From: Cellulosimicrobium arenosum
Lineage (GTDB): Bacteria > Actinomycetota > Actinomycetes > Actinomycetales > Cellulomonadaceae
Length of the DNA: 64,000 nucleotides
Assembly (NCBI RefSeq): GCF_014837295.1
Contig: NZ_JACYHB010000004.1
Coordinates: forward strand, 186,001 to 250,000
Direction: 5' to 3'
Of the stretch, positions 1 to 64,000 are shown one piece after another (position 1 is the stretch's first letter; every line of letters begins with the position of its first letter). Below the pieces are notes generated by a model that saw only the letters and a program-made list of their open reading frames with translations, did no database searches and had not been told where the DNA came from. The position numbers and the translations under genes were made by a program.

Positions 1-1
1 G

Positions 2-838
2 GAGACCGTCGCGCGCGACGACGGCACGTTCGGGCTCGAGCTGCGCTCGACCCTGCCCGTCGAGGGCTGGAACGCGCAGATCTCGCTCCTGACGGGGATC
101 GTCGCCGCGCGCATCATGCGCGACGGCGGCACCGGGATCTTCCGCTCCCTGCCGGCAGCGGACCCGCGCGACGTCGAGCGACTGCGGCGGACCGCGGCAG
201 CGCTCGGCATCGGCTGGCCGACCGAGGTGGCGTACGCGGACCTGCTGCCGACGCTCGACTCGGCGGTGCCGCGGCACGCGGCCTTCCTGACCGAGGCGAC
301 GAGCCTGTTCCGTGGCGCGTCCTACGAGGCGTTCGGCGGCACGGGTCAGGATGCCGGGGTCCCGCACGACGCCGCGCACGCCGCGATCGCCGCGGAGTAC
401 GCGCACGTCACGGCCCCGCTGCGTCGCCTCGTGGACCGGTACGGGACCGAGGCGTGCCTCGCGCTGTGCGCGGGCGAGCCGGTGCCGCGCTGGGTGCTCG
501 ACGCCCTGCCCGGCCTGCCGCGGACGATGGCGCGCACGGGACAGCGCGCCGGGTCGTTCGAGCGCGCGACGCTCGACGTGGTCGAGGCGGCGGTCCTCGC
601 GGGCCGCGAGGGAGAGGAGTTCGACGCCGTCGTCGTGGACGTCGCCGAGCGGGACGACGACGCGCCCCCCGGTGCTCCCGCGCGGGGGCAGGTCGTCCTC
701 GCCGAGCCCGCGGTGCGGGCGCGTGCGGAGGGCGTCGACCTGCCCCTGGGCGAGCGGGTGCGGGCGACCCTGCGCGAGGCGTCCGTCGCGGAGCGCCGCG
801 TGCTTTTCACGGTCGGCCCGTCCGGCGACGCGGACTAG
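2..838 (+). CDS. RNB-family ribonuclease (RNase II/R-like), 3' part
   Basis: The 278 visible residues are the C-terminal part of an RNase II-type exoribonuclease, which degrades single-stranded RNA from the 3' end with metal catalysis. The frame is open from base 2, so the true start lies outside the window. The recognisable block is [12 protein letters not shown] followed by [12 protein letters not shown], and further on [14 protein letters not shown], which is the usual end of the RNB catalytic domain. The remaining ~100 residues look like the short S1-like tail of the actinobacterial version. The catalytic Asp cluster is upstream and not seen. The stop is TAG at 836-838, and that TAG is also the start of a TAGGCT -10-like hexamer for the next gene. 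Confidence 0.85.
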
Positions 839-849
839 GCTCGGGTGCC

Positions 850-1221
850 ATGCCTGCCCGACGCCGCACCGATCCCGCCGTCGGCCGCGCGGCGCTCGCC
901 GCGTGGCAGGACTCTCGTGCCGAGCGAAAGGACGTGACGACCGCGGTGCGGTTCACGCTCGAGGAGCTGGCCGACGTCGCGCCCGGGCACGCGGTCGAGG
1001 TGCGGGTCCCGCCCGCCGGCGTCGTGCAGGCCGTCGAGGGGCCGCGCCATACCCGTGGCACGCCCCCGAACGTCGTGGAGACGGATCCGCAGACCTGGCT
1101 CGGGCTGGCGACGGGCGCCGAGCACTGGGCGGACGCGGTGGCCGACGGCCGCGTGCGGGCGTCGGGAGAACGTGCGGACCTGTCGGGTCTGCTGCCGCTC
1201 CAGGCCGCCCGACGGCGCTGA
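850..1221 (+). CDS. SCP-like (sterol-carrier family) small protein
   Basis: This 123-aa protein resembles the actinobacterial 'sterol carrier family protein' that commonly precedes the pur genes. It begins [19 protein letters not shown] and carries an SCP2/MDMPI-like alpha-beta core with a TWLGLATG segment. Its biochemical role is unknown and no catalytic residues are evident. ATG 850 is chosen because TAGGCT lies 8 nt upstream with no good Shine-Dalgarno, which fits a leaderless or near-leaderless transcript starting just after the ribonuclease gene. It is on the same strand as the large secreted nuclease gene but 276 bp away from it. Confidence 0.75.
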
Positions 1222-1364
1222 CGTCCGATTCGCGGCATGGCCGTGTTACCAGTGGGTAACGGTCCGGCCGCCAGGTCTGGCGGGGACTGCCGGAGGGGTC
1301 TAGCGTCCGAGCATGATCGGCCGCCGCTCGCGCGGACGCGTTGCCGCACGAGGTCGTGCACAGC

Positions 1365-1408
1365 GTTCTCGCGGTGGTGATCCGGCTGCAACCGTGCGTT
1401 CACACGAG
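1365..1408 (+). promoter_or_regulatory. Candidate PHO-type box (four 11-nt units)
   Basis: Four consecutive 11-mers can be read here: GTTCTCGCGGT, GGTGATCCGGC, TGCAACCGTGC and GTTCACACGAG. Units 1 and 4 start with GTTC and are exactly 33 bp (3 x 11) apart, the phasing of actinobacterial PhoP direct repeats (consensus near GTTCACCCGGC). The middle units are poor matches. The site lies 90-133 bp upstream of a secreted nuclease/5'-nucleotidase, a typical phosphate-starvation target. A TAGCGT hexamer at 1301-1306 could be a -10 box upstream of it. The assignment is inference. Confidence 0.35.
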
Positions 1409-1497
1409 TGCGGTGCGATGGTCCCGGCAGTGCGGGCCGCGTGCCGTGGCTGGACGTCGGCTCCGCCGGGCCGTCCGCACGAGATGAAGGAGTCAGC

Positions 1498-4400
1498 GTG
1501 TCCCACCACCACTTCTCGCGGCGTCGGGGGGTGGTGGCGAGCACGCTGAGCGTGGCTCTCGCCCTGCCGCTCACCGCCGTCGTCGCCCCCGCCGCCACCG
1601 CGGCACCAGACGGTGACGCCGTCGTCATCAACGAGGCCTACCTCAGCGGCGGCAGCGCGAACGCGCCCTACACGAACAAGTTCGTGGAGCTCTACAACCC
1701 GACGGACGCTCCGGTGTCGCTCGACGGCTGGTCGGTCCAGTACCGCGCCGCGGGCACGTCGAGCGCCTTCACGGGCAAGATCGAGCTCGCCGGCAGCATC
1801 GCCGGCGGCGGGTACTACCTGGTCCAGGCGGCGTCGAACGGCACGAACGGAGCGTCCCTCCCGACGCCCGACGCGAGCGGGGGCGTCTCCTTCCAGGGGC
1901 AGAACGGGACCATCGCGCTCGCCGACTCGACCGCGACGCTGGACCCGGGCGTGGGCGACCTCGCCGGCACGGACGGCGTCGTCGACCTGCTCGGGTACGG
2001 CAGCTCGAACACGTTCGAGACCACGGCCGCCCCGGCCGGCCGGGCGAACAACGCGGGTGGGTCGCTCCAGCGCACGGGCTTCGCGGACACCGACGACAAC
2101 AGCGCGGACTTCGGCCTCCTCGACGCCGTGACGCCGCAGAACAGCGGCTCCGACCCGGACCCGGACCCCGACCCGGACCCCGAGCCGGGCGAGGTCGTGC
2201 CGATCGCCGACATCCAGGGCTCCGGAGCCGCGAGCCCGCTCGTCGGCCAGACCGTCACGACGCGCGGCGTCGTCACCGCGACCTACCCCACGGGCGGGTA
2301 CGACGGCCTGTACCTCCAGACCGAGGGCACGGGCGGAGACCTGGGCGACGACCACGACGCCTCCGACGCGATCTTCGTGTACTCGAAGACCGCGGCCGAG
2401 CAGCTCGAGGTCGGCGACCACGTCGAGGTCACGGGCGTCGTCTCCGAGTACTTCACGCTCACGCAGATCACGCCCGGTGCGAGCAGCTGGTCGGTGCTCG
2501 ACGAGCCCGCCGAGGCCGTGAAGGCCGCCGAGGTCGCGTTCCCCGCGACCGACGCCGAGCGCGAGCCGCTCGAGGGGATGCTCGTCCAGCCCGCGGGCGA
2601 CTACACGATCGCCGACAACTACGACACGAACTACTACGGCTCCTTCCTGCTCGCCGCGGGGACGGACCCGTTCCTCCAGCCGACGTCGGCCGGTCGCCCC
2701 GGGTCGGCCGAGGCCCAGGCCGCGATCGCGGACCGGGCGGCGCGCGGCGTCGTGCTCGACGACGGCGCGACGACCAACTTCAACAGCACCGCCAACAAGG
2801 GCATCCCGCTGCCGTACCTCACGGGCGGTGCCCCTGCGCGAGTCGGTGCCGACGTCACGTTCACGAGCCCCGTGGTGCTCGACTACCGGTTCGACGCCTG
2901 GACGTTCCAGCCGCTCACGCACCTGCGCGCGGGCGACGACGGCAACGCCGACGAGGTCCAGCCGGCGACCTTCGAGGACACGCGAGAGGACGCCCCGGCC
3001 GAGGTCGGCGGTGACCTGAGCGTCGCGACGTTCAACGTCCTCAACTACTTCACGACCACGGGCGACCAGCTCACGGGCTGCCAGTACTACACCGACCGCG
3101 AGGGCAACCCGATCACGGTGCGCACGGGCTGTGACGCGCGAGGTGCGGCGGACGCCGAGAACCTCGAGCGCCAGGAGACCAAGATCGTCGCCGCCATCGA
3201 CGCGCTCGACGCGGACGTGGTCGCGCTCATGGAGATCGAGAACTCCGAGCCGTTCGGCAAGGACCGCGACCAGGCGCTCTCCGACCTCGTGGACGCGCTC
3301 AACGAGGAGGCGGGCGCCGACGAGTGGGCGTTCGTGCCCTCCCCGGCGGCGCTGCCCGACGACGAGGACGTCATCCGTCTCGCGTACATCTACCAGGTCG
3401 ACACGGCCGAGCCGGTCGGCGCCTCGCAGATCCTGCTCGACGACCCGGCGTTCGGCAACGCGCGCGAGCCGCTCGCGCAGGTGTTCCAGCCCGCTGACGG
3501 TCTCGCATCGGTGGACGACGACGTGCTCGTCGTCGCCAACCACTTCAAGTCGAAGGGCTCGGGCTCGGGCGAGGACGCCGACCAGGGCGACGGCCAGGGC
3601 GCGTCCAACGCGTCGCGGGTCAAGCAGGCGACGGCGCTCGTCGGCTTCGCGGACGACGTCGCGGCGGACGCGGGCACGGACAAGGTCCTGCTCGCGGGCG
3701 ACTTCAACTCCTACTCGATGGAGGACCCGCTGGAGGTCCTCAAGGACGCGGGCTACGTCGACCTGGGCGCCTCGACCGGCGAGGAGACGTATCTCTTCGA
3801 CGGGTACGTCGGGTCGCTCGACCACGTGTTCGCCTCGCCGTCCGCCGCTGCCGCGGTGACGGGCACCGACGTGTGGAACATCAACTCGGTCGAGCCCATC
3901 GCGAACGAGTACAGCCGCTACAACTACAACGCGTCGATCCTCTACGACACGACGCCGTTCCGGTCGTCCGACCACGACCCGGTGCTCGTCGGCCTCGAGC
4001 TGGGCGGCGACGTCGAGCCGGGCACCACGACGATCGACCTGCTCGGGATCAACGACTTCCACGGTCGGATCGAGCCGTACGTGACCAACCGGGACACCGG
4101 CGTGGTCACCAACAACACGCTCTCGTTCGCGGGCACGATCGAGGAGCTGCGGGCCGAGAACCCCGACGGCACCGTGTTCCTGTCCTCCGGCGACAACATC
4201 GGCGCGTCGCTCTTCGCGTCCTCGTCGCAGGACGACCAGCCGACGATCGACGTGCTGAACGCGCTGGAGCTCGCGAGCTCCGCGGTGGGCAACCACGAGT
4301 TCGACAAGGGGTTCGACGATCTCGCCGGTCGCGTCACCGACGAGGCCGACTGGAGCTACCTCGGTGCGAACGTCTACGCGAAGGGCACGCAGGACCCGGC

Positions 4401-6297
4401 GCTGCCGGAGTACGACGTGCTCGACGTCGACGGGGTGCGCGTCGGTGTGATCGGCGCGGTGACGGTCGAGACCCCGACGCTCGTCACCCCGGCCGGCATC
4501 GCGGACCTCGACTTCGGTGACCCCGTCGAGGCGGTGAACCGGGTAGCCGCCCAGCTCCAGGACGGCGACGAGTCGAACGGCGAGGCCGACGTCCTGGTCG
4601 CGATGTACCACGAGGGCGCGGGTGCCGGCACGCCGGACGGCGCGACCCTCGAGGACGAGCTCGCCGCGGGCGGCGCCTTCGCGAGCATCGTCGAGGACAC
4701 CGACGCGTCGGTCGACGCGATCCTCAACGGTCACACCCACAAGCAGTACGCGTGGGAGGCGCCGGTCCCCGGTGACGAGACCCGCACGCGCCCGGTCATC
4801 CAGACCGGGAGCTACGGCGAGAACATCGGTCACATCACGCTCGAGATCGACACCGCGACCGACGACGTCGTGAGCTACGACGTCGTCAACGTGCCACGGA
4901 CGTCGACGCCGTGGGAGGAGCTCGCCCAGACGTACCCGCGCGTCCAGGCGGTCAAGGACGTCCTGGACCCGGCGCTCGCCGAGGCCGAGGTCATCGGCTC
5001 GCAGCCGGTCGGCGAGGTCACGCAGGACATCACGACCGCGTTCACGGGCGGCTCGTACGTCGACGGCGTCTACGTGGCGCCGCCGGTGACGGTACCGCCG
5101 ACGGGTGGCCGGGACGACCGGGCGTCGGAGTCCGCGCTCGGCAACCTCGTGGCGAACTCGCTCCGCGACACGCTGGCCGACCCGGACCGCGGCGGCGCGG
5201 ACCTCGGCGTCGTCAACCCCGGTGGTCTGCGCAACGAGCTGTACTACGGCGACGACGGCGTGATCACCTACGCCGAGGCCAACGCGGTCCTGCCGTTCGT
5301 CAACAACCTGTGGACCGTGACTCTCACGGGTGAGCAGGTCGTGGAGATGCTCGAGGAGCAGTGGCAGACCGACGCGAACGGCAACCGGCCGTCCCGCCCG
5401 TACCTGGCGCTGGGCCTCTCGGACAACGTGTCGTGGACGGCGAGCTCCGCCGACCCGAACGCCGCTCCGGGCGACAACGTCCTCTCGGTGACGATCGACG
5501 GCGAGCCGGTCGATCCCGCAGGCGAGTACCGCGTCGCGACGTTCTCGTTCCTGGCGACCGGCGGCGACAACTTCCGGGTGTTCACGCAGGGCACGGACGC
5601 GAGCGACTCGGGTCTCATCGACCGGGACGCGTGGATCGCCTACCTGCAGGACAACAGCCCGGTGTCGCCGTCGTTCGCGCGGTCGCGCGTCGTCGTCGAC
5701 GAGCTGCCCGGTCCGGTCGACGCGGGCGAGGACGTGAGCGTCGCGCTCTCGCACCTCGACCTCACGTCGCTCGGCTCGCCGCTCAACACCGAGGTCACCG
5801 GCTACCTGGTGGCCCGCGACGACGAGTTCGACCCGGCGTCGCCGGGCCAGCCGGCGGGCACCGCCACGGTGACCGACGGCGCGGCGACGCTCACGGCGAG
5901 CGTGCCCGACGACGCCGCGGAGGGCGCGTACGACCTGTGGGTCGTCGCGGACCCGAGCGGCACCGTCACCCGCGTCCCGGTCACGGTCGAGGCCTCCGCG
6001 CCTCCGACGGGGGTCGACGTGGGCGTCACGGTGCAGGCGCGCTGCCTCGCCGGGAAGGCGTACCTCGCGGTGCGGGCGACCAACGGCGAGGACGTCGCGA
6101 TCGACGTCCGGCACTACACCCCGTTCGGCGAGAAGCGGTTCGCCGGGGTGCAGCCGGGCGCGTCGGCGTACCAGTCGTACGCCGTGCGGGACACGTCGCT
6201 CGAGGCCGGTTCCGTGACCGTCGCGGGCTACGTCCCGGGCTCGGCGCCGCGCTACGAGCAGCACAAGGTCGCGTACGAGGGCATCACGTGCGGATGA
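1498..6297 (+). CDS. Secreted multidomain nuclease / 5'-nucleotidase (ExeM-UshA-like fusion)
   Basis: This 1599-aa exported enzyme probably hydrolyses extracellular DNA/RNA and then nucleotides to release phosphate and nucleosides. Start GTG 1498 follows a good GAAGGAG site. A signal peptide covers about residues 1-36 (Arg-rich start, hydrophobic core, ending ATAA). A lamin-tail-like domain follows (residues 40-210), then a (DP)n linker, an OB-like region, and an endonuclease/exonuclease/phosphatase domain from about 507 (LSVATFNVLNYF) to 825 (SSDHDPVLVG). A calcineurin-like phosphoesterase follows from about 845 (LLGINDFHGRIEP, GDNIGAS, GNHEFD, LNGHTH), then a 5'-nucleotidase C-terminal domain (about 1165-1385) and an Ig-like tail. 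There is no LPxTG anchor, so it is probably released. It stands alone and ends at a strong terminator. A candidate PHO box lies upstream. Confidence 0.92.
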   Translation: MSHHHFSRRRGVVASTLSVALALPLTAVVAPAATAAPDGDAVVINEAYLSGGSANAPYTNKFVELYNPTDAPVSLDGWSVQYRAAGTSSAFTGKIELAGSIAGGGYYLVQAASNGTNGASLPTPDASGGVSFQGQNGTIALADSTATLDPGVGDLAGTDGVVDLLGYGSSNTFETTAAPAGRANNAGGSLQRTGFADTDDNSADFGLLDAVTPQNSGSDPDPDPDPDPEPGEVVPIADIQGSGAASPLVGQTVTTRGVVTATYPTGGYDGLYLQTEGTGGDLGDDHDASDAIFVYSKTAAEQLEVGDHVEVTGVVSEYFTLTQITPGASSWSVLDEPAEAVKAAEVAFPATDAEREPLEGMLVQPAGDYTIADNYDTNYYGSFLLAAGTDPFLQPTSAGRPGSAEAQAAIADRAARGVVLDDGATTNFNSTANKGIPLPYLTGGAPARVGADVTFTSPVVLDYRFDAWTFQPLTHLRAGDDGNADEVQPATFEDTREDAPAEVGGDLSVATFNVLNYFTTTGDQLTGCQYYTDREGNPITVRTGCDARGAADAENLERQETKIVAAIDALDADVVALMEIENSEPFGKDRDQALSDLVDALNEEAGADEWAFVPSPAALPDDEDVIRLAYIYQVDTAEPVGASQILLDDPAFGNAREPLAQVFQPADGLASVDDDVLVVANHFKSKGSGSGEDADQGDGQGASNASRVKQATALVGFADDVAADAGTDKVLLAGDFNSYSMEDPLEVLKDAGYVDLGASTGEETYLFDGYVGSLDHVFASPSAAAAVTGTDVWNINSVEPIANEYSRYNYNASILYDTTPFRSSDHDPVLVGLELGGDVEPGTTTIDLLGINDFHGRIEPYVTNRDTGVVTNNTLSFAGTIEELRAENPDGTVFLSSGDNIGASLFASSSQDDQPTIDVLNALELASSAVGNHEFDKGFDDLAGRVTDEADWSYLGANVYAKGTQDPALPEYDVLDVDGVRVGVIGAVTVETPTLVTPAGIADLDFGDPVEAVNRVAAQLQDGDESNGEADVLVAMYHEGAGAGTPDGATLEDELAAGGAFASIVEDTDASVDAILNGHTHKQYAWEAPVPGDETRTRPVIQTGSYGENIGHITLEIDTATDDVVSYDVVNVPRTSTPWEELAQTYPRVQAVKDVLDPALAEAEVIGSQPVGEVTQDITTAFTGGSYVDGVYVAPPVTVPPTGGRDDRASESALGNLVANSLRDTLADPDRGGADLGVVNPGGLRNELYYGDDGVITYAEANAVLPFVNNLWTVTLTGEQVVEMLEEQWQTDANGNRPSRPYLALGLSDNVSWTASSADPNAAPGDNVLSVTIDGEPVDPAGEYRVATFSFLATGGDNFRVFTQGTDASDSGLIDRDAWIAYLQDNSPVSPSFARSRVVVDELPGPVDAGEDVSVALSHLDLTSLGSPLNTEVTGYLVARDDEFDPASPGQPAGTATVTDGAATLTASVPDDAAEGAYDLWVVADPSGTVTRVPVTVEASAPPTGVDVGVTVQARCLAGKAYLAVRATNGEDVAIDVRHYTPFGEKRFAGVQPGASAYQSYAVRDTSLEAGSVTVAGYVPGSAPRYEQHKVAYEGITCG

Positions 6298-6313
6298 CCG
6301 CACGGTGAGCCGA

Positions 6314-6352
6314 GCAGCGCGGCCCGGGTCTGGCAGACCCGGGCCGCGCTGC
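6314..6352 (+). terminator. Strong intrinsic terminator hairpin
   Basis: An 18-bp perfect stem (6314-6331 with 6335-6352) closes a 3-nt loop 17 bp after the stop of the secreted nuclease gene. No T-tract follows, as is usual at this GC content. Confidence 0.85.
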
Positions 6353-6417
6353 GTCCCGGCACGGCAGCTCGGGGAGAGCGCGCCGGCGGTCCAGGTCGCG
6401 CGGGTAGAGTCGCTGGC

Positions 6418-6711
6418 GTGAGCGAAGAGCAGTCTCCGGTGCCGGGCGAGGTCGAGGTCGAGGACGTCGTCGACCCGACCGCGGTTCGACGCGCGCCGCG
6501 GTACGGGCGGTTCATCGGCGTCGGGATCGTGCTGGGTCTGGTCGTCGCGCTGGGCGTGGGCGGCAGCTGGCTGCAGTCCGACGCGGCCGAGAGCGTGTTC
6601 AAGCCCGGCGTCTACTTCACGGTGATCCTCGTCGCGGGCGCCGCGCTGGGAGCGGCGATCGGTGGCCTCTGGGCCGTCCTCGCCGACCGCCGGAGCCTGC
6701 GCGACCGCTGA
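6418..6711 (+). CDS. Small two-helix membrane protein
   Basis: This 97-aa protein of unknown function has an acidic N-terminus of about 30 residues and two hydrophobic segments (about 35-53 and 68-88), with a basic C-terminal end (ADRRSLRDR). Start GTG 6418 lies 7 nt after TAGAGT (6405-6410) and has no Shine-Dalgarno, suggesting a leaderless message. It sits just upstream of purF. Similar small membrane proteins occur next to purF in related actinobacteria, but no purine-related role can be read from the sequence. Confidence 0.7.
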   Translation: MSEEQSPVPGEVEVEDVVDPTAVRRAPRYGRFIGVGIVLGLVVALGVGGSWLQSDAAESVFKPGVYFTVILVAGAALGAAIGGLWAVLADRRSLRDR

Positions 6712-6827
6712 CACGACACGGCCACACAGCTGTCAGCACTGGAGGGGTCCAGAGACGTGCTGGGCGCTGACGGGGCTCTGAACTCGGGCTTCGGTCCCGG
6801 GCGGGGCCCTGTGGGACACTGGAGCAC

Positions 6828-8375
6828 GTGGCGACCCGCGGAGATGGACTGCTCAACCACGACCTCATGCCCGGCGAGAAGGGGCCGCAGGACGCGTGCG
6901 GCGTCTTCGGTGTTTGGGCTCCCGGCGAGGAGGTCGCCAAGCTCGCCTACTTCGGCCTCTACGCCCTGCAGCACCGCGGCCAGGAGTCGGCCGGCATCGC
7001 GACGAGCAACGGCGAGCAGATCCTGGTCTACAAGGACATGGGCCTCGTCTCGCAGGTGTTCGACGAGACCGCACTCAACGCCCTGACCGGACACCTCGCC
7101 GTCGGGCACTGCCGCTACTCCACGACCGGCGGGGTCACGTGGGAGAACGCGCAGCCCACGCTCGGCGCGACCGCGGCAGGGACCGTCGCGCTCGGGCACA
7201 ACGGCAACCTCACGAACTCGGCGGCGCTCGTCGACCTCGTCGCCGAGCGCTACGGCAGCCAGCGGCGCGGTGAGCTCGCGCGCGGCAACACGACGGACAC
7301 CGCTCTCGTCACCGCCCTGCTCGCGGGCGACGACGACCACACGCTCGAGGCGACGGCGCTCGAGGTGCTGCCGCACCTGCGCGGCGCGTTCTCGCTCGTC
7401 TTCATGGACGAGCACACTCTCTACGCGGCCCGTGACCCGCAGGGTGTGCGCCCGCTCGTCCTCGGCCGCCTCGAGCGGGGCTGGGTCGTCGCGAGCGAGA
7501 CGCCGGCCCTCGACATCGTGGGTGCGTCCTTCGTCCGCGAGGTCGAGCCGGGCGAGCTCATCGCGATCGACGAGGAGGGGCTGCGGTCGACGCGGTTCGC
7601 GCCCGTCGAGCGGGCCGGGTGCGTCTTCGAGTACGTCTACCTCGCGCGCCCCGACACGAGCATCAACGGGCGGTCCGTGCACGCCGCGCGGGTCGAGATG
7701 GGCCGGCAGCTCGCGCGCGAGCACGCCGTCGACGCCGACCTCGTGATCCCGGTCCCCGAGTCCGGGACGCCGGCCGCGGTCGGCTACGCCGCCGAGTCGG
7801 GGCTCCCGTTCGGGCAGGGGCTGACGAAGAACGCGTACGTCGGGCGCACGTTCATCCAGCCGTCGGACACGCTCCGCCAGCTCGGCATCCGGCTGAAGCT
7901 CAACCCGCTGCGGGACGTGATCCGGGGCAAGCGACTCGTCGTCGTGGACGACTCGATCGTCCGCGGCAACACGCAGCGCGCCCTCATCCGCATGCTGCGC
8001 GAGGCCGGAGCCGCCGAGGTGCACGTGCGCATCAGCTCGCCGCCCGTCAAGTGGCCGTGCTTCTACGGCATCGACTTCGCGTCGCGCGCCGAGCTGATCG
8101 CGAACGGCCTCTCGCCCGACGAGATCGGCCAGTCGCTGGGTGCCGACTCCCTGGGGTACATCTCGACCGAGGGCATGATCTCCGCGACCGAGCAGCCCTC
8201 GTCCCAGCTGTGTGCAGCGTGCTTCACCGGGAAGTACCCGATCGAGCTGCCGCCGGACGACCAGCTCGGCAAGAACCTGCTCGAGCAGTCCGAGCTGCCG
8301 CTCGGCGCTCCCGAGGACGGTCTGCGCTCGATCGCCGTGGGTGCGGGCGGCGGCGGCGCGCTCCAGCACCCCTGA
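6828..8375 (+). CDS. purF: Amidophosphoribosyltransferase
   Basis: PurF catalyses the first committed step of purine synthesis: PRPP plus glutamine give phosphoribosylamine. The 515-aa protein starts at GTG 6828 and has a propeptide before the N-terminal nucleophile Cys24 (CGVFG), then the class-II glutamine amidotransferase domain (GHCRYSTTGG, HNGNLTN). The phosphoribosyltransferase domain carries VVVDDSIVRGNT. The short Cys motif CAACFTG near the C-terminus matches Fe-S-containing PurF enzymes. It is followed 71 bp later by purM on the same strand. The 116-bp leader can fold an inverted repeat (GTCAGC at 6732-6737 with GCTGAC at 6766-6771, and CTGGA/TCCAG inside), which may be regulatory. 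Confidence 0.97.
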   Translation: MATRGDGLLNHDLMPGEKGPQDACGVFGVWAPGEEVAKLAYFGLYALQHRGQESAGIATSNGEQILVYKDMGLVSQVFDETALNALTGHLAVGHCRYSTTGGVTWENAQPTLGATAAGTVALGHNGNLTNSAALVDLVAERYGSQRRGELARGNTTDTALVTALLAGDDDHTLEATALEVLPHLRGAFSLVFMDEHTLYAARDPQGVRPLVLGRLERGWVVASETPALDIVGASFVREVEPGELIAIDEEGLRSTRFAPVERAGCVFEYVYLARPDTSINGRSVHAARVEMGRQLAREHAVDADLVIPVPESGTPAAVGYAAESGLPFGQGLTKNAYVGRTFIQPSDTLRQLGIRLKLNPLRDVIRGKRLVVVDDSIVRGNTQRALIRMLREAGAAEVHVRISSPPVKWPCFYGIDFASRAELIANGLSPDEIGQSLGADSLGYISTEGMISATEQPSSQLCAACFTGKYPIELPPDDQLGKNLLEQSELPLGAPEDGLRSIAVGAGGGGALQHP

Positions 8376-8446
8376 CCTGTCCGTCCGCGCGAAGCCCGCC
8401 CGACGAGCCCCGAGCCCACCCCCCACGAATCCTGGAGCCCACGACC

Positions 8447-9580
8447 GTGACTGCCGACGTGCCCGAGCCCACTGGCCTGACCTACGCCGCCGCCGGCGTC
8501 GACACCGAGGCGGGCGACAAGGCCGTCGAGCTGATGAAGGACGCCGTCCGGCGTACGCAGGGCGCGCAGGTGCTCGGTGGCGTCGGCGGGTTCGCCGGCC
8601 TCTACGACGCGGCGGAGCTCACCCGGTACCGTCGCCCGCTGCTCGCGACCTCGACCGACGGCGTCGGGACGAAGGTCGCCATCGCCCAGGCGCTCGACGT
8701 GCACGACACGATCGGGTTCGACCTCGTCGGCATGGTCGTCGACGACATCGTCGTGGTCGGCGCGAAGCCGCTGTTCATGACGGACTACATCGCGTGCGGC
8801 AAGGTCGTCCCCGAGCGCATCGCGGGGATCGTCCGCGGGATCGCCGCAGCCTGCGAGGTCGCGGGCACGGCGCTCGTCGGTGGCGAGACGGCGGAGCACC
8901 CGGGCCTGCTCGGCGAGGACGAGTACGACGTCGCGGGGGCGGCCACGGGCGTCGTCGAGGCGGACGCGCTGCTCGGGCCGGACCGTGTGCGTGAGGGTGA
9001 CGTGCTCGTCGCCATGGCGTCGTCAGGCCTGCACTCGAACGGCTACTCGCTCGTCCGGGCGGTGCTCGAGCACGCCGGGTGGGGCCTCGAGCGCCACGTC
9101 GACGACCTCGGCCGCACGGTCGGCGAGGAGCTGCTCACGCCGACGCGTGTGTACGCGAGCGACTGCCTCGCCCTCGCGGCCGACGACGACGCGCAGGTGC
9201 ACGCGTTCACCCACGTCACGGGGGGAGGGCTCGCCGCCAACCTGGCGCGCGTGCTGCCCGCCGGACTGGTCGCGACGGTCGACCGCTCGAGCTGGGACGT
9301 GCCGCCGGTGTTCCGGCTGGTCCGCGACCTCGGCGGCGTGCCTCGTGGAGACCTGGAGAGCACGCTCAACCTGGGTGTGGGCATGGTCGCGATCGTCGGA
9401 GCGGACGGCGTCGACGCGGCGCTGGCGCGCTGCGCCGCGCTGGGCCTGCCCGCCTGGGTGCTCGGCTCGGTCGCGGCGCACGACCCGGCGACCACGGGCT
9501 CGGCCGACGACGACCTCGTCGTCGGGACCAAGGGTGTGCGAGCCGGCGCGGTGCGACTCGTCGGCGACTACCGCGCCTGA
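8447..9580 (+). CDS. purM: Phosphoribosylformylglycinamidine cyclo-ligase (AIR synthetase)
   Basis: PurM converts FGAM to aminoimidazole ribonucleotide with ATP, step 5 of purine synthesis. The 377-aa protein has the family start TYAAAGVDTEAGDKAVELMK, the central LATSTDGVGTKV and VGGETAEHPG segments, and the HVTGGGLAANLARVLP block. GTG 8447 is chosen from the preceding GGAG and the family N-terminus. It probably forms a transcription unit with purF. A hairpin at 9637-9683 separates it from the convergent DUF3073 gene. Confidence 0.97.
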   Translation: MTADVPEPTGLTYAAAGVDTEAGDKAVELMKDAVRRTQGAQVLGGVGGFAGLYDAAELTRYRRPLLATSTDGVGTKVAIAQALDVHDTIGFDLVGMVVDDIVVVGAKPLFMTDYIACGKVVPERIAGIVRGIAAACEVAGTALVGGETAEHPGLLGEDEYDVAGAATGVVEADALLGPDRVREGDVLVAMASSGLHSNGYSLVRAVLEHAGWGLERHVDDLGRTVGEELLTPTRVYASDCLALAADDDAQVHAFTHVTGGGLAANLARVLPAGLVATVDRSSWDVPPVFRLVRDLGGVPRGDLESTLNLGVGMVAIVGADGVDAALARCAALGLPAWVLGSVAAHDPATTGSADDDLVVGTKGVRAGAVRLVGDYRA

Positions 9581-9636
9581 GAGGCCCCGCCCCGGGCGTC
9601 CGTCACGACGGTGATGCTCGTGCCCGGCGGTTTCGT

Positions 9637-9683
9637 CACGACGGCGCGACCGACCACGTGATGTGGCTCGTCGCGCCGTCGTG
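9637..9683. terminator. Bidirectional terminator hairpin between purM and DUF3073 gene
   Basis: A 13-bp perfect stem (9637-9649 with 9671-9683) is extended inward by a CCAC/GTGG pairing. It lies between two convergent genes and has no U-tract in either direction. Confidence 0.6.
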
Positions 9684-9727
9684 CGACGTGAAGATGCCCA
9701 CAGGGAGAGCAGGGTGTACGACGAACG

Positions 9728-9937
9728 TCAGCGGTCGTCGGACCACTCGTTGTAGCGCTGGTCCAGGCTCTCGAGCTCGTCGGCAGACTCCCCGCCATGG
9801 CGAGAGTCGGTGACGACATCCGTGTGGCTGTGACCGGTGAGCTCTTGTTCGAGCGCACTGTAGTTCGTCTCGGGGCTGTAGTACTTCAGCGCTCGAGCGA
9901 CCTTGGTCTGCTTTGCCTTCTGACGGCCGCGGCCCAT
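9728..9937 (-). CDS. DUF3073 family protein
   Basis: This 69-aa protein has the DUF3073 signature MGRGRQKAKQTKVARALKYY and an acidic tail. It is a small actinobacterial protein of unknown function, always found near purM and bldC. The basic N-terminus suggests nucleic-acid or ribosome contact, but that is speculation. ATG 9937 (minus strand) is preceded by a GAGGGGG Shine-Dalgarno. An in-frame extension upstream is possible but lacks family similarity. Confidence 0.9.
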   Translation of the reverse strand: MGRGRQKAKQTKVARALKYYSPETNYSALEQELTGHSHTDVVTDSRHGGESADELESLDQRYNEWSDDR

Positions 9938-10297
9938 GGCTCCGACCCCCTCAACGTAGAAGCGGGGCGGCACCGTGCTCAGACGTGCGGCCCCGGGGTG
10001 TAATTTCGTCTGTTCAGAGTCCAACGGTACATGCTCCCGGGGCATTCCCTCTACTCAGACGGTGCTGCGCACGTCACTGTCACCACTCGTCGGGCGCGTC
10101 GCACGCGCGGGGGCGGAGCAACGGGCCGTATGCCGCACGGAGCCCTTTAGGCTCTTTGGGCTCATAGGGTCCCTAGTTCACCCGTCCGTCAAGTCGCCTG
10201 AAAACCACATCCTGCGACAATGGAGTGGCTGGTGGTGCGCTGCCGAAGTGATCCGGGAACGAAGCCGGACCGGTGCACGCCAGGGGGAGGTGCCGTG
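9938..10297. other. Divergent intergenic region, DUF3073 gene / bldC
   Basis: This 360-bp gene-free stretch is noticeably less GC-rich than its surroundings. I see an imperfect inverted repeat GAGCCC...GGGCTC at 10140-10163 and a single GTTCACCCGTC (10176-10186) that resembles one PHO half-site. The long bldC leader probably carries its promoter(s). No RNA family was recognised. Confidence 0.5.
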
Positions 10298-10513
10298 GTG
10301 TCCATGCATGGAGAGTCCGAGGTGCTGCTCACACCTGCCGAGGTCGCCAGTCTGTTTCGCGTCGACCCGAAGACCGTGACGCGGTGGGCGAAGGCGGGAA
10401 AGCTGTCGTCCATCCGTACGCTCGGCGGGCATCGCCGGTACCGCGAGTCCGAGGTCCGCGCACTGCTCGGAGCCGCCAGCGAGCCGGCGGACCGGCCCGA
10501 CAGCGCGACGTAG
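10298..10513 (+). CDS. bldC: BldC-type MerR-like DNA-binding protein
   Basis: This 71-aa protein consists almost entirely of a winged-helix domain: LLTPAEVASLFRVDPKTVTR, then WAKAGKLSSIRTLGGHRRYR. This is the highly conserved BldC sequence. In Streptomyces, BldC binds cooperatively to direct repeats and controls vegetative growth versus development. In this non-sporulating relative the role is unknown. GTG 10298 (or GTG 10295) follows a strong GGGGGAGG. ATG 10304 is another possible start. Confidence 0.93.
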   Translation: MSMHGESEVLLTPAEVASLFRVDPKTVTRWAKAGKLSSIRTLGGHRRYRESEVRALLGAASEPADRPDSAT

Positions 10514-10586
10514 GACCGCCCCGGGACCCCGGCGCCGTCCGGGATTCCGAGGCGTTTCTCCGCTCAGGCTCGGCGCTCGGGCACGG

Positions 10587-10889
10587 TCATGAGCGACGTC
10601 CGAGGACTGTCGCGGCCACGACCGCCAGCCCCGCCGCGGCGCCGAGCAGGAGGATCTTCACGTTGCGCGACCTCGCCGGGTCCTCGTCCGGCATCCCCCC
10701 GCCCGTGAACAGAGACCCGGTGTCCGTGGCGGCCTGCTTGGCCTGCCGGGCGGCGTTCGACGCATGGACCCGTGGGTCCACACGTGTCGTCAGCTCGTCG
10801 AGGGTCTGTGCGAGCTCGGCACGCGTGCGGGAGATCTCCTGCTCGAGCTGCCGGCGGTCGGGCTTGGGCTCCGATGCGTTCGCGCTCAC
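10587..10889 (-). CDS. DUF3618 membrane protein
   Basis: This 100-aa protein has an N-terminal coiled-coil-like DUF3618 segment (RRQLEQEISRTRAELAQTLD, then ELTTRVDP), a linker, and one C-terminal transmembrane helix (KILLLGAAAGLAVVAATVLG). GTG 10889 overlaps the stop of the upstream holin-like gene by 4 bp (GTGA), so the two are translationally coupled. DUF3618 genes regularly follow this holin-like family. The function is unknown, perhaps envelope stress. Confidence 0.88.
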   Translation of the reverse strand: MSANASEPKPDRRQLEQEISRTRAELAQTLDELTTRVDPRVHASNAARQAKQAATDTGSLFTGGGMPDEDPARSRNVKILLLGAAAGLAVVAATVLGRRS

Positions 10890-11308
10890 GGGCGCAGTCC
10901 TTCCTTCACGACGCTGACGTCTTCCTTCACGCTCGAGACCGCGTCCGTCGGAACCGGCGGAACGCCTCGCTTGAGCTGCTTGATGCCGACGAACGCCAGC
11001 AGCGCTGCCAGGAGGACGATCACCGCGCCCACGGCGAGCGCGGCCAACCACACGGGCCACACCGTCGCGAGACCCTCGACGGCGGACTGGAAGAGGAACC
11101 CGATCCCGTAGAGGACGAGGACCCCGCCCACGACGAGCATCCCGATCCCGATACCTGCGTGCTTCGCCTTCGTCGTGAGCTCGTCCTTCGCGAGGGCGAT
11201 CTCGGAGCGCACGAGGCGCGTCGCCTGCTCCGAGAGGCGCTCGACGAGCTGTCCGACAGTCGGCTTCTGCTCCTCGGGCGGAATCCGCCCGTCGACCCAG
11301 TCGCTCAT
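10886..11308 (-). CDS. Phage-holin-like family membrane protein (Holin-X, DUF1469)
   Basis: This 140-aa protein has an amphipathic N-terminal part (TVGQLVERLSEQATRLVRSE) and two transmembrane helices (about residues 55-80 and 88-112). It belongs to the actinobacterial putative holin-X superfamily, a bacterial envelope protein family despite its name. ATG 11308 has a GGCGGAGG site. It is the first gene of a two-gene operon with the DUF3618 gene. The tRNA-Phe terminator lies about 125 bp upstream. Confidence 0.87.
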   Translation of the reverse strand: MSDWVDGRIPPEEQKPTVGQLVERLSEQATRLVRSEIALAKDELTTKAKHAGIGIGMLVVGGVLVLYGIGFLFQSAVEGLATVWPVWLAALAVGAVIVLLAALLAFVGIKQLKRGVPPVPTDAVSSVKEDVSVVKEGLRP

Positions 11309-11432
11309 GCCTCCGCCCTTCAGTCGGTGGTGCTGGTGACCACTCAACCGGTCCGCGGACCTGCCCGCAACTCCCGGGGCGGGCATCGTCGCAGCACAGC
11401 GGGTCGGGAGCCGGGAAGCGGCAGGCGCGACG

Positions 11433-11463
11433 AAGCCCCTCGCCCTGAGCGGGCGAGGGGCTT
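11433..11463 (-). terminator. Terminator of the tRNA cluster
   Basis: A 13-bp perfect stem (11433-11445 with 11451-11463) with a 5-nt loop lies 2 nt beyond the CCA end of tRNA-Phe. It is correctly placed to end the Glu-Asp-Phe transcript. Confidence 0.85.
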
Positions 11464-11464
11464 G

Positions 11465-11540
11465 TGGTGGCTCCGACCGGCGTCGATCCGGTGACCTTTC
11501 GATTTTCAGTCGAACGCTCTACCAACTGAGCTACAGAGCC
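11465..11540 (-). tRNA. tRNA-Phe (GAA)
   Basis: A 76-nt cloverleaf including an encoded CCA. The anticodon loop is CTGAAAA. The acceptor is GGCTCTG paired with CGGAGCC, with discriminator A. The T-loop reads ATCGACG instead of the usual TTCRANY form. Confidence 0.95.
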
Positions 11541-11595
11541 AGGACGCGAAAACCCGGGCGGCCGATGTCGACCGGCCCGGGCTTGTCGCCTCGCG

Positions 11596-11669
11596 CGACC
11601 CTGACGGGACTTGAACCCGCGACCTCCGCCGTGACAGGGCGGCGCGCTAACCAACTGCGCTACAGGGCC
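11596..11669 (-). tRNA. tRNA-Asp (GTC)
   Basis: A 74-nt cloverleaf. The anticodon loop is CTGTCAC, the acceptor is GGCCCTG/CAGGGTC with discriminator G, and the T-loop is TTCAAGT. CCA is not encoded. Confidence 0.96.
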
Positions 11670-11811
11670 TTGCTTCGTGAGCGGGACATACCTTATCACC
11701 GAGATTCCCCGGGGTCGTGCTGGCCCGCTCTCGAACCGTGAGGATCGTATCCCACCCGCGGCCCGATCCGTAAATCGGCTGGTGAGCACCGGCGGTGATG
11801 CGATCTGTGCG

Positions 11812-11884
11812 TACCCCCAACGGGATTCGAACCCGTGCTACCGCCGTGAAAGGGCGGGGTCCTAGGCCGCTAGACGATGGGGGC
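11812..11884 (-). tRNA. tRNA-Glu (TTC)
   Basis: A 73-nt cloverleaf. The anticodon loop is CTTTCAC, the acceptor is GCCCCCA/TGGGGGT with discriminator A, and CCA is not encoded. It is first in a Glu-Asp-Phe minus-strand array with a 142-nt spacer before tRNA-Asp. Confidence 0.95.
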
Positions 11885-11930
11885 CAAGGGCGACCGCAAG
11901 TGTACGCGACGGGTGCGGCAGGATGACAGC

Positions 11931-12293
11931 ATGGCGGATGCGGCGGAGATGACACGCGAGGAGTTCGAGGACGCGGTGCGCGACGGGTTGGACCTGGTCC
12001 CCGAGAACCTCGCAGCGCAGATGGACAACGTCGTCGTGCTCGTGGAGGACGACGCGCCAGCCGACGACCCGGAGCTCCTCGGCCTGTACGAGGGCGTGCC
12101 CCTGACGGAGCGCGACCTCATGTGGGCCGCCGGGTCGCTGCCCGACCGCATCACGATCTTCCGCAACCCGACGCTCGCGATCTGCGAGACCCGCGAGGAC
12201 GTGGTCGAGGAGGTCGCGATCACGGTGGTCCACGAGATCGCGCACCACTTCGGCATCGACGACGACCGCCTGCACGAGCTCGGCTGGGCCTGA
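11931..12293 (+). CDS. Zincin-like metallopeptidase family protein
   Basis: This 120-aa minimal zinc metallopeptidase-like protein has a zinc-binding motif H101-E102-I-A-H105 followed by HFGIDDDRLHELGW. It matches the short actinobacterial 'metallopeptidase family' (Zincin_1/DUF1025). The substrate is unknown. Start ATG 11931 is preceded by CAGGATG. An upstream in-frame ATG at 11877 lies in the tRNA-Glu gene and is unlikely. It is divergent from the tRNA array. Confidence 0.88.
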   Translation: MADAAEMTREEFEDAVRDGLDLVPENLAAQMDNVVVLVEDDAPADDPELLGLYEGVPLTERDLMWAAGSLPDRITIFRNPTLAICETREDVVEEVAITVVHEIAHHFGIDDDRLHELGWA

Positions 12294-12312
12294 GCGCTAC
12301 GGGCTGGTTTCC

Positions 12313-12347
12313 ATCGCTGCAGAGCGATAACATCGTTGCATGGCGAT
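12313..12347 (+). promoter_or_regulatory. Tandem ArsR-type operators over a leaderless promoter
   Basis: Two copies of ATCGY-N6-GCGAT occur 19 bp apart: ATCGC-TGCAGA-GCGAT (12313-12328) and ATCGT-TGCATG-GCGAT (12332-12347). Between them sits TAACAT (12328-12333), placed as a -10 box exactly 6 nt before ATG 12340, so the second copy covers the transcription and translation start. This is the expected geometry for autorepression by the adjacent ArsR protein. Confidence 0.6.
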
Positions 12348-12657
12348 GGAAATTGTGGACCACGACCACGACGCGGTGGCTCGGCTGCTGCACGCCCTCG
12401 CCGAGCCGAGCCGCCTCGCCCTCGTCCACCTCCTCACCGGCGACGAGCGCCGCGTCGTCGACCTCACGCGCGAGCTCGGGCTCGCGCAGTCCACCGTGTC
12501 GGCGCACCTGACGATGCTGCGCGACGCCGGGGTGGTCGCCGTCCGGCGCGAGGGCCGCTCGTCGTGGTATCGGCTGCTGCGTCCGGAGGTGGCCCACCTG
12601 CTCGCCGACGCGGAGCAGGTCGCCCTCGCCCCGCTCCCCGCCGAGGCGGCGTCGTGA
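12340..12657 (+). CDS. ArsR/SmtB-family metal-responsive repressor
   Basis: This 105-aa winged-helix regulator contains LLHALAEPSRLALVHLLTG, the recognition helix LAQSTVSAHLTMLRDAGVV, and RREGRSSWYRL for the wing. His residues in the N-terminus (DHDHD) and the position next to a cation efflux gene suggest a Zn/Co/Cd-type sensor that releases DNA on metal binding. The message appears leaderless (TAACAT 6 nt before ATG 12340). ATG 12346 is an alternative start. Its end overlaps the CDF gene by 4 bp. Confidence 0.9.
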   Translation: MAMEIVDHDHDAVARLLHALAEPSRLALVHLLTGDERRVVDLTRELGLAQSTVSAHLTMLRDAGVVAVRREGRSSWYRLLRPEVAHLLADAEQVALAPLPAEAAS

Positions 12658-13580
12658 GCGGGCACTCGCACGGCGGTCACCCCGCGCACGGCACGGCGAC
12701 GGGCGCGCACCGTCGCCGGCTCGCCGCAGTGCTGGTCATCACCCTGACGGTGATGGTCGGCGAGGCCGTCGGTGCGCTCGTCTCGGGTTCGCTCGCCCTC
12801 CTCGCGGACGCGGGGCACATGCTCACCGATGCGTCGGGCATCGCCCTCGCGCTCTTCGCGAGCTGGCTCGCGTCCCGCCCGACGACGACGCGACGCACCT
12901 TCGGCTGGCAGCGCGCCGAGATCCTCGCCGCGCTCGCGAACGCCCTGATCCTGTCCTTCGTCGCCGTCACGGTGATCGTCGAGGGCGTCGCGAGGGTCCG
13001 TACGCCGGCGCCGGAGATCCAGGCGGGCGTGATGATCGTCGTCGCGCTCGTGGGGCTCGCCGCCAACGCCGCCGGTCTGCGGCTGCTGTCCGCGGGCCAG
13101 GCCGAGAGCCTCAACGTGCGTGGTGCATACCTGGAGGTGCTGGGCGACCTCCTGGGCTCGGTGGCGGTCGTCGCGGCGGGCGTCGCCGTCGCGGCGGGCT
13201 TCCCGCGGGCCGACGGGATCGCCTCGGTCGCGATCGGGCTCATGATCCTGCCGCGAGCCGTCATGCTGCTGCGCGACGTCGCCCACGTCCTGCTCGAGGC
13301 GACGCCGCCCGGCGTGGACCTCGACGTGGTGCGCGAGCACATGGAACGGGTGCCGGGGGTCGTCGGCGTGCACGACCTCCACGCCTGGACGATCACGTCG
13401 GGGGTGCCGGTGATGTCGGCGCACGTCGAGGTGGAGCCGCAGCGCCTCGAGCGCGGGGAGGGTACGGACGTCCTGCGCCGGCTCAAGACCTGCCTCAGCG
13501 GCCACTTCGACGTGGACCACTGCACGTTCCAGATCGAGCCGCCCGACATGCGGCGGACGGAGACGTCGGCGCACCACTGA
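12654..13580 (+). CDS. CDF-family cation efflux transporter (CzcD/ZitB-like)
   Basis: This 308-aa cation diffusion facilitator is predicted to export Zn2+ or similar divalent ions by proton antiport. It has a His-rich N-terminus (GHSHGGHPAHG), six transmembrane helices, the HxxxD-type metal-site segments ALLADAGHMLTDASG and GAYLEVLGDLLGS, and a C-terminal cytoplasmic dimerisation domain from about residue 210 (HDLHAWTITSG). GTG 12654 overlaps the arsR stop (GTGA), so it is co-translated with its presumed repressor. Confidence 0.94.
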   Translation: MSGHSHGGHPAHGTATGAHRRRLAAVLVITLTVMVGEAVGALVSGSLALLADAGHMLTDASGIALALFASWLASRPTTTRRTFGWQRAEILAALANALILSFVAVTVIVEGVARVRTPAPEIQAGVMIVVALVGLAANAAGLRLLSAGQAESLNVRGAYLEVLGDLLGSVAVVAAGVAVAAGFPRADGIASVAIGLMILPRAVMLLRDVAHVLLEATPPGVDLDVVREHMERVPGVVGVHDLHAWTITSGVPVMSAHVEVEPQRLERGEGTDVLRRLKTCLSGHFDVDHCTFQIEPPDMRRTETSAHH

Positions 13581-13661
13581 GGCCCGAGCCGGTCGAGCCG
13601 GTCGAGGCGGTCGCGCCGGACGGCCCGGGGTCCGGCCAGGCGCCGCCGCTAGGCTGACCGC

Positions 13662-14657
13662 ATGACGATTCTGGTGACCGGCGGGGCGGGATACATCGGC
13701 GCGCACGTGGTGCGACTGCTGCAGGAGCGGGGCGAGAAGGTCGTCGTGGTCGACGACCTGAGCACGGGTCGGGCCGAGCGCGTCGGGGACGCGCAGCTCG
13801 TCGAGGTGGATGTCGCCGCGCCCGAGGCGGTGGACGTCCTCACGCGCGCGCTCTCGGAGAACGACGTGCGCGCCGTCGTGCACTTCGCCGCCCGCAAGCA
13901 GGTCGGTGAGTCGGTCGAGAAGCCCGCGTGGTACTACCAGCAGAACGTCGGCGGCTTCACCAACCTCGTGACGGCGATGCAGGCGGCCGGGGTGGACCGG
14001 CTCGTCTTCTCGTCCTCTGCCGCGACCTACGGCATGCCGTCGGTGTCGATGGTCGAGGAGAAGCTGCACGCCGAGCCGATCAACCCCTACGGCGAGACCA
14101 AGCTCGTGGGGGAGTGGCTCGGTCGCGCCGCGAACCGCGCGTGGGGGCTGCGGTTCGTCGCGCTGCGGTACTTCAACGTCGCGGGCGCGGGGTGGCCGGA
14201 GCTCGGCGACCCCGCCGTCCTGAACCTGGTGCCGATGGTGCTGGACCGGCTGGAGCGCGGGCAGCAGCCCACGATCTTCGGCGACGACTACCCGACCCCT
14301 GACGGCACGTGCATCCGTGACTACATCCACGTGCTCGACCTCGCCCAGGCGCACCTGGCGGCGCTCGAGTACCTCGACGTCGACGAGCGTCCGTTCGACG
14401 TCTTCAACGTCGGGACCGGCGAGGGCTCGTCCGTCCGGGAGGTCATCGACGAGATCGGCAAGGCGTCGGGGCTGGACGTGACCGCGGAGATCGAGCCGCG
14501 CCGAGCGGGGGACCCGCCCCAGCTCGTGGGCGACCCGCGGCGGATCAACGAGCTGTTCGGCTGGCACGCGTCGAACGGCCTCGAGGAGATCATCGCGTCG
14601 GCGTGGGAGGCCTGGCAGGCCGGGGCGCGCAGGATCGAGGTCCCCGCCCGGCGGTGA
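13662..14657 (+). CDS. galE: UDP-glucose 4-epimerase
   Basis: This 331-aa SDR-family epimerase interconverts UDP-glucose and UDP-galactose. It has the NAD-binding start TILVTGGAGYIGAHVVRLL, the SSAATYG segment, the YGETK catalytic Tyr/Lys motif (NPYGETKLVGE), and the RYFNVAGA segment. ATG 13662 lies exactly 6 nt after TAGGCT (13650-13655) with no Shine-Dalgarno, so a leaderless message is likely. It stands alone between the CDF gene and the carotenoid operon. Short 9-bp repeats (GCCGGTCGA) lie just upstream. Confidence 0.96.
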   Translation: MTILVTGGAGYIGAHVVRLLQERGEKVVVVDDLSTGRAERVGDAQLVEVDVAAPEAVDVLTRALSENDVRAVVHFAARKQVGESVEKPAWYYQQNVGGFTNLVTAMQAAGVDRLVFSSSAATYGMPSVSMVEEKLHAEPINPYGETKLVGEWLGRAANRAWGLRFVALRYFNVAGAGWPELGDPAVLNLVPMVLDRLERGQQPTIFGDDYPTPDGTCIRDYIHVLDLAQAHLAALEYLDVDERPFDVFNVGTGEGSSVREVIDEIGKASGLDVTAEIEPRRAGDPPQLVGDPRRINELFGWHASNGLEEIIASAWEAWQAGARRIEVPARR

Positions 14658-14694
14658 GTCGGCTCGTGCGCGCCCACGATCCGTGCGAGTATTG

Positions 14695-14714
14695 TTGCTC
14701 AGCATGCTGAGTAA
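14695..14714. promoter_or_regulatory. 20-bp palindrome upstream of the carotenoid operon
   Basis: TTGCTCAGCATGCTGAGTAA is palindromic except for one base pair. It lies 44 bp before the crtB start in an otherwise AT-enriched patch that also offers TATTGT as a -10-like hexamer. The size and symmetry fit a dimeric repressor such as a MarR-family CrtR, but no such regulator gene is adjacent. Confidence 0.55.
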
Positions 14715-14757
14715 TTGCTCCGGGTGACGTCCGGGGGCACGGAGATCGAGGTGGCGC

Positions 14758-15714
14758 GTGGACGGGGTGGACGAGGTGGACGAGTCGAGCGACCCGTCGG
14801 CGCGCCTCTACGACCGCACGGCCGAGCTGGCGAGCAGGGTCGTGCTGTCGGGCTACTCGACGTCGTTCGGCCTCGGCACGCGGCTCCTCGACCCCAGGAC
14901 GCGCACCGCGATCGAGGCCGTGTACGGTCTCGTCCGCGTCGCGGACGAGGTGGTCGACACCCGACGGGGCGACGGGGCGGGCGTCCTGCTGGACGAGCTC
15001 GAGCAGGAGACCGCACGTGCGCTGGACCGCGGCTGGTCCACGAACCTCGTCGTCCACTCGTTCGCCCGCACCGCGCGGCGCTGCGGTGTCGGGCACGCCG
15101 AGATCGACCCGTTCTTCGCCTCCATGCGCGCCGACCTCTCGGTGCAGGTGCACGACCGGGCGAGCTACGAGACCTACGTCTACGGGTCCGCAGAGGTCGT
15201 CGGCCTCATGTGCCTCGCCGTGTTCCTCAACGCACGGCGCACGGCGCGCGAGCCGCTGCGGACCGCCGACGAGCGCACGACCCACGGTGCACGCGCACTC
15301 GGCGCAGCGTTCCAGAAGATCAACTTCCTGCGCGACCTGCGCACGGACTACGGCGAGCTCGGCCGCTGCTACCTGCCGGGAGTCGACCCCGAGCGGCTCG
15401 AGCGCAAGGACGTCGAGGCGGTCCTCACCGAGGTGCGCGCCGACCTGGACGCCGCGCGCGCCGCGCTCCCCGGCCTCCCCGTCCGCCCGCGCCTGGCGGT
15501 GCGGTCCACGCTCGAGGTCTACGAGAACCTGCTCGGCCGGCTGGGACGGATCGGGCTCACCTCTCCGCAGGAGCTGCTCGACCGGCGGGTCCGTGTCCCC
15601 GACCCCCTCAAGCTCGCGCTCGCCGCACGGGCCGTCGCGCGTCAGGTCTCGCAGTCCGCGGTCGACGCCGGCCGCTCCCGCGCGGCCCACGGCCGACCGC
15701 GGGCGGGCGGGTGA
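14758..15714 (+). CDS. crtB: Phytoene synthase
   Basis: This 318-aa trans-isoprenyl diphosphate synthase-fold enzyme joins two GGPP molecules into phytoene. It has the first Asp-rich motif as RVADEVVDTRRGD and the second region as NFLRDLRTDYGELGRCYLP. Start GTG 14758 is weakly supported by an upstream GAGG. A nearby GTG at 14751 is in another frame. It is first in a five-gene operon; the next gene overlaps by 4 bp. GGPP synthase (crtE) is not in this window and must be supplied elsewhere. Confidence 0.95.
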   Translation: MDGVDEVDESSDPSARLYDRTAELASRVVLSGYSTSFGLGTRLLDPRTRTAIEAVYGLVRVADEVVDTRRGDGAGVLLDELEQETARALDRGWSTNLVVHSFARTARRCGVGHAEIDPFFASMRADLSVQVHDRASYETYVYGSAEVVGLMCLAVFLNARRTAREPLRTADERTTHGARALGAAFQKINFLRDLRTDYGELGRCYLPGVDPERLERKDVEAVLTEVRADLDAARAALPGLPVRPRLAVRSTLEVYENLLGRLGRIGLTSPQELLDRRVRVPDPLKLALAARAVARQVSQSAVDAGRSRAAHGRPRAGG

Positions 15715-17393
15715 CGGCGACGCGCGCAGTCGTCGTCGGTGGGGGGATCGCCGGGCTCGGGACGGCGGCGCTGCTCGCGCGGGGCGGCGCGCGGGTCACG
15801 CTGCTCGACCGCCACGAGCGCGTCGGCGGCCGGGCGGGCACGGTGGAGATCGACGGCTTCCGGTTCGACACCGGGCCCTCGTGGTACTTCATGCCCGAGG
15901 TGTTCGAGCACTTCTTCGCGCTGCTCGGCGAGCGCGTCGAGGACCACCTCGACCTCGTCGCCCTGGACCCGGCCTACCGGGTGTTCTTCGAGCCCGACGG
16001 GGGCCCGCAGGCACTGTCCGACACCGCCGAGATGCTCGAGGTCACCGCGCGGCGCGCGTCGAACCGGTCCCGGTTCGACGCGATCGAGCCGGGCGCGGGC
16101 GACCGGATCGACGCCTACGCCGACGACGCGAGCGAGGCGTACCGGCTCGCGCTCGACCACTTCCTCTACACGACCTTCGAGCGGCCCGACCGGGCGATCG
16201 ACGCTGCGGTGCTGCGCCGACTGCCCCGGCTGGCGGGCCTGCTGCGCCGCACCCTCGCGGAGCGAGCCGCCGGCACGGTCCAGGACGAGCGGCTGCGCCA
16301 GGTGCTCGGGTACCACGCGGTCTTCCTCGGGTCCTCGCCCTACCGCGCGCCCGCGCTCTACTCCCTCATGAGCCACCTCGACCTCGTCGACGGCGTGCGC
16401 TACCCGCGCGGCGGCATGTACACGCTCATCGAGGCGATCGAGCGGCTCGCGCGGGCCGAGGGCGTGGAGATCCGGACCGGGTGCGAGGTCGAGCAGGTCG
16501 TCGTCGAGCCCGGTGCCCGACGCCGCGGGCGCGCCACCGGCGTCCGGCTCGCCTCGGGGGAGGTGGTCCCCGCCGACGTGGTCGTCAGCGCGGCCGACCT
16601 CCACCACACCGACACCCGCCTGCTCGCGCCCGAGTGGTCCGCCCGGACGCAGGAGTGGTGGGACGACCACGACCCGGGCATCTCCGCGCTGCTCGTGCTC
16701 GCGGGCGTGCGGGGCGAGCTCCCCGAGCTCGCGCACCACTCCTTGTTCTTCACACGCGACTGGCCGGACAACTTCGAGGCGATCCTCGGGGACGCGTCTG
16801 CCGGTGGCGCCCGGACGAGCCGTCTGCGCATCCCCGAGCCCGCCTCCCTGTACGTGTCACGCACGTCCGCGACGGACGGGGCGTCGTCGGACAGTCCTGC
16901 CGCGCCACCCGGCCACGAGAACCTGTTCCTCCTCGTCCCCTTCCCCGCCGACCCCGCGCTCGGCGCCGACGAGCCGTCCCGGCAGGCCCTGGAAGGGCTC
17001 GCCGACCGGTACGTCGCGCAGGTGGGGCGGTGGGCCGGGATCGACGATCTCCCCGGCCGGGTCGTCACGCGACGCGTCCTCGGTCCCGCGCACTTCGCCG
17101 AGGAGCTCTCCGCGTGGCGCGGCGGGGCGCTGGGCATGGAGCACACGTTGCGTCAGTCCGCGCTGTGGCGACCCGGCAACGTCTCCCCGCGCGTCGACGG
17201 GCTCTACCACGCCGGAGGTGGCACCATCCCCGGCGTGGGACTCCCGATGTGCCTCATCAGTGCCGAGCTCGTGGCCAAGCGCCTCCTGGGCGAGACGTCG
17301 TCGCGCCCGCTGCCGACCCCGCTGCGGCCCGGCTACCTCAGCGCGAGCCGCCGGCCCGAGCGGTTGGGCACCCCGACCGCGGAGCGCCGGTGA
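15711..17393 (+). CDS. crtI: Phytoene desaturase
   Basis: This 560-aa FAD enzyme desaturates phytoene to lycopene. It has the dinucleotide-binding start AVVVGGGIAGLGTAALLARG, then GGRAGTVEIDGFRFDTGPSW, and the C-terminal GLYHAGGGTIPGVGLPMCL block of the CrtI family. GTG 15711 overlaps the crtB stop (GTGA). The protein is slightly longer than many bacterial CrtI proteins because of a Ser/Ala-rich insertion around residues 375-405. It is followed after 7 bp by the first lycopene cyclase subunit gene. Confidence 0.95.
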   Translation: MTATRAVVVGGGIAGLGTAALLARGGARVTLLDRHERVGGRAGTVEIDGFRFDTGPSWYFMPEVFEHFFALLGERVEDHLDLVALDPAYRVFFEPDGGPQALSDTAEMLEVTARRASNRSRFDAIEPGAGDRIDAYADDASEAYRLALDHFLYTTFERPDRAIDAAVLRRLPRLAGLLRRTLAERAAGTVQDERLRQVLGYHAVFLGSSPYRAPALYSLMSHLDLVDGVRYPRGGMYTLIEAIERLARAEGVEIRTGCEVEQVVVEPGARRRGRATGVRLASGEVVPADVVVSAADLHHTDTRLLAPEWSARTQEWWDDHDPGISALLVLAGVRGELPELAHHSLFFTRDWPDNFEAILGDASAGGARTSRLRIPEPASLYVSRTSATDGASSDSPAAPPGHENLFLLVPFPADPALGADEPSRQALEGLADRYVAQVGRWAGIDDLPGRVVTRRVLGPAHFAEELSAWRGGALGMEHTLRQSALWRPGNVSPRVDGLYHAGGGTIPGVGLPMCLISAELVAKRLLGETSSRPLPTPLRPGYLSASRRPERLGTPTAERR

Positions 17394-17400
17394 GCGACGC

Positions 17401-17799
17401 ATGACGGGACTCGTCTACCTCGGCGCGCTCATCGTGTCGATCGGGGGCATGGCCGTGATCGACCGGCGCTGGCGCCTCGCGTTCTGGCACGATGCCCGCC
17501 GAGCGGGCCTCACCGTCGGGATCGGGGTCGTCGGCTTCCTGGTGTGGGACGTCGCCGGGCTCGTGCTCGGGATCTTCGCGCGCGGCGAGAGCCCGTGGAT
17601 GACCGGGCTCCTCGTCGCGCCGGACCTGCCGATCGAGGAGGTCTTCTTCCTCACCCTGCTCTGCTACGTCGCGCTCGTCGTCTGGCGGCTGCTCGATCGG
17701 GTCCTGTCGGACCGGCGGGAACGGCAGGCAGGACAGGCAGGGCAGGCAGGGCAGGCGCAACCGGGTGGCGCCCCGTCGGACGAGAGGGGCGGCGCGTGA
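17401..17799 (+). CDS. crtYe: Lycopene epsilon-cyclase subunit, CrtYe-like
   Basis: This 132-aa membrane protein has three predicted helices and the heterodimeric lycopene cyclase signature PDLPIEEVFFLTLLCYVALV. With CrtYf it forms the cyclase that makes epsilon- or gamma-rings on C50 flavuxanthin-type intermediates. The C-terminus ends in a Q-A-G repeat encoded by a 9-bp tandem repeat (about 17728-17757), which may vary in copy number. ATG 17401 is 7 bp after crtI. The stop overlaps crtYf by 4 bp. Confidence 0.9.
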   Translation: MTGLVYLGALIVSIGGMAVIDRRWRLAFWHDARRAGLTVGIGVVGFLVWDVAGLVLGIFARGESPWMTGLLVAPDLPIEEVFFLTLLCYVALVVWRLLDRVLSDRRERQAGQAGQAGQAQPGGAPSDERGGA

Positions 17800-18137
17800 C
17801 GAACATCGTGCTCAACGTCCTGGTCCTCGTCGTGCTGGTCGCGGTGTCGTGGCGCGGGCTGCGACGGTTGCGCCCCGGACCGGTGCTGCTGACCGTCCTG
17901 GTGCTGTGCGTCCTCACGCTGGTCTTCGACACGCTCATGATCGCGGCCGACCTGTACGTCTACCACCCCGACCGGATCCTCGGGATCTACGTGTGGGGTG
18001 CCCCGCTCGAGGACTTCGCCTACGCGATCGCGGCAGCACTGGCGATGCCGGTGCTGTGGACCGTGCTCGGGCGCCGTGGCCCGGGGGGCAGCAGCGACCC
18101 CCAGGACCGTCGGACCGGCGACGAGGTCGAGCCGTGA
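17796..18137 (+). CDS. crtYf: Lycopene epsilon-cyclase subunit, CrtYf-like
   Basis: This 113-aa membrane protein with three helices is the second half of the cyclase. It has the family segment GIYVWGAPLEDFAYAIAAAL preceded by FDTLMIAADLYVYHPDRILG. Both Ye and Yf copies carry the acidic PxE(E/D) motif expected in the active site. GTG 17796 overlaps the previous stop, and its own stop overlaps crtEb by 4 bp. The short polar C-terminal tail is typical. Confidence 0.9.
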   Translation: MTNIVLNVLVLVVLVAVSWRGLRRLRPGPVLLTVLVLCVLTLVFDTLMIAADLYVYHPDRILGIYVWGAPLEDFAYAIAAALAMPVLWTVLGRRGPGGSSDPQDRRTGDEVEP

Positions 18138-19006
18138 GGGCGGTGCTCGCCGCGTCCCGGCCGTTCTCCTGGATCAACACCGCCTACCCGTTCGCCGCCG
18201 GCTACCTCATGGCCACCGGCGGTCGGGTCGACGCCGCGCTCGTCGTGGGCACGCTGTACTTCCTGGTCCCGTACAACCTGCTGATGTACGGCATCAACGA
18301 CGTGTTCGACTACGAGAGCGACCTGCGCAACCCGCGCAAGGGCGGGATCGAAGGGGCGCTCGCAGACCCCGGGACGGCGCGGGTGACCCACCGCAGGATC
18401 CTGTGGGCGTGCGCGCTGACGAACGTGCCGCTCGTGCTGTGGTTGCTCGCGCTCGGGGACGGGTGGGCAGCGCTCACGCTGCTGCTCGTGGTGTTCGGCG
18501 TCGTCGCCTACTCAGCACCGGTGCTGCGGTTCAAGGAGCGCCCGTTCCTGGACTCGTTCACGTCCGCGATGCACTTCGCCGGGCCGTTGCTCTACGCGCT
18601 CGTCCTCGTCGACGCGGATCTCGCGGCGCGCTCGGTGTGGCCCGTGCTGGTCGGGTTCGTCCTGTGGGGGATGGCCTCGCACGCGTTCGGGGCGGTGCAG
18701 GACGTGCGCGCGGACCGGGAAGCGGGCATCGGGTCGGTCGCGACCGTGATCGGCGCGCACGCGACCGTGCTCGGCGCCGCCGGGGCGTACGTCGGGGCCG
18801 CCGTCGTGCTCGCGGTGCTGCCCTGGCCGGGCGTGCTCGCCGTCGTGCTCCCGCTGCCGTACGCGGCGAACGTCCTGCGGTTCCGCGACGTGCGGGACGG
18901 CGACTGCGAACGCGCGAACACCGGCTGGCGCACGTTCCTGTGGCTCAACCTCGTCACGGGGTTCCTCGTGACGATGCTGCTGATCGCGACCGGACTGACG
19001 CGCTGA
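18134..19006 (+). CDS. crtEb: Lycopene elongase (UbiA-family prenyltransferase), CrtEb-like
   Basis: This 290-aa UbiA-superfamily enzyme adds C5 units to lycopene to give C50 carotenoids. It has the Asp-rich motif N55-D-V-F-D59 in MYGINDVFDYESD and the second motif DVRADREAGIGS, with about eight transmembrane helices. GTG 18134 overlaps the crtYf stop. The gene order B-I-Ye-Yf-Eb is the decaprenoxanthin/sarcinaxanthin arrangement, so the product is probably a yellow C50 carotenoid. The stop is 30 bp from the convergent M15 peptidase gene. Confidence 0.92.
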   Translation: MRAVLAASRPFSWINTAYPFAAGYLMATGGRVDAALVVGTLYFLVPYNLLMYGINDVFDYESDLRNPRKGGIEGALADPGTARVTHRRILWACALTNVPLVLWLLALGDGWAALTLLLVVFGVVAYSAPVLRFKERPFLDSFTSAMHFAGPLLYALVLVDADLAARSVWPVLVGFVLWGMASHAFGAVQDVRADREAGIGSVATVIGAHATVLGAAGAYVGAAVVLAVLPWPGVLAVVLPLPYAANVLRFRDVRDGDCERANTGWRTFLWLNLVTGFLVTMLLIATGLTR

Positions 19007-19036
19007 CCGCGACGCGTCCTGTCGCCTGTCGCGCGG

Positions 19037-20404
19037 TCACGGCTGGACGCCGTACTCCCAGTGCCACGGCTCGTTCTTGGACCCGCCCGCGCGAGCCCAG
19101 TCCGGGTTGTCCCACCCGAAGGCGGGGGCGTTCTCCCGCATCCAGGTGTACTGCGCGGTGCCGTAGCTCTGGAGGCCGCCGCCGAGGTCGAGCGCCTGGC
19201 CCCACCCGTGGTTCGACGTGCCCGGAACGGCGGCCAGCCAACCGCGTGTCGCCTTCACCGCGACCTGCGACCCGTACGAGCGGTACGAGTCGGTCACCGA
19301 GATGTCGGTCCCGAACGCCTCACGGTAGGCCGTGTTGAGCTTCTCGACCTGGTGCGCCGCGTCGCAGCGCAGCAGCTGACCGGAGGCGAAGGACAGCTCG
19401 CACAGCGCGGACGAGGGGATCTGGCCGTTCCCGTACGACGCGGTCGAGGCCGCCCACTCGTCGAGCTGTGCCTTCTCCTGCTGCTCCTTCTTGCGCTTCG
19501 CCTCCGCCTTGCGCTCGGCGACCTCCTCCGGGGTCGGGCCGGGGACGACCTCGACCGTGCCGGTCTCGGTCTCGTCGAGGAGCGCCCGGAGCTCGGCCGT
19601 GAGGGTCTCCACCTCGGCAGCAGGCTCGACGGCAGCGTCGAGGGTGTCCACGCCGTCGGCCGTCTCGTCCGCTGCGCCGTCCGTCGTCGCGCCGTCGGTG
19701 CCCTCGGTGCCCTCGGTGCCCTCGGTGCCTTCGGAGTTCGCCGGTGCCTCGGCGTCCTCGGCGTCCTTGGTGTCCGCGGTGTCCGCGGTGTCCGCGGTGT
19801 CCTCGGACGCCGGTCCGGTGCTCTCGTCGGCGGCGGGCGTCGGCGTCTCCTGCTCGAGCAGGGGGGCCCGGCCGAGGCCGCCGCGGCTCGCGGCGTCGTC
19901 GAGCCGCTCGACGCGGACGTCGGAGGAGGCGAGGGACGGGGCGTCCTGTGCCTCGTCCGCGGTGGGTGCGTCGGCGTCGTCGGGCAGCCGGTGCTGCGAC
20001 GCCGTGCCGGAGAGGGCCTCGCTGAGACGCGCCCGGGTCGCCTCGATCTTCTCGAGCCTGCCCGCCGGGATCCCTTCGGCGCCCTCGCTCGTGACGTACT
20101 GCGCCTGCACGAGCGCATCCCGTGCGGCGTGCGCGGCCTCGACGGTGCCGGCCCCGAGCGGTTGCATCGTCGGGGTCAGGGTCCCGGCCGTCGTCGGGAA
20201 CGAGGTCGCGCTCGACGTGGACGTCCCCGGCCCGACGAACGCGGTAGCGGTCGTGCTCGCGGTCAGGGCGAGCGCGGCGATCGCTGCGCCCGCGCCGAAC
20301 GCCGAACGCCGACGGTCGCCGCGCGTGACGGCGTGGGTGCTACGGCGGACCGTGACGGCCAGGGCGACGAGCAGGGGGACCCTCTGCTGGGAGTGGCGGC
20401 CCAT
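19037..20404 (-). CDS. Exported M15-family (VanY-like) peptidase with long acidic linker
   Basis: This 455-aa protein has an N-terminal signal/anchor (about residues 37-57) and a long Glu/Asp/Thr/Ala-rich low-complexity linker with EGT and TAD tripeptide repeats. A short coiled-coil-like segment (AERKAEAKRKKEQQEKAQLD) follows, then a C-terminal VanY D,D-carboxypeptidase-type domain in the last ~125 residues: DSYRSYGSQV, PGTSNHGWGQALDLGGG and EPWHWEYG, which contain the zinc ligands. It likely trims peptidoglycan. ATG 20404 has no clear Shine-Dalgarno, so the start is less certain than the frame. The repeats are coded by near-identical 9-bp units and are prone to slippage. Confidence 0.88.
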   Translation of the reverse strand: MGRHSQQRVPLLVALAVTVRRSTHAVTRGDRRRSAFGAGAAIAALALTASTTATAFVGPGTSTSSATSFPTTAGTLTPTMQPLGAGTVEAAHAARDALVQAQYVTSEGAEGIPAGRLEKIEATRARLSEALSGTASQHRLPDDADAPTADEAQDAPSLASSDVRVERLDDAASRGGLGRAPLLEQETPTPAADESTGPASEDTADTADTADTKDAEDAEAPANSEGTEGTEGTEGTDGATTDGAADETADGVDTLDAAVEPAAEVETLTAELRALLDETETGTVEVVPGPTPEEVAERKAEAKRKKEQQEKAQLDEWAASTASYGNGQIPSSALCELSFASGQLLRCDAAHQVEKLNTAYREAFGTDISVTDSYRSYGSQVAVKATRGWLAAVPGTSNHGWGQALDLGGGLQSYGTAQYTWMRENAPAFGWDNPDWARAGGSKNEPWHWEYGVQP

Positions 20405-20815
20405 TCAGCGGCCTGCGCAGGAGAGGTGGAGGACGCACGCGGTGCCGGGCCGGCGCCGCGCCAGGGTCGGGTGCTTCGTCACGTACGGGTTCCGTTCGTC
20501 GGGAGGGCGGGCCACGGTGCGCCGGGCCGTGGGATCGCTACCAGGGCGCCGCACCGCGACACGGTCGTGCTGAAGAGGGTGGTCGAGCGCGAGGCGGTGG
20601 CCCCGGGCACGACGACGCCGGCAGAGGCCGGTGCGTTCGCAGGGCCGGTCCGTCTGTCGGCTCGTCCCATCATGAACCAGGTACGCGTCCGGCTGGTCAC
20701 CTTCGAGCGGGGGACGGCGGCGAATGCGGTGCCGACCCTGTGCTCAGGGTGTGAAGAAGGTACGTGTCGCGCGTCCGGGCGGGTCGTCCTGGATTCCCGA
20801 GCCACGACGAACGGG
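20405..20815. other. 411-bp intergenic region upstream of the M15 peptidase gene
   Basis: No convincing gene or known RNA motif was recognised. A 6-bp stem hairpin (ACCCTG at 20735-20740 with CAGGGT at 20745-20750) lies downstream of the minus-strand gene ending at 20816 and could be a weak terminator. I looked for a ydaO-type cyclic-di-AMP riboswitch, common before actinobacterial wall hydrolases, and did not find its conserved segments. Confidence 0.45.
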
Positions 20816-21232
20816 TCAGGTCTCCACCGCGGTGCCGACCTCGACGAGCGCGAGCAGAGCGGACGCGTACGCGTCGGCGGCGTCGGCCGCGTCGAACTCC
20901 CGGACGGTGCCGAGCCGGTCGGTGCGCACGACGAACCCGTCCGCCACCGTCGAGAGGGAGCAGAACGTGCTGCCGAGCAGCGCGCGCAGCTGGTGCTCGA
21001 GCGGGTGCCACAGGGCGTCCTCGAGAGCGACCGAGTCGAGCGCCCACTCCGTGGTCCCGTTGAAGCCCAGGACCACGCCCGTGTCGAACTCGTGCGGTTC
21101 GATCGTCATGTCGCTCACCGTGAACACGTCGCCGGTCGACCCTGTGGACAGCAGCCGGAAACGGTCGCCGGAGACGGGGGACCATCGCAGCCCGGCGTCA
21201 CGCAGCGCGCATGCCCGTTCCCACGAGATCAT
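20816..21232 (-). CDS. Conserved actinobacterial protein of unknown function
   Basis: This 138-aa soluble protein contains LRDAGLRWSPVSGDRF, DVFTVSDMTI and the FNGTTEWALDSV block. I recall this family as often labelled 'pilus assembly protein CpaE' in databases, but no CpaE ATPase motif is present, so I do not use that name. ATG 21232 follows TAGGCT by 7 nt (minus strand), pointing to a leaderless transcript. It is divergent from mscS, whose own -10 lies in the same 56-bp gap. Confidence 0.75.
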   Translation of the reverse strand: MISWERACALRDAGLRWSPVSGDRFRLLSTGSTGDVFTVSDMTIEPHEFDTGVVLGFNGTTEWALDSVALEDALWHPLEHQLRALLGSTFCSLSTVADGFVVRTDRLGTVREFDAADAADAYASALLALVEVGTAVET

Positions 21233-21288
21233 GCGGGCCAGCCTAGGACCGGACCGCGGGCGTTGCCCGTCGTGCCTACTCTGGCGGC

Positions 21289-22842
21289 ATGGAACCGGAG
21301 ATCGAAGGGGCCACCGACCTCCTGGTGACGGCGGTGGCGGTGGCGGCGAGCATCGTGGTCGCGCTGCTCGTGGGCGTGATCCTCTCGGCCGTCGTGCGCC
21401 GGGCGGGCCGTCGCAACGAGCTGATGCGAGACCTGTCCTACCGCCTGCGTCGTCCGGACCGGGCGGTGCTCCTGGTCGTGGCGGTGTGGCTCGCGGTGCG
21501 GGCCACGACCGACGCGAGCACGCCGTGGCTGCCCGCGGTCGAGCACCTCCTGCTGATCGCACTCATCGTCGTCGTGGCCTGGTGGGTGGGCGCGTTCGCG
21601 TTCGTCCTCGAGGACTCGGCCTTGCAGCGCTTCCGCGTCGACAACGCGGACAACCGGCACGCGCGCCGGGTGCGCACGCAGATCACGGTCGTGCGGCGCC
21701 TCACCGTCGCGGTGATCGTCGTGTGCGGGATCGCGGGCGTGCTGCTGACCTTCGACGCCGCGCGTGCCGCGGGAGCGAGCCTGCTCGCGTCGGCGGGACT
21801 GATCTCCATCGTCGCGGGCCTCGCGGCGCAGACGTCGCTCGCGAACGTGTTCGCGGGGATGCAGATCGCGTTCACCGACGCGATCCGGGTCGACGACGTC
21901 GTCGTGCTCGAGGGCGAGTGGGGTCGGATCGAGGAGATCACCATGACGTACGTCGTGGTGCACCTGTGGGACGACCGGCGGCTCATCATGCCGTCCACCT
22001 ACTTCACGACGACGCCGTTCCAGAACTGGACCCGCCGCGCGGCCGACCTGCTCGGGACGGTGGAGCTCGACCTGGACTTCACGGCGCCGGTCGGAGCGAT
22101 GCGCGCCGAGCTGAGGCGTCTGCTCTCGCTGACCGAGCTGTGGGACGAGCGCGTGGGAATCCTCCAGGTGACCGACGCGGTCGGCGGATACGTCCGCGTC
22201 CGCGCGCTCGTCAGCGCGAGCGACGCGCCCACGCTGTTCGACCTGCGGTGCTTCGTCCGCGAGGGTCTCGTGGACTGGCTCCAGCGCGCCGCGCCCGGGG
22301 CGCTGCCCCGCTACCGGCTCGCGGACGCGTGGTCCCTGCTCCCCGACGACGCGGGGTCCGCGACGGGGCACGAGCCGTCCTCGCCCGGCGGGGACGGGAC
22401 GGCACCCGCCGTCGGCACCGCACCTGCCGCGGACCTCCCGGTGCCGCCTGCCCGGCCCCCTCGCCTGCCCACGAACCGGGGTGCGCTGCGTGCGGACGCG
22501 CCCGTCGTCGTCGGGCGGCTGCGCGCCGCCGGGGGCGGGACCCGGGCGGGCGCCCGGCCGGACGACGACCGGACGGAGCTGCTCCCCGCCCAGGACGGTG
22601 CACGCACCGACGAGGAGGTCCCCGAAGCGGCCGAGTCGGCATTCTTCAGCGGCACGGCGGAGGGCGAGGAACGCTCCCGCGCGTTCGCGGGCCCGGGCCA
22701 CGAGGCGATCGAGGAACGGGAGCGCACGGCCGAGAACGCCGCGGTCCGCGAGGAGGAGTGGCGAGAGGTCGGGCCCGACGGCGCGGCGGCCGACGGCGAC
22801 TCGGCGCACGACGAGGCGGCCGACCGACGCCCGGGGGGCTAG
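21289..22842 (+). CDS. MscS-family mechanosensitive channel
   Basis: This 517-aa membrane protein has four hydrophobic segments in its first ~190 residues, ending in the MscS pore-lining helix (SLLASAGLISIVAGLAAQTS, then LANVFAGMQIAFTD). A beta domain (DAIRVDDVVVLEGEWGRIEE, then PSTYFTTTPFQNWTR) and an alpha/beta vestibule follow. A long, probably disordered, charged tail (about residues 350-517) is unusual and rich in Asp, Glu, Ala and Gly. It should gate solute release during hypo-osmotic shock. ATG 21289 is 6 nt after TACTCT, so the message is probably leaderless. Confidence 0.92.
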   Translation: MEPEIEGATDLLVTAVAVAASIVVALLVGVILSAVVRRAGRRNELMRDLSYRLRRPDRAVLLVVAVWLAVRATTDASTPWLPAVEHLLLIALIVVVAWWVGAFAFVLEDSALQRFRVDNADNRHARRVRTQITVVRRLTVAVIVVCGIAGVLLTFDAARAAGASLLASAGLISIVAGLAAQTSLANVFAGMQIAFTDAIRVDDVVVLEGEWGRIEEITMTYVVVHLWDDRRLIMPSTYFTTTPFQNWTRRAADLLGTVELDLDFTAPVGAMRAELRRLLSLTELWDERVGILQVTDAVGGYVRVRALVSASDAPTLFDLRCFVREGLVDWLQRAAPGALPRYRLADAWSLLPDDAGSATGHEPSSPGGDGTAPAVGTAPAADLPVPPARPPRLPTNRGALRADAPVVVGRLRAAGGGTRAGARPDDDRTELLPAQDGARTDEEVPEAAESAFFSGTAEGEERSRAFAGPGHEAIEERERTAENAAVREEEWREVGPDGAAADGDSAHDEAADRRPGG

Positions 22843-22885
22843 CGGCCCCTGGGCGACCGCGGTCGGCGACCCGGCGCGGCGACCG

Positions 22886-23653
22886 TCAGCCCGGCGGCGT
22901 CGTGGTGAGCTCGGGCACCTCGAGGTCGCGGTCGGCGAACGGTGCCCGCAGCAGCGTCGCGGTGGCCCACCCCCGCGTGAGGAGACCGGTGTCGGAGTGG
23001 GGCTCGGAGTGCCGCTCCGTCCCCGAGTACTGGAGCATGAGGTGGCGGTCGTCGTCCTCGTGGATGCTGGCCTGCACCAGGCCGAACGTCGCGAGCGGCG
23101 CATTGCGCAGCCCCCGCAGCCTGTCGGGTGCGCAGTCGGGCACGTTGACGTTGAGCGTGCGGCCGTCGAGCGGTGTCCGGCGCACCCAGCCCAGGACGTG
23201 GTCCGTCACCGACCGGACCGTCTCCCAGTGCCGTGGCTCCGTGGCGTCCACCGACACCGCGATCGAGGCGATGCCGTGCGCGGTCGCGGAGAACGCCGCG
23301 CCCACGGTGCCAGAGTGCAGGATCGCGTTCCCGGTGTTCGCGCCCTTGTTCACCCCGGAGAGCACGAGGTCCGGCTTCGGCCCGAACCCCCCGTACGCCG
23401 CGACGAACGCGATGAGCGCCGGCGCGGCGCGCACCGCGAACGACTCGACGCCCTCCGGCACCCCGGGCGCGCCGCGCGGCTCCACCACGAGCCGCCCGTC
23501 GCGCTCGGCGCCGAGGAGCGACGCGCTCGCTCCCGACGACTCGCGGGCCGGGGCCGCGACCACGACCTCGTAGCCGGCGTCGAGCGCCGCGCCCACCAGC
23601 ACGGAGAGGCCGGCGGACTCGATCCCGTCGTCGTTCGTCACGAGTGCGCGCAT
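22886..23653 (-). CDS. surE: 5'/3'-nucleotidase SurE
   Basis: This 255-aa metal-dependent phosphatase removes phosphate from nucleoside monophosphates. The acidic metal-site motif is at the N-terminus (ALVTNDDGIESAG), followed by APARESSGASAS and SGVNKGANTGNAILHSGTV. Start ATG 23653 has an excellent AGGAGG. It lies 32 bp after the pfkB-family gene on the same strand, so the two probably form an operon. It is convergent with mscS; a 12-bp palindrome CGACCGCGGTCG (22854-22865) sits between them. Confidence 0.95.
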   Translation of the reverse strand: MRALVTNDDGIESAGLSVLVGAALDAGYEVVVAAPARESSGASASLLGAERDGRLVVEPRGAPGVPEGVESFAVRAAPALIAFVAAYGGFGPKPDLVLSGVNKGANTGNAILHSGTVGAAFSATAHGIASIAVSVDATEPRHWETVRSVTDHVLGWVRRTPLDGRTLNVNVPDCAPDRLRGLRNAPLATFGLVQASIHEDDDRHLMLQYSGTERHSEPHSDTGLLTRGWATATLLRAPFADRDLEVPELTTTPPG

Positions 23654-23685
23654 CGAGAGGTCCTCCTGGGTCGGTCCGTTCGGGT

Positions 23686-24654
23686 TCAGGTCTCGCGCAC
23701 GGTCACGCGTCGCGCGAAGCGTTCGATCTGGTCGCGGCGGCCCGTGCCGAGCCCTCGGCGCGTCACGTTGAGCGCGCCCGCCGCGGCACCGAGCCGGACG
23801 GCGTCGGGCAGCTCGAGGCCGCGACCCAGCCCGACGGCGATCCCCGCGGTCATCGAGTCGCCCGCCCCCCGGTGGTCCACGGTCGTGACCCGGGGCGTGC
23901 GGATGCGGTAGGTGTGCTCGCGCGTGACCAGCAGCGAGGGGTGCTGCGCCCGGGAGACGACGACGGCGCGCGGGCCCGCCGCCGCCATGTCCTGCGCCGC
24001 CACGAGCAGGGACTGCTCGGAGTCGTCGGGGCTGAAGCCGCCGTCGACCATCTCTTCGTGGCTGATCTTCAGGACGGCGCCCGGGGCCTCGGCGACGGCG
24101 CGGGCCTGGTCGGCGGAGAGGTCCGCGACGACCGTCCGGTCGGACGCGTGCAGGTCGTTCGCGAGGCGGGCGAAGAAGCTCGCAGGCACCCCGATCGCCG
24201 TCTCCGAGCCGGTGAGGATGGTCACGCCCGCGTCCAGCGCGCTGACGAGCACCGTCCCGTACAGGTCGTCGACCTCGTGCCGGTTCAGCGGGTAGGGGTC
24301 CATCGTGACGACCTCGGTGCGCTCGCCGCTGCGGCGGTCGTGCACCCACCCGCCGTTGCCGCCGGTCTGCGTGGCCCGCACGTCGAGGTGCTCCGCGCGC
24401 GCGAGGTGCGCCGCGACCTGCCCCGTCTCGCCGCCGAACGGGCCGCACACGATCACGTGCGCGCCGAGCGAGTAGGCCATGCGGCCGAGCCACAGGCCCT
24501 GGCCGCCCGGGTGCACGTGGATCTCGGGGGACGCCTCGTGCGGTCCGGCCGGCTCGATCTCGATCGTGAGCATCGGCGTGAGCGCGAGCACGCACACGCT
24601 CGGCGAGCGTGGCTCGTCGGGTTCGGCGGACGTGGGACCGGGTGGCGTCGCCAT
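23686..24654 (-). CDS. PfkB-family carbohydrate kinase (1-phosphofructokinase-like)
   Basis: This 322-aa ribokinase-fold kinase has an N-terminal GGQGLWLGRMAYSLGA segment and the catalytic anion-hole/base motif VDHRGAGDSMTAGIAVGLG near the C-terminus. The sugar specificity cannot be read; the start (ALTPMLTIEIEP) resembles 1-phosphofructokinase and tagatose-6-phosphate kinases. ATG 24654 lies 6 nt after TAGCCT on the minus strand, indicating a leaderless message. It is first in an operon with surE and divergent from a lipoprotein gene. Confidence 0.88.
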   Translation of the reverse strand: MATPPGPTSAEPDEPRSPSVCVLALTPMLTIEIEPAGPHEASPEIHVHPGGQGLWLGRMAYSLGAHVIVCGPFGGETGQVAAHLARAEHLDVRATQTGGNGGWVHDRRSGERTEVVTMDPYPLNRHEVDDLYGTVLVSALDAGVTILTGSETAIGVPASFFARLANDLHASDRTVVADLSADQARAVAEAPGAVLKISHEEMVDGGFSPDDSEQSLLVAAQDMAAAGPRAVVVSRAQHPSLLVTREHTYRIRTPRVTTVDHRGAGDSMTAGIAVGLGRGLELPDAVRLGAAAGALNVTRRGLGTGRRDQIERFARRVTVRET

Positions 24655-24723
24655 CAGACGAGGCTAGGGCGTGCGGCCCGTCTCCACCGCTCGGGAGCGG
24701 GTTCCCCAGGAGGGGGTGGTTTC

Positions 24724-25221
24724 ATGGCGTCCATGGAGATCTTCCCCGTGCGGCGCGCCGTCGCCACCGCCCTCGCGGCGTCGCTGTCCGTCGTGCTGCT
24801 CGCCGCCTGCTCCCCGGACGACGACGAGCCGCAGGGCCCCGCGGCGTCGGGCACGGCGTCGGGCACGACGGACCCCGACGAGCCGCTCACCGCGAAGGAC
24901 GCGTGCGCCGCGATGTACATCGAGGGAGACCCGCCGCTCGAGCGGGCCGTCGGCGACGCGCTCGTGGGCGTCAGCGAGGGCCTCGACCAGGACGGCGCGG
25001 CCGAGATGACCACGGTCGGGATCCGGCTCGGGTCGTTGTCCACGAAGGTGCCCGCGGAGTTCGACGACGCGGTCGCCCAGGTCCGCGTGCCCTTCCTGCA
25101 GCTCCAGACCGCGCTCGACGCGGGGACCGAGCAGTCCGTGGACCTCGACGTCGCGTCCGCGCGCGAGGGGCTCGTGGCCTACCGCGCCCTGTGCGAGGAC
25201 GAGGGCTACGCGTTCGACTGA
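24724..25221 (+). CDS. Putative lipoprotein of unknown function
   Basis: This 165-aa protein has a lipobox at the end of a signal sequence (SVVLLAACSP), then a Gly/Thr/Asp-rich linker, and an alpha-helical domain with conserved-looking Cys residues (DACAAM and ALCEDEGY). Those two Cys could form a disulfide. ATG 24724 has a strong AGGAGGGGG. ATG 24733 is also possible. Nothing indicates the ligand. The neighbouring downstream gene is on the same strand, 50 bp away. Confidence 0.8.
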   Translation: MASMEIFPVRRAVATALAASLSVVLLAACSPDDDEPQGPAASGTASGTTDPDEPLTAKDACAAMYIEGDPPLERAVGDALVGVSEGLDQDGAAEMTTVGIRLGSLSTKVPAEFDDAVAQVRVPFLQLQTALDAGTEQSVDLDVASAREGLVAYRALCEDEGYAFD

Positions 25222-25271
25222 CCGCGGGCTCCCGGGACGGGTTTGCGCCGCGGGCGCCGGGCGGGCACCGT

Positions 25272-26924
25272 GTGCTCGTGCCTGCACCCGAGCTCGTCCG
25301 CCGCGTCCTGCTCCCTGGTCGCCACCACCTGATCACGCGCTACCAGGTCGACTACCTGCGCGCGCTGCGCGCCGGGCTGGTCCGGGACCTCGACGGACGG
25401 CGCGTGCGGTGCGTCCCCGACGTCGAGGTGGTGTGGGTCGTGACGTCGGCCAACCATGCCGGGACCCGGCGCAACCCCGTGCCCGGCCACCGGCGCGAGG
25501 CGCTGATCGAGAACGTCGCCGTGCGCGAGGGGCTGGCGAGCGTCGTCGTGCCGGTGCCCGACGTCGCGCCCAGCCCGCGCTTCGCGTCCCTCGTCGTGAC
25601 GAGCGTCGCCACCGCGACGGGTGCCGAGCCGACCCCGGCCGACACCGTCGTCGCGTGCTCGACCCCCGCGGTGATCGACGCGTACCGCGCGCTGGGGTTC
25701 CGCGTCGTGGGCGTGGAGCTGGACGGCGACGACACGGTCGCCGACGGTCCGGACGACGGGACGACCGCGCACGGTCGGACCGCCGCCGGGCCGGCGCGCC
25801 CGTGGGACGTCGTCGAGATGATCGCCGCGGGGGACGAGCGGTGGCGCGAGCTCGCGCACCCGGCCGTGCCGGAGCTGTACGCGCGGTACGGGATCGTGGC
25901 CGAGGTGCGCGAGATCTTCGCCGACCCCGTCGTCTCCGGTGACGGCGACCTGACCACGACGCGCGACTACCGGACGTACGCCGCGGCGTTCGAGGAGGCG
26001 TCGGCGCGCAAGTGGGCGCAGGTCGAGCCGTACGTCCGACCGGGCCGCGTGGTCGACATCGGGTGCGCGACGGGCGGGCTGCTCGAGCTCGCGGCGCGCG
26101 AGCCGCGGCTGCACGAGTCGGACCTGTTCGGCGTCGACGTGGCGCGCCACCTCGTCGCCGAGGCGGAGCACAAGAAGGCGCAGGGCGTGTTCGCGAACCC
26201 GAACGTGTGGTTCGTGCAGGCGAACATCCTCGCGCGGTCGGTCATGCCGGACTCCTCGGTCGACACCACGCTGACGATCGCGCTCACGCACGAGGTGTCG
26301 TCCTACGGCGACGGCGTGCGCGACGTCGCGACGTTCGCCCGCCGGGTGCTCGAGCACACCCGGCGGGGCGGGGTGTGGATCAACTCGGACGTGTGCGGTC
26401 CCGCCGAGCCGGAACGCGCGGTCGTGCTCACGCTGCGGGCCGACGACGGCGCCCCGGCCGCAGGCGACGGCGTCCTGGGTGCCCGGACCGACCTGGGCGT
26501 CCTCGCGCGCGAGGACGTCGCCGCGTACGTCGGCGGGTTGTCGACCGACGCGCGGCTCGCGCAGTTCGCGCACGACTTCCCACGCTCGTCCGGTGCGACG
26601 TTCCGTCCGGCGCGGCTCGGCACCGGGCGCTGGCGGCTCACGCTGCGCGAGGCGATGGAGTTCATGACGCGCAAGGACTACGTGGACAACTGGCTGTCGG
26701 AGTCGCACGAACGGTTCTGCGACCTCACCGGGCCGGGGTGGGAGGAGCTGCTCGTCGAGACGGGCTTCGAGCTCGAGCCCGGGAGCGGGGCGTGGCGCAA
26801 CGAGTGGCTCGTCCAGCACGCGTTCGCCCCGGTCGCGTCCCTGCACGACGCCGCTACCGGGGACCTCGTCGACTGGCCGGACACGCACGTGCTCACGGTC
26901 GCGCGTCGGCCCGAGCTCGGCTGA
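25272..26924 (+). CDS. Fusion of nucleotidyltransferase-like and SAM-dependent methyltransferase domains
   Basis: This 550-aa protein appears to join two enzymes. Residues 1 to about 190 resemble the HIGH-type nucleotidyltransferase fold: LLPGRHHLITRYQVDYLRAL has the GRxxPxxxGH-like basic patch and is followed by VVWVVTSANHAGTRRNPVPG, as in NMN adenylyltransferases. From about residue 235 a class I methyltransferase follows, with motif I VVDIGCATGGLLELA near residue 259 and VDTTLTIALTHEVSSYGDG further on. The substrate is unknown, and the combination suggests nucleotide-linked modification of a small molecule or RNA. GTG 25272 or GTG 25278 may be the start; both have weak ribosome sites. Confidence 0.8.
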   Translation: MLVPAPELVRRVLLPGRHHLITRYQVDYLRALRAGLVRDLDGRRVRCVPDVEVVWVVTSANHAGTRRNPVPGHRREALIENVAVREGLASVVVPVPDVAPSPRFASLVVTSVATATGAEPTPADTVVACSTPAVIDAYRALGFRVVGVELDGDDTVADGPDDGTTAHGRTAAGPARPWDVVEMIAAGDERWRELAHPAVPELYARYGIVAEVREIFADPVVSGDGDLTTTRDYRTYAAAFEEASARKWAQVEPYVRPGRVVDIGCATGGLLELAAREPRLHESDLFGVDVARHLVAEAEHKKAQGVFANPNVWFVQANILARSVMPDSSVDTTLTIALTHEVSSYGDGVRDVATFARRVLEHTRRGGVWINSDVCGPAEPERAVVLTLRADDGAPAAGDGVLGARTDLGVLAREDVAAYVGGLSTDARLAQFAHDFPRSSGATFRPARLGTGRWRLTLREAMEFMTRKDYVDNWLSESHERFCDLTGPGWEELLVETGFELEPGSGAWRNEWLVQHAFAPVASLHDAATGDLVDWPDTHVLTVARRPELG

Positions 26925-26971
26925 GCCCCGCGGACCTGCAAGTCGGCCGACGGTCAGGACACGTACGGGAC

Positions 26972-27556
26972 ATGCACGCCCGCCTCGAGCGAGTCGCACG
27001 TCCCGCGCGTCGGGCCCCGGTCGTGCCCGTCGTGCTCCTCGGCCTGGTGCTCTCCGGGTGCGCCGGTGGTGCGCAGCCCACCGCCGACTACCCGTGGTAC
27101 GAGGACGTCCCGGCGCTGCTCGACGAGGCCGACCTGGTCGTCGTGGGGACGTCGGTGGCGTCGCGTCCTGACGTCGCCCTGCCGGAAGGGAGGTCCGACG
27201 ACGACCCGCAGGCGAACCCGCTGGCGGGGACGTCGGCGGACGACGTCGCGCCCTCGGACGAGGGGGTACCGATCACCGTCCACACCGTCGAGGTGACGGA
27301 GGTGCTCGTCGGCGCTGCGCCGGCAGGGACGGTCGAGGTCGCCGTCACCCGGGGCTCGGCGGAGGACGGCGAGGAGCTCGGCGGGCTCGGCACGACGATG
27401 CTGTTCCTGCGGACCTCCGACGGGCCCGCGCACGTGGTGGGGGGCCCGCAGGGCGTGCTCGTCGCCGGGCCCGACGGTGGGTACTCCTGCGCCGTGGACG
27501 GGCTGCCGGCCCTCGAGACGACGCCGACCGAGGTCCGCCGCCTCGCCGTCGGCTGA
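26972..27556 (+). CDS. Putative lipoprotein of unknown function
   Basis: This 194-aa protein has an Arg-rich N-terminus, a hydrophobic stretch and the lipobox VLSGC, so it should be membrane-anchored outside the cell. The mature part starts with PWYEDVPALLDEADLVVVGT and contains VEVTEVLVGAAPAGTVEVAV, resembling small beta-rich exported proteins that carry this 'Leu-Leu-Asp-Glu-Ala-Asp' start. No enzymatic motif is seen. ATG 26972 is the first plausible start before the signal. It lies 47 bp after the fusion gene. Confidence 0.78.
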   Translation: MHARLERVARPARRAPVVPVVLLGLVLSGCAGGAQPTADYPWYEDVPALLDEADLVVVGTSVASRPDVALPEGRSDDDPQANPLAGTSADDVAPSDEGVPITVHTVEVTEVLVGAAPAGTVEVAVTRGSAEDGEELGGLGTTMLFLRTSDGPAHVVGGPQGVLVAGPDGGYSCAVDGLPALETTPTEVRRLAVG

Positions 27557-27592
27557 CCAGCGCGACTCGGGTGCCGCTCGTAGGCTCGGTAC

Positions 27593-28189
27593 GTGCTTCT
27601 CGACGCGCGGACGCTGCGGGGGATCCAGGACGGGACGGTGACGCTCGCGTTCCGTCGCTGGACGACGCCGCGCGTGCGGGTGGGGACGAAGCAGCGCACG
27701 GGGGTCGGGGTGGTCGAGGTGACGTCCGTGGAGCGGGTGCCCCTGGGTCGGGACGGCATGCCCGTGGTGTCCGACGACGACGCCCGCCTCGCCGGGATGG
27801 GCTCGCCCGAGCGGGTGCTCGCGCGCGGTGCCGGCCGCGAGGGTGACCTGTACCGCGTCGGCGTGCGGTTCGCGGGGGAGGACCCGCGTGTCGCGCTGCG
27901 CGCGGACGACCGTCTCGACGCCGCCGCGGTCGAGGAGATCCGCGCGCGCCTCGCACGCACGGACCGCGCCGCCGACGAGCCGTGGACGCGTGCCTACCTC
28001 GAGCTGGTCGCGGAGCGGCCCGGGGTCGTCGCGCGCGAGCTCGCCGCCGGGATCGGGATGGAGCGCGACCCGTTCAAGGTGCGCGTCCGCCGGCTCAAGG
28101 AGCTGGGGCTGACGGAGAGCCTCGACGTCGGGTACCGCATCTCACCGCGCGGGCAGGCGTACCTGGCCGCGACGTCGGGCGAGCGCTGA
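27593..28189 (+). CDS. ASCH-like / winged-helix conserved protein
   Basis: This 198-aa protein has an N-terminal beta-barrel segment similar to ASCH/PUA-type RNA-binding domains (VTLAFRRWTTPRVRVGTKQR, then VGVVEVTSVE). Its C-terminal ~80 residues resemble a winged helix (ELVAERPGVVARELAAGIGM, then FKVRVRRLKELGLTE). Together these suggest nucleic-acid binding. The function is unknown. GTG 27593 lies 6 nt after TAGGCT (27581-27586), a clear leaderless arrangement. It stands alone. Confidence 0.75.
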   Translation: MLLDARTLRGIQDGTVTLAFRRWTTPRVRVGTKQRTGVGVVEVTSVERVPLGRDGMPVVSDDDARLAGMGSPERVLARGAGREGDLYRVGVRFAGEDPRVALRADDRLDAAAVEEIRARLARTDRAADEPWTRAYLELVAERPGVVARELAAGIGMERDPFKVRVRRLKELGLTESLDVGYRISPRGQAYLAATSGER

Positions 28190-28210
28190 GGGCCGATGCC
28201 CGGCGTGGAG

Positions 28211-28317
28211 TTGTCGGCGCGAGGTGACCCTGGGGTAGTTCGTGGTGCTGACAGGCCGAGACGGGCGCAGAGCCGTCAGCGCCGGGTGACCCCAGAGGGG
28301 TACGTGGTGCTGACAGG
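28211..28317. repeat. Two-copy structured intergenic repeat
   Basis: Two 45-bp units (28211-28255 and 28273-28317) are identical at 34 of 45 positions without gaps and share the end CGTGGTGCTGACAGG. Each can fold: an outer pairing of GTCRGC with GCTGAC and an inner hairpin (ACCC-TG-GGGT in unit 1, ACCCC-AGA-GGGGT in unit 2). Unit 2 runs into the 3' end of the PNPOx-like gene and supplies its last codons. The origin is unknown. Confidence 0.6.
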
Positions 28318-28884
28318 TGCGGGGGAGCGGGCGGTGTCGATCGCGGGGAGGCCGTCGATGCTCGAGGTGTTCTTGAGCGCCCGGTAGTCGTCGAGCTGCT
28401 CGGGCGACTTGCGCTCGGCCCAGCGGTCCAGCAGGTCGCGGTCCTCGACGAGCTGCATGCGCGGCACGGAGAACCCGCACGAGTCCGACACCCGCGTGAC
28501 GTCCACGACGACGACGCCGCGCTGCCCGGGCGTCTGCTCCTTGGCGAACGCCGTGCGCAGCTCGTCGAACTCCGCCGTGCCGGCCTCGACGTACCGCCCC
28601 GTGCCGTGGAAGCGCACGATGTTCGGCGGACCGTCGAACGCGCAGAACATGACGACGATGCGGCCGTTCTCGCGCAGGTGCGCGGGCGTCTCCGCGCCGG
28701 ACCCTGTGTAGTCGAGATACGCGACGCGGTGCGGGCCGAGCACGGCGAAGGTCCCGGCCATGCCCTTCGGCGCGACGTTGACGTGCCCGTCCGCGTCGAG
28801 CGGTGCCGTGCCGACGAAGAACACGGGCTGGGACAGCACGAACGACGCGATGCGGTCGGTGATCTTCTCGTGGACGGTAGCCAT
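28276..28884 (-). CDS. Pyridoxamine 5'-phosphate oxidase-family flavoprotein
   Basis: This 202-aa protein has the split-barrel flavin-binding fold of the PNPOx family: FFVGTAPLDADGHVNVAPKG, then VAYLDYTGSGAETPAHLREN and GRIVVMFCAFDGPPNIVRFH. Such proteins bind FMN, F420 or heme; the true substrate is unknown. ATG 28884 is the start. The C-terminal ~12 residues (from about the APVSTTYPSG segment) are coded by a copy of the local hairpin repeat, so the gene end may have been extended by repeat insertion. It is divergent from the DinB gene with a 48-bp gap. Confidence 0.88.
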   Translation of the reverse strand: MATVHEKITDRIASFVLSQPVFFVGTAPLDADGHVNVAPKGMAGTFAVLGPHRVAYLDYTGSGAETPAHLRENGRIVVMFCAFDGPPNIVRFHGTGRYVEAGTAEFDELRTAFAKEQTPGQRGVVVVDVTRVSDSCGFSVPRMQLVEDRDLLDRWAERKSPEQLDDYRALKNTSSIDGLPAIDTARSPAPVSTTYPSGVTRR

Positions 28885-28932
28885 GGCCTGAGTCTCGCAC
28901 CGCTGTCGGTTGCCCGGAGTAGCGTCCGAGGC

Positions 28933-29559
28933 ATGAGCGACGACCCGACGACCGGCGACGCGACGACCACCGAGGACCAGCGCAAGGCGATCCTGCTCCG
29001 CTATCTCGACCGCGAGCGTGCGGCCCTGCTCGCCAAGGCCGACGGGCTGGGCGAGTACGACGTCCGGCGGCCCCTCACCGGCACCGGCACCAACCTGCTC
29101 GGCCTGCTCAAGCACGTCGCGAGCGTGCAGATCGGGTACTTCGGCGAGGTGTTCGGGCGCCCCCACGACGTGCCTGTGCCGTGGTTCGAGCAGGACGCGG
29201 AGGTCAACGCGGACATGTGGGCGACACCGGAGGAGTCGCGTGCCGAGATCCTCGAGCTGTGGCGACGCTCGTGCGAGCACTCCGACGAGACGATCGCCGC
29301 GCTCGACCTCGACGCGCGCGGCGAGGTCCCGTGGTGGTCGCCGGAGCGGCGCGAGGTGACCCTGTTCCAGATCCTCGTCCACATGCTCGACGAGATGGCG
29401 CACCACGCCGGCCACGCGGACATCGTCCGCGAGCAGATCGACGGCGCGGCAGGCGACGACCGAGGCAACCTCCCGAACCAGTCGCCGACGGAGTGGGCGT
29501 CCTACCGCGCCCGCGTAGAAGCGGCGGCGAGGGAGGCGGCCGCCACACCCCCACCATGA
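28933..29559 (+). CDS. DinB/DUF664 family protein
   Basis: This 208-aa four-helix-bundle protein of the DinB superfamily (DUF664) has metal-ligand His at LLKHVASVQIGYFG and at HMLDEMAHHAGHADIVREQ. Mycothiol-dependent enzymes share this fold, but the specific activity is unknown. ATG 28933 lies 7 nt after TAGCGT (28920-28925), consistent with a leaderless transcript. It is divergent from the PNPOx-like gene. Confidence 0.88.
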   Translation: MSDDPTTGDATTTEDQRKAILLRYLDRERAALLAKADGLGEYDVRRPLTGTGTNLLGLLKHVASVQIGYFGEVFGRPHDVPVPWFEQDAEVNADMWATPEESRAEILELWRRSCEHSDETIAALDLDARGEVPWWSPERREVTLFQILVHMLDEMAHHAGHADIVREQIDGAAGDDRGNLPNQSPTEWASYRARVEAAAREAAATPPP

Positions 29560-29628
29560 GATCGACCCGGGCGTCGCGACGTCGACCTACGGAAGGTCGA
29601 TCTCGTGCGCTCGGGTCGATCTCGGGGG

Positions 29629-30774
29629 TCAGGCGTGTTCCAGGAGGACGGCCACCTCGTAGTGGGGGGTGTGCGGGAACATGTCCAGCACGCGGGCCTC
29701 GCGTGGGTGCAGCGACGGCATCCACGCCAGGTCGCGCGCGAGAGTCGTCGCGTTGCAGCTCGAGTAGACGACGTGCCGCGCGCCGGAGCTCTCCAGCCAC
29801 GAGCTGAGCGTCTCGCCGATGCCGCGTCGCGGCGGGTTGACGATCACGAGGTCGGGGCGTGCGGTGGCCGGCTCCGACCGGCCGCCCTGCGCGAGCGCGA
29901 ACGTCGTCGCGTCGTCGGACAGGAAGCTCGTACGGTCCAGCCCGGCGTCCCGTGCGCTGAGCCGGGCGCTCGCGACCGCCTCGACGCTGGTCTCGACCCC
30001 GACGACGTCGCGATCCGCGCCCGCGACGTGCAGCGCGAACCCGCCCACGCCGCAGTACAGGTCCCAGACCGTGGCGGGCGACGCGTCGTGCACCCAGTCC
30101 TGGCCCTGGCGGTAGAGGGTTGCTGCGACGTCGGTGTTGGTCTGGAAGAAGCTCTGCGGCCGCAGGTGCAGGTCGACGTCGTTGACGCGCATCCGCAGGG
30201 TCTCGGTCTCGGTGAGCAGGATCTCCGTGTCGCCCTCGACGACGGCCTTGTGCTCGGGGTGGATGTTCGCGGAGACCACCCGCAGTGCCGGGAGCTCGGC
30301 GAGCAGGCTCGGCAGGTGCTTGCGGATCCGCGCGACCGACTCGGTGGAGCGCAGCACGAACCGCGTCATGAGCTCGTCCTCGGGGGAGAGCGTCACGAGG
30401 ACGTACTTGAGCTCACCCCGGCGCTCGCGGACGTCGTAGGGGATGAGGCGGGCGCGGGTGACGAACGCCGCCAGCGGCGCGAACGCGTCCTGCAACGCGG
30501 CCGGGTAGAGCGGGCAGTCGGTGAGGTCGACGCCGCCGTCCTCGGACAGGATCCCGAGCACCGGGTCGTCGGCACTGCCGGTGACGACCATCTTGGCCTT
30601 GTTGCGGAACCCGGCCTCGGCGGACGGCACCGGATCGAGCCAGCGCACGTCCGGTGCGAGCGGAGCGAGGAGTTCGGCGCAGTGCTGCTGCTTGTCGGAG
30701 AGCTGGACGCCGTACGGCTGGTCCAGCAACGTGCACGACCGGCACCGCCAGGCGTCGAAGTGGTGGCACTGCAC
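29629..30774 (-). CDS. rlmC: 23S rRNA (uracil-C5)-methyltransferase, RlmC-like
   Basis: This 381-aa TrmA-superfamily enzyme methylates uracil C5 in 23S rRNA (U747 in the E. coli enzyme). It starts VQCHHFDAWRCRSCTLL, the RlmC-type N-terminus with the Cys cluster for a [4Fe-4S] centre. It has the SAM motif VWDLYCGVGGFALHVAG, VNPPRRGIG, and the catalytic Cys in VVYSSCNATTLARDL. GTG 30774 is preferred because it begins the family sequence and follows TAGACT by 7 nt (leaderless). A longer frame to 30807 exists. It is divergent from the GH64 gene. Confidence 0.93.
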   Translation of the reverse strand: MQCHHFDAWRCRSCTLLDQPYGVQLSDKQQHCAELLAPLAPDVRWLDPVPSAEAGFRNKAKMVVTGSADDPVLGILSEDGGVDLTDCPLYPAALQDAFAPLAAFVTRARLIPYDVRERRGELKYVLVTLSPEDELMTRFVLRSTESVARIRKHLPSLLAELPALRVVSANIHPEHKAVVEGDTEILLTETETLRMRVNDVDLHLRPQSFFQTNTDVAATLYRQGQDWVHDASPATVWDLYCGVGGFALHVAGADRDVVGVETSVEAVASARLSARDAGLDRTSFLSDDATTFALAQGGRSEPATARPDLVIVNPPRRGIGETLSSWLESSGARHVVYSSCNATTLARDLAWMPSLHPREARVLDMFPHTPHYEVAVLLEHA

Positions 30775-30802
30775 TCGTTCGAGTCTACGGGGACCGATCG
30801 AG

Positions 30803-30817
30803 GTCACGAATCGTGAC
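30803..30817. promoter_or_regulatory. Perfect 7-bp-arm palindrome upstream of rlmC
   Basis: GTCACGAATCGTGAC has 7-bp perfect arms around a single central base. It lies about 30 bp upstream of the rlmC start and 33 bp before the first CebR-like box. It could bind a regulator of either divergent gene. No assignment can be made. Confidence 0.35.
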
Positions 30818-30849
30818 AGAAGCGGACGGGTCCGCGCCGCCGGTCACGG

Positions 30850-30907
30850 TGGGAGCGCTCCCTTGCACCAGAGAGCGCTCTTCGGTACCGTCGTGGCAGC
30901 GCTCCCA
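30850..30907 (+). promoter_or_regulatory. GH64 promoter with three CebR-like operators
   Basis: Three boxes resemble the CebR/CelR operator TGGGAGCGCTCCCA: TGGGAGCGCTCCCT (30850-30863, 13/14), AGAGAGCGCTCTTC (30870-30883, weaker) and TGGCAGCGCTCCCA (30894-30907, 13/14). A candidate promoter, TTGCAC (30863-30868), 17 bp, TACCGT (30886-30891), is threaded through them: box 1 abuts the -35, box 2 fills the spacer and box 3 covers the expected start site. This is a textbook repression layout by a LacI-family cellobiose sensor. The regulator gene is not in the window. Confidence 0.75.
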
Positions 30908-30986
30908 CATAGATGTCGGAGTCGACTGCCGAGGCACGCGAACCGTGTCTTGGGTTCCGAGGACGTGACCCGAACAGGAGTGAGCG

Positions 30987-32624
30987 ATGCGCAAGCTCGT
31001 CCGAGCATGGGCCGCGGTGTGTGCCGCCGCCCTCGTTGCCACGGGGGCGGTGACCGTGACCGCCACGTCGGCCGCCGCCGTCCCGGCGACGATCCCTCTG
31101 ACCATCACCAACGATGCCGGGCGCGGCCCGGTGTACGTCTACGTGATCGGTGAGAACCTCCAGAACGGCGACATGGGCTACGCCGACGCGTCGGGGGCGT
31201 TCCACCCCTGGCCCGACGCCGGCCCTCAGCCCGTGCCCGCACCGGACGCCTCCATCCCCGGTCCTGGCGCCGGCCAGGAGAAGACGATCCGGCTCCCGAA
31301 GCTCTCGGGACGCGTCTACTTCTCCTACGGCAAGAAGCTCTCGTTCAGCGTGGTGAACGACGGGCGCCTCGTGCAGCCCGCGGTGCAGAACCCGACCGAC
31401 CCGAACCGCGACACGATGTTCAGCTGGACCGAGTACACGCTCAACGACGCCGGCCTGTGGATCAACAGCACGCAGGTCGACTTCTTCTCCGCGCCGTACC
31501 AGGTCGGCCTCAAGAAGGCCGACGGCTCGATCATCAGCACGGGCATGCTGAAGAGCGACGGGTTCGACCGGTTCTTCAGCGACCTCGCGGCCACGCCCGG
31601 CGCGTGGGGGAACCTCGTCCAGCGCGCTCCGGACGGCAGCATCCTGCGAGCGCTGAACCCGAGCCACGGACTCGGCGTCGGCCTCGTCCCCGAGAACGTC
31701 ATGGACGGCTACGTCGACCGTGTCTGGGACCACTACCGCACGCGCGACCTCGTGGTCAGGCCGTTCGGGTACGACCAGTCCGTGGTCTTCACCGGCCGCG
31801 TGGTCGGTGACCGGATGCGGTTCACGAACGACTCCGGCGCGGAGGTGGCGTCGTTCGTCAAGCCGTCGGCCGACAGCATCTTCGGGTGCCACAAGGACCT
31901 GCTCGCGCCGAACGACCAGATCGTCGGACCCATCGCCCGCACGCTGTGCGCCGGGTTCAACCGCACGACGCTCCTCACCAACGCGACCCAGCCGGACCAG
32001 AGCAGCGCCGGCTTCTACCAGGACACCGTGACCAACTACTACGCCAAGCTGGTTCACGCGCAGATGGCGAACGGCAAGGCGTACGCGTTCGCGTTCGACG
32101 ACGTGAGCGCCCAGGAGTCCCTGGTCCACGACGGCAACCCCACCGCGGCGTACATCTCGCTCGACCCCTTCTCGGGCTCCGCGAACCCGGTGGGCGACGG
32201 CGGAGGCGAGGTCCAGAACCCCGGTGACGGCGGGTTCGTCGGGACGGGGGAGATCCAGGCCACGAACGGCATGTGCCTGGACGTCCCGTGGGCGGACCCG
32301 ACCGACGGCAACCAGATCCAGATCGTCGGCTGCAGCGGGAACGCCGCGCAGCGCTGGACCCGCGCGTCCGACGGCACCGTGAGGGCGCTGGGCAAGTGCC
32401 TCGACGTGGCCGGCGGGTCGAGCGCGGGCGGCACGAAGGTCCAGCTCTGGGACTGCAACGGGACCGGTGCGCAGACGTGGCAGTACGACGCCGGCACGCA
32501 CGAGCTGCGCAACCCGCAGTCGGGCAGGTGCCTCGACGCGGCGGGCGGCGCCCCGCTGCACGACGGGCAGAAGCTGATCATCTGGGACTGCTGGAAGGGC
32601 CCCGGGCAGAGGTGGACGGTCTGA
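30987..32624 (+). CDS. Secreted GH64 beta-1,3-glucanase with CBM13
   Basis: This 545-aa exported endo-beta-1,3-glucanase (laminaripentaose-producing family 64) probably attacks fungal/yeast wall glucan. A signal peptide covers about residues 1-31. The GH64 domain runs to about 400 and carries E149 and D165 sixteen residues apart, the spacing of the catalytic pair in characterised GH64 enzymes. A Gly-rich linker follows, then a ricin-type CBM13 (about 420-545) with three QxW motifs (QRWTR, QTWQY, QRWTV). ATG 30987 follows AGGAG. The gene stands alone between its operator-dense promoter and a strong terminator. Confidence 0.94.
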   Translation: MRKLVRAWAAVCAAALVATGAVTVTATSAAAVPATIPLTITNDAGRGPVYVYVIGENLQNGDMGYADASGAFHPWPDAGPQPVPAPDASIPGPGAGQEKTIRLPKLSGRVYFSYGKKLSFSVVNDGRLVQPAVQNPTDPNRDTMFSWTEYTLNDAGLWINSTQVDFFSAPYQVGLKKADGSIISTGMLKSDGFDRFFSDLAATPGAWGNLVQRAPDGSILRALNPSHGLGVGLVPENVMDGYVDRVWDHYRTRDLVVRPFGYDQSVVFTGRVVGDRMRFTNDSGAEVASFVKPSADSIFGCHKDLLAPNDQIVGPIARTLCAGFNRTTLLTNATQPDQSSAGFYQDTVTNYYAKLVHAQMANGKAYAFAFDDVSAQESLVHDGNPTAAYISLDPFSGSANPVGDGGGEVQNPGDGGFVGTGEIQATNGMCLDVPWADPTDGNQIQIVGCSGNAAQRWTRASDGTVRALGKCLDVAGGSSAGGTKVQLWDCNGTGAQTWQYDAGTHELRNPQSGRCLDAAGGAPLHDGQKLIIWDCWKGPGQRWTV

Positions 32625-32648
32625 CCGACCGATCCCGGCCGGCCGAGA

Positions 32649-32707
32649 CACGCACGGTAGTGCCCGACGACGCCCGCTCGCCGCGTCGTCGGGCACGGCC
32701 GTGCGTG
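32649..32707 (+). terminator. Terminator after GH64 gene
   Basis: A two-part hairpin: outer CACGCACGG/CCGTGCGTG (32649-32657 with 32699-32707) and inner 14-bp perfect stem (32660-32673 with 32683-32696) around a 9-nt loop. Confidence 0.8.
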
Positions 32708-32772
32708 AACCGGGGTCCCACTGTTCACGTGGCGTTCGGCGCCCGGTCACGACGGCGTGCCACCCTGCGCGC

Positions 32773-33000
32773 ATGGCAGTCGACGAGGAACGTGAGATCG
32801 AGGTCGTGGTGCAGCGCATCGCAGACCGGTTCCCGGGGTTGGACACCGGTGACGTCCGCGCCCAGGTGCTCGCCGAGCTCGAGGTGTTCGGCGACGCGCA
32901 CGTGCGCGACTTCGTCCCGGTCCTCGTCGAGAACGCGGTGATGGACACGCTGCGGGCGTCCATGGACCCGGAGCCGCTCGCGCCGTCTGGCGAGGACTGA
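32773..33000 (+). CDS. Small three-helix protein of unknown function
   Basis: This 75-aa acidic, all-helical protein reads EREIEVVVQRIADRFPGLD, then VRAQVLAELEVFGDAHVRDF. It resembles the 'three-helix bundle dimerization domain' proteins of actinobacteria. ATG 32773 is the start and no Shine-Dalgarno is evident. It precedes a PIN-domain gene by 22 bp on the same strand, so it could be a partner or antitoxin, but it lacks a recognisable DNA-binding motif. Confidence 0.7.
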   Translation: MAVDEEREIEVVVQRIADRFPGLDTGDVRAQVLAELEVFGDAHVRDFVPVLVENAVMDTLRASMDPEPLAPSGED

Positions 33001-33022
33001 GCACCGCGGCCACGATGGGGCG

Positions 33023-33427
33023 ATGACGCGCTACGCGATCGACGCGCCCGTGGCGATCCGGCTCGCACGGGACCAGTTCGTCGTGCCGGAGGGTCTGCAG
33101 CTCGTGGGACCGAATGTGCTCCGGTCGGACGTGCTGTCGCTCCTCTACCGCGGGGTGCGGTCGGGCGAGCTGACCGCGCAGGAGGGCGCGGAGCTGCTGG
33201 ACCGGGTCACGACCACGCGCGTCCGGCTGCTCGGCGACCGCGTCTCGCGGGCGAACGCCTGGAAGATCGCCGACGGGCTCGGCTGGGACGACCCGCGGGG
33301 CGCCGAGTATCTCGCGGTCGCCCGGCTCCAGGCCGACGCACTCGTGACGGACGACCAGGACCTCGTGCGAGCGGCGGACGGGATCGTGCGCGTCGCGACC
33401 TACGCGGAGCTGGTGGCCGGCGGATGA
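33023..33427 (+). CDS. PIN-domain protein (VapC-like)
   Basis: This 134-aa protein resembles PIN ribonucleases: an N-terminal acidic position in YAIDAPVAIRLARDQ, the mid segment LLGDRVSRANAWKIADGLGW, and the C-terminal acidic motif ADALVTDDQDLVRAADG. The PIN acidic triad can be placed, so toxin-like RNA cleavage is plausible. ATG 33023 is used. It follows the 75-aa helical gene by 22 bp. No canonical VapB-type antitoxin is visible, so a true toxin-antitoxin pair is not proven. Confidence 0.75.
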   Translation: MTRYAIDAPVAIRLARDQFVVPEGLQLVGPNVLRSDVLSLLYRGVRSGELTAQEGAELLDRVTTTRVRLLGDRVSRANAWKIADGLGWDDPRGAEYLAVARLQADALVTDDQDLVRAADGIVRVATYAELVAGG

Positions 33428-33521
33428 CGAGCCGCTGACCGGGGCCGGTCGTCGACGGCGGTCGGCACCGTGTCGGAATGCTCGAGGTGCCCGCGCCCGG
33501 AGATCGGGTGACCATGAACCC

Positions 33522-33707
33522 GTGTGGTGGTTGGTGATCGGAAGCCTGCTGCTCGCACTCGGCGGCGTGGTGACGTCGGCTGCGCGCCGCGTCGCCCGTG
33601 CGCGCTCGCGGTCGACCGGCGCCCACGGGATGGCGGTGGGCTGCGGGATGAGCCTGATCGTCTGGGGCGGTGCCTTCGTCGTCGTCGGTTGTGTGACACG
33701 GCTGTGA
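33522..33707 (+). CDS. Possible 61-aa membrane protein
   Basis: This short open frame from GTG 33522 predicts two hydrophobic helices (WWLVIGSLLLALGGVVTSA and GMSLIVWGGAFVVVGCV) separated by a basic loop, a credible small membrane protein. No family was recognised and the ribosome site is weak. It lies between the PIN gene and tRNA-Lys. Confidence 0.4.
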   Translation: MWWLVIGSLLLALGGVVTSAARRVARARSRSTGAHGMAVGCGMSLIVWGGAFVVVGCVTRL

Positions 33708-33772
33708 GCACTCGCCGGGAGGACGCCACGACCGCGCTGCTGTCCGACGGCGCCGCACTCTCAGGCAGGGGG

Positions 33773-33845
33773 TGGGCCCCCCGGGGTTCGAACCCGGAAC
33801 CTACGGATTAAAAGTCCGCAGCTCTGCCAGTTGAGCTAGAGGCCC
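33773..33845 (-). tRNA. tRNA-Lys (TTT)
   Basis: A 73-nt cloverleaf. The anticodon loop is CTTTTAA, the acceptor is GGGCCTC/GGGGCCC with discriminator A, and the T-loop is TTCGAAC. CCA is not encoded. Confidence 0.95.
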
Positions 33846-34092
33846 GCAGCGCGGAGCGCCGCGGCGCCCAGGCTACGCGATCGCGTGCTCACGCCAGGGC
33901 GTTCCCGGCCACGGCGGGGGTCGCGGGCGCAGGGTACGCGTGCACCGCCGGGACGCGTCCTCGGTCTTGCCCAGTGGGAACTTCGTTGAGACGGGCCCCA
34001 TGCGCTTGCATGCGCGTCTCGACCTTGCTTGGTTGGTAGGGACCGAGGGGACGTGTCCCGCACGGCCCCACCCGGCTACGAGAGGAGCTCTC

Positions 34093-34374
34093 GTGCTTAC
34101 CTTGACCGACAACGCCCGTACCGCTGTCCAGGATCTTGCCACGCAGGCCGGTGTCCCCGAGGGAGGCGGTCTGCGGATCGCCGAGTCCACGGATCAGGCC
34201 GGCAGCTTCGAGCTCGCGCTCGTCCCCGCACCTCAGCCCGAGGACGCCGTCGTCGAGAACGGCGAGGCGAAGGTCTTCGTGGAGTCCACCACGGTGCAGA
34301 CCCTCACCGACCTCACGCTCGACACCGACCCCAACGCGCAGGGACCGTCCTTCGTGCTCACGCCGCAGGGCTGA
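34093..34374 (+). CDS. HesB/IscA-like protein without cysteines
   Basis: This 93-aa protein has the HesB/IscA-type fold signature (LTLTDNARTAVQDLATQAG, then GGLRIAESTD and a VFVESTTVQTL segment) but contains no Cys at all, so it cannot bind iron or an Fe-S cluster through the usual Cys triad. It may be a structural relative with a different role. GTG 34093 follows AGAGGAG. A terminator hairpin lies at 34442-34473. The gene is alone. Confidence 0.85.
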   Translation: MLTLTDNARTAVQDLATQAGVPEGGGLRIAESTDQAGSFELALVPAPQPEDAVVENGEAKVFVESTTVQTLTDLTLDTDPNAQGPSFVLTPQG

Positions 34375-34441
34375 GGTCTCCCGACCGCGCACGCCGCCGG
34401 TCGAACGACGCGCCGCCTCTCACGGTGCGTCCTCGGATCTC

Positions 34442-34473
34442 ACGACGGGCCGTCCTGCGGGGCGGCCCGTCGT
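34442..34473. terminator. Terminator between convergent HesB-like and M50 genes
   Basis: A 14-bp stem (34442-34455 with 34460-34473, one G-U pair) with a TGCG tetraloop, between two convergent genes. Confidence 0.75.
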
Positions 34474-34508
34474 CGTGCGTCCGCAGCCGTGCCGGACGCG
34501 CGGCGGGC

Positions 34509-35270
34509 TCAGGTCGCCGGTCCGACGATCCACCAGGCGCCCAGGGCTGCCGCCCCGAGCGTGACGACGAGGAAGACGCCGACCCAGAGCAGACCGGGCA
34601 GGTGCGTGAGCCGCGCGAGGATGTCGGCGTCCGACGACGAGCCGAGCCCGCGCGAGCGCTGCACCTGCAGCTCCAGCACGGGCCGCACGGCACCGAGCAG
34701 CAAGAACCAGGTCACCGCGTACGCGACCGCGCTCTGCACGTCCGGCGGTGCCCACCAGGACACGCCGACGAGTGCCGCGCCGCTGACGAGCACGGACCAC
34801 AGGCCGAACCAGTTGCGGATCTGCAGCAGCACGAGCCCGAGCAGCAGGACGAGCAGCCACAGCAGGCCGACGGCGTAGCCCTGCCGCAGCAGCGCCGCGG
34901 CGCCGAGCCCGACCAGACCGGGGCCGACGTAGCCCATGAATGCCGTGAGGATCATGCCGAACCCGCGGGGACGGCCCGCGGAGACGGTCAGCCCGGACGT
35001 GTCGGAGTGCAGGCGGATCCCGGACAGCTGCCGCCCGGTGAGCAGCGCGGCGAGCGCGTGCGCGCCCTCGTGGGCGATCGTCACGACGTGCCGGGCGACG
35101 TGCCAGACGGGCGTCACGAGCACGATCGACGATGCGACCGCCCCCATGGCGAGCACCACGGCCGGCTCCGGGGGAGCGACGGACGTCGTCGCGGCGTCCC
35201 AGACCTGCCCGACGACGTCCGTCACGCCGGTCCACACGCTCGCGTCCGTCTCGGGTTCCACGCGCGACAT
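34509..35270 (-). CDS. M50-family membrane metallopeptidase
   Basis: This 253-aa integral membrane protein has the zinc motif H67-E68-G-A-H71 in VTIAHEGAHALAALLTGR, just after the first transmembrane helix, and about six helices overall. This matches the actinobacterial 'M50 family metallopeptidase' type. The substrate is unknown. Start ATG 35270 gives an N-terminus MSRVEPETD. A large hairpin lies 55 bp upstream. Confidence 0.86.
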   Translation of the reverse strand: MSRVEPETDASVWTGVTDVVGQVWDAATTSVAPPEPAVVLAMGAVASSIVLVTPVWHVARHVVTIAHEGAHALAALLTGRQLSGIRLHSDTSGLTVSAGRPRGFGMILTAFMGYVGPGLVGLGAAALLRQGYAVGLLWLLVLLLGLVLLQIRNWFGLWSVLVSGAALVGVSWWAPPDVQSAVAYAVTWFLLLGAVRPVLELQVQRSRGLGSSSDADILARLTHLPGLLWVGVFLVVTLGAAALGAWWIVGPAT

Positions 35271-35325
35271 TCCACCACAGCCCTCTGCCGACCAGGTGCC
35301 ACAGGCCGACAACGCCGCCACGCGT

Positions 35326-35386
35326 CGTCGAACACACCATGGGGGTCGTCTCGTGCCTGAAGACGACCCCCATGTCGTGTTCGACG
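35326..35386. repeat. Long near-perfect inverted repeat (26-bp arms)
   Basis: The 26-nt arms 35326-35351 and 35361-35386 pair at 24 of 26 positions around a 9-nt loop. It lies between the divergent M50 and helicase genes, so it is not an ordinary convergent terminator. It may be a copy of a dispersed palindromic element or an RNA control element for either gene. Confidence 0.75.
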
Positions 35387-35444
35387 GGATGGGGGGCGGG
35401 GTGGGGGCGGGGGCGGAGGGGATAGGGGGGTAGGGGGGTAGGGG
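35386..35444 (+). other. G-tract region with G-quadruplex potential
   Basis: About 59 nt of almost pure purine with more than six runs of four to six Gs separated by 1-3 nt on the + strand. It begins immediately after the long hairpin and ends ~150 bp upstream of the DEAD-box helicase start. It meets the usual G-quadruplex pattern in DNA and possibly in the helicase leader RNA. Confidence 0.7.
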
Positions 35445-35593
35445 TGATGCTCGACACGTCGGACGTGGGGACGGCGGTCGGCGTGAGACACTGGGTCGGT
35501 AGGGCAGCGTGACTGCGCGCCCAGCGTCGTGGAGATCCCCCCGGATTGCGTGCGGCGGACCCCGACTCCAGCCTTCGAGAGGCCTTTCTTCCT

Positions 35594-37111
35594 GTGACTT
35601 CCTTTGCCGACTTCGGCCTGCCCACCCCTGTCGTGCGAGAGCTCTCGCGCCAGGGCATCGACTCCCCGTTCCCCATCCAGACCGCGACGCTGCCCGACTC
35701 GATGAAGGGTCGCGACGTCCTCGGTCGCGGTCGTACGGGTTCCGGCAAGACGCTCGCGTTTTCGCTGCCGACCGTCGCCCGGCTCGCCGAGGCGAAGACG
35801 TCGCGCCACCCGCGCCGACCCCGCGCGCTCGTGCTGTGCCCCACGCGTGAGCTCGCCAACCAGATCGCCGCCACGATGGAGCCCGTCGCGAAGGCCCTGG
35901 GCCTGGTGACGACGACGATCTTCGGCGGCGTCGCGCAGTCGCGCCAGGTCTCCGCGCTCAACGGCGGCGTGGACATCGTCATCGCGTGCCCCGGTCGCCT
36001 CGAGGACCTGCTCAACCAGCGCGTGCTGACGCTCGACGGCATCGAGATCACCGTCCTGGACGAGGCCGACCACATGGCCGACCTCGGGTTCCTCCCCGGC
36101 GTCAAGCGCATCATGGACAAGACCCCGAAGAAGGGTCAGCGCATGCTGTTCTCCGCGACGCTCGACAACGGCGTGGACCAGCTCGTCAAGCGTTACCTGA
36201 GCAACCCGGTGCGCCACTCGGTGGACGACGCCGCGGCAGCGCCCCCGCAGATGACGCACCACATCCTCGCCGTGCGCGACGCGGAGATGAAGAAGGAGAT
36301 CGTGCACGCCCTCGCGTCGGGCACCGGCCGCCGCGTGCTGTTCATGCGCACCAAGCACCAGGCCAAGAAGCTCGCGAAGCAGCTCACGGCCTCCGGCGTC
36401 CCCGCGGTCGACCTGCACGGCAACCTCGGCCAGGGAGCGCGCGAGCGCAACCTCGAGGCGTTCTCGTCGGGCTCCGTGAAGGTCCTCGTCGCCACCGACA
36501 TCGCGGCGCGCGGGATCCACGTGGACGACATCGAGCTCGTCGTGCACGTCGACCCGCCGGCCGAGCACAAGGCGTACCTGCACCGCTCGGGTCGAACGGC
36601 CCGCGCAGGCTCGGAGGGCGTCGTCGTGACGGTCATGCTCCCCGAGCAGCGCGGTGACGTCCGCGACCTGACCCGCAAGGCGAAGATCACGGCGCAGCCG
36701 AAGCAGGTCGCGCCCGGTGACTCGACGATGGCGGGACTCGTCGGCGACGTCGCGCCCTATGTCCGACCGGCCGACATCACGCCGCCGCAGACCCAGGCGA
36801 AGCGTGGCACGACGTCCACCAACGGCGGCTCGCGCGCCTCGCGTCGCGGTCGCGGCACCGGCTCGGGCGGCGGCCAGCCCCAGGGCTCCGGGCAGCGCAC
36901 GACGGCGCAGCGTTCCTCCGGCGGGTCCGGTCGTTCTGGCGGCCAGGGGAGCGGAGGCCAGTCCCGTGGCGGGCAGCCGCGCGGCGGCCAGTCCGGTGCC
37001 GGCGCGTCCGGCGGCGGTCAGGGCGGATCGGGCCGTCGCCGCGGCGGCAGCGGTCGCGCGCAGCGCCCCGCGGGCGGCACGGTCTACTCGACCTCGTCGT
37101 CCTCGCGCTGA
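35594..37111 (+). CDS. DEAD-box RNA helicase
   Basis: This 505-aa ATP-dependent RNA helicase has motif [17 protein letters not shown] (Ia), CPGRLEDLL (Ib), DEAD ([13 protein letters not shown]), [14 protein letters not shown] (V) and [10 protein letters not shown] (VI), with the Q-motif FADFGLP...PFPIQ at the start. The C-terminal ~110 residues are an RGG/GGQ-rich low-complexity tail suited to RNA binding or condensate formation. Start GTG 35594 fits the family N-terminus and has GAGAGG 11 nt upstream; an in-frame ATG at 35546 is possible. The unusual G-rich leader precedes it. Confidence 0.94.
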
Positions 37112-37157
37112 GCAGATCGACGAACCCCTGTCGTGGGGGGCGGCCCCGGCGCGCCCC

Positions 37158-37181
37158 CCGCCCGGCCCCGGCCCCGGGCGG
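37158..37181 (+). terminator. Possible terminator after the helicase gene
   Basis: An 8-bp stem CCGCCCGG/CCGGGCGG in a very GC-rich gap of 197 bp. The same gap holds an uninterrupted run of 11 Gs at 37200-37210. Confidence 0.35.
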
Positions 37182-37308
37182 TGCTCTGTGCGCGCCACCG
37201 GGGGGGGGGGCCGCGCCCGGGCGGGGCAGCGGCCGGGCCCGCGGCCCACGGTCGTCCGTCCTGGAACATCGACCGCGTGCGCGCGGTTGGGATGGTCGGA
37301 GGTGGATC

Positions 37309-37734
37309 ATGACCGACAAGACCCACGACAACCAGCACTACGAGGTCGCGCGGACCGACGACGAGTGGCGCAGCGAGCTGTCGCCCCAGGAGTACGCGGT
37401 CCTGCGTCAGGCCGGCACCGAGCGCGCGTGGACCGGTGAGCTGCTCGACGAGAAGCGCACCGGCGTCTACCGGTGTCGCGCGTGCGGCAACGAGCTGTTC
37501 CGATCGGACACCAAGTTCGACTCCCACTGCGGGTGGCCGAGCTTCTTCAGCCCGCTCGCGGGCGACCGTGTCGAGCTCCTGACGGACGCGAGCCTCGGGA
37601 TGGTGCGCACCGAGGTGCGCTGCGCCCGGTGCGGCTCGCACCTGGGGCACGTGTTCGACGACGCCCCGCAGACCCCGACGGGCGACCGGTTCTGCATGAA
37701 CTCGGTCAGCCTGACGTTCGAGGCGGCGGAGTAG
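37309..37734 (+). CDS. msrB: Peptide-methionine (R)-S-oxide reductase
   Basis: MsrB repairs methionine-R-sulfoxide in proteins. The 141-aa protein has the structural zinc site C56-x2-C59 and C105-x2-C108, the CGWPSFF motif, and the catalytic Cys129 in [11 protein letters not shown] 37309 follows GGAGGTGGATC. Its end overlaps the convergent DUF2809 gene by 29 bp. Confidence 0.96.
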
Positions 37735-38143
37735 CCACGGGGGTCGCGCGCCGCCCCGGGCGGCGTGCGGCCGCCCGCCCGACGACAAGGTCGGTGCCCG
37801 CCGTCAGCGCGACGCCGACCGCATAGCAGGCGAGGTCCCGCACCGCGAACGTGCTGCCCAGCAGCCAGGCCGCGGGCGGGACCGCGTCGTTCACGGCGCT
37901 CGCGACGCCCGTGGCCTGCAGGCCCTCGACCGCCCAGCACCAGCTGAGGGCGAGACCGCCCGCCGCCGCGACACGCAGGCGGGGCACGAGCAGGACCAGG
38001 AGCGTGTAGACCGCGACCGCGTACAGGACGTCACCGAGGACGTCCCCCGTCGCGCCCGCGACCTGTGTCGTGGTGACGACACCGGCCACCACGACCAGCA
38101 CGAGGCAGCCCGCGACGACGCCGCGGCGTCGTCGCCGGGTCAC
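37706..38143 (-). CDS. DUF2809 membrane protein
   Basis: This 145-aa protein has four hydrophobic helices and the DUF2809-like core [20 protein letters not shown], with [14 protein letters not shown]. Its function is unknown. GTG 38143 starts 12 bp after the marR stop, so it is probably in the same operon as the MarR regulator. The 3' end overlaps msrB tail-to-tail by 29 bp. Confidence 0.8.
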
Positions 38144-38155
38144 CGGGTCACCGGC

Positions 38156-38656
38156 TCACCGGGAAGCGTTCCAGCGGACCACGTCGTCGGAGTAGCGGTG
38201 CAGCAGGCCCGCGAGGGTCGCGACGTCGTCGGGCTGCCACCGGGACAGCGCCTCGGTGATCGACGCGACCCGGCCGGTGTGCGCCGCGTGCAGGCGGGTC
38301 CTCCCGTCGGGCGTGAGGGTGATGAGCTGCCCGCGGGAGTCCTCGGGGTCGACGTCGCGTGCGACGAGGCCGAGATCGAAGAGGCGGCTGAGCTGACGCG
38401 AGATCGTCGCCCGCCCGACGCCGAAGTGTGCCGCGAGCTCGGACCCGCGGATCCCGGGCTGGTCCGCGATGTGGGCGAGTAGCGGGTAGGCGCTGGCATC
38501 GAGGTCGGGATGGATCCGGCGTGCCATCGCGCCGGCGACGGCGCCGGCGCGGCGCAGCAGCGTCCGCAGCTCGCGTTCCAGCTCGACGTACGCGTCGTCC
38601 GGGGCGGGGGAGTCTGCGGCGTCTGCGGCGGGCGTCTCGGGGGGCACAGGCCCCAT
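38156..38656 (-). CDS. MarR-family regulator
   Basis: This 166-aa winged-helix protein contains RIHPDLDASAYPLLAHIADQ, recognition helix ELAAHFGVGRATISRQLSRL, and wing DPEDSRGQLITLTPDGR. It probably regulates itself and the downstream DUF2809 gene. ATG 38656 is chosen. There is no palindrome as clear as those at the other MarR genes here. An acidic, Pro/Ala-rich N-terminal 20 residues are unusual. Confidence 0.87.
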   Translation of the reverse strand: MGPVPPETPAADAADSPAPDDAYVELERELRTLLRRAGAVAGAMARRIHPDLDASAYPLLAHIADQPGIRGSELAAHFGVGRATISRQLSRLFDLGLVARDVDPEDSRGQLITLTPDGRTRLHAAHTGRVASITEALSRWQPDDVATLAGLLHRYSDDVVRWNASR

Positions 38657-38758
38657 TCTGACGTGAAGGACCTCTCGGGGCCACCATCCGGGGCAGAATC
38701 CACCCGTCGGGCACGCTGCCGGACGGTGTCGCCGCGTGCCGGCACAGGTCCGGACGCA

Positions 38759-38799
38759 CCGCGGGGCGGGTCCGGGCGGATGCCGGACCCGCCCCGCGG
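38759..38799 (-). terminator. Terminator of the marR-efflux operon
   Basis: A 16-bp stem (38759-38774 with 38784-38799) and 9-nt loop, 15 bp beyond the stop of the DHA2 transporter gene. Confidence 0.85.
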
Positions 38800-38814
38800 G
38801 CTGGTGGACGAGGG

Positions 38815-40560
38815 TCAGCGCGCCGGTCGGTCCTGCACCGGCTCGTCGTCGACGACCCCACCCATCGCGTAGGCGTCCGCGAGGGTCGACTCCGTCTCCT
38901 CGCGCAGCGTGATGCGGCCCTCGGACTCGTCGACCGGTGCGTCGTCCGGGATGCCGTCGGTCGCGGCCTCCCGCTCGAGACGCTCCTGGAGGCCGGTCTT
39001 GGTGCCGAGGGGGATCTCCTTGAGGAAGGACACCGCGACGAGCGCGACGAGCGCCAGCGGCACCGCCACGAGGAAGATCTCTGCGATCCCGTCGCCGTAG
39101 GACTTCTCGACCAGGTCGCGGATCGGGCCCGGCAGGGTCGACACGTCGGGGACAGCGCTCGCGCCGCCCATCGACTCGGCCGGGACGCCCAGCCTGGTGA
39201 GCCCGGACTGGATCGACGTCGAGACGGAGCTGGCCAGCACGGCACCCAGCACCGACACGCCGATGGCGCCACCGAGCGTGCGGAAGAACGCGACCGTCGA
39301 GGTGCCCGACCCCATCTCGGACACGTCCAGCGTGTTCTGCACCGCGAGGACGAGGTTCTGCATGAGCATGCCCATCGAGCTGCCGAGGCCGAACAGGAAC
39401 AGGCTGATGAGGACGAAGCTCGTGTGGTAGTCGATCGTCGACAGGGCGAACAGCGAGACCGTGAGCAGCACGGCCCCGGAGACCATGATCGCCTTGTAGC
39501 GACCGAACCGCGTGATGAGCTGGCCGAACAGCATCGAGGCGACGAACGTCCCGATGATCATGGGGATCGTGAGGAGACCGGACTCGGTGGGGGTCTTGCC
39601 CCGTGCGACCTGCATGTACTGGCTCAGGAACACGGCGGTGCCGAACATCGCGACGCCCACCGCGACGCTCGCGACGACCGCGAGGACGAAGGTGCGGTTC
39701 TTGAACAGGCCCAGCGGGATGATCGGCTCGGGAGTGACCCGCTCGACCAGCACGGCCGCGACGAGCGCGGCGAGGGCGCCACCGACCATGACGAAGGTCT
39801 GCCAGGAGAGCCACTCGAAGTTGTTCCCGGCGAACGTCACCCAGAGCAGGAGGGTCGCCACGCCGGCGCTGATGAGGCCCGCGCCCCAGTAGTCGATCTT
39901 CACGACGCGGCGCGCGACCTTGGGCAGGTGCAGCGTGCGCTGCAGGACGACGATCGCGGCGAGCGCGAAGGGCAGGCCGACGAAGAAGTTCAGCCGCCAG
40001 CTCACCGTGTCGGTGAGCACGCCGCCGAGCAGCGGCCCGCCGATCTGGCTGACCGCCATGATCCCGCCCATGAGGCCCATGAACTTGCCGCGCTCGCGCG
40101 GGGAGATGATGTCGGCGACGAGCACGGTCGCCAGGGCCATCAGACCACCGGCGCCGAGGCCCTGGAAGGCACGGAAGGTGATGAGGGTGCCGACGTTCTG
40201 GGAGAGGCCGGCGAGTGCCGAGGACACGACGGCGACCACGAGCGCGATCTGGATGAGGACCTTGCGGTTGGTCAGGTCGGCGAGCTTGCCCCAGATCGGG
40301 GTGGAGATCGTCATGGCGAGCAGCGTCGCGGTGACGACCCAGGTGTACGACGACTGGGACCCGTCCAGGTCGCTGATGATCTTGGGGAGCGAGCTCGAGA
40401 CGATGGAGCTCGCGAGGATCGCCACGAACATGCCGAGCAGGATCCCCGAGAGGGACTCCAGGGTCTCGCGGCGGGTCATGGCGGGTGCGGGGGCCGTGGC
40501 CCGGTCCGGTCCGGTCGGCTGGGCCGCGCCGGCGGTCTGCGCTGATGCGGTGCTGGTCAT
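38815..40560 (-). CDS. DHA2-family MFS drug efflux transporter (EmrB/QacA type)
   Basis: This 581-aa, 14-helix proton antiporter is predicted to export toxic compounds. Motifs include GKLADLTNRKVL (motif A) and RAFQGLGAGGLMAL, with ISPRERGKFMGLMGG and GPLLGGVLTD (motif C-like). A cytoplasmic acidic C-terminal tail of about 55 residues follows. ATG 40560 overlaps the stop of the upstream marR gene (ATGA), so the two are coupled. The drug substrate is unknown. Confidence 0.93.
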   Translation of the reverse strand: MTSTASAQTAGAAQPTGPDRATAPAPAMTRRETLESLSGILLGMFVAILASSIVSSSLPKIISDLDGSQSSYTWVVTATLLAMTISTPIWGKLADLTNRKVLIQIALVVAVVSSALAGLSQNVGTLITFRAFQGLGAGGLMALATVLVADIISPRERGKFMGLMGGIMAVSQIGGPLLGGVLTDTVSWRLNFFVGLPFALAAIVVLQRTLHLPKVARRVVKIDYWGAGLISAGVATLLLWVTFAGNNFEWLSWQTFVMVGGALAALVAAVLVERVTPEPIIPLGLFKNRTFVLAVVASVAVGVAMFGTAVFLSQYMQVARGKTPTESGLLTIPMIIGTFVASMLFGQLITRFGRYKAIMVSGAVLLTVSLFALSTIDYHTSFVLISLFLFGLGSSMGMLMQNLVLAVQNTLDVSEMGSGTSTVAFFRTLGGAIGVSVLGAVLASSVSTSIQSGLTRLGVPAESMGGASAVPDVSTLPGPIRDLVEKSYGDGIAEIFLVAVPLALVALVAVSFLKEIPLGTKTGLQERLEREAATDGIPDDAPVDESEGRITLREETESTLADAYAMGGVVDDEPVQDRPAR

Positions 40561-41099
40561 GCGGTGTGGTGCTCCTTCGAGGTCGCCGGGTCGGCGGGGG
40601 CGAGAGGTGTGGTGGGCGTGGTGAGGCCGTCGGCGACGGCCGCGGTGACTCGCGTCACCTGCTGCGTGGCCTCGTCGATCTCGTCGTCGGTCCAGCTCGC
40701 GAACAGCTCGGAGCTGATGCGGTGGACGATCTCGTCGGACCGTCGCATGACATGGCGGCCGGCCTCGGTGAGCTCGACGGTGCGCGCGCGCCGGTCGTCG
40801 TCGTCCACCGTGCGGCGGGCCAGGCCGTCGTCGACCAGGTGGCTGACCTGACGGCTCGCGACCGACAGGTCGACGCGCAGCATCGCGGCGATGTCGCTCA
40901 CCTGGACGGACCCGCAGCGGTCGAGCATGCGGAGCATGCCGAGCGCGGCGCGGGGAAGGTCGAGGTCGCGGGCGATGCGGGCCGCGCTCTCGCGCTGGAC
41001 GCGCGCGAGGTCGTCGAGAGCGCTGATCAGTGCGGAGACGGACGGGCTCGTCGTGCGGGCGAGCGAGGTCTCGCTCGCGACGAGGGGGGTGACGGACAC
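40557..41099 (-). CDS. MarR-family regulator of the efflux operon
   Basis: This 180-aa winged-helix repressor has recognition helix SDIAAMLRVDLSVASRQVSH and wing DDDDRRARTVELTEAG. It probably represses itself and the DHA2 pump and is relieved by the exported compound. GTG 41099 has AAGGAG at good spacing. A large inverted repeat just upstream (41111-41155) is the likely operator. Confidence 0.9.
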   Translation of the reverse strand: MSVTPLVASETSLARTTSPSVSALISALDDLARVQRESAARIARDLDLPRAALGMLRMLDRCGSVQVSDIAAMLRVDLSVASRQVSHLVDDGLARRTVDDDDRRARTVELTEAGRHVMRRSDEIVHRISSELFASWTDDEIDEATQQVTRVTAAVADGLTTPTTPLAPADPATSKEHHTA

Positions 41100-41110
41100 G
41101 GGAACTCCTT

Positions 41111-41155
41111 GGTTGCTGAAGGCAAGCGTACGCCTATCAATTGCTTGCAGCAACC
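41111..41155 (-). promoter_or_regulatory. Operator/promoter region of marR-DHA2 operon
   Basis: An inverted repeat with outer arms GGTTGCTG (41111-41118) and CAGCAACC (41148-41155) and inner arms GCAAGC (41122-41127) and GCTTGC (41143-41148), AT-enriched in the middle. It lies 12-56 bp before the marR start. Confidence 0.65.
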
Positions 41156-41200
41156 ATGTGGAGGTGATCTACGTCATCGTGGGCAGCGCCGCCCGTCCCG

Positions 41201-42649
41201 TCACCCGGCAGACGGACGGACGGGCTGGTTGCCCATGTCCTCGAGCTCGACGCCCTTCGTCTCGGGGACCTTCCCGAGGACGAAGAAGAACGAGAGCGCC
41301 GCGAAGACGGCGAACATCAGGTACGGGACGGAGGCGCCGAACGTGTCGAGCAGCGGGGGGAAGCTGATCGTGATCGCGAAGTTGGCGAGCCACTGCGCCA
41401 TCGCGGCCACGCCGAGCGCTGCGGCGCGGATCCGGTTGGGGAACATCTCACCGAGCAGCACCCAGACGAGCGGCCCCCACGTCGCGCCGAAGAACACGAC
41501 GAACAGGTTCGCCGCCACGAGCGCGATCGGCCCCCACGCGCCGGGCAGCGTGATGTCGTCGCCGCTCCCGCTCGACTGGGTGAACGCGAGGGACATGATC
41601 CCGAGGGTGATCGTCATCCCCACGGAGCCGATGAGCAGCAGCGGGCGGCGCCCGACCTTGTCGACCAGGGCGATCGCGATGAACGTGACCGCGACGTTGG
41701 TCACGGCGGTGATCGTGGAGAACAGGAACGACTGGCTCTCGTCGAAGCCGACGGACTGCCACAGGCTCGTCGAGTAGTAGAAGATCGCGTTGATCCCGAC
41801 GAACTGCTGGAACACCGAGAGCAGGATGCCGACCCAGACGATCGGCTTGAGCCCGAACCGCGGTCCCTTGAGCGTGCCCTCCTCGGCGTTCTTCTCGTCG
41901 ATGGCGATGGACCGGTGGATCTCGCGGACACGCTCCTCGACGTCCTCGTCCGGGCCGAGCACCGACGACAGGACCGCGCGCGCGTCGTCGTCCTGGTTCT
42001 TGGCGACGAGATAGCGCGGCGACTCGGGGATCCGCAGCGCCAGGATCGAGTACACGGCTGCAGGGACGACGGCCACGAGGAACATCCACCGCCAGGCCTC
42101 CCAGCCGAACCACAGCTCGTTGGCCGCGCCACCGGCGGCCTCGGCGAGCAGCTGGTCGGACAGGAGCGCGGCGAAGATACCGACCGTGATCGCGAGCTGC
42201 TGCAGCGAGCCCAGTCGCCCGCGCAGGGCGGCGGGCGCGATCTCCGCGATGTATGCGGGAGCGATCACCGAGGCGATGCCGATGCCGACGCCGGCCATGA
42301 AGCGCCAGATCGACAGGTCGATCGCGGACCACGCGATCGCGGACAGGATCGAGGAGACGAAGAAGAGCACGCCTCCGAACACCATCACGCGCGTGCGGCC
42401 CCAGCGGTCGGCGAGCTTGCCCCCGGACCAGGCCCCGAGCGCGCAACCCAGCAGCGCGACGGCGACGACGAGACCGGTCACGCCCGAGCTCAGGTCGAAC
42501 TGGCCCTCGATGGCCTCGACGGCCCCGTTGATGACGGAGCTGTCGAACCCGAAGAGGAACCCGCCGACCGCCGCGGCGACCGCGAGGGCTATCGCCTTGC
42601 GGTGCGCGCTGCGCGCGGTCACCGACCGTCCTGCGTCGTTGCTGGTCAT
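41201..42649 (-). CDS. Sugar porter (MFS) family transporter
   Basis: This 482-aa, 12-helix sugar/proton symporter-type protein has the family hallmarks GGFLFGFDSSVINGA, the RxGRR-like DRWGRTR and DKVGRRPLLL loops, PESPRYL after helix 6, FQQFVGINAIFYYS in helix 7 and PETKG at the C-terminus. It probably imports a hexose or pentose; the exact sugar is unknown. ATG 42649 is the start. It stands alone, divergent from a hypothetical gene. Confidence 0.93.
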   Translation of the reverse strand: MTSNDAGRSVTARSAHRKAIALAVAAAVGGFLFGFDSSVINGAVEAIEGQFDLSSGVTGLVVAVALLGCALGAWSGGKLADRWGRTRVMVFGGVLFFVSSILSAIAWSAIDLSIWRFMAGVGIGIASVIAPAYIAEIAPAALRGRLGSLQQLAITVGIFAALLSDQLLAEAAGGAANELWFGWEAWRWMFLVAVVPAAVYSILALRIPESPRYLVAKNQDDDARAVLSSVLGPDEDVEERVREIHRSIAIDEKNAEEGTLKGPRFGLKPIVWVGILLSVFQQFVGINAIFYYSTSLWQSVGFDESQSFLFSTITAVTNVAVTFIAIALVDKVGRRPLLLIGSVGMTITLGIMSLAFTQSSGSGDDITLPGAWGPIALVAANLFVVFFGATWGPLVWVLLGEMFPNRIRAAALGVAAMAQWLANFAITISFPPLLDTFGASVPYLMFAVFAALSFFFVLGKVPETKGVELEDMGNQPVRPSAG

Positions 42650-42777
42650 GGTTCCTCCGGTCCGTCACGTGGGGGTCGTGGTCACCCGTTTCGCCACTGT
42701 AGGACGGTGCGTCCGGCGCTGCCCGACGAATGGGGGCCGCAGGCCCGTGCCCACCGCGACGGGTGCAGACTGGGTCG

Positions 42778-43458
42778 ATGCCCGACGCCGCACCTCCGCC
42801 CCACGGCCGACCCGACCCGGGGAGGTCCGACCGGACGGCGCCACCGCGCCGCCCGGCCATGCTCGACCCGCACGACGCGGACGAGCTGCCCGGAGAGCTC
42901 GACCCCGCGCTGCGCGACGAGGTCGCGCACACCACGGCGCACGCGATCGTCCACCGGGCACGTGCCACCGAGGATCCCGAGGTCGTCGGACGGCTCGTGC
43001 GCCTGGTCGAGAGCGAGGGCCTCGACGTCGTCGCGGCCCTGTGGTCCGACGCGGCGCCCGCGACCCTCCCCGGCGCGCTGTGGCGGCTCTACGTGCTGCG
43101 CGAGTGGGTGCGACGCGACCCGCAGACCGTGACGCTGCGCTACCGGCTCGGCGTGGACGCCGCGCCCGTGCACGAGGCGATCGCCGGTGTCGTGCGACCG
43201 CCCGAGCCGGCCGACCTGCGCGCGCTGGCGGACTCCGTGCTGTCCGGGGTCTTCGCGGGCGACCTCGCGGTCGCCCTGGAGCGTGCGGCGTCGTTCTGCC
43301 GCATCCTGGCGACCGGCGCGGCGTTCGACGCGGACTCGCGCGAGGTCGCCGACCCCGACGGCGCGCTGCGGATGACCCGCGGGGCGTCGTCGTTGCTGCG
43401 CACGGCGGAGGAGCTCGAGCACGCCGCGGTGCTGTGGCGCACGGACCGGCTGGACTGA
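42778..43458 (+). CDS. Conserved hypothetical protein
   Basis: This 226-aa protein has a Pro/Arg-rich N-terminal ~27 residues and then a helical domain with ELPGELDPALRDEVAHTTAH, REWVRRDPQTVTLRYRLG and ADSVLSGVFAGDLAVALERA. I recognise it only as a recurring actinobacterial protein with no known function. ATG 42778 lies 6 nt after CAGACT, which may be a -10 box, so it may be leaderless. Codon use matches its neighbours. Confidence 0.75.
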   Translation: MPDAAPPPHGRPDPGRSDRTAPPRRPAMLDPHDADELPGELDPALRDEVAHTTAHAIVHRARATEDPEVVGRLVRLVESEGLDVVAALWSDAAPATLPGALWRLYVLREWVRRDPQTVTLRYRLGVDAAPVHEAIAGVVRPPEPADLRALADSVLSGVFAGDLAVALERAASFCRILATGAAFDADSREVADPDGALRMTRGASSLLRTAEELEHAAVLWRTDRLD

Positions 43459-43535
43459 GCGCCGCCGGTCTCGCCGAGCGCGAACAGGCCACGTCCGGGC
43501 GGCGCCACGCGGGCTCGGGCACGTAGCATGGGTGA
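43459..43535. other. Start of 351-bp intergenic region ahead of the phosphate genes
   Basis: This is the first part of a long gap before DUF47-pit. TAGCAT at 43524-43529 is a good -10 hexamer, giving a predicted start at about 43536. No convincing -35 is seen. The rest of the gap holds the candidate RNA and PHO-type box described separately. Confidence 0.45.
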
Positions 43536-43692
43536 CGACGCCGGGCCGCGGTAGCCCCGGGCTCCACTTCCAGCCGCTACGAGCGGCCACGCGCCGAGAG
43601 GCGCTCCCGGCCCGGCGTCACCACCCCGTACGAGACGCACAGCGACGGCACAGCGGCCGATGCCGGAGCAGGGGCATCGGTCCGCTACATTT
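43536..43692 (+). ncRNA. Candidate structured small RNA or leader with terminator
   Basis: Starting exactly where TAGCAT predicts, a 12-bp closing stem P1 (43537-43548 with 43608-43619) encloses three hairpins: P2 AGCC/GGCT (43553-43563), P3 GCCGCT-ACG-AGCGGC (43573-43587) and P4 GCGCC-GAGA-GGCGC (43591-43604, a GNRA tetraloop). After a short spacer comes a 12-bp terminator-like stem with one bulge (43653-43664 with 43673-43685) followed by TACATTTG. I match it to no RNA family I know. It could be a riboswitch-like attenuator or a free RNA of about 157 nt. Confidence 0.45.
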
Positions 43693-43699
43693 GACGAGA

Positions 43700-43721
43700 G
43701 TTCGTCGCGCGTTCAACCAGA
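43700..43721 (+). promoter_or_regulatory. Candidate PHO box of the DUF47-pit operon
   Basis: Two adjacent 11-nt repeats, GTTCGTCGCGC and GTTCAACCAGA, in the arrangement bound by PhoP in actinobacteria. It sits 88 bp before the DUF47 start, just after the RNA terminator, and precedes a phosphate transport operon. Confidence 0.55.
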
Positions 43722-43809
43722 GGGTGTCGACGGGCCGCCGCCCGAGACTCATCGAGACCGACCAGCGATTCGCGATGACACCGTTCCCGCCCCACCTCCG
43801 GAGCCTCCC

Positions 43810-44430
43810 GTGCGCCTGCGCATGACCCCGCGCGACACATCCTTCTTCGATCTCCTCGCCGCCCTGGCCCAGCACCTCGTCACCGGTTCGTCGCTCCTGG
43901 CGGAGCTGCTCGGAGCCGACCGACCGGCCCGCAAGGCGCTCGCCAAGCAGCTCAGCGAGGCGGAGCACCTGGCGGACGACGCGACGCACACGATCATGCG
44001 CCGCCTCAACCAGACGTTCGTCACGCCGTTCGACCGCGACGACATCTACGCGCTCGCGTCCGCGCTCGACGACTGCATGGACTTCATGGAGGAGGCGGCG
44101 GACCTCATCGTCCTGTACAAGGTCGAGGAGCTGCCCGCCCGTGTGTCCGAGCAGGTGCAGGTGCTGCAGCGCGCGTCCGAGCTCACCGCGGAGGCCATGC
44201 CGCGCCTGCGCTCGATGGACGACCTCCCCGAGTACTGGGTCGAGGTGAACCGCCTCGAGAACCAGGCGGACAAGCTGCACCGCAAGCTCCTCGCCGAGCT
44301 GTTCGACAACGTCGCCGACCCGATCCTCCTCATGAAGCTCAAGGAGATCATCGAGATCCTCGAGGAGGCGGCCGACGCCTTCGAGAAGGTCGCGAACACG
44401 GTCGAGACGATCGCGCTCAAGGAGTCCTGA
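43810..44430 (+). CDS. DUF47 (PhoU-like) accessory protein of phosphate transporter
   Basis: This 206-aa all-helical protein of the DUF47/PhoU-like family is nearly always coupled to Pit transporters and thought to regulate them. It has acidic helices with DDATHTIMRRLNQTFVTPFD and RDDIYALASALDDCMDFMEE typical of the family. GTG 43810 is preferred, with GGAG 7 nt upstream; an ATG far upstream lies in the low-complexity leader. It is 5 bp before pit. Confidence 0.92.
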   Translation: MRLRMTPRDTSFFDLLAALAQHLVTGSSLLAELLGADRPARKALAKQLSEAEHLADDATHTIMRRLNQTFVTPFDRDDIYALASALDDCMDFMEEAADLIVLYKVEELPARVSEQVQVLQRASELTAEAMPRLRSMDDLPEYWVEVNRLENQADKLHRKLLAELFDNVADPILLMKLKEIIEILEEAADAFEKVANTVETIALKES

Positions 44431-44435
44431 GCGTC

Positions 44436-45437
44436 GTGGAAGCAGTGCTCGTCGTCGTCGTCGTGGCGTTCGCGCTCGGGTTCGACTACACCAACGGGTT
44501 CCACGACGCCGCCAACGCGATCGCGACGTCGGTCTCGACCCGTGCCCTCACCCCGCGCGCCGCGCTCATCATGGCCGCGGTGTTCAACCTCATCGGGGCG
44601 CTGCTCGGGACTGCGGTCGCGCAGACGATCGCGGAGGACATCGTCGCCATCAACGACGTGCCGCCGCACCAGGGGCTCGTCATCGTGCTGTGCGGACTCA
44701 TCGGCGCGATCACCTGGAACCTCATCACCTGGTGGCTCGGGCTGCCGTCGTCCTCGACGCACGCCATCATCGGCGGGCTCGCGGGCGTCGGGATCGCGTC
44801 CGGCATCACCGTGCACTGGGACGCGATCTGGGACAAGGTCGTGCTGCCCATGGTCTTCTCGCCGCTCATCGGGTTCGGGCTCGCGTTCCTCCTCATGGTC
44901 GGTGTGCTGTGGCTGTTCCGGAACGCGGCCCCGGCCAAGACGTTCCGTCGGTTCCGGATCGCGCAGACGGCGTCGGCAGCGGCGATGGCGCTGGGGCACG
45001 GCCTCCAGGACGCGCAGAAGACGATGGGTGTGATCGTCCTCGCGCTCGTCGCCGGCGGCTTCCAGGACACGAACGACATCCCCCTGTGGGTCAAGCTCTC
45101 TGCGGCCGGCGCGATCTCCCTCGGTACCTATGCGGGCGGGTGGCGCATCATGCGTACCCTCGGGCGCAAGATCATCGAGCTCGACCCCGCGCGCGGGTTC
45201 GTCGCCGAGTCCGTGGCCGCGCTGGTGCTCTACGCCAACGCGTTCATCCTCCACGCGCCCGTCTCCACCACGCACACGATCACCTCGGCGATCATGGGCG
45301 TCGGTGCGACCAAGCGGCTCTCCGCGGTGCGCTGGGGCGTGGCCAAGAACATCGGCATCGCCTGGGTCCTGACCATCCCCATGGCGGCGCTGGTCGCCGC
45401 CATCATGTACTGGATCCTCGGGCCGATCCTCGTCTGA
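44436..45437 (+). CDS. pit: Low-affinity inorganic phosphate transporter (PiT family)
   Basis: This 333-aa phosphate/metal-proton symporter has two PiT signature repeats: GFDYTNGFHDAANAIATSVS at the N-terminus and ANAFILHAPVSTTHTITSAI near the C-terminus, plus GLPSSSTHAIIGGLAG. About ten helices are predicted. GTG 44436 is 5 bp after the DUF47 stop. Its stop lies 4 bp from the convergent NUDIX gene. Confidence 0.95.
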   Translation: MEAVLVVVVVAFALGFDYTNGFHDAANAIATSVSTRALTPRAALIMAAVFNLIGALLGTAVAQTIAEDIVAINDVPPHQGLVIVLCGLIGAITWNLITWWLGLPSSSTHAIIGGLAGVGIASGITVHWDAIWDKVVLPMVFSPLIGFGLAFLLMVGVLWLFRNAAPAKTFRRFRIAQTASAAAMALGHGLQDAQKTMGVIVLALVAGGFQDTNDIPLWVKLSAAGAISLGTYAGGWRIMRTLGRKIIELDPARGFVAESVAALVLYANAFILHAPVSTTHTITSAIMGVGATKRLSAVRWGVAKNIGIAWVLTIPMAALVAAIMYWILGPILV

Positions 45438-45441
45438 CGGA

Positions 45442-46479
45442 TCAGTGCAGCGGCGGTGCGATCTTCTCCGCGGCGACCACGCGCGGGCCCTTCGAGGTCC
45501 GGGCCACGTGCGCGACGATCACCTCGCCCGGTTCGAGGAACGGGTCCCGGGTGGGGAGCGCGTTCGCGACCGGACGCCGAGAGTGCTGTCCCAGCACGTC
45601 CAGCACGGTCGGCAGCACGGGGCGGTGCGTGCACAGCACCGACGACCCGTCCACGTCCAGCAGCTCGCGCACGGTGCGCGCCACGCGCGCGGGCGAGCGC
45701 TCGTGCTGCACCTCCGTGAGGTGGTCGCTGCTCACGGTCGCGAGGCCCGAGGCGCTCGCGTACGGCGCGATCGTCTGCGCGCACCGGTCCCAGCGGCTCG
45801 TCACGACGGTACCCACGCCGTACGCCGCGAGGACCGGCACCAGGGCTGCGGACTGGGCGTGCCCGGACGGGGTCAGCGGTCGGTCGTGCTCGTCGCCGTA
45901 CCAGGCGCCACGCGCCACCGCCTTGCCGTGCCGGGCGATGACGACGACGTGCGTCGCGAGCCGGTCCTCGTCCCGGGCGCGCACGAGCGCGTCGAGCGGG
46001 GTCCGGTCGGCGTCGCGCGTGAGCCGCGTGGCCGCGTCCTGCGCGGACAGCCACACGCCGGCGTCGATCTCGTGCGGCGACACCGGTGGGACGGGTGCAC
46101 GCGCGGCGAGGGCGCCCGCGTCCCGCGTGCGCGACGCCCGCTGGGCGGCCCAGTAGTGCACGCGCTTCACGCGTCCCTCGCCCGTGAGGTACTGCAGACC
46201 GGGGAGCGGGATCCCGAGCACGATCGGCTTGCCGGTCTCCTCGGCGACCTCGCGCGCCGCGGCCGCCTGGAAGGTCTCTCCCTCCTCGAGCTTGCCCTTC
46301 GGCCACGACCAGTCGTCGTAGCGCGGGCGGTGGACGAGGCGGACCTGCAGCTCGCCGTGCCGCTCGCGCCACACGAGCGATCCCGCGGACTCGATGACGG
46401 GCGCGTGCTCGACGTGCGTCGGGCCGAGCGCAGGCACGAGCGGGACACCGCTGTGCAGCGCCGACGGAGGTACTCCCAC
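45442..46479 (-). CDS. NUDIX hydrolase / SixA-type histidine phosphatase fusion
   Basis: This ~345-aa protein joins an N-terminal MutT/NUDIX domain (box WPKGKLEEGETFQAAAAREV, then AEETG) to a C-terminal histidine phosphatase domain (VVVIARHGKAVARGAW with RHG, and LCTHRPVLP). Such fusions hydrolyse nucleoside or inositol/dinucleoside polyphosphates and are often next to ppk. GTG 46479 (5 bp after the ppk1 stop) or GTG 46437 may be the start. It forms the tail of an mshD-ppk1 operon. Confidence 0.9.
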   Translation of the reverse strand: MGVPPSALHSGVPLVPALGPTHVEHAPVIESAGSLVWRERHGELQVRLVHRPRYDDWSWPKGKLEEGETFQAAAAREVAEETGKPIVLGIPLPGLQYLTGEGRVKRVHYWAAQRASRTRDAGALAARAPVPPVSPHEIDAGVWLSAQDAATRLTRDADRTPLDALVRARDEDRLATHVVVIARHGKAVARGAWYGDEHDRPLTPSGHAQSAALVPVLAAYGVGTVVTSRWDRCAQTIAPYASASGLATVSSDHLTEVQHERSPARVARTVRELLDVDGSSVLCTHRPVLPTVLDVLGQHSRRPVANALPTRDPFLEPGEVIVAHVARTSKGPRVVAAEKIAPPLH

Positions 46480-46484
46480 CGGGT

Positions 46485-48749
46485 CTACCGCCCGCCCGGT
46501 CGGCGGCGGTGGCGACGGACGAGCTCCGCCTGCAGGTCGCGGAGCGCGCCGCCGTCGGGCGCGGACCCGGGACGCTGCCACGCGCCGTCGGGCCCGAGGT
46601 GCCAGGCCGAGGTCCCGTCCGACATGGAGCTGTCCAGGAGATCGATGAGGTCGGTCGCGTGCTCGGTGTCGGCGATGCGCACGAGGGCCTCGACGCGGCG
46701 GTCGAGGTTGCGGTGCATGAGGTCGGCAGAGCCGATGAACACCTCGGGCCCGGACTCTGGTCCTTCGCCGATCGCGGGCCCGGCGCTGTTCGCGAACGCG
46801 TAGATGCGCGAGTGCTCGAGGAAGCGGCCCAGGATCGAGCGGACCCGGATGTTCTCGCTCAGCCCGGGGACGCCGGGGCGCACGGCGCAGATGCCGCGCA
46901 CCACGAGGTCGACCTGCGCCCCGGCCTGCGACGCCCGGTAGAGGGCGTCGATCGTGGTCTCGTCCACCACCGAGTTCACCTTGATCTTGACCCAGGCATC
47001 GTGGCCCGCGCGGGCCGCCGCGGCCTCGCGCTCGATCCGCTCCACGAGCCCGGTCCGCGCGGTCCGCGGCGCGACGAGGAGACGGTGGAAGCGGGACTGC
47101 GGCGCGTAGCCCGAGAGCTGGTTGAACAGCCTGGTCAGGTCCTGCCCGACGTCCGTGTCGCACGTGAGCAGACCGTGGTCCGTGTACTGGCGGGCCGTCT
47201 TCGGGTGGTAGTTCCCCGTGCCGACGTGGCAGTACCGACGCAGCCCGTCGGACTCCTGACGCACGACGAGCGACAGCTTGCAGTGCGTCTTGAGGCCGAC
47301 GATCCCGTACACCACGTGCACGCCCGCGTGCTCGAGCTTGCGCGCCCACGTGATGTTCGCCTGCTCGTCGAACCGCGCCTTGATCTCGACGAGCGCGAGC
47401 ACCTGCTTGCCCGCGTCGGCGGCGTCGATGAGCGCGTCCACGATCGGGGAGTCGCCCGACGTGCGGTACAGCGTCTGCTTGATGGCCAGCACCGCCGGGT
47501 CGGCCGCCGCCTGCTCGATGAACGTCTGCACCGACGTCGAGAACGAGTCGTACGGGTGGTGGAGCAGGATGTCGCGCTCGCGGATCGCGGCGAACAGGTC
47601 GGACGGCGAGGAGCTCTCCACCTCGGCGAGCTGGCGGGGCGTCGTGGGGACGAACGGCGGGAAGTGCAGGTCCGACCGCTCGAGGTCCGCCAGGAGATTG
47701 AGCCCGGTGAGGTCCAGCGGCTCCGGCAGCTCGTAGACCTCCTGCTCCACCACGTCCAGCTCGCGGATCAGCAGCGCGCGGATGCGCGGGCTGATCCCGT
47801 GCGTGAGCTCGAGCCGGACCGGCGGGCCGAACCGTCGCCGCAGCAGCTCCTTCTCCATGGCCTGCAGGAGGTTCTCCGCGTCGTCCTCCTCGACCTCGAC
47901 GTCCTCGTTGCGGGTCACGCGGAACGTGTGGTGCTCGCGCACCTCCATGCCCGGGAACAGGTGGTCGAGGTGGTGCGCGATGACCTCCTCGAGCGGGACG
48001 AACGACGTCGGCCCGCGGTCGGGGGCGGCCGTCTGCGAGGTCGGTGCGGACGGCCGTCCGCGTGCGTCCACGGCGATGAAGCGCGGCAGCAGCGGCGGCA
48101 CCTTGACGCGCGCGAAGTGCTCCTTGCCCGTCGTCGGGTTCACCACCACGACGGCGAGGTTGAGCGAGAGCCCCGAGATGTACGGGAAGGGATGCGCCGG
48201 GTCGACCGCGAGCGGGGTCAGGACCGGGAAGATCTGCTTGCGGAAGTACTTGTGGAGACGTTCCTGCTCACGGGTCTCGAGCTCGTCCCAGTGCACGAGC
48301 GTGATGCCCTCGCCCGCGAGCGCGGGCTGCACGTCGTCGGTGAAGACCTGGCCGTGACGGGCCATCAGGTCGTGGGCGCGCTCGCTGATGGCGTCCAGCA
48401 CCTGCCGGGGAGACAGCCCCGACGCGGCCGTGACCGCGATCCCCGTCGCCATGCGTCGCTTCAGCCCGGCCACCCGGACCATGAAGAACTCGTCCAGGTT
48501 CGAGGCGAAGATCGCGAGGAAGCGCAGCCGCTCCAGGAGCGGCTGCGAGGGGTCCTCCGCGAGCTCGAGCACCCGCTGGTTGAACGCGAGCCAGCTCAGC
48601 TCGCGGTCTGCGAACCGGTCGTCGGGGAGGTGGACGGACCCGTCGCCGTCGGCGCCGACGGCGACACCGTCCGGCTCCTCCGCGATGTGCTCGGCGATGT
48701 GCGCCGCGAGCTCCTTGTCGAGTGCTCGCTTGGTGGAGGTCTCCGTCAT
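46485..48749 (-). CDS. ppk1: Polyphosphate kinase 1
   Basis: This 754-aa enzyme makes inorganic polyphosphate from ATP. It has the N-domain ([18 protein letters not shown]), the catalytic His region [20 protein letters not shown] and the second PLD-like His/Lys region near the C-terminus ([20 protein letters not shown]). ATG 48749 is used; the ribosome site is modest. It lies 43 bp after mshD and 5 bp before the NUDIX/SixA gene, a likely operon. It is part of a phosphate block with DUF47-pit. Confidence 0.96.
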
Positions 48750-48792
48750 AGGTTCATGGTGGCACCTGTTGGTGAACGGCGCGTGACGCCGG

Positions 48793-49737
48793 TCACCCGG
48801 CATCCCGCGGGCCGTGCGCGGGCGCGTACTGCACGTGGGTCTCGCGCCGGAAGAACCCGGCGCGCTCGTACGTCCGCAGTGCGGGCACGTTGTCACCGTC
48901 GACGTAGAGCACGGCGACCTCCACCCCGACCCGTGCGAGGTGCGCGAGCCCGACGTCGGTCAGCAGCCGTCCCAGCCCCTCGCCCTGGGCGTCGGGGACC
49001 ACGCCGACGACGTAGATCTCGCCCTCGCGCGGACCGTCGCCCTGGTCCGTGGGCACCTTGGTCCAGACGAACCCGACGAGCTCGCCGGACGGCTCGCGCT
49101 CGAGCAGGAACAGCCCGGCCGGGTCGAACCAGTCCTCGCGCGTCCGCGCGTGCAGGTCGTCGACGGTCAGGCGACCCTGCTCGGGGTGGTGGGCGAACGC
49201 GAGCGCGTTGGCGCCGACCCAGGCCGCGTCGTCGGGCCCGGGGGAGAACGGCCGCACGCGCAGGCCCGGCGGGACGGTCGGGCCGGGGTGGCCCGACGCC
49301 GGTCCCAGCGGCCGGGCGAGCACGAGCAGCTCGCGCGCGACGACGAGACCGGACCGGGCGGCCAGGGACCGGGCCGCGGCCAGGTCCCCGTGCGCCCACA
49401 CGTGCAGCGGGTGCGCCGGGACCCGGTCCTGGGCGCTCGCGAGCAGGTGGAAGCCGAGGCCGTGCCGCCGGTGCGCGGGGCGCACGACGAGCTCCGCGCT
49501 CGGGGGGGCGCCGCGCCGGTCCACCTGGGCGTACCCGGCGAGCTCGCCGGACCTCCAGGTGAACAGGTGGACGACGTCGTCGCCCGGGGCGCGCAGGTTC
49601 AGCAGGGGCTGCTCGGACAGGGGGGCGACGCCGTCGACGCGCTCGGCGTCGGCGGCGAGGTCGTGCACCTGGGCCACCTCGAGGTCGTCGACGAGCGGGC
49701 CGGGGTGCCAGAGGATCGCGGTCTCCACCCGACCCAT
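48793..49737 (-). CDS. mshD: Mycothiol synthase
   Basis: MshD acetylates Cys-GlcN-Ins to mycothiol, the main thiol of actinobacteria. The 314-aa protein holds two GNAT domains; the C-terminal one shows [20 protein letters not shown], the acetyl-CoA loop, and [23 protein letters not shown] 49737 starts MGRVETAIL. It is the first gene of the mshD-ppk1-NUDIX run and divergent from the amidohydrolase cluster, whose control region begins in the 143-bp gap. Confidence 0.93.
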
Positions 49738-49818
49738 CTTGCCGCTCCCCGGGACCGGGAGCAGCGTTCACACGTCCGGACCGTGCCGGTTACGCGGCCG
49801 AAACAGGGTCCGCCTACC

Positions 49819-49855
49819 GTTCTGAATGTTCCTCTGATCAACATTTCACGAGAAC
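49819..49855 (+). promoter_or_regulatory. Operator A of the heterocycle cluster
   Basis: ATGTT (49826-49830), 9 bp, AACAT (49840-49844), extended as AATGTT/AACATT and flanked by GTTCT/AGAAC (49819-49823 with 49851-49855). A TACCGT hexamer (49815-49820) would put the start site inside the operator. The same ATGTT-N9-AACAT pattern occurs at 58656-58674. Confidence 0.6.
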
Positions 49856-49880
49856 TGGCCCTGACCTGTGAGGAGGTGCC

Positions 49881-51290
49881 GTGCACCACGACACCACGCC
49901 GACGATGCCGACGATGCCGACGACGCCCATGATGCCGGCGACGCTGCCGGTCGGCGCCCCCGACGCGGCGGCGACGCTCGCCGGGGCGCACATCGCCGGA
50001 CTGCGGGGCGTCCGGGCGCCCGACGGCACCGTGGTCGACCTCGACGTCGAGCGTGGACGGATCTCCGCGGCGACGCCGACCGGTGACCGCGCCGACGCGC
50101 CGGCGGGCCTGCTCCTCGACGCCCGCGGCTGGCGGGTGCTGCCCGCCGCGTGCGAGCCGCACGCGCACCTCGACAAGGCGCTCACCGCTGCGCGGATCCC
50201 TGCCGGGACGGGCGACGACCTCGTCGGTGCCGTCGCGCGCTGGCGCGAGCTCGCCGCCGGTATCGACGGGGCCGACGTCGCGCTGCGCGCCCGACGCGCC
50301 GTCGGACGCTACGTGGCCCGGGGCACCACGACGATCCGCACCCACGTCGACGTGCCCGTCGTCGGCGACCCGTTGCGCATGCTCGACGCGCTGCTCGACC
50401 TGCGGGACGAGCTCGCCGGGGCGGTCACCCTCCAGGTGTGCCTGCTCGGTGGCTCGCACACGAGCGACGCCGTCTACCTGGAGGCTGCCGCGCGCGGTGT
50501 CGACGTCCTCGGCGGCTGCCCGCACCTCGCTCCCGACCCCGCCCTCGAGATCTCCCGCGTCCTCGACCTCGCCGAGCGCACCGGCCTGCCCGTCGACCTG
50601 CACGCCGACGAGCAGACCGCCCTGCCGGACGCGGGGCTCCTCGACGTCGAGGACCTCGCGCAACAGGTGATCGCGCGTGGCCTGCAGCAGCGCGTCACCG
50701 CGAGCCACGCGGTGCGGCTCGGCTCGCTCCCGCCGGCGCGACTCGGGCCGGTCGTCGACCTCCTGGCCCGCGCGGGCCTCGGCGTCGTGACGCTGCCCAT
50801 CACCAACCTCTACCTCCAGGGACGCGACTCGACGCACCTCGCGCCGCGCGGCCTGACGGCCGTCCGCGCGCTCCTCGACGCCGGCGTCCCGCTCGCCGCG
50901 GGCGCCGACAACGTGCGCGACCCCTTCAACCCCGCCGGGACGTGCGACCCGTTCGAGACGACGTCGCTGCTCATGACCGCGGCCCACCTGACGCAGCGCG
51001 AGGCGCTCGACGCCGTCACCGCGGGCGCGCGCACCGTGCTCGGCCTCGAGCCCGCCGGGCCCGCCGTGGGGGAGCGCGCCGACCTCGTCCTGGTCCCGGA
51101 CGTCCCGCTCGGCGACGTCCTCGCCGGTGGCGAGCAGGCGCGCGTCGTCCTGACGGGCGGTCGGGTGGTCGCCGACACCCGCGTCGCCAGCGTCCTGGCG
51201 CTGGACCGGTCCGCCGTACCGACCACCACCGATCTGCCCGACCGCCCTGCCGCACCCGCGGCCCACCGACCCGACCAGCTCGTGAGGTGA
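49881..51290 (+). CDS. Amidohydrolase, cytosine deaminase-like
   Basis: This 469-aa metal-dependent deaminase/hydrolase of the amidohydrolase superfamily has the HAHLDKAL metal motif, LHADEQTAL, SHAVRLG and GADNVRDPFNPAGTCDPFET, the last with the Asp typical of cytosine/isopropylammelide-type deaminases. All the metal and catalytic positions I can identify are present. The N-terminal 25 residues are a Met/Pro/Thr repeat coded by 9-bp units. GTG 49881 has a perfect GAGGAGG. It is the first gene of the cluster under operator A. The substrate is unknown, probably a ring C-N bond of a nucleobase-like compound. Confidence 0.87.
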   Translation: MHHDTTPTMPTMPTTPMMPATLPVGAPDAAATLAGAHIAGLRGVRAPDGTVVDLDVERGRISAATPTGDRADAPAGLLLDARGWRVLPAACEPHAHLDKALTAARIPAGTGDDLVGAVARWRELAAGIDGADVALRARRAVGRYVARGTTTIRTHVDVPVVGDPLRMLDALLDLRDELAGAVTLQVCLLGGSHTSDAVYLEAAARGVDVLGGCPHLAPDPALEISRVLDLAERTGLPVDLHADEQTALPDAGLLDVEDLAQQVIARGLQQRVTASHAVRLGSLPPARLGPVVDLLARAGLGVVTLPITNLYLQGRDSTHLAPRGLTAVRALLDAGVPLAAGADNVRDPFNPAGTCDPFETTSLLMTAAHLTQREALDAVTAGARTVLGLEPAGPAVGERADLVLVPDVPLGDVLAGGEQARVVLTGGRVVADTRVASVLALDRSAVPTTTDLPDRPAAPAAHRPDQLVR

Positions 51291-51295
51291 CATCG

Positions 51296-52057
51296 ATGAG
51301 CACCACGACCACGCGACCGAAGTCCATGACCCGCACGCTCGTGCTCGACGACGTGACGAAGCAGTTCGCCACCGGCACCGTCGCGCTCGAGGACGTGAGC
51401 CTGTCCGTCGCCGCCGGCGAGTTCGTCACCGTCGTCGGTCCGTCCGGGTGCGGGAAGTCCACCCTCCTGCGTCTCGCGTCCGGCCTCGACGACGTCAGCG
51501 AGGGCAGCATCGAGGTCAACGCGCTCTCGACGTCCTACGTCTTCCAGGAGCCGACGCTCCTGGAGTGGCGCAGCGCGCTGCGCAACGTCGAGCTCGTCGG
51601 CGAGCTGCGCTCGGAGGGCAAGGCGGACCGGCGTCGTCGAGCGAAGGAGGCGCTGGACCTCGTCGGCCTCGCGGGGTTCGAGAAGCAGCACCCGCGCCAG
51701 CTCTCGGGCGGCATGCGCATGCGCGTCTCGATCGCCCGCGCGCTCGTGGCCGAGCCCGACCTCGCGCTGTTCGACGAACCGTTCGGCGCCCTCGACGAGA
51801 TCACGCGCCTGCACCTGCAGACCGAGCTGCAGCGGCTCTTCGCGCTCAAGCAGTTCGCCGGCCTGTTCATCACGCACTCCGTCTCGGAGGCCGTCTACCT
51901 GTCCACGCGCGTCGTCGTGATGAGCGGTCGACCCGGCCGCGTCGTCGCCGACATCCCGGTGCCGTGGGCCTACCCCCGGCCGCCCGAGCTGCGCTTCGAG
52001 CCCGAGTTCGCGGCGCTGACCGGCGAGGTCTCCGCCGCGCTCGGGGAGCACTCGTGA
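51296..52057 (+). CDS. ABC transporter ATPase (TauB/SsuB/ThiZ-like)
   Basis: This 253-aa nucleotide-binding subunit has Walker A GPSGCGKST, the Q-loop FQEPTLLEWRS, signature LSGGM, Walker B ALFDEPFGALDE, and the switch His in ITHSVSEAVYL. The sequence type is that of taurine/sulfonate/thiamine-pyrimidine importers. ATG 51296 follows GAGGTG; a GTG at 51287 overlapping the previous stop is possible. It powers the permease and binding protein that follow. Confidence 0.93.
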   Translation: MSTTTTRPKSMTRTLVLDDVTKQFATGTVALEDVSLSVAAGEFVTVVGPSGCGKSTLLRLASGLDDVSEGSIEVNALSTSYVFQEPTLLEWRSALRNVELVGELRSEGKADRRRRAKEALDLVGLAGFEKQHPRQLSGGMRMRVSIARALVAEPDLALFDEPFGALDEITRLHLQTELQRLFALKQFAGLFITHSVSEAVYLSTRVVVMSGRPGRVVADIPVPWAYPRPPELRFEPEFAALTGEVSAALGEHS

Positions 52058-52119
52058 GCGCGCCCGTGCGACCGTCCACCGCCCCCTCCGTCCCACCGCC
52101 CGGCTCGCAGGAGGTCTTC

Positions 52120-53037
52120 GTGCCTACGTCACTCGCGCTCCACCGGTCCGACGCCGCGCCCGCGGCGCAGCCCGCCTCGTCGGGCACCCGTCCCGCCGAC
52201 CCGGCATCGAGCGGCGACCCGGCGCGCACGCCTCGCGCGGCCCGCGGCCGGGCGGCCGCGGTGCTCGCGAAGGTCGGGCCGATCCTCGCGGCCCTCGGCG
52301 GGATCGTCGCGATCTGGTACCTCGTCAGCTACGTCGTGCTCACGCCCGAGCGGCAGTTCCTGCTCCCGCCCGTGCACGAGGTGCTCGCCAACACCGTCGG
52401 CAACCCGAACGTCATGGGACCCATGCTGGAGGCGCTGTGGCAGACCGTCGGTGTCGCCCTGTCCGGTCTGGCCATCGCCGTGGTCCTCGGCATCGGCTAC
52501 GCGGTCGTCATGGTGCAGTCGGGGTGGGCGGAGAAGATCCTCTACCCGTACGCCGTGATCCTGCAGACGATCCCGATCCTCGCGCTCACGCCGCTCATCG
52601 GGATCTGGATGGGGTACGGGTTCAGCGCGCGCATCGTGGTCTGCGTGATCATCGCGCTCTTCCCGATGATCTCGAACACGCTGTTCGGCCTGCAGTCGGC
52701 GAGCCCGGCGGCGCACGACCTCTTCACCCTCAACAAGGCGACGCGAGCGCAGCGGCTCTACAAGCTGCAGTTCCCGGCCGCCCTGCCGTCGATCTTCACG
52801 GGTCTGCGCAACGCCGCCGGCCTGAGCGTCATCGGCGCGATCGTCGGCGACTTCTTCTTCCAACAAGGCTCGCCCGGTATCGGAGGTCTCCTGCGGACCT
52901 ACACGCTGCGGCTCAACATGGACGCGCTGTTCATGGCGATCATCCTCACCGCGATCTTCGGCGTCGTCGTCTTCTCCGTGTTCGCCGCGCTGGACCGCGC
53001 CGTCATCGGCCGCTGGTACGGCACCGGCGGTCGCTGA
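52120..53037 (+). CDS. ABC transporter permease
   Basis: This 305-aa membrane subunit (BPD_transp_1) with about six helices has the EAA-loop-like stretch LNKATRAQRLYKLQFPAALP, then SIFTGLRNAAG. A 50-residue Ala/Pro-rich N-terminal extension precedes the first helix. GTG 52120 has a near-perfect AGGAGG; GTG 52054, overlapping the ATPase stop by 4 bp, is an alternative giving 327 residues. It completes an importer with the adjacent genes. Confidence 0.9.
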   Translation: MPTSLALHRSDAAPAAQPASSGTRPADPASSGDPARTPRAARGRAAAVLAKVGPILAALGGIVAIWYLVSYVVLTPERQFLLPPVHEVLANTVGNPNVMGPMLEALWQTVGVALSGLAIAVVLGIGYAVVMVQSGWAEKILYPYAVILQTIPILALTPLIGIWMGYGFSARIVVCVIIALFPMISNTLFGLQSASPAAHDLFTLNKATRAQRLYKLQFPAALPSIFTGLRNAAGLSVIGAIVGDFFFQQGSPGIGGLLRTYTLRLNMDALFMAIILTAIFGVVVFSVFAALDRAVIGRWYGTGGR

Positions 53038-53111
53038 CCGCCCTCCTCGCCACCTCTCGCCCTCTCTCGTCCCCGACCGGCCAGTCCCGTCTCTCCAGCC
53101 AGGAGCACACC

Positions 53112-54302
53112 ATGACCCTCTCCCGACCCCGTCGCGCCCTCGCGACCTCGCTCGCCCTCGTCCCGCTCGTCGCCCTCGGTGCGTGCGCGAGCGAGGGGAC
53201 CACCGACGCCGGCTCCGGCGGTGGCGATCTCGACGTCGCGGCGGCCGAGGCCGACGGTCCGCTCGACCTCTCCGGCGTGTGCCCGGCGACCGTCGTCATG
53301 CAGCAGGACTGGCAGCCCGAGTCCGAGCACGGCGCGATGTACTCGCTCGTGGGTGCGGACTACACGGTCGACACCGACACGAAGTCCGTCACCGGGTCGC
53401 TCGTCGCCCAGGGCGTCGACACCGGGGTCGACGTCGAGGTCCGCCCCGGCGGCCCGAACGTGAACTTCCAGCCGGTGCCGTCCCTGATGTACCTGGACGA
53501 CTCGATCCTGCTCGGCGCGGTCACGACCGACGCCCAGATCACGGCGCTGGCCGACAACCCGGTCGTGACGGTCGCGTCCCAGCTGACCACGAGCCCGCAG
53601 ATCGTCATGTGGGACCCGGAGAGCCACGACGGCGCCACCACCATCGAGGAGGCCGCCGCGGACGGGGACCCGCTCGTCTCCTCCGGCGACGTCTTCCCGC
53701 GCCTCCTGGAGTCCCAGGGGATCATCACCGAGTCCCAGATCGACCTGAGCTACGAGGGCACGCCGCAGCGGTTCGTGTCCGACCCGGCGATCATGCAGCA
53801 GGGCTTCGCGACGGCCGAGCCGTACATCTACGAGAACGAGATCCCGCAGTGGAGCAAGCCGGTCGGCTACCAGCTGCTCGCCGACGTCGGCTACTCCGTG
53901 TACCCGGAGGCCCTGACCGTGCGTGCGGACACGCTCGAGGAGAACGCGGACTGCCTCGCGAGGCTCGTCCCGATCATGCAGCAGTCGCAGATCGACTACC
54001 TCGCGGACCCCGACACCACGAACGAGCTGATCGTCGACCTCGTCGAGCAGTACCAGACGGGGTGGACCTACTCGACCGGCGTCGCCGACTTCTCGGTGCA
54101 GGCGCAGAAGGACCAGGGCCTCGTGACGGACGACCCGGCGTCGGGCGTGTTCGGGCAGATCGACCCCGAGCGCATGGGCGAGATCGTCGACACGTTCGGT
54201 CCGATCCTCGTCGACGCCGGCCAGATCACGTCGGCCGACATCGACCCGGAGAGCCTCTACACCAACGAGTTCATCGACGACTCGATCTCGATGGGCAGCT
54301 GA
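53112..54302 (+). CDS. ABC transporter substrate-binding lipoprotein (NMT1/ThiY-like)
   Basis: This 396-aa exported lipoprotein has the lipobox VALGACAS and a type-II periplasmic-binding fold, with VCPATVVMQQDWQPESEHGA and a mature sequence of the NMT1/thiamine-precursor/hydantoin-binding type (PEALTVRADTLEENADCLAR). It determines what is imported, so its ligand is the key to the cluster. ATG 53112 follows CCAGGAGCACACC. It is the third transporter part in the order ATPase-permease-binding protein. Confidence 0.9.
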   Translation: MTLSRPRRALATSLALVPLVALGACASEGTTDAGSGGGDLDVAAAEADGPLDLSGVCPATVVMQQDWQPESEHGAMYSLVGADYTVDTDTKSVTGSLVAQGVDTGVDVEVRPGGPNVNFQPVPSLMYLDDSILLGAVTTDAQITALADNPVVTVASQLTTSPQIVMWDPESHDGATTIEEAAADGDPLVSSGDVFPRLLESQGIITESQIDLSYEGTPQRFVSDPAIMQQGFATAEPYIYENEIPQWSKPVGYQLLADVGYSVYPEALTVRADTLEENADCLARLVPIMQQSQIDYLADPDTTNELIVDLVEQYQTGWTYSTGVADFSVQAQKDQGLVTDDPASGVFGQIDPERMGEIVDTFGPILVDAGQITSADIDPESLYTNEFIDDSISMGS

Positions 54303-54314
54303 GGGAGCACACAG

Positions 54315-55688
54315 ATGACCAGCACCACCAGCACGAAGCCCGCGGGGACCGTCGCCGAGCGCACCGCTCTCGCAGCGGCCCGGATCGCCGACCTGCTCGG
54401 CCCGGACCTCGTCTCGACCGACGCCGAGCTGTTGCTCAAAGCGTCCTCCGACTGGTCCCGGATGTCTCCCGTCCTCCAGGAGAAGGTCCCGGCCGGGCGG
54501 TACCTTCCCGACGCGGTCGTCCGGCCGCGCACGGGCGACGACGTCGCCCAGGTCCTCAAGGCGGCGTACGAGCACGACGTGCCCGTGACGCCGCGCGGCT
54601 CCGGGACGGGCAACTACGGACAGGCGACGCCGTTCGACGGCGGGCTCGTCCTCGACCTGCGCGGGCTGGACTCGATCCGTGTGAACGACTCGGGGACCGT
54701 GACCGCGGGAGCGGGGGCGAAGATCACCGCGATCGACGTCGCCGCCCGCGCGGCCGGGCGCGACATCTGGATCTACCCGTCCACCAAGGGCTCGACCATC
54801 GGCGGCTTCGTGGGCGGCGGGTCGGCAGGGACGGGGACGATCGAGCACGGCTCGACGTCCGACGGGTTCGTGCTGTCGCTGACGGTCGCGCCCATGGACG
54901 GCAGCGGCACGACCTTCACCGTCGCCGGCCCGGACGTCGCGCCGTACGTGCACGTGTACGGCGTGACGGGCGTCGTCGTCGAGCTCGAGATCGCCACCGA
55001 TCCCGCCCGGGAGTGGGTCGCCGTCTACGCGGCGTTCGACGACTGGGACGCGATGACGGGCGTGCACCGCTCGCTGCTCGACCTGCCGGTCCTGCCCCGG
55101 CTCGCGTCGGCGGACCCGCCGGCCCTCGTGCCGAGCCTGCCCGCGTCGGTCCCGCTCGACCCGGCGAAGCACAGCCTGCGCGTCATCGCCGAGGCGTCGA
55201 CGGTGAGCGAGGTCGAGGCGCGCGTCGTCGCGGGGGGCGGCGCCGTCGTCGCGAGCCTCGCGGACTACGCGGAGACGGACAAGCTCTCGTCGATGTCCTA
55301 CAACCACCCGGTGTACTTCCTGCAGAAGGCGCACCCGGACCGCTCGTGGTTCCACATGGAGACGGGGGGCCTCGCGCACTGGGACGCCCCGGCGGCCGTC
55401 CAGGAGGCCTACGACGGGGACGTGCACCTGCACGTCGAGCTCATGGGGCACGCCCCGCTCGCCATGGTCGTGGCGGACTACGTCTGCGAGGACCAGGTGC
55501 TCGCCGGGATCCCGCGGCTCGAGGCGCTCGGGCTGGGCGTCCACTCGCCGCACCAGTGGTACGTCGACCGCAACGTCGAGCTCGCTCGCGAGACCGCGCG
55601 CACGACCGACCCGAAGGGCCTGCTCAACCCGGGCAAGCTCGTCGACGCACCGCCCGTGGACACGCGCCTGAACATCGGGGTGCGCTGA
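54315..55688 (+). CDS. FAD-linked oxidase (GlcD/FAD_binding_4 type)
   Basis: This 457-aa flavoenzyme of the VAO/PCMH superfamily has the FAD PP-loop VTPRGSGTGNYGQATPFDGG, the TKGSTIGGFVGGGSAGTGTI segment and a C-terminal SPHQWYVD...DPKGLLNPGKL block typical of glycolate oxidase-like dehydrogenases. It presumably oxidises a cluster intermediate. ATG 54315 is 12 bp after the binding-protein stop. The stop overlaps the creatininase start (TGATG). Confidence 0.9.
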   Translation: MTSTTSTKPAGTVAERTALAAARIADLLGPDLVSTDAELLLKASSDWSRMSPVLQEKVPAGRYLPDAVVRPRTGDDVAQVLKAAYEHDVPVTPRGSGTGNYGQATPFDGGLVLDLRGLDSIRVNDSGTVTAGAGAKITAIDVAARAAGRDIWIYPSTKGSTIGGFVGGGSAGTGTIEHGSTSDGFVLSLTVAPMDGSGTTFTVAGPDVAPYVHVYGVTGVVVELEIATDPAREWVAVYAAFDDWDAMTGVHRSLLDLPVLPRLASADPPALVPSLPASVPLDPAKHSLRVIAEASTVSEVEARVVAGGGAVVASLADYAETDKLSSMSYNHPVYFLQKAHPDRSWFHMETGGLAHWDAPAAVQEAYDGDVHLHVELMGHAPLAMVVADYVCEDQVLAGIPRLEALGLGVHSPHQWYVDRNVELARETARTTDPKGLLNPGKLVDAPPVDTRLNIGVR

Positions 55689-56509
55689 TGGCCCCGCGCG
55701 TGCCCCGGTTCCTGGACATGACCTGGCAGGAGGTCGCGGCGCTCCCGGCGGGGACCGTCGCGGTCCTCCCGCTCGGGGCGGTCGAGCAGCACGGTCCGCA
55801 CCTGCCCGTCTCGACGGACCTCGTCACCGCGAGCGAGACGGCGGCCGCGGCGGTCGAGACGGTGACGGCGTCGGGCGAGGCGTCGGTGGTGCTCCTCGAG
55901 GCCCTGGCGTACACGAAGTCGGACGAGCACGCCGGGTTCCCCGGCACCGTGTGGCTCTCGTGGGACACCCTCATGCGGGTCCTGGTCGACGTCGGCCGGT
56001 CCCTCGCGGCGTCCGGCATCGAGCGTCTCGTGCTCGTCAACGGCCACGGCGGCAACTCCGCGCTGGGCCAGGTGGCGAACCGCGAGCTGCGGCGCCGGTT
56101 CGGCCTGCGGACGTTCTTCGCCCACGTCTCGACGCCGCGCGACCAGGGTGGGGCTCCGGCATCGGGTGGCGAGCACGGCCTCGGCGTGCACGGGGGGCAC
56201 GGCGAGACGTCCCTCATGCTGCACCTGCGGCCCGAGCTCGTGCACATGGAGCTCGCGGAGCGGCGCGTGCCCGAGGGCCTGCTCGCCTACGAGCAGATCG
56301 GGTTCGGCAAGCCCGTGTCGTTCGGGTGGCTGTCGAGCGACTTCGGGGCCGACGGGCACGTGGGCGACCCGACGACCGCCACGGCCGAGGCCGGCAAGGA
56401 GATGTTCGAGCACGCCGTCGAGCAGCTGGCCCGGACCCTGGTCGAGGCGGCCCGCTTCACGACGCCCGTCGACGGTGCCGCCGGTCTCGTCGCGCGGGAC
56501 CGCACGTGA
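55688..56509 (+). CDS. Creatininase-family amidohydrolase
   Basis: This 273-aa metal enzyme of the creatininase family has the complete set LPLGAVEQHGPHLPVSTD, HAGFPGTVWLSWDT, VNGHGGNSALGQ and GVHGGHGETSLMLHLRP. Members cleave cyclic or linear amide bonds (creatinine, formamides, other small rings). Here it is expected to open a ring or remove a side amide from the imported compound. It overlaps the FAD oxidase stop by 1 bp and the next amidohydrolase by 4 bp. Confidence 0.9.
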   Translation: MAPRVPRFLDMTWQEVAALPAGTVAVLPLGAVEQHGPHLPVSTDLVTASETAAAAVETVTASGEASVVLLEALAYTKSDEHAGFPGTVWLSWDTLMRVLVDVGRSLAASGIERLVLVNGHGGNSALGQVANRELRRRFGLRTFFAHVSTPRDQGGAPASGGEHGLGVHGGHGETSLMLHLRPELVHMELAERRVPEGLLAYEQIGFGKPVSFGWLSSDFGADGHVGDPTTATAEAGKEMFEHAVEQLARTLVEAARFTTPVDGAAGLVARDRT

Positions 56510-57903
56510 GCGGTGCCGTGGCCGCCACGAACGGGCCGACGCCGGCCCTGGTCGTGCGGGGCGCGCTCGCGGTCCGCACGGGGCCGGGGCCCGACGCGGC
56601 CGAGCCCGCGGGCGACGTCGTCGTGGGCGGCGACGGCCGGGTGCTGGAGGTCGGGCGGGACGCGTCCCCGGTCGTCCGGGCCGACGGCGACCGCGGAGCC
56701 TCCGTGCCCGAGCTGGACGCGACCGGGTGCGTGGTCACTCCCGGGCTCGTGAACGCCCACCACCACCTGCTCCAGACGGCGTTCCGCACGCTGCCCGGGA
56801 CGCGCGGCGTCCCCATGCGCGAGTGGCTGCCGACGATGGCGGCGGCGTACGCGCGGGCGCACGTCGACGCCGAGCTCGTGGGCGCGGCCGCGCGCGCCGG
56901 TCTCGCGGAGGCGCTGCTCTGCGGTGTGACGACGGTCGCGGACCACCACCTCACCTGGCCGGCGCACGTGGACGTGGACGGATCGGTCGAGCTCGCACTG
57001 TCTGCCGCGGCGGCCGCCGACGAGCTGGGCGCGCGCCTGGTCCTCGTGCGCGGCACCGCGGGCGACGACGCCGAGCTCGCCGCCCTCAGCGCGGACGCGA
57101 TCGCGGCCGCGCTCGTCGACGGGGGCTCCGGCGGGGTGCGAGCCGACGGTCGCGTGCAGGTAGCGGTGGGCCCGGCCGGCGTGCACAGCGACGGCGAGGC
57201 GACGTTCCGTCTGCTCGCCGAGGTCGCGGCGCACCGCGGGCTGCGGCGACGCACCCAGGCGAACGAGCAGGTCGACGTCGTGATCGCGCTCGAGCGCTAC
57301 GGCCGCCGACCGATCGACCTGCTCGACGACTGGGGGTGGCTCACGCCGGACGTGACGCTCGCGCACCTGTGCGACGTCACGGACGACGAGATCGCTCGCG
57401 TCGCGGCGAGCGGCGTGAGCGCGACGCACGCGCCCGGGTGCGACGTGCCGATGGGCTGGGGCGTCGCGCCGGTCGCCCGGCTGCTCGCCGCCGGGGTGCG
57501 CGTGGGGCTCGGGACGAGCGGCGGCGGGTCGAACGACGCCGGGCACCTGCTCGCCGACGCACGGCTCGCGATGCAGGTGTCGGGCCTCGTCGGGCGCCAG
57601 CTCGCCGCGCGCGACGTGCTCGACGCCGCGACCGCCGGGTCCGCGGACGGTCTCGGCCGCCTGGAGCTCGGACGGCTGGAGACCGGGAGCGCGGGAGACC
57701 TGTGCGTGTGGGACGTGTCGGGGGTCGCCGACGCCGGTGTCGCGGACCCGGTCGCCGGGCTGCTGTGGGCGTCGCCCGGGCGTCGCCCGCGGCACGTCGT
57801 GGTCGGCGGGCGTGTCGTCGTGCGCGACGGGCGGCTGGTCACGGCGGACGAGCGTGGTCTCGCGCGCGTCCTCAGTCGACGGCTCGCACCAGCCGCTGCT
57901 TGA
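56506..57903 (+). CDS. Amidohydrolase, 8-oxoguanine deaminase-like, with altered metal site
   Basis: This 465-aa amidohydrolase-superfamily protein is similar overall to 8-oxoguanine/TrzN-type deaminases: VTPGLVNAHHHLLQTAFRTL, LLCGVTTVADHHLTWP, ERYGRRPIDLLDDWGWLTPD. The strand-5 HTHLAE position reads RTQANE and the strand-8 GVDGSASND position reads GTSGGGSND, so one metal His and the catalytic Asp appear lost. It may be a non-catalytic or differently acting homologue. GTG 56506 overlaps the creatininase stop. It is convergent with the XRE-cupin gene, overlapping its end by 32 bp. Confidence 0.85.
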   Translation: MSGAVAATNGPTPALVVRGALAVRTGPGPDAAEPAGDVVVGGDGRVLEVGRDASPVVRADGDRGASVPELDATGCVVTPGLVNAHHHLLQTAFRTLPGTRGVPMREWLPTMAAAYARAHVDAELVGAAARAGLAEALLCGVTTVADHHLTWPAHVDVDGSVELALSAAAAADELGARLVLVRGTAGDDAELAALSADAIAAALVDGGSGGVRADGRVQVAVGPAGVHSDGEATFRLLAEVAAHRGLRRRTQANEQVDVVIALERYGRRPIDLLDDWGWLTPDVTLAHLCDVTDDEIARVAASGVSATHAPGCDVPMGWGVAPVARLLAAGVRVGLGTSGGGSNDAGHLLADARLAMQVSGLVGRQLAARDVLDAATAGSADGLGRLELGRLETGSAGDLCVWDVSGVADAGVADPVAGLLWASPGRRPRHVVVGGRVVVRDGRLVTADERGLARVLSRRLAPAAA

Positions 57904-58513
57904 CGGCGAGCAGCCGGTAGGGACCGCCGTCGGCGCTGGCCCACCGGTGGCGGGTCCCGCTGGGGTAGAACACGGAGTCGCCCGGCTCGAGCAGGTCCAC
58001 CGTGCCGTCGAGGTCGAGCAGCACGCGTCCCTCGACGACGTACGCGAACTCGTCCTCGTCGTGCAGCCAGTACTCGCCGAGGTCCTGGGACGTGCCGGTG
58101 TACTCGAGCGGGTCGAACGGCCGGTCGCCGGCGGCGGCGAGAGCGCGGACGGTCCCGCCACCGGCGGACGCGGACGCCTCCTCGGTGCGCCGCAGCACGG
58201 GCGAGGCGCTCGCCGTGGTCGCCGTCGCCTCGGCGAGCAGGACCTGCTGGGTCGTCCCGAGCGTCGTGGCGACCCGGAACAGCGAGGACATGCTCAGGCG
58301 CGCGTGGCCGCGCTCGACCTGGCTGAGGAACGAGTGCGAGAGCCCGGTCGCGTCGGCGAGCTGGACGAGCGTGAGACCGTGCGCGTGCCGCAGCGTGCGG
58401 ATCCGCTGGCCGAGGCGCGTGACGGAACGGTCGAGCGGGTCCGCCGCGCCGCCGTCGGCGGGGACGACCGCGCCGTCGGACACCGCGGGTGCGTCGTCGG
58501 TGGGGGCGACCAT
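57872..58513 (-). CDS. XRE-cupin transcriptional regulator
   Basis: This 213-aa regulator has an XRE helix-turn-helix (IRTLRHAHGLTLVQLADATG, then LSHSFLSQVERGHARLSMSS) and a C-terminal cupin (YWLHDEDEFAYVVEGRVLLD, then LEPGDSVFYPSGTRHRW) that probably binds the inducer. ATG 58513 lies 6 nt after TACGAT on the minus strand, a leaderless start. It sits between the two halves of the catabolic cluster and next to operator B, and is the best candidate for their shared regulator. Confidence 0.9.
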   Translation of the reverse strand: MVAPTDDAPAVSDGAVVPADGGAADPLDRSVTRLGQRIRTLRHAHGLTLVQLADATGLSHSFLSQVERGHARLSMSSLFRVATTLGTTQQVLLAEATATTASASPVLRRTEEASASAGGGTVRALAAAGDRPFDPLEYTGTSQDLGEYWLHDEDEFAYVVEGRVLLDLDGTVDLLEPGDSVFYPSGTRHRWASADGGPYRLLAVKQRLVRAVD

Positions 58514-58655
58514 GGCTCGATCGTAGGGGAGCACGGGCGTTCGCCGCCCCCGTCCGCCACCTCCTGCGCTCCGGTACATGACGGCCCGGCGAGCCGTAAC
58601 AGACTCCGTGCGTCGGCGTGACGCGCGCGAAACATCAGGGGCACACGATGGGGGC

Positions 58656-58674
58656 ATGTTGATGACATCAACAT
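58656..58674. promoter_or_regulatory. Operator B of the heterocycle cluster
   Basis: ATGTTGATGACATCAACAT is a perfect 9-bp-arm palindrome around one base, with the same ATGTT-N9-AACAT core as operator A at 49826-49844. It coincides with the start codons of the flavin reductase-like gene (ATG 58656 or 58662) in the gap shared with the XRE-cupin gene. A dimer bound here would block initiation. Confidence 0.6.
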
Positions 58675-59201
58675 CGCGCACCGCGACCGTCACCGACGGC
58701 TTCCGTGACGCGATGGCCGGGCTGGCGAGCGGGGTGTGCGTGGTGACGACGGCGGTCGGTGGCGAGCCCGCGGGACTCACGACCACCGCGGTCATGAGCG
58801 TGAGCCTCGACCCGCCGCTCCTCGCGGTCGGGGTCGGGCGGTCGAGCCGGACGCTCCCGACGCTGCGCGAGGCGCGCGCGTTCGTCGTGCACGTGCTGCA
58901 GCACGACCGCGAGTCGACGGCCGCGACCTTCGCGTCGAAGGCGGCCGACAAGTTCGCCGGGCTGGACGTGCGCACCGGGCGCCACGGGATCCCGGTCCTG
59001 GCCGACGACGCCAGGTACGCGCTCGAGTGCGACACCTGGCACGAGGTCGAGGCCGGTGACCACGTGCTCCTCCTGGGCCGCGTGGCCGAGGTCCACCGCG
59101 GGCTCCCGGATCACACGGATGGCGGCCGGGCCCTCGTCCACTTCGACCGCGCCTTCCACCGGGTCGGCCCCCTCGCGGTCGAGCCCGGTCAGACCGCGTG
59201 A
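58656..59201 (+). CDS. Flavin reductase-like protein (DIM6/RutF family)
   Basis: This 181-aa FMN-binding split-barrel protein has FRDAMAGLASGVCVVTTAVG, GLTTTAVMSVSLDPPLLAVG, AFVVHVLQHDRESTAATFAS and DHVLLLGRVAEVHRG. It should supply reduced flavin to a monooxygenase, or act as an oxidoreductase itself. ATG 58656 (or 58662) follows GATGGGGGC; an ATG at 58578 gives a longer, atypical N-terminus. It overlaps the next FAD gene by 4 bp. No classical flavin monooxygenase is adjacent. Confidence 0.87.
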   Translation: MLMTSTSRTATVTDGFRDAMAGLASGVCVVTTAVGGEPAGLTTTAVMSVSLDPPLLAVGVGRSSRTLPTLREARAFVVHVLQHDRESTAATFASKAADKFAGLDVRTGRHGIPVLADDARYALECDTWHEVEAGDHVLLLGRVAEVHRGLPDHTDGGRALVHFDRAFHRVGPLAVEPGQTA

Positions 59202-60697
59202 GGCGCACCGGCGCCACCCGCAGCGCTCTCGCCGCCGACCCCGCGTTCGCCGTCGAGACCGCTCCCGCCGCGGGCGCTGCGCCCGTCGGGCTCGCCGGCA
59301 CCGTCTCGAGCGACCTCGGCGACGGGCGCTACGAGGCCGCGCGCCGCGGCCTGGCCGTCTCGGGCGTCGTCCCCCCGGACCGTCCGGCCCGGGTCGTGCA
59401 GGTCTGCGACGCGGCCGGGGTCCTCGCCGCGCTGGACCACGCCAGTGCCGCAGGACTCGGCGTGACGATCCGCTCGGGCGGCCACAGCACGGCGTTCACC
59501 GCGCTGCGCGACGGCGCGCTCGCGCTCGACGTGTCGGGCCTCGACGACGTGTCGATCGACCACGCGACCGGGACGGCGATCGTCGGGCCGGGAACCACCT
59601 CGCTCGCGCTCGCGGAGGCGCTCGCCGGGACCGGTCTCGCCTTCCCCGTCGGGCACAGGGCGAGCGTCGGTCTGGGCGGGTTCCTGCTCGCGGGCGGCAA
59701 CGGCTGGAACCAGGGTGCCTGGGGGAGCGCGTGCGAGTCCGTGCTCGGGGCGCAGGTGGTGCTGGCCGACGGCCGTCGCACGAGCCTCGACGCGCAGACC
59801 GACGCCGAGGCGTTCGCCGTCCTGCGGGGCGCCGGGCCCGCGTTCCCCGCGGTCGTGACCGCATTCCGGCTGCGCCTGTGGCCCGAGCCGACGGTCCGAC
59901 GGCGCACGGCCCGGTTCCGGGTCGACGTCCGGACGGCGCTCTCCGACCTCGCCGCGGCCGGGAGGTGGGCCGACGCCTTCGCCGCCGACCTGGCCCCCGA
60001 GGTCGAGCTCACCCTCGTGCTCTCGCCCGGAGAGAGGGAGGAGCCACCGGTCGTGGTGGCGAGCGTGACCGCGTTCGGCCGCGACGGCGACCACGCCGAG
60101 GAGCTGCTGGCTCCGCTGGGCCGGTGCGGTCCGGTCGAGCAGACCACGCTCGCGCCCTCGACGACGTCGATCCCCGACCTCCTGCGGGTCGACACCACGC
60201 CGACCGGGACCGGGAGCGTCGCGCAGCAGACATGGACCCGCGCGGGCTACGCCGAGGTCCTGCCGAGGCTGGCGCGACCGCTCGCGGCCGCGCCGTCGCC
60301 GCTGTCCAGCGTGCTCGTGAGCTCCGCCTCGTACCGCCGTGCCGCTGCGCCCGCCACCGAGCCGCTGCACCGACCGCGCGGGACCCTGACCGTCGCCGCG
60401 TACTCGACGTGGGTGCCGGGGGTGGACGACGCCGCGAACCTCGCGTGGCCCACGGCCGTCGTCGAACCCCTCGCCGACGTCGTGACCGGCCACTACGTCG
60501 GCGAGCTCGACCTGCGTGCGACGCCCGAGCGGATCGGGCGCTGCTGGGAGCCCGGCGGCCTCGCGCGCGTCGCCGCCGTGCGCGCCCGGCTCGACCCCGC
60601 CGGCGGACTCGTCCCGCCGCCGGGGTGGCCGGCCGTCGTCGGGCCGCCCTGCTCAGCCGTCGAGACCGCACCGCACCACCAGGAACGGACCCCATGA
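59198..60697 (+). CDS. BBE-like FAD-dependent oxidoreductase
   Basis: This 499-aa VAO/PCMH-superfamily oxidase of the berberine-bridge/6-hydroxynicotine oxidase type has a PP-loop with the His used for covalent FAD attachment (VTIRSGGHSTAF). The position where bicovalent enzymes carry the 6-S-Cys reads GHRASVGLGGFLLAGG, without Cys, so it is at most monocovalent. Such enzymes oxidise N-heterocycles. GTG 59198 overlaps the previous stop; its end overlaps the next gene by 4 bp. Confidence 0.88.
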   Translation: MRRTGATRSALAADPAFAVETAPAAGAAPVGLAGTVSSDLGDGRYEAARRGLAVSGVVPPDRPARVVQVCDAAGVLAALDHASAAGLGVTIRSGGHSTAFTALRDGALALDVSGLDDVSIDHATGTAIVGPGTTSLALAEALAGTGLAFPVGHRASVGLGGFLLAGGNGWNQGAWGSACESVLGAQVVLADGRRTSLDAQTDAEAFAVLRGAGPAFPAVVTAFRLRLWPEPTVRRRTARFRVDVRTALSDLAAAGRWADAFAADLAPEVELTLVLSPGEREEPPVVVASVTAFGRDGDHAEELLAPLGRCGPVEQTTLAPSTTSIPDLLRVDTTPTGTGSVAQQTWTRAGYAEVLPRLARPLAAAPSPLSSVLVSSASYRRAAAPATEPLHRPRGTLTVAAYSTWVPGVDDAANLAWPTAVVEPLADVVTGHYVGELDLRATPERIGRCWEPGGLARVAAVRARLDPAGGLVPPPGWPAVVGPPCSAVETAPHHQERTP

Positions 60698-62163
60698 CCC
60701 GCACCGCACCTCTCGCCCTCACCGTCGTCGACGCCCTCGTGCTGCCCGGCGCGGACGACGGCCCGCCGTGGTACTTCGGCTGGCTGCAGGTCGGGACCGA
60801 CGGGTGCATCCTCGCGACCGGCCCGGGCGAGCCGCCCGACGACGCCGCGACCGCGACCGTGCTCGACGCCGCGGGCGCGATCCTCGCCCCCGGTTTCGTG
60901 TCCGCGCACTCGCACCTGTTCACGTCGGGACTGCGCGGCATCGCGCCCGACGCGACGCTCTACCCGTGGGTGCGGTCGATGATGGAGCTGTTCCGCCACA
61001 CCGACGCCGAGGACATGTACTGGTCGACCCTGCACGGGTCGATGGACTTCCTCGCCAACGGCGTGACGAGCGCCTACAACTTCATGCAGTCGGGCGTGAC
61101 CTGGCTGTACGACCCGGCGACCGCGCGCAACGTCCTCGGCCGCGTCCACCCCGACGAGTACACGACCCGCCAGATGGACGGCACGGTCGACGCCGGCCTG
61201 CGGGCCGTGCACGCGATCCGGCTCGACGACGAGGCCGGGCCGGAGGACGAGGTGCTCTCACGGTTCGCGCGCATGGTCGACGCCGCGCGCGACCCCGGGC
61301 GTGCCGGGCGCGACCAGCACCTCGGCGTGTCCGTCATGGGTGCGGTGCAGTGGGCGAGCGGGCCGCGCACGGCCGAGCTCGAGGTCGCGGTGATGCGCGA
61401 GCACGGGATCACCGACCAGGCGCACTTCGTCGAGACCGCCGAGGGCCTCGACGTACAGCGCGAGAAGTTCGCCTGGTACGAGCGGGCGGGCGCGCTGGGG
61501 CCGGACCTGCTCCTCGGGCACTTCGTCCACCCGACGGACTCGATGGTCGCCGCCGTCTCGGACGCCGGCAGCCCCGTCGTGTGGCAGCCGACGTCGAACG
61601 GTCGGCTCGGCTCGGGGGTCGCGGACGTGGTCAGGTACCGCCGCGCAGGGATCCCGGTGGGGGTGGGTCTGGACGACCAGTCGTGCACCGACATCTCCGA
61701 CCCGTGGGCGAACATGCGCCAGGGCCTGTACGCCCAGCGCGCGCTGCACCAGGATGCCGGCGTGCTCTCGCCGCGGGACATGCTGCGGCTGCACACGCTC
61801 GGCTCGGCCGAGGTGCTCGGCGTCGCCGACCGGGTGGGGAGCCTCGAGGTCGGCAAGCACGCGGACTTCGTGCTCGTCGACCACCGCTCGCCCAGCACCG
61901 GACCGGTGTGGGACGTGGTCGCGACGTACGTGCTCGCGTGCGGGCTGCGCAACCTGCAGGCGACGTACGTGGGCGGGCGATGCGTTGCGCGCGACGGGCG
62001 GGCGACGACCCCGCTCGCCGCCCGCGCCGACGCCGAGCTCGCCGAGCGGATCGAGCGGGCCGCCCACGCCGACGGGCGCAGTCTCGCCGTCACCGCGGAC
62101 GAGCTCGTCTCCGTGGCGGCGCGACGCTCGCGCGACGCCCCCGTCAGTCCTCGGAGACCGTGA
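60694..62163 (+). CDS. Amidohydrolase, TrzN/AtzB-like deaminase
   Basis: This 489-aa metal-dependent hydrolase with an intact site has GFVSAHSHLFTSGLRG (HxH), AHFVETAE (His plus Glu at strand 5), LGHFVHPTD (strand 6 His), WQPTSNGRLGSG and GVGLDDQSCTD (catalytic Asp). It resembles s-triazine and purine-type deaminases. ATG 60694 overlaps the previous stop. The C-terminus overlaps the convergent ohr gene by 20 bp. It is the last gene of the second half of the cluster. Confidence 0.88.
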   Translation: MTRTAPLALTVVDALVLPGADDGPPWYFGWLQVGTDGCILATGPGEPPDDAATATVLDAAGAILAPGFVSAHSHLFTSGLRGIAPDATLYPWVRSMMELFRHTDAEDMYWSTLHGSMDFLANGVTSAYNFMQSGVTWLYDPATARNVLGRVHPDEYTTRQMDGTVDAGLRAVHAIRLDDEAGPEDEVLSRFARMVDAARDPGRAGRDQHLGVSVMGAVQWASGPRTAELEVAVMREHGITDQAHFVETAEGLDVQREKFAWYERAGALGPDLLLGHFVHPTDSMVAAVSDAGSPVVWQPTSNGRLGSGVADVVRYRRAGIPVGVGLDDQSCTDISDPWANMRQGLYAQRALHQDAGVLSPRDMLRLHTLGSAEVLGVADRVGSLEVGKHADFVLVDHRSPSTGPVWDVVATYVLACGLRNLQATYVGGRCVARDGRATTPLAARADAELAERIERAAHADGRSLAVTADELVSVAARRSRDAPVSPRRP

Positions 62164-62566
62164 CCGTCACGTCGATGTTCCCGCGCGTGGCGTGGGAGTA
62201 GGGGCAGACCTGGTGCGCGGCGTCGGCGAGCTCCTGCGCGACGTCGTGCTCGACGCCGGGCAGGACGACCTCGAGCAGCACCGCGAGCTCGAAGCCGCCG
62301 TCGCCGTTCGGGCCGATCTGCACGCGGGCACCGACCGAGGAGTCGTGCACCTCGACCTTGCGCGACCGCGCGACGCCCTGCAGGGCCGAGTGGAAGCACG
62401 CGGAGAAGCCGGCGGCGAACAACAGCTCGGGGTTCGCTGCCCCGCCGGCGCCGCCCATCTCGCGCGGGACGGCGAGGTCGAGGTCGAGCACGCCGTCGCT
62501 CGTGCTGACGTGGCCGTTGCGTGCGGCTCCGGTCGAGAGTGCCTCGGCGGTGTACAGGGGGTCCAT
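62144..62566 (-). CDS. ohr: Organic hydroperoxide resistance protein
   Basis: Ohr reduces organic and fatty-acid hydroperoxides with a catalytic Cys pair, here Cys57 (AAGFSACFHSAL) and Cys121 (HQVCPYSHATRGN). The 140-aa protein has the full family length. ATG 62566 follows GGACTCC. It lies downstream of ohrR on the same strand; a hairpin separates them. It probably protects against peroxides, perhaps also those made by the flavin oxidases nearby. Confidence 0.95.
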   Translation of the reverse strand: MDPLYTAEALSTGAARNGHVSTSDGVLDLDLAVPREMGGAGGAANPELLFAAGFSACFHSALQGVARSRKVEVHDSSVGARVQIGPNGDGGFELAVLLEVVLPGVEHDVAQELADAAHQVCPYSHATRGNIDVTVTVSED

Positions 62567-62584
62567 GGAGGAGTCCTCTCGTCG

Positions 62585-62603
62585 GTCGGGGTCGTGCCCC
62601 GAC
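62585..62603 (-). terminator. Possible terminator or attenuator between ohrR and ohr
   Basis: A 7-bp stem GTCGGGG/CCCCGAC with a 5-nt loop in the 112-bp gap between ohrR and ohr. It may allow separate expression of the two genes. Confidence 0.35.
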
Positions 62604-62678
62604 GGGGTGCGCGTGGTCGCGCGCCTGGTGACCGGCCGACGCCGGGTGGCGAGGGTCGGGGTCCTGGGGGAGCGGGTA

Positions 62679-63143
62679 TCAGTGCTCGCCACGTGTCGTG
62701 GCGGTGACTGTCCGCATGCCCTCGGTGAGCCCGTGCACCGTGTCCCGGAGCCTGCGGGCCTCGTCGAGGTCGAGTCCCATGCCCTCGTAGACACGACGCG
62801 GGACGTCGGCGAGCTCGCCGCGCAGCTGCGTGCCGCGGGCCGTGAGCGTGACCGCCACGACCCGCTCGTCCCCGGCCTCGCGTCGGCGCACGAGCAGGTC
62901 CGCGCCCTCCATGCGGCGCAGGAGGGGGGAGAGCGTCCCCGAGTCGAGCCCGAGGCAGTCGCCGAGCTCGCCGACGGTGCGGCGCTCGTGCACCCACAGG
63001 TCGACGAGGACGAGGTACTGCGGATAGGTCAGGTCCCACGGCGCGAGCAGCGTCCGGTAGGCCTGCGTCGTGGCGCGCGCGGCGGCGTACAGCGAGAAGC
63101 AGACCATGTCCTCGATGTCGCCCGCGGGTTCGTTCGTGCTCAC
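62679..63143 (-). CDS. ohrR: Peroxide-sensing MarR-family repressor OhrR
   Basis: This 154-aa winged-helix repressor has the reactive sensor Cys15 in EDMVCFSLYAAARATTQAYR, plus LTYPQYLVLVDLWVHERRTV, LDSGTLSPLLRRMEGADLLV and the wing RREAGDERVVAVTLT. Oxidation of Cys15 by organic hydroperoxides should release it from DNA. GTG 63143 is the start. Its likely operator is the palindrome just upstream. Confidence 0.93.
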   Translation of the reverse strand: MSTNEPAGDIEDMVCFSLYAAARATTQAYRTLLAPWDLTYPQYLVLVDLWVHERRTVGELGDCLGLDSGTLSPLLRRMEGADLLVRRREAGDERVVAVTLTARGTQLRGELADVPRRVYEGMGLDLDEARRLRDTVHGLTEGMRTVTATTRGEH

Positions 63144-63151
63144 CTAGCCAC

Positions 63152-63180
63152 TATTGCGCACAATTCAGTTGTGCACAATA
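63152..63180 (-). promoter_or_regulatory. OhrR-type operator
   Basis: Inverted repeat TATTGCGCACAA (63152-63163) and TTGTGCACAATA (63169-63180), matching in 11 of 12 pairs around a 5-bp spacer. AT-rich for this genome and 9 bp upstream of the ohrR start. It fits OhrR autoregulation. Confidence 0.75.
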
Positions 63181-63222
63181 TGAGGCCGCTCGTCACCGGA
63201 GACGTGTCGCCGGAGCGAGCGG

Positions 63223-63885
63223 TCAGGTGCTCGCGTCGGCGCGCCAGCGGCGCATACGGACCCCGATCGCCGCGACGTGCGCGCTCGCGGCCGAGCGCGC
63301 ACCCGCGGCGTCGCCCGCCGCGACGGCGTCGACGATCCGGCGGTGCTCGACGACGGCTAGCCGGCGGTTGGCGGCGACCCCCCACATGCCCGACGTGTAG
63401 AGGTGGGCCTGCGCGTCGAGCCGGCGCAGCGCGTCGGTCAGCGGGAGGTTGCCCGAGAGCTCGCGGACCCGAGAGTGCAGCTCGACGTCGAGGCGTGCGT
63501 CGCGGCGGGGGTCGGCCGGCTCGTCCAGCACCGCGAGCTGCTGGTCGACGAGCGCGGACAGTCCTGCGACGTCGGGCGTCGAGGCCCGGCGTGCCGCCTC
63601 CTCGGCGGCGAGGCCGTCGAGCGCCTCGCGCACGGCGAGGACGTCCTGCACCGCGCGCTCGTCGAGCTGCAGCACGCGGGCGCCGGCGTGCGGGACGTGC
63701 ACGGCGAGGCCCTCGTGGATGAGGCGCTGGACGGACTCGCGCACCGGGCTGCGGCTCACGTCGAGCCGCGCGGCGAGCGCCGGGACGCTCAGGGCGGCAC
63801 CGGGCGGGAGGTCGCCGTCGAAGATCTGGTCGACGAGCGTGCGATAGACGGACTCGGCGAGGAGGGCACCGGACTCGGTGGTCAT
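63223..63885 (-). CDS. GntR-family (FCD) transcriptional regulator
   Basis: This 220-aa regulator has a GntR winged helix (YRTLVDQIFDGDLPPGAALS, then LAARLDVSRSPVRESVQRLI) and an FCD ligand-binding domain (VLAVREALDGLAAEEAARRA, LDVELHSRVRELSGNLPL, AANRRLAVVEHRRIVDAVAA) with the usual His/Asp metal positions. ATG 63885 lies 5 nt after TACAGT. It may control the gene whose end is at 63944 or part of the heterocycle cluster; the target cannot be decided here. Confidence 0.9.
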   Translation of the reverse strand: MTTESGALLAESVYRTLVDQIFDGDLPPGAALSVPALAARLDVSRSPVRESVQRLIHEGLAVHVPHAGARVLQLDERAVQDVLAVREALDGLAAEEAARRASTPDVAGLSALVDQQLAVLDEPADPRRDARLDVELHSRVRELSGNLPLTDALRRLDAQAHLYTSGMWGVAANRRLAVVEHRRIVDAVAAGDAAGARSAASAHVAAIGVRMRRWRADAST

Positions 63886-63943
63886 GCGGCACTGTATCCG
63901 GCCGCACGGTGCCCGAGCCCGGTGCCCACGCTCCCCGTCCTCC

Positions 63944-64000
63944 TCAGGCCTTGCGGTAGTTGGCGGCGACCCGCTCCTGCAGGTAGTCGTGCGCGGTGAT
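63944..64000 (-). CDS. C-terminal end of an unidentified gene
   Basis: The last 18 residues (ITAHDYLQERVAANYRKA) of a protein that starts outside the window. The stop is TGA at 63946-63944. Too little is present to name the family. It is on the same strand as the GntR gene and ends 58 bp before its start. Confidence 0.6.
   Translation of the reverse strand: MTAHDYLQERVAANYRKA

Follow-up and report, generated by a model that had tools for sequence, protein, structure and literature searches.

The window, as I call the whole 64,000-nucleotide stretch of DNA analysed here, carries at 49881-62163 a gene cluster that is real; its set of genes turns up again in many genera and in a second phylum, which is more than chance would produce. 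Reading of the sequence and codon statistics give eleven genes, ten structural and one encoding an XRE-cupin regulator. The cluster is a real instance of a widely conserved catabolic module with no assigned pathway found in the open literature: in open PubMed Central full text (subscription papers lie outside this scope) I found no paper assigning the gene set to a pathway. The preliminary description, which had called it an uptake-and-degradation cluster without a matching pathway, is thus borne out for the searchable open literature. From the kinds of gene alone, one would expect uptake of a compound, its deamination and oxidation, and hydrolysis of a cyclic amide. My preferred reading, held tentatively and at a little under an even chance, is that of one nitrogen-scavenging regulon through which a purine-derived or similar amino-N-heterocycle would be imported, deaminated, oxidised and hydrolysed.

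The host is a high-GC actinobacterium with a genome of about 3.95 Mb. Genes A-G form a first run and I-K a second, with the regulator H between them on the opposite strand (Table 1). Pfam and NCBIfam profile searches confirmed the gene families assigned earlier, the amidohydrolases falling under Amidohydro_1/3; D has no match in either collection. The runs had been described as joined mostly by 1-4-bp overlaps, which holds for five of the eight junctions (4 bp at F/G, I/J and J/K, 4 bp at B/C provided that C begins at GTG 52054, and 1 bp at E/F), whereas A/B, C/D and D/E are separated by gaps of 5, 74 and 12 bp, respectively. To the left, genes that by eye resemble polyphosphate kinase and mycothiol synthase occupy 46485-49737 on the reverse strand, so the module seems to have been inserted beside housekeeping genes.

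Table 1. Genes and operator-like sites of the cluster, in window positions.
Feature	Position	Strand	Basis
A: cytosine-deaminase-like amidohydrolase	49881-51290	+	family profiles; usual metal-site residues by eye
B: ABC transporter ATPase, TauB/SsuB type	51296-52057	+	family profiles (ABC_tran)
C: ABC transporter permease; start GTG 52054 or GTG 52120	52054 (or 52120)-53037	+	BPD_transp_1
D: lipoprotein-type substrate-binding protein, ThiY/Thi5-like predicted fold	53112-54302	+	no Pfam match
E: GlcD-type FAD enzyme; closest solved relative PDB 6v42	54315-55688	+	FAD_binding_4
F: creatininase-family hydrolase	55688-56509	+	Pfam Creatininase; metal-binding motifs by eye
G: TrzN-like amidohydrolase, altered metal site	56506-57903	+	profiles, alignment to TrzN
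H: XRE-cupin transcriptional regulator; convergent with G, divergent from I	57872-58513	-	HTH and cupin
I: flavin reductase, HpaC/RutF-like	58656-59201	+	Flavin_Reduct
J: BBE-type FAD enzyme	59198-60697	+	FAD_binding_4
K: amidohydrolase, PRK08204/8-oxoguanine-deaminase-like group	60694-62163	+	profiles; ligand positions by eye
Operator-like 17-bp palindrome TGTTCCTCTGATCAACA before the first run	49827-49843		two mismatches to TGTTGATNNNATCAACA; conserved before A in relatives
Perfect operator-like palindrome TGTTGATGACATCAACA, overlapping the start of I	58657-58673		motif scan

A search with E across 297 genomes of the class returned 22 strong matches, host included, and in the twelve E loci examined a single 20-kb stretch also held the ABC transporter, A and F. 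When 84,980 species genomes were scanned with a profile of D, 408 relatives were confirmed, and 60 of the best 80 of these had at least 8 kb of context on both sides. By counts that are approximate, resting on a home-made gene caller and BLAST clustering, a six-gene core (A, B, C, D, E and F) is complete in 51 of the 60 full-context loci and under 20 of 23 genus-level labels. Of these 51 core loci, 45 include G (with the canonical type included at one, in Dietzia), 44 include H and 38 a PdxH-like gene. The preliminary description had made its case depend on co-conservation of the two halves in relatives; the first half is strongly conserved, whereas the second is patchy (I in 9, J in 4 and K in 11 of the 51), yet the operator-like site is common to both. 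G and a metallo-beta-lactamase-fold hydrolase, found in five loci, are mutually exclusive, with one locus holding neither. All five of these loci hold, in addition, a biuret-hydrolase-like isochorismatase and an AtzH-amidase; FmdA occurs in four of them, and a cupin likewise in four. At L041:669-2336 a metallo-beta-lactamase-fold hydrolase is fused to an HpxZ/AtzH-like domain.

Several related loci carry further genes. At L038:7065-8144 a VanA-type Rieske oxygenase is encoded between G and K, in a locus that also has an FNR-Fer2 reductase; it was not seen in the other loci. In L053, L058, L060, L061, L075, L082, L083 and L087, the module contains or adjoins an FTCD_C (methenyl-THF cyclohydrolase-like) gene accompanied by an MTHFR-like gene, in several cases with the operator or its variant in between, which suggests release of a one-carbon unit. 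A demethylation route by Rieske oxygenase and C1-folate enzymes was considered but is not claimed for the present organism, the VanA-type oxygenase being confined to that one related locus and the MTHFR-like gene giving no match in a search of the host genome run without a positive control.

The core also recurs on plasmids of Alphaproteobacteria, in Rhizobium and in marine members of the class. All six core genes lie together on a plasmid of Nitratireductor sp. OM-1, and BLAST gives 28-58% identity to their window counterparts. A plasmid search with the window's own E at 1e-25 gave no match; with the Nitratireductor homologue of E as bridge query, 135 plasmid records with an E relative were retrieved, 109 of them from Rhizobium. 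In the annotated examples opened, a single block comprises creatininase, LysR regulator, binding protein, ATPase, permease, cytosine deaminase, FAD oxidoreductase, FMN reductase and usually RidA; the same genes, differently ordered, are found in Pseudooceanicola, Salipiger and Mameliella. Core homology was confirmed by BLAST for one Rhizobium, one Agrobacterium, the Pseudooceanicola and the Salipiger copies, the core of Mameliella and of the later Rhizobium examples being assigned by annotation only. Ruegeria and a second Agrobacterium have partial versions. In Klebsiella pneumoniae L140 (CP125156.1) the annotation shows only the transporter, an E relative and RidA, with neither creatininase nor deaminase; the module may be reduced there. 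Together, about twenty actinobacterial genera and 135 plasmids with E relatives, 109 of them in Rhizobium, point to a common soil and rhizosphere nitrogen source, for the degradation of which I found no assigned genes.

Whether the two runs belong together is answered better by a rare operator-like site common to both than by gene order. The palindrome TGTTGATNNNATCAACA occurs perfectly at the start of I and with two mismatches before A (Table 1), and allowing three mismatches yields no third site in the 64-kb window (2 observed against 0.08 expected). In the whole host genome, at up to two mismatches, there is one site before each run and only one further site, itself with two mismatches. At the same stringency, 1.72 Mb from 92 related loci contains 70 sites, and a reversed control palindrome has none in the same 1.72 Mb. 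Most of the 70 precede A, H, I, J, K, an FNR-type reductase, an MTHFR-like gene or one of the metallo-beta-lactamase, amidase, isochorismatase, cupin and LLM genes, and a few precede unassigned genes. In Ruania and Occultella K stands under its own perfect site, and a variant, TGTTGGNNNNNCCAACA, mainly of Microbacterium, marks A together with the reductase and the MTHFR-like gene. A-G and I-K are thus very probably one regulon.

The palindrome is present in 52 of 61 loci bearing H, and from this co-occurrence I infer that H is its likely binding partner. The nine H loci without the site belong to Pseudonocardia, Actinomycetospora and Kineosporia, some with weaker versions, and seven loci have the site with no H gene called. 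With the palindrome, the regulon can be delimited readily and its inducer sought directly.

The cluster enzymes score below the curated functional cut-offs used for comparison. A falls short of the three NCBIfam cytosine deaminase models (PRK07572, 189 against 438; PRK07583, 187 against 403; PRK09230, 152 against 483), K of 8-oxoguanine deaminase NF006055 (165.7 against 532) and F of creatininase TIGR04448 (103 against 235), although F clearly belongs to the Pfam Creatininase superfamily (236 against 31.3). By eye, A and K keep the usual metal-ligand positions, K having the HSH, His, His and Asp positions. For PDB 6v42, the structure closest to E, no paper was found in open PubMed Central full text.

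An amidohydrolase with a changed metal site had been noted before, and one does exist, but it is G, the enzyme closest in sequence to TrzN; the "intact TrzN/AtzB-like" enzyme of the same description can therefore mean only K, which fits that label loosely. The predicted model of G has the TrzN fold (TM about 0.85, pLDDT 91). The metal-site residues of TrzN are His66, His68, His238, His274 and Thr325. On alignment G has Gln251 for His238 and Ser338 for Thr325, so that it falls outside TrzN, and it retains the other three histidines (66, 68 and 274), keeping the HxH pair, the beta6 His and the catalytic Glu. Both changes are common to all 56 G-clade members examined, which makes TrzN and 8-oxoguanine deaminase poor guides to the substrate. 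The same loci in Herbiconiux, Naasia and Dietzia also hold seven canonical enzymes whose ligands are intact; the canonical Herbiconiux enzyme scores 610.6 on NF006055, where G reaches 258.5 against the cut-off of 532. Judged by these residues and scores, G is neither TrzN nor 8-oxoguanine deaminase, and it provides a test of how far the TrzN/AtzA fold can vary its metal site yet stay functional.

The creatininase family of F invites a first alternative, namely that the substrate is a five-membered cyclic guanidine or urea of the creatinine, 2-aminoimidazolone or hydantoin type. A would then act as a creatinine deaminase, E would oxidise next to the carbonyl, F would open the lactam and, in proteobacteria, RidA would handle the imine. 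The compact rhizobial and roseobacterial version of the module (importer, A, E, F, FMN reductase and RidA) agrees with this, as do the hydantoinase B and ureidoglycolate lyase added in the Nitratireductor copy and the related actinobacterial loci with a biuret-hydrolase-like isochorismatase and AtzH-amidase. However, F is far from the creatininase cut-off, the window cluster has neither hydantoinase nor N-carbamoylsarcosine amidase, and the creatinine set of Corynebacterium includes no GlcD-type FAD enzyme and no such importer (PMC8864220). I consider this alternative unlikely, although it is the strongest of the competitors.

The binding protein D also bears on the substrate. Its predicted structure (pLDDT 91.7) is closest to binders of thiamin, formylaminopyrimidine and Thi5 type (3ix1, 4nmy) at 12-17% identity. 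Homology to NMT1 members is weak (25-27% identity) and D lies outside the Pfam NMT1 model; several of its proteobacterial counterparts are NMT1/THI5 proteins. Sequence searches of the PDB with D found no true relative, and the nearest named relative is a Cellulosimicrobium protein of 90% identity. Taurine, sulfonates and bicarbonate are also ligands of this type of fold. About 1.1 kb past the end of the window (G000:C28:251137-252285; L124:6128-7288) lies the gene for a further binding protein with about 45% identity to D, with no recognised ABC partners adjoining and no operator.

These folds could also indicate a substituted aminopyrimidine such as the thiamin pyrimidine, which A would deaminate, E oxidise at the hydroxymethyl group or a ring position, and F hydrolyse at the ring. 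The nearest folds of D are thiamin-, FAMP- and HMP-synthase proteins, A is cytosine-deaminase-like, and the proteobacterial counterparts of A do pass the NCBIfam PRK07583 'cytosine deaminase' cut-off. Against this, the recurrent neighbours are purine, ureide and C1 genes, with no thiamin-degrading or pyrimidine-specific gene recognised among them, and I regard an aminopyrimidine as decidedly improbable.

Purine genes (XDH, XdhC, uricase, allantoinase, OHCU decarboxylase or guanine deaminase) lie within about 10 kb in 19 of 68 core loci, from Frigoribacterium, Herbiconiux, Agreia, Naasia, Dietzia and Microbacterium suaedae (twice: L036 and L101). In a genome of the window's own family (L127) the complete core stands between XDH and uricase. 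Apart from Dietzia and that one relative from the window's family, such adjacency is concentrated in Microbacteriaceae; purine-gene neighbours are lacking in the window, in most loci and in most of the rhizobial copies opened. In the host, allantoinase and uricase genes lie at a separate locus (G000:C7; L136:5599-18255) with HIU-hydrolase-like and OHCU-decarboxylase genes, and the module therefore probably serves something other than ordinary urate degradation. That the cluster is simply redundant purine degradation from guanine to urate is very improbable, for although XDH, uricase or allantoinase genes accompany those 19 loci, the host keeps its uricase locus elsewhere, relatives hold a canonical 8-oxoguanine deaminase beside G, Agreia has a guanine deaminase, and urate degradation has no known step that requires E or F.

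The genes behind the same operator in relatives include ureide- and amide-cleaving enzymes, and together with the D fold and the purine neighbours they favour a purine-derived or ureide-like ring, without pointing to any one molecule. The preliminary description had proposed a modified purine, a pterin or a similar compound: a nitrogen ring, plausibly purine-like, agrees with the D fold and with the minority of loci in purine islands, but a pterin has no specific support. The alternation of oxidation and hydrolysis that it proposed is putative, as is the order of the steps. Under the preferred reading of a nitrogen-scavenging regulon, H would control the transcripts A-G and I-K through the common 17-bp palindrome. 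D, C and B would import an amino-substituted N-heterocycle, from which A would take off the exocyclic amine. The ring would be oxidised by E and, in this organism, also by J with flavin supplied by I. F would open the cyclic amide, and G and K would cleave further C-N bonds to yield ammonia. The likeliest substrate class would be purine-derived, either a purine that has been modified or oxidised or the imidazolone formed on its breakdown. Counting against this reading are the distance of the fold similarity of D, the restricted purine adjacency, the separate uricase/allantoinase locus of the host, the enzyme scores under the curated cut-offs and the lack of I, J and K in most related loci. A bolder form, possible although the balance is against it, is that the core represents a mobile and as yet unassigned pathway, shared between phyla, for a widespread natural N-heterocycle (for example a modified purine or an imidazolone) and that G is a new amidohydrolase subtype working with a Gln/Ser-altered metal site.

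Set beside known systems, the cluster shares parts with several. ThiXYZ and TauABC importers have the same type of ATPase and permease, and D has a ThiY/Thi5-like predicted fold, but this binding protein lies outside the Pfam NMT1 model. Of the s-triazine pathway (TrzN/AtzA, AtzB, AtzC), G has the predicted fold of TrzN and A resembles AtzC-type enzymes; G, however, lacks H238 and T325 of TrzN, and the cluster has oxidation enzymes and no cyanuric acid hydrolase. I is RutF/HpaC-like, and some relatives have genes for a RutB/biuret-hydrolase-like isochorismatase and an LLM monooxygenase behind the same operator, but RutA (the luciferase-like monooxygenase) and RutB are not among A-K, and the core enzymes E and F have no Rut counterpart. 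G and K fall in the amidohydrolase group of 8-oxoguanine deaminase, and some related loci adjoin XDH, uricase and allantoinase genes of aerobic purine degradation, but G is far under the curated score with ligands missing, and the classical urate set (uricase, HIU hydrolase, OHCU decarboxylase) lies not in the cluster but on contig G000:C7. Creatine and creatinine utilisation in Corynebacterium (CrnT, CodA, CreT, CrnA, CshA and HyuB; PMC8864220) likewise combines a creatininase-family hydrolase with a cytosine-deaminase-like enzyme for nitrogen supply, although it uses other transporters and no GlcD-type FAD enzyme, and neither hydantoinase HyuAB nor creatinase with N-carbamoylsarcosine amidase is present among A-K. 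Finally, lumichrome (vitamin B2) catabolism in Nocardioides simplex employs a P450, a TPP-dependent decarboxylase and a ring-cleaving dioxygenase (PMC12746152), none of which is among A-K, but it is likewise the work of an actinobacterial cluster that dismantles an N-heterocycle by hydrolases and oxidases.
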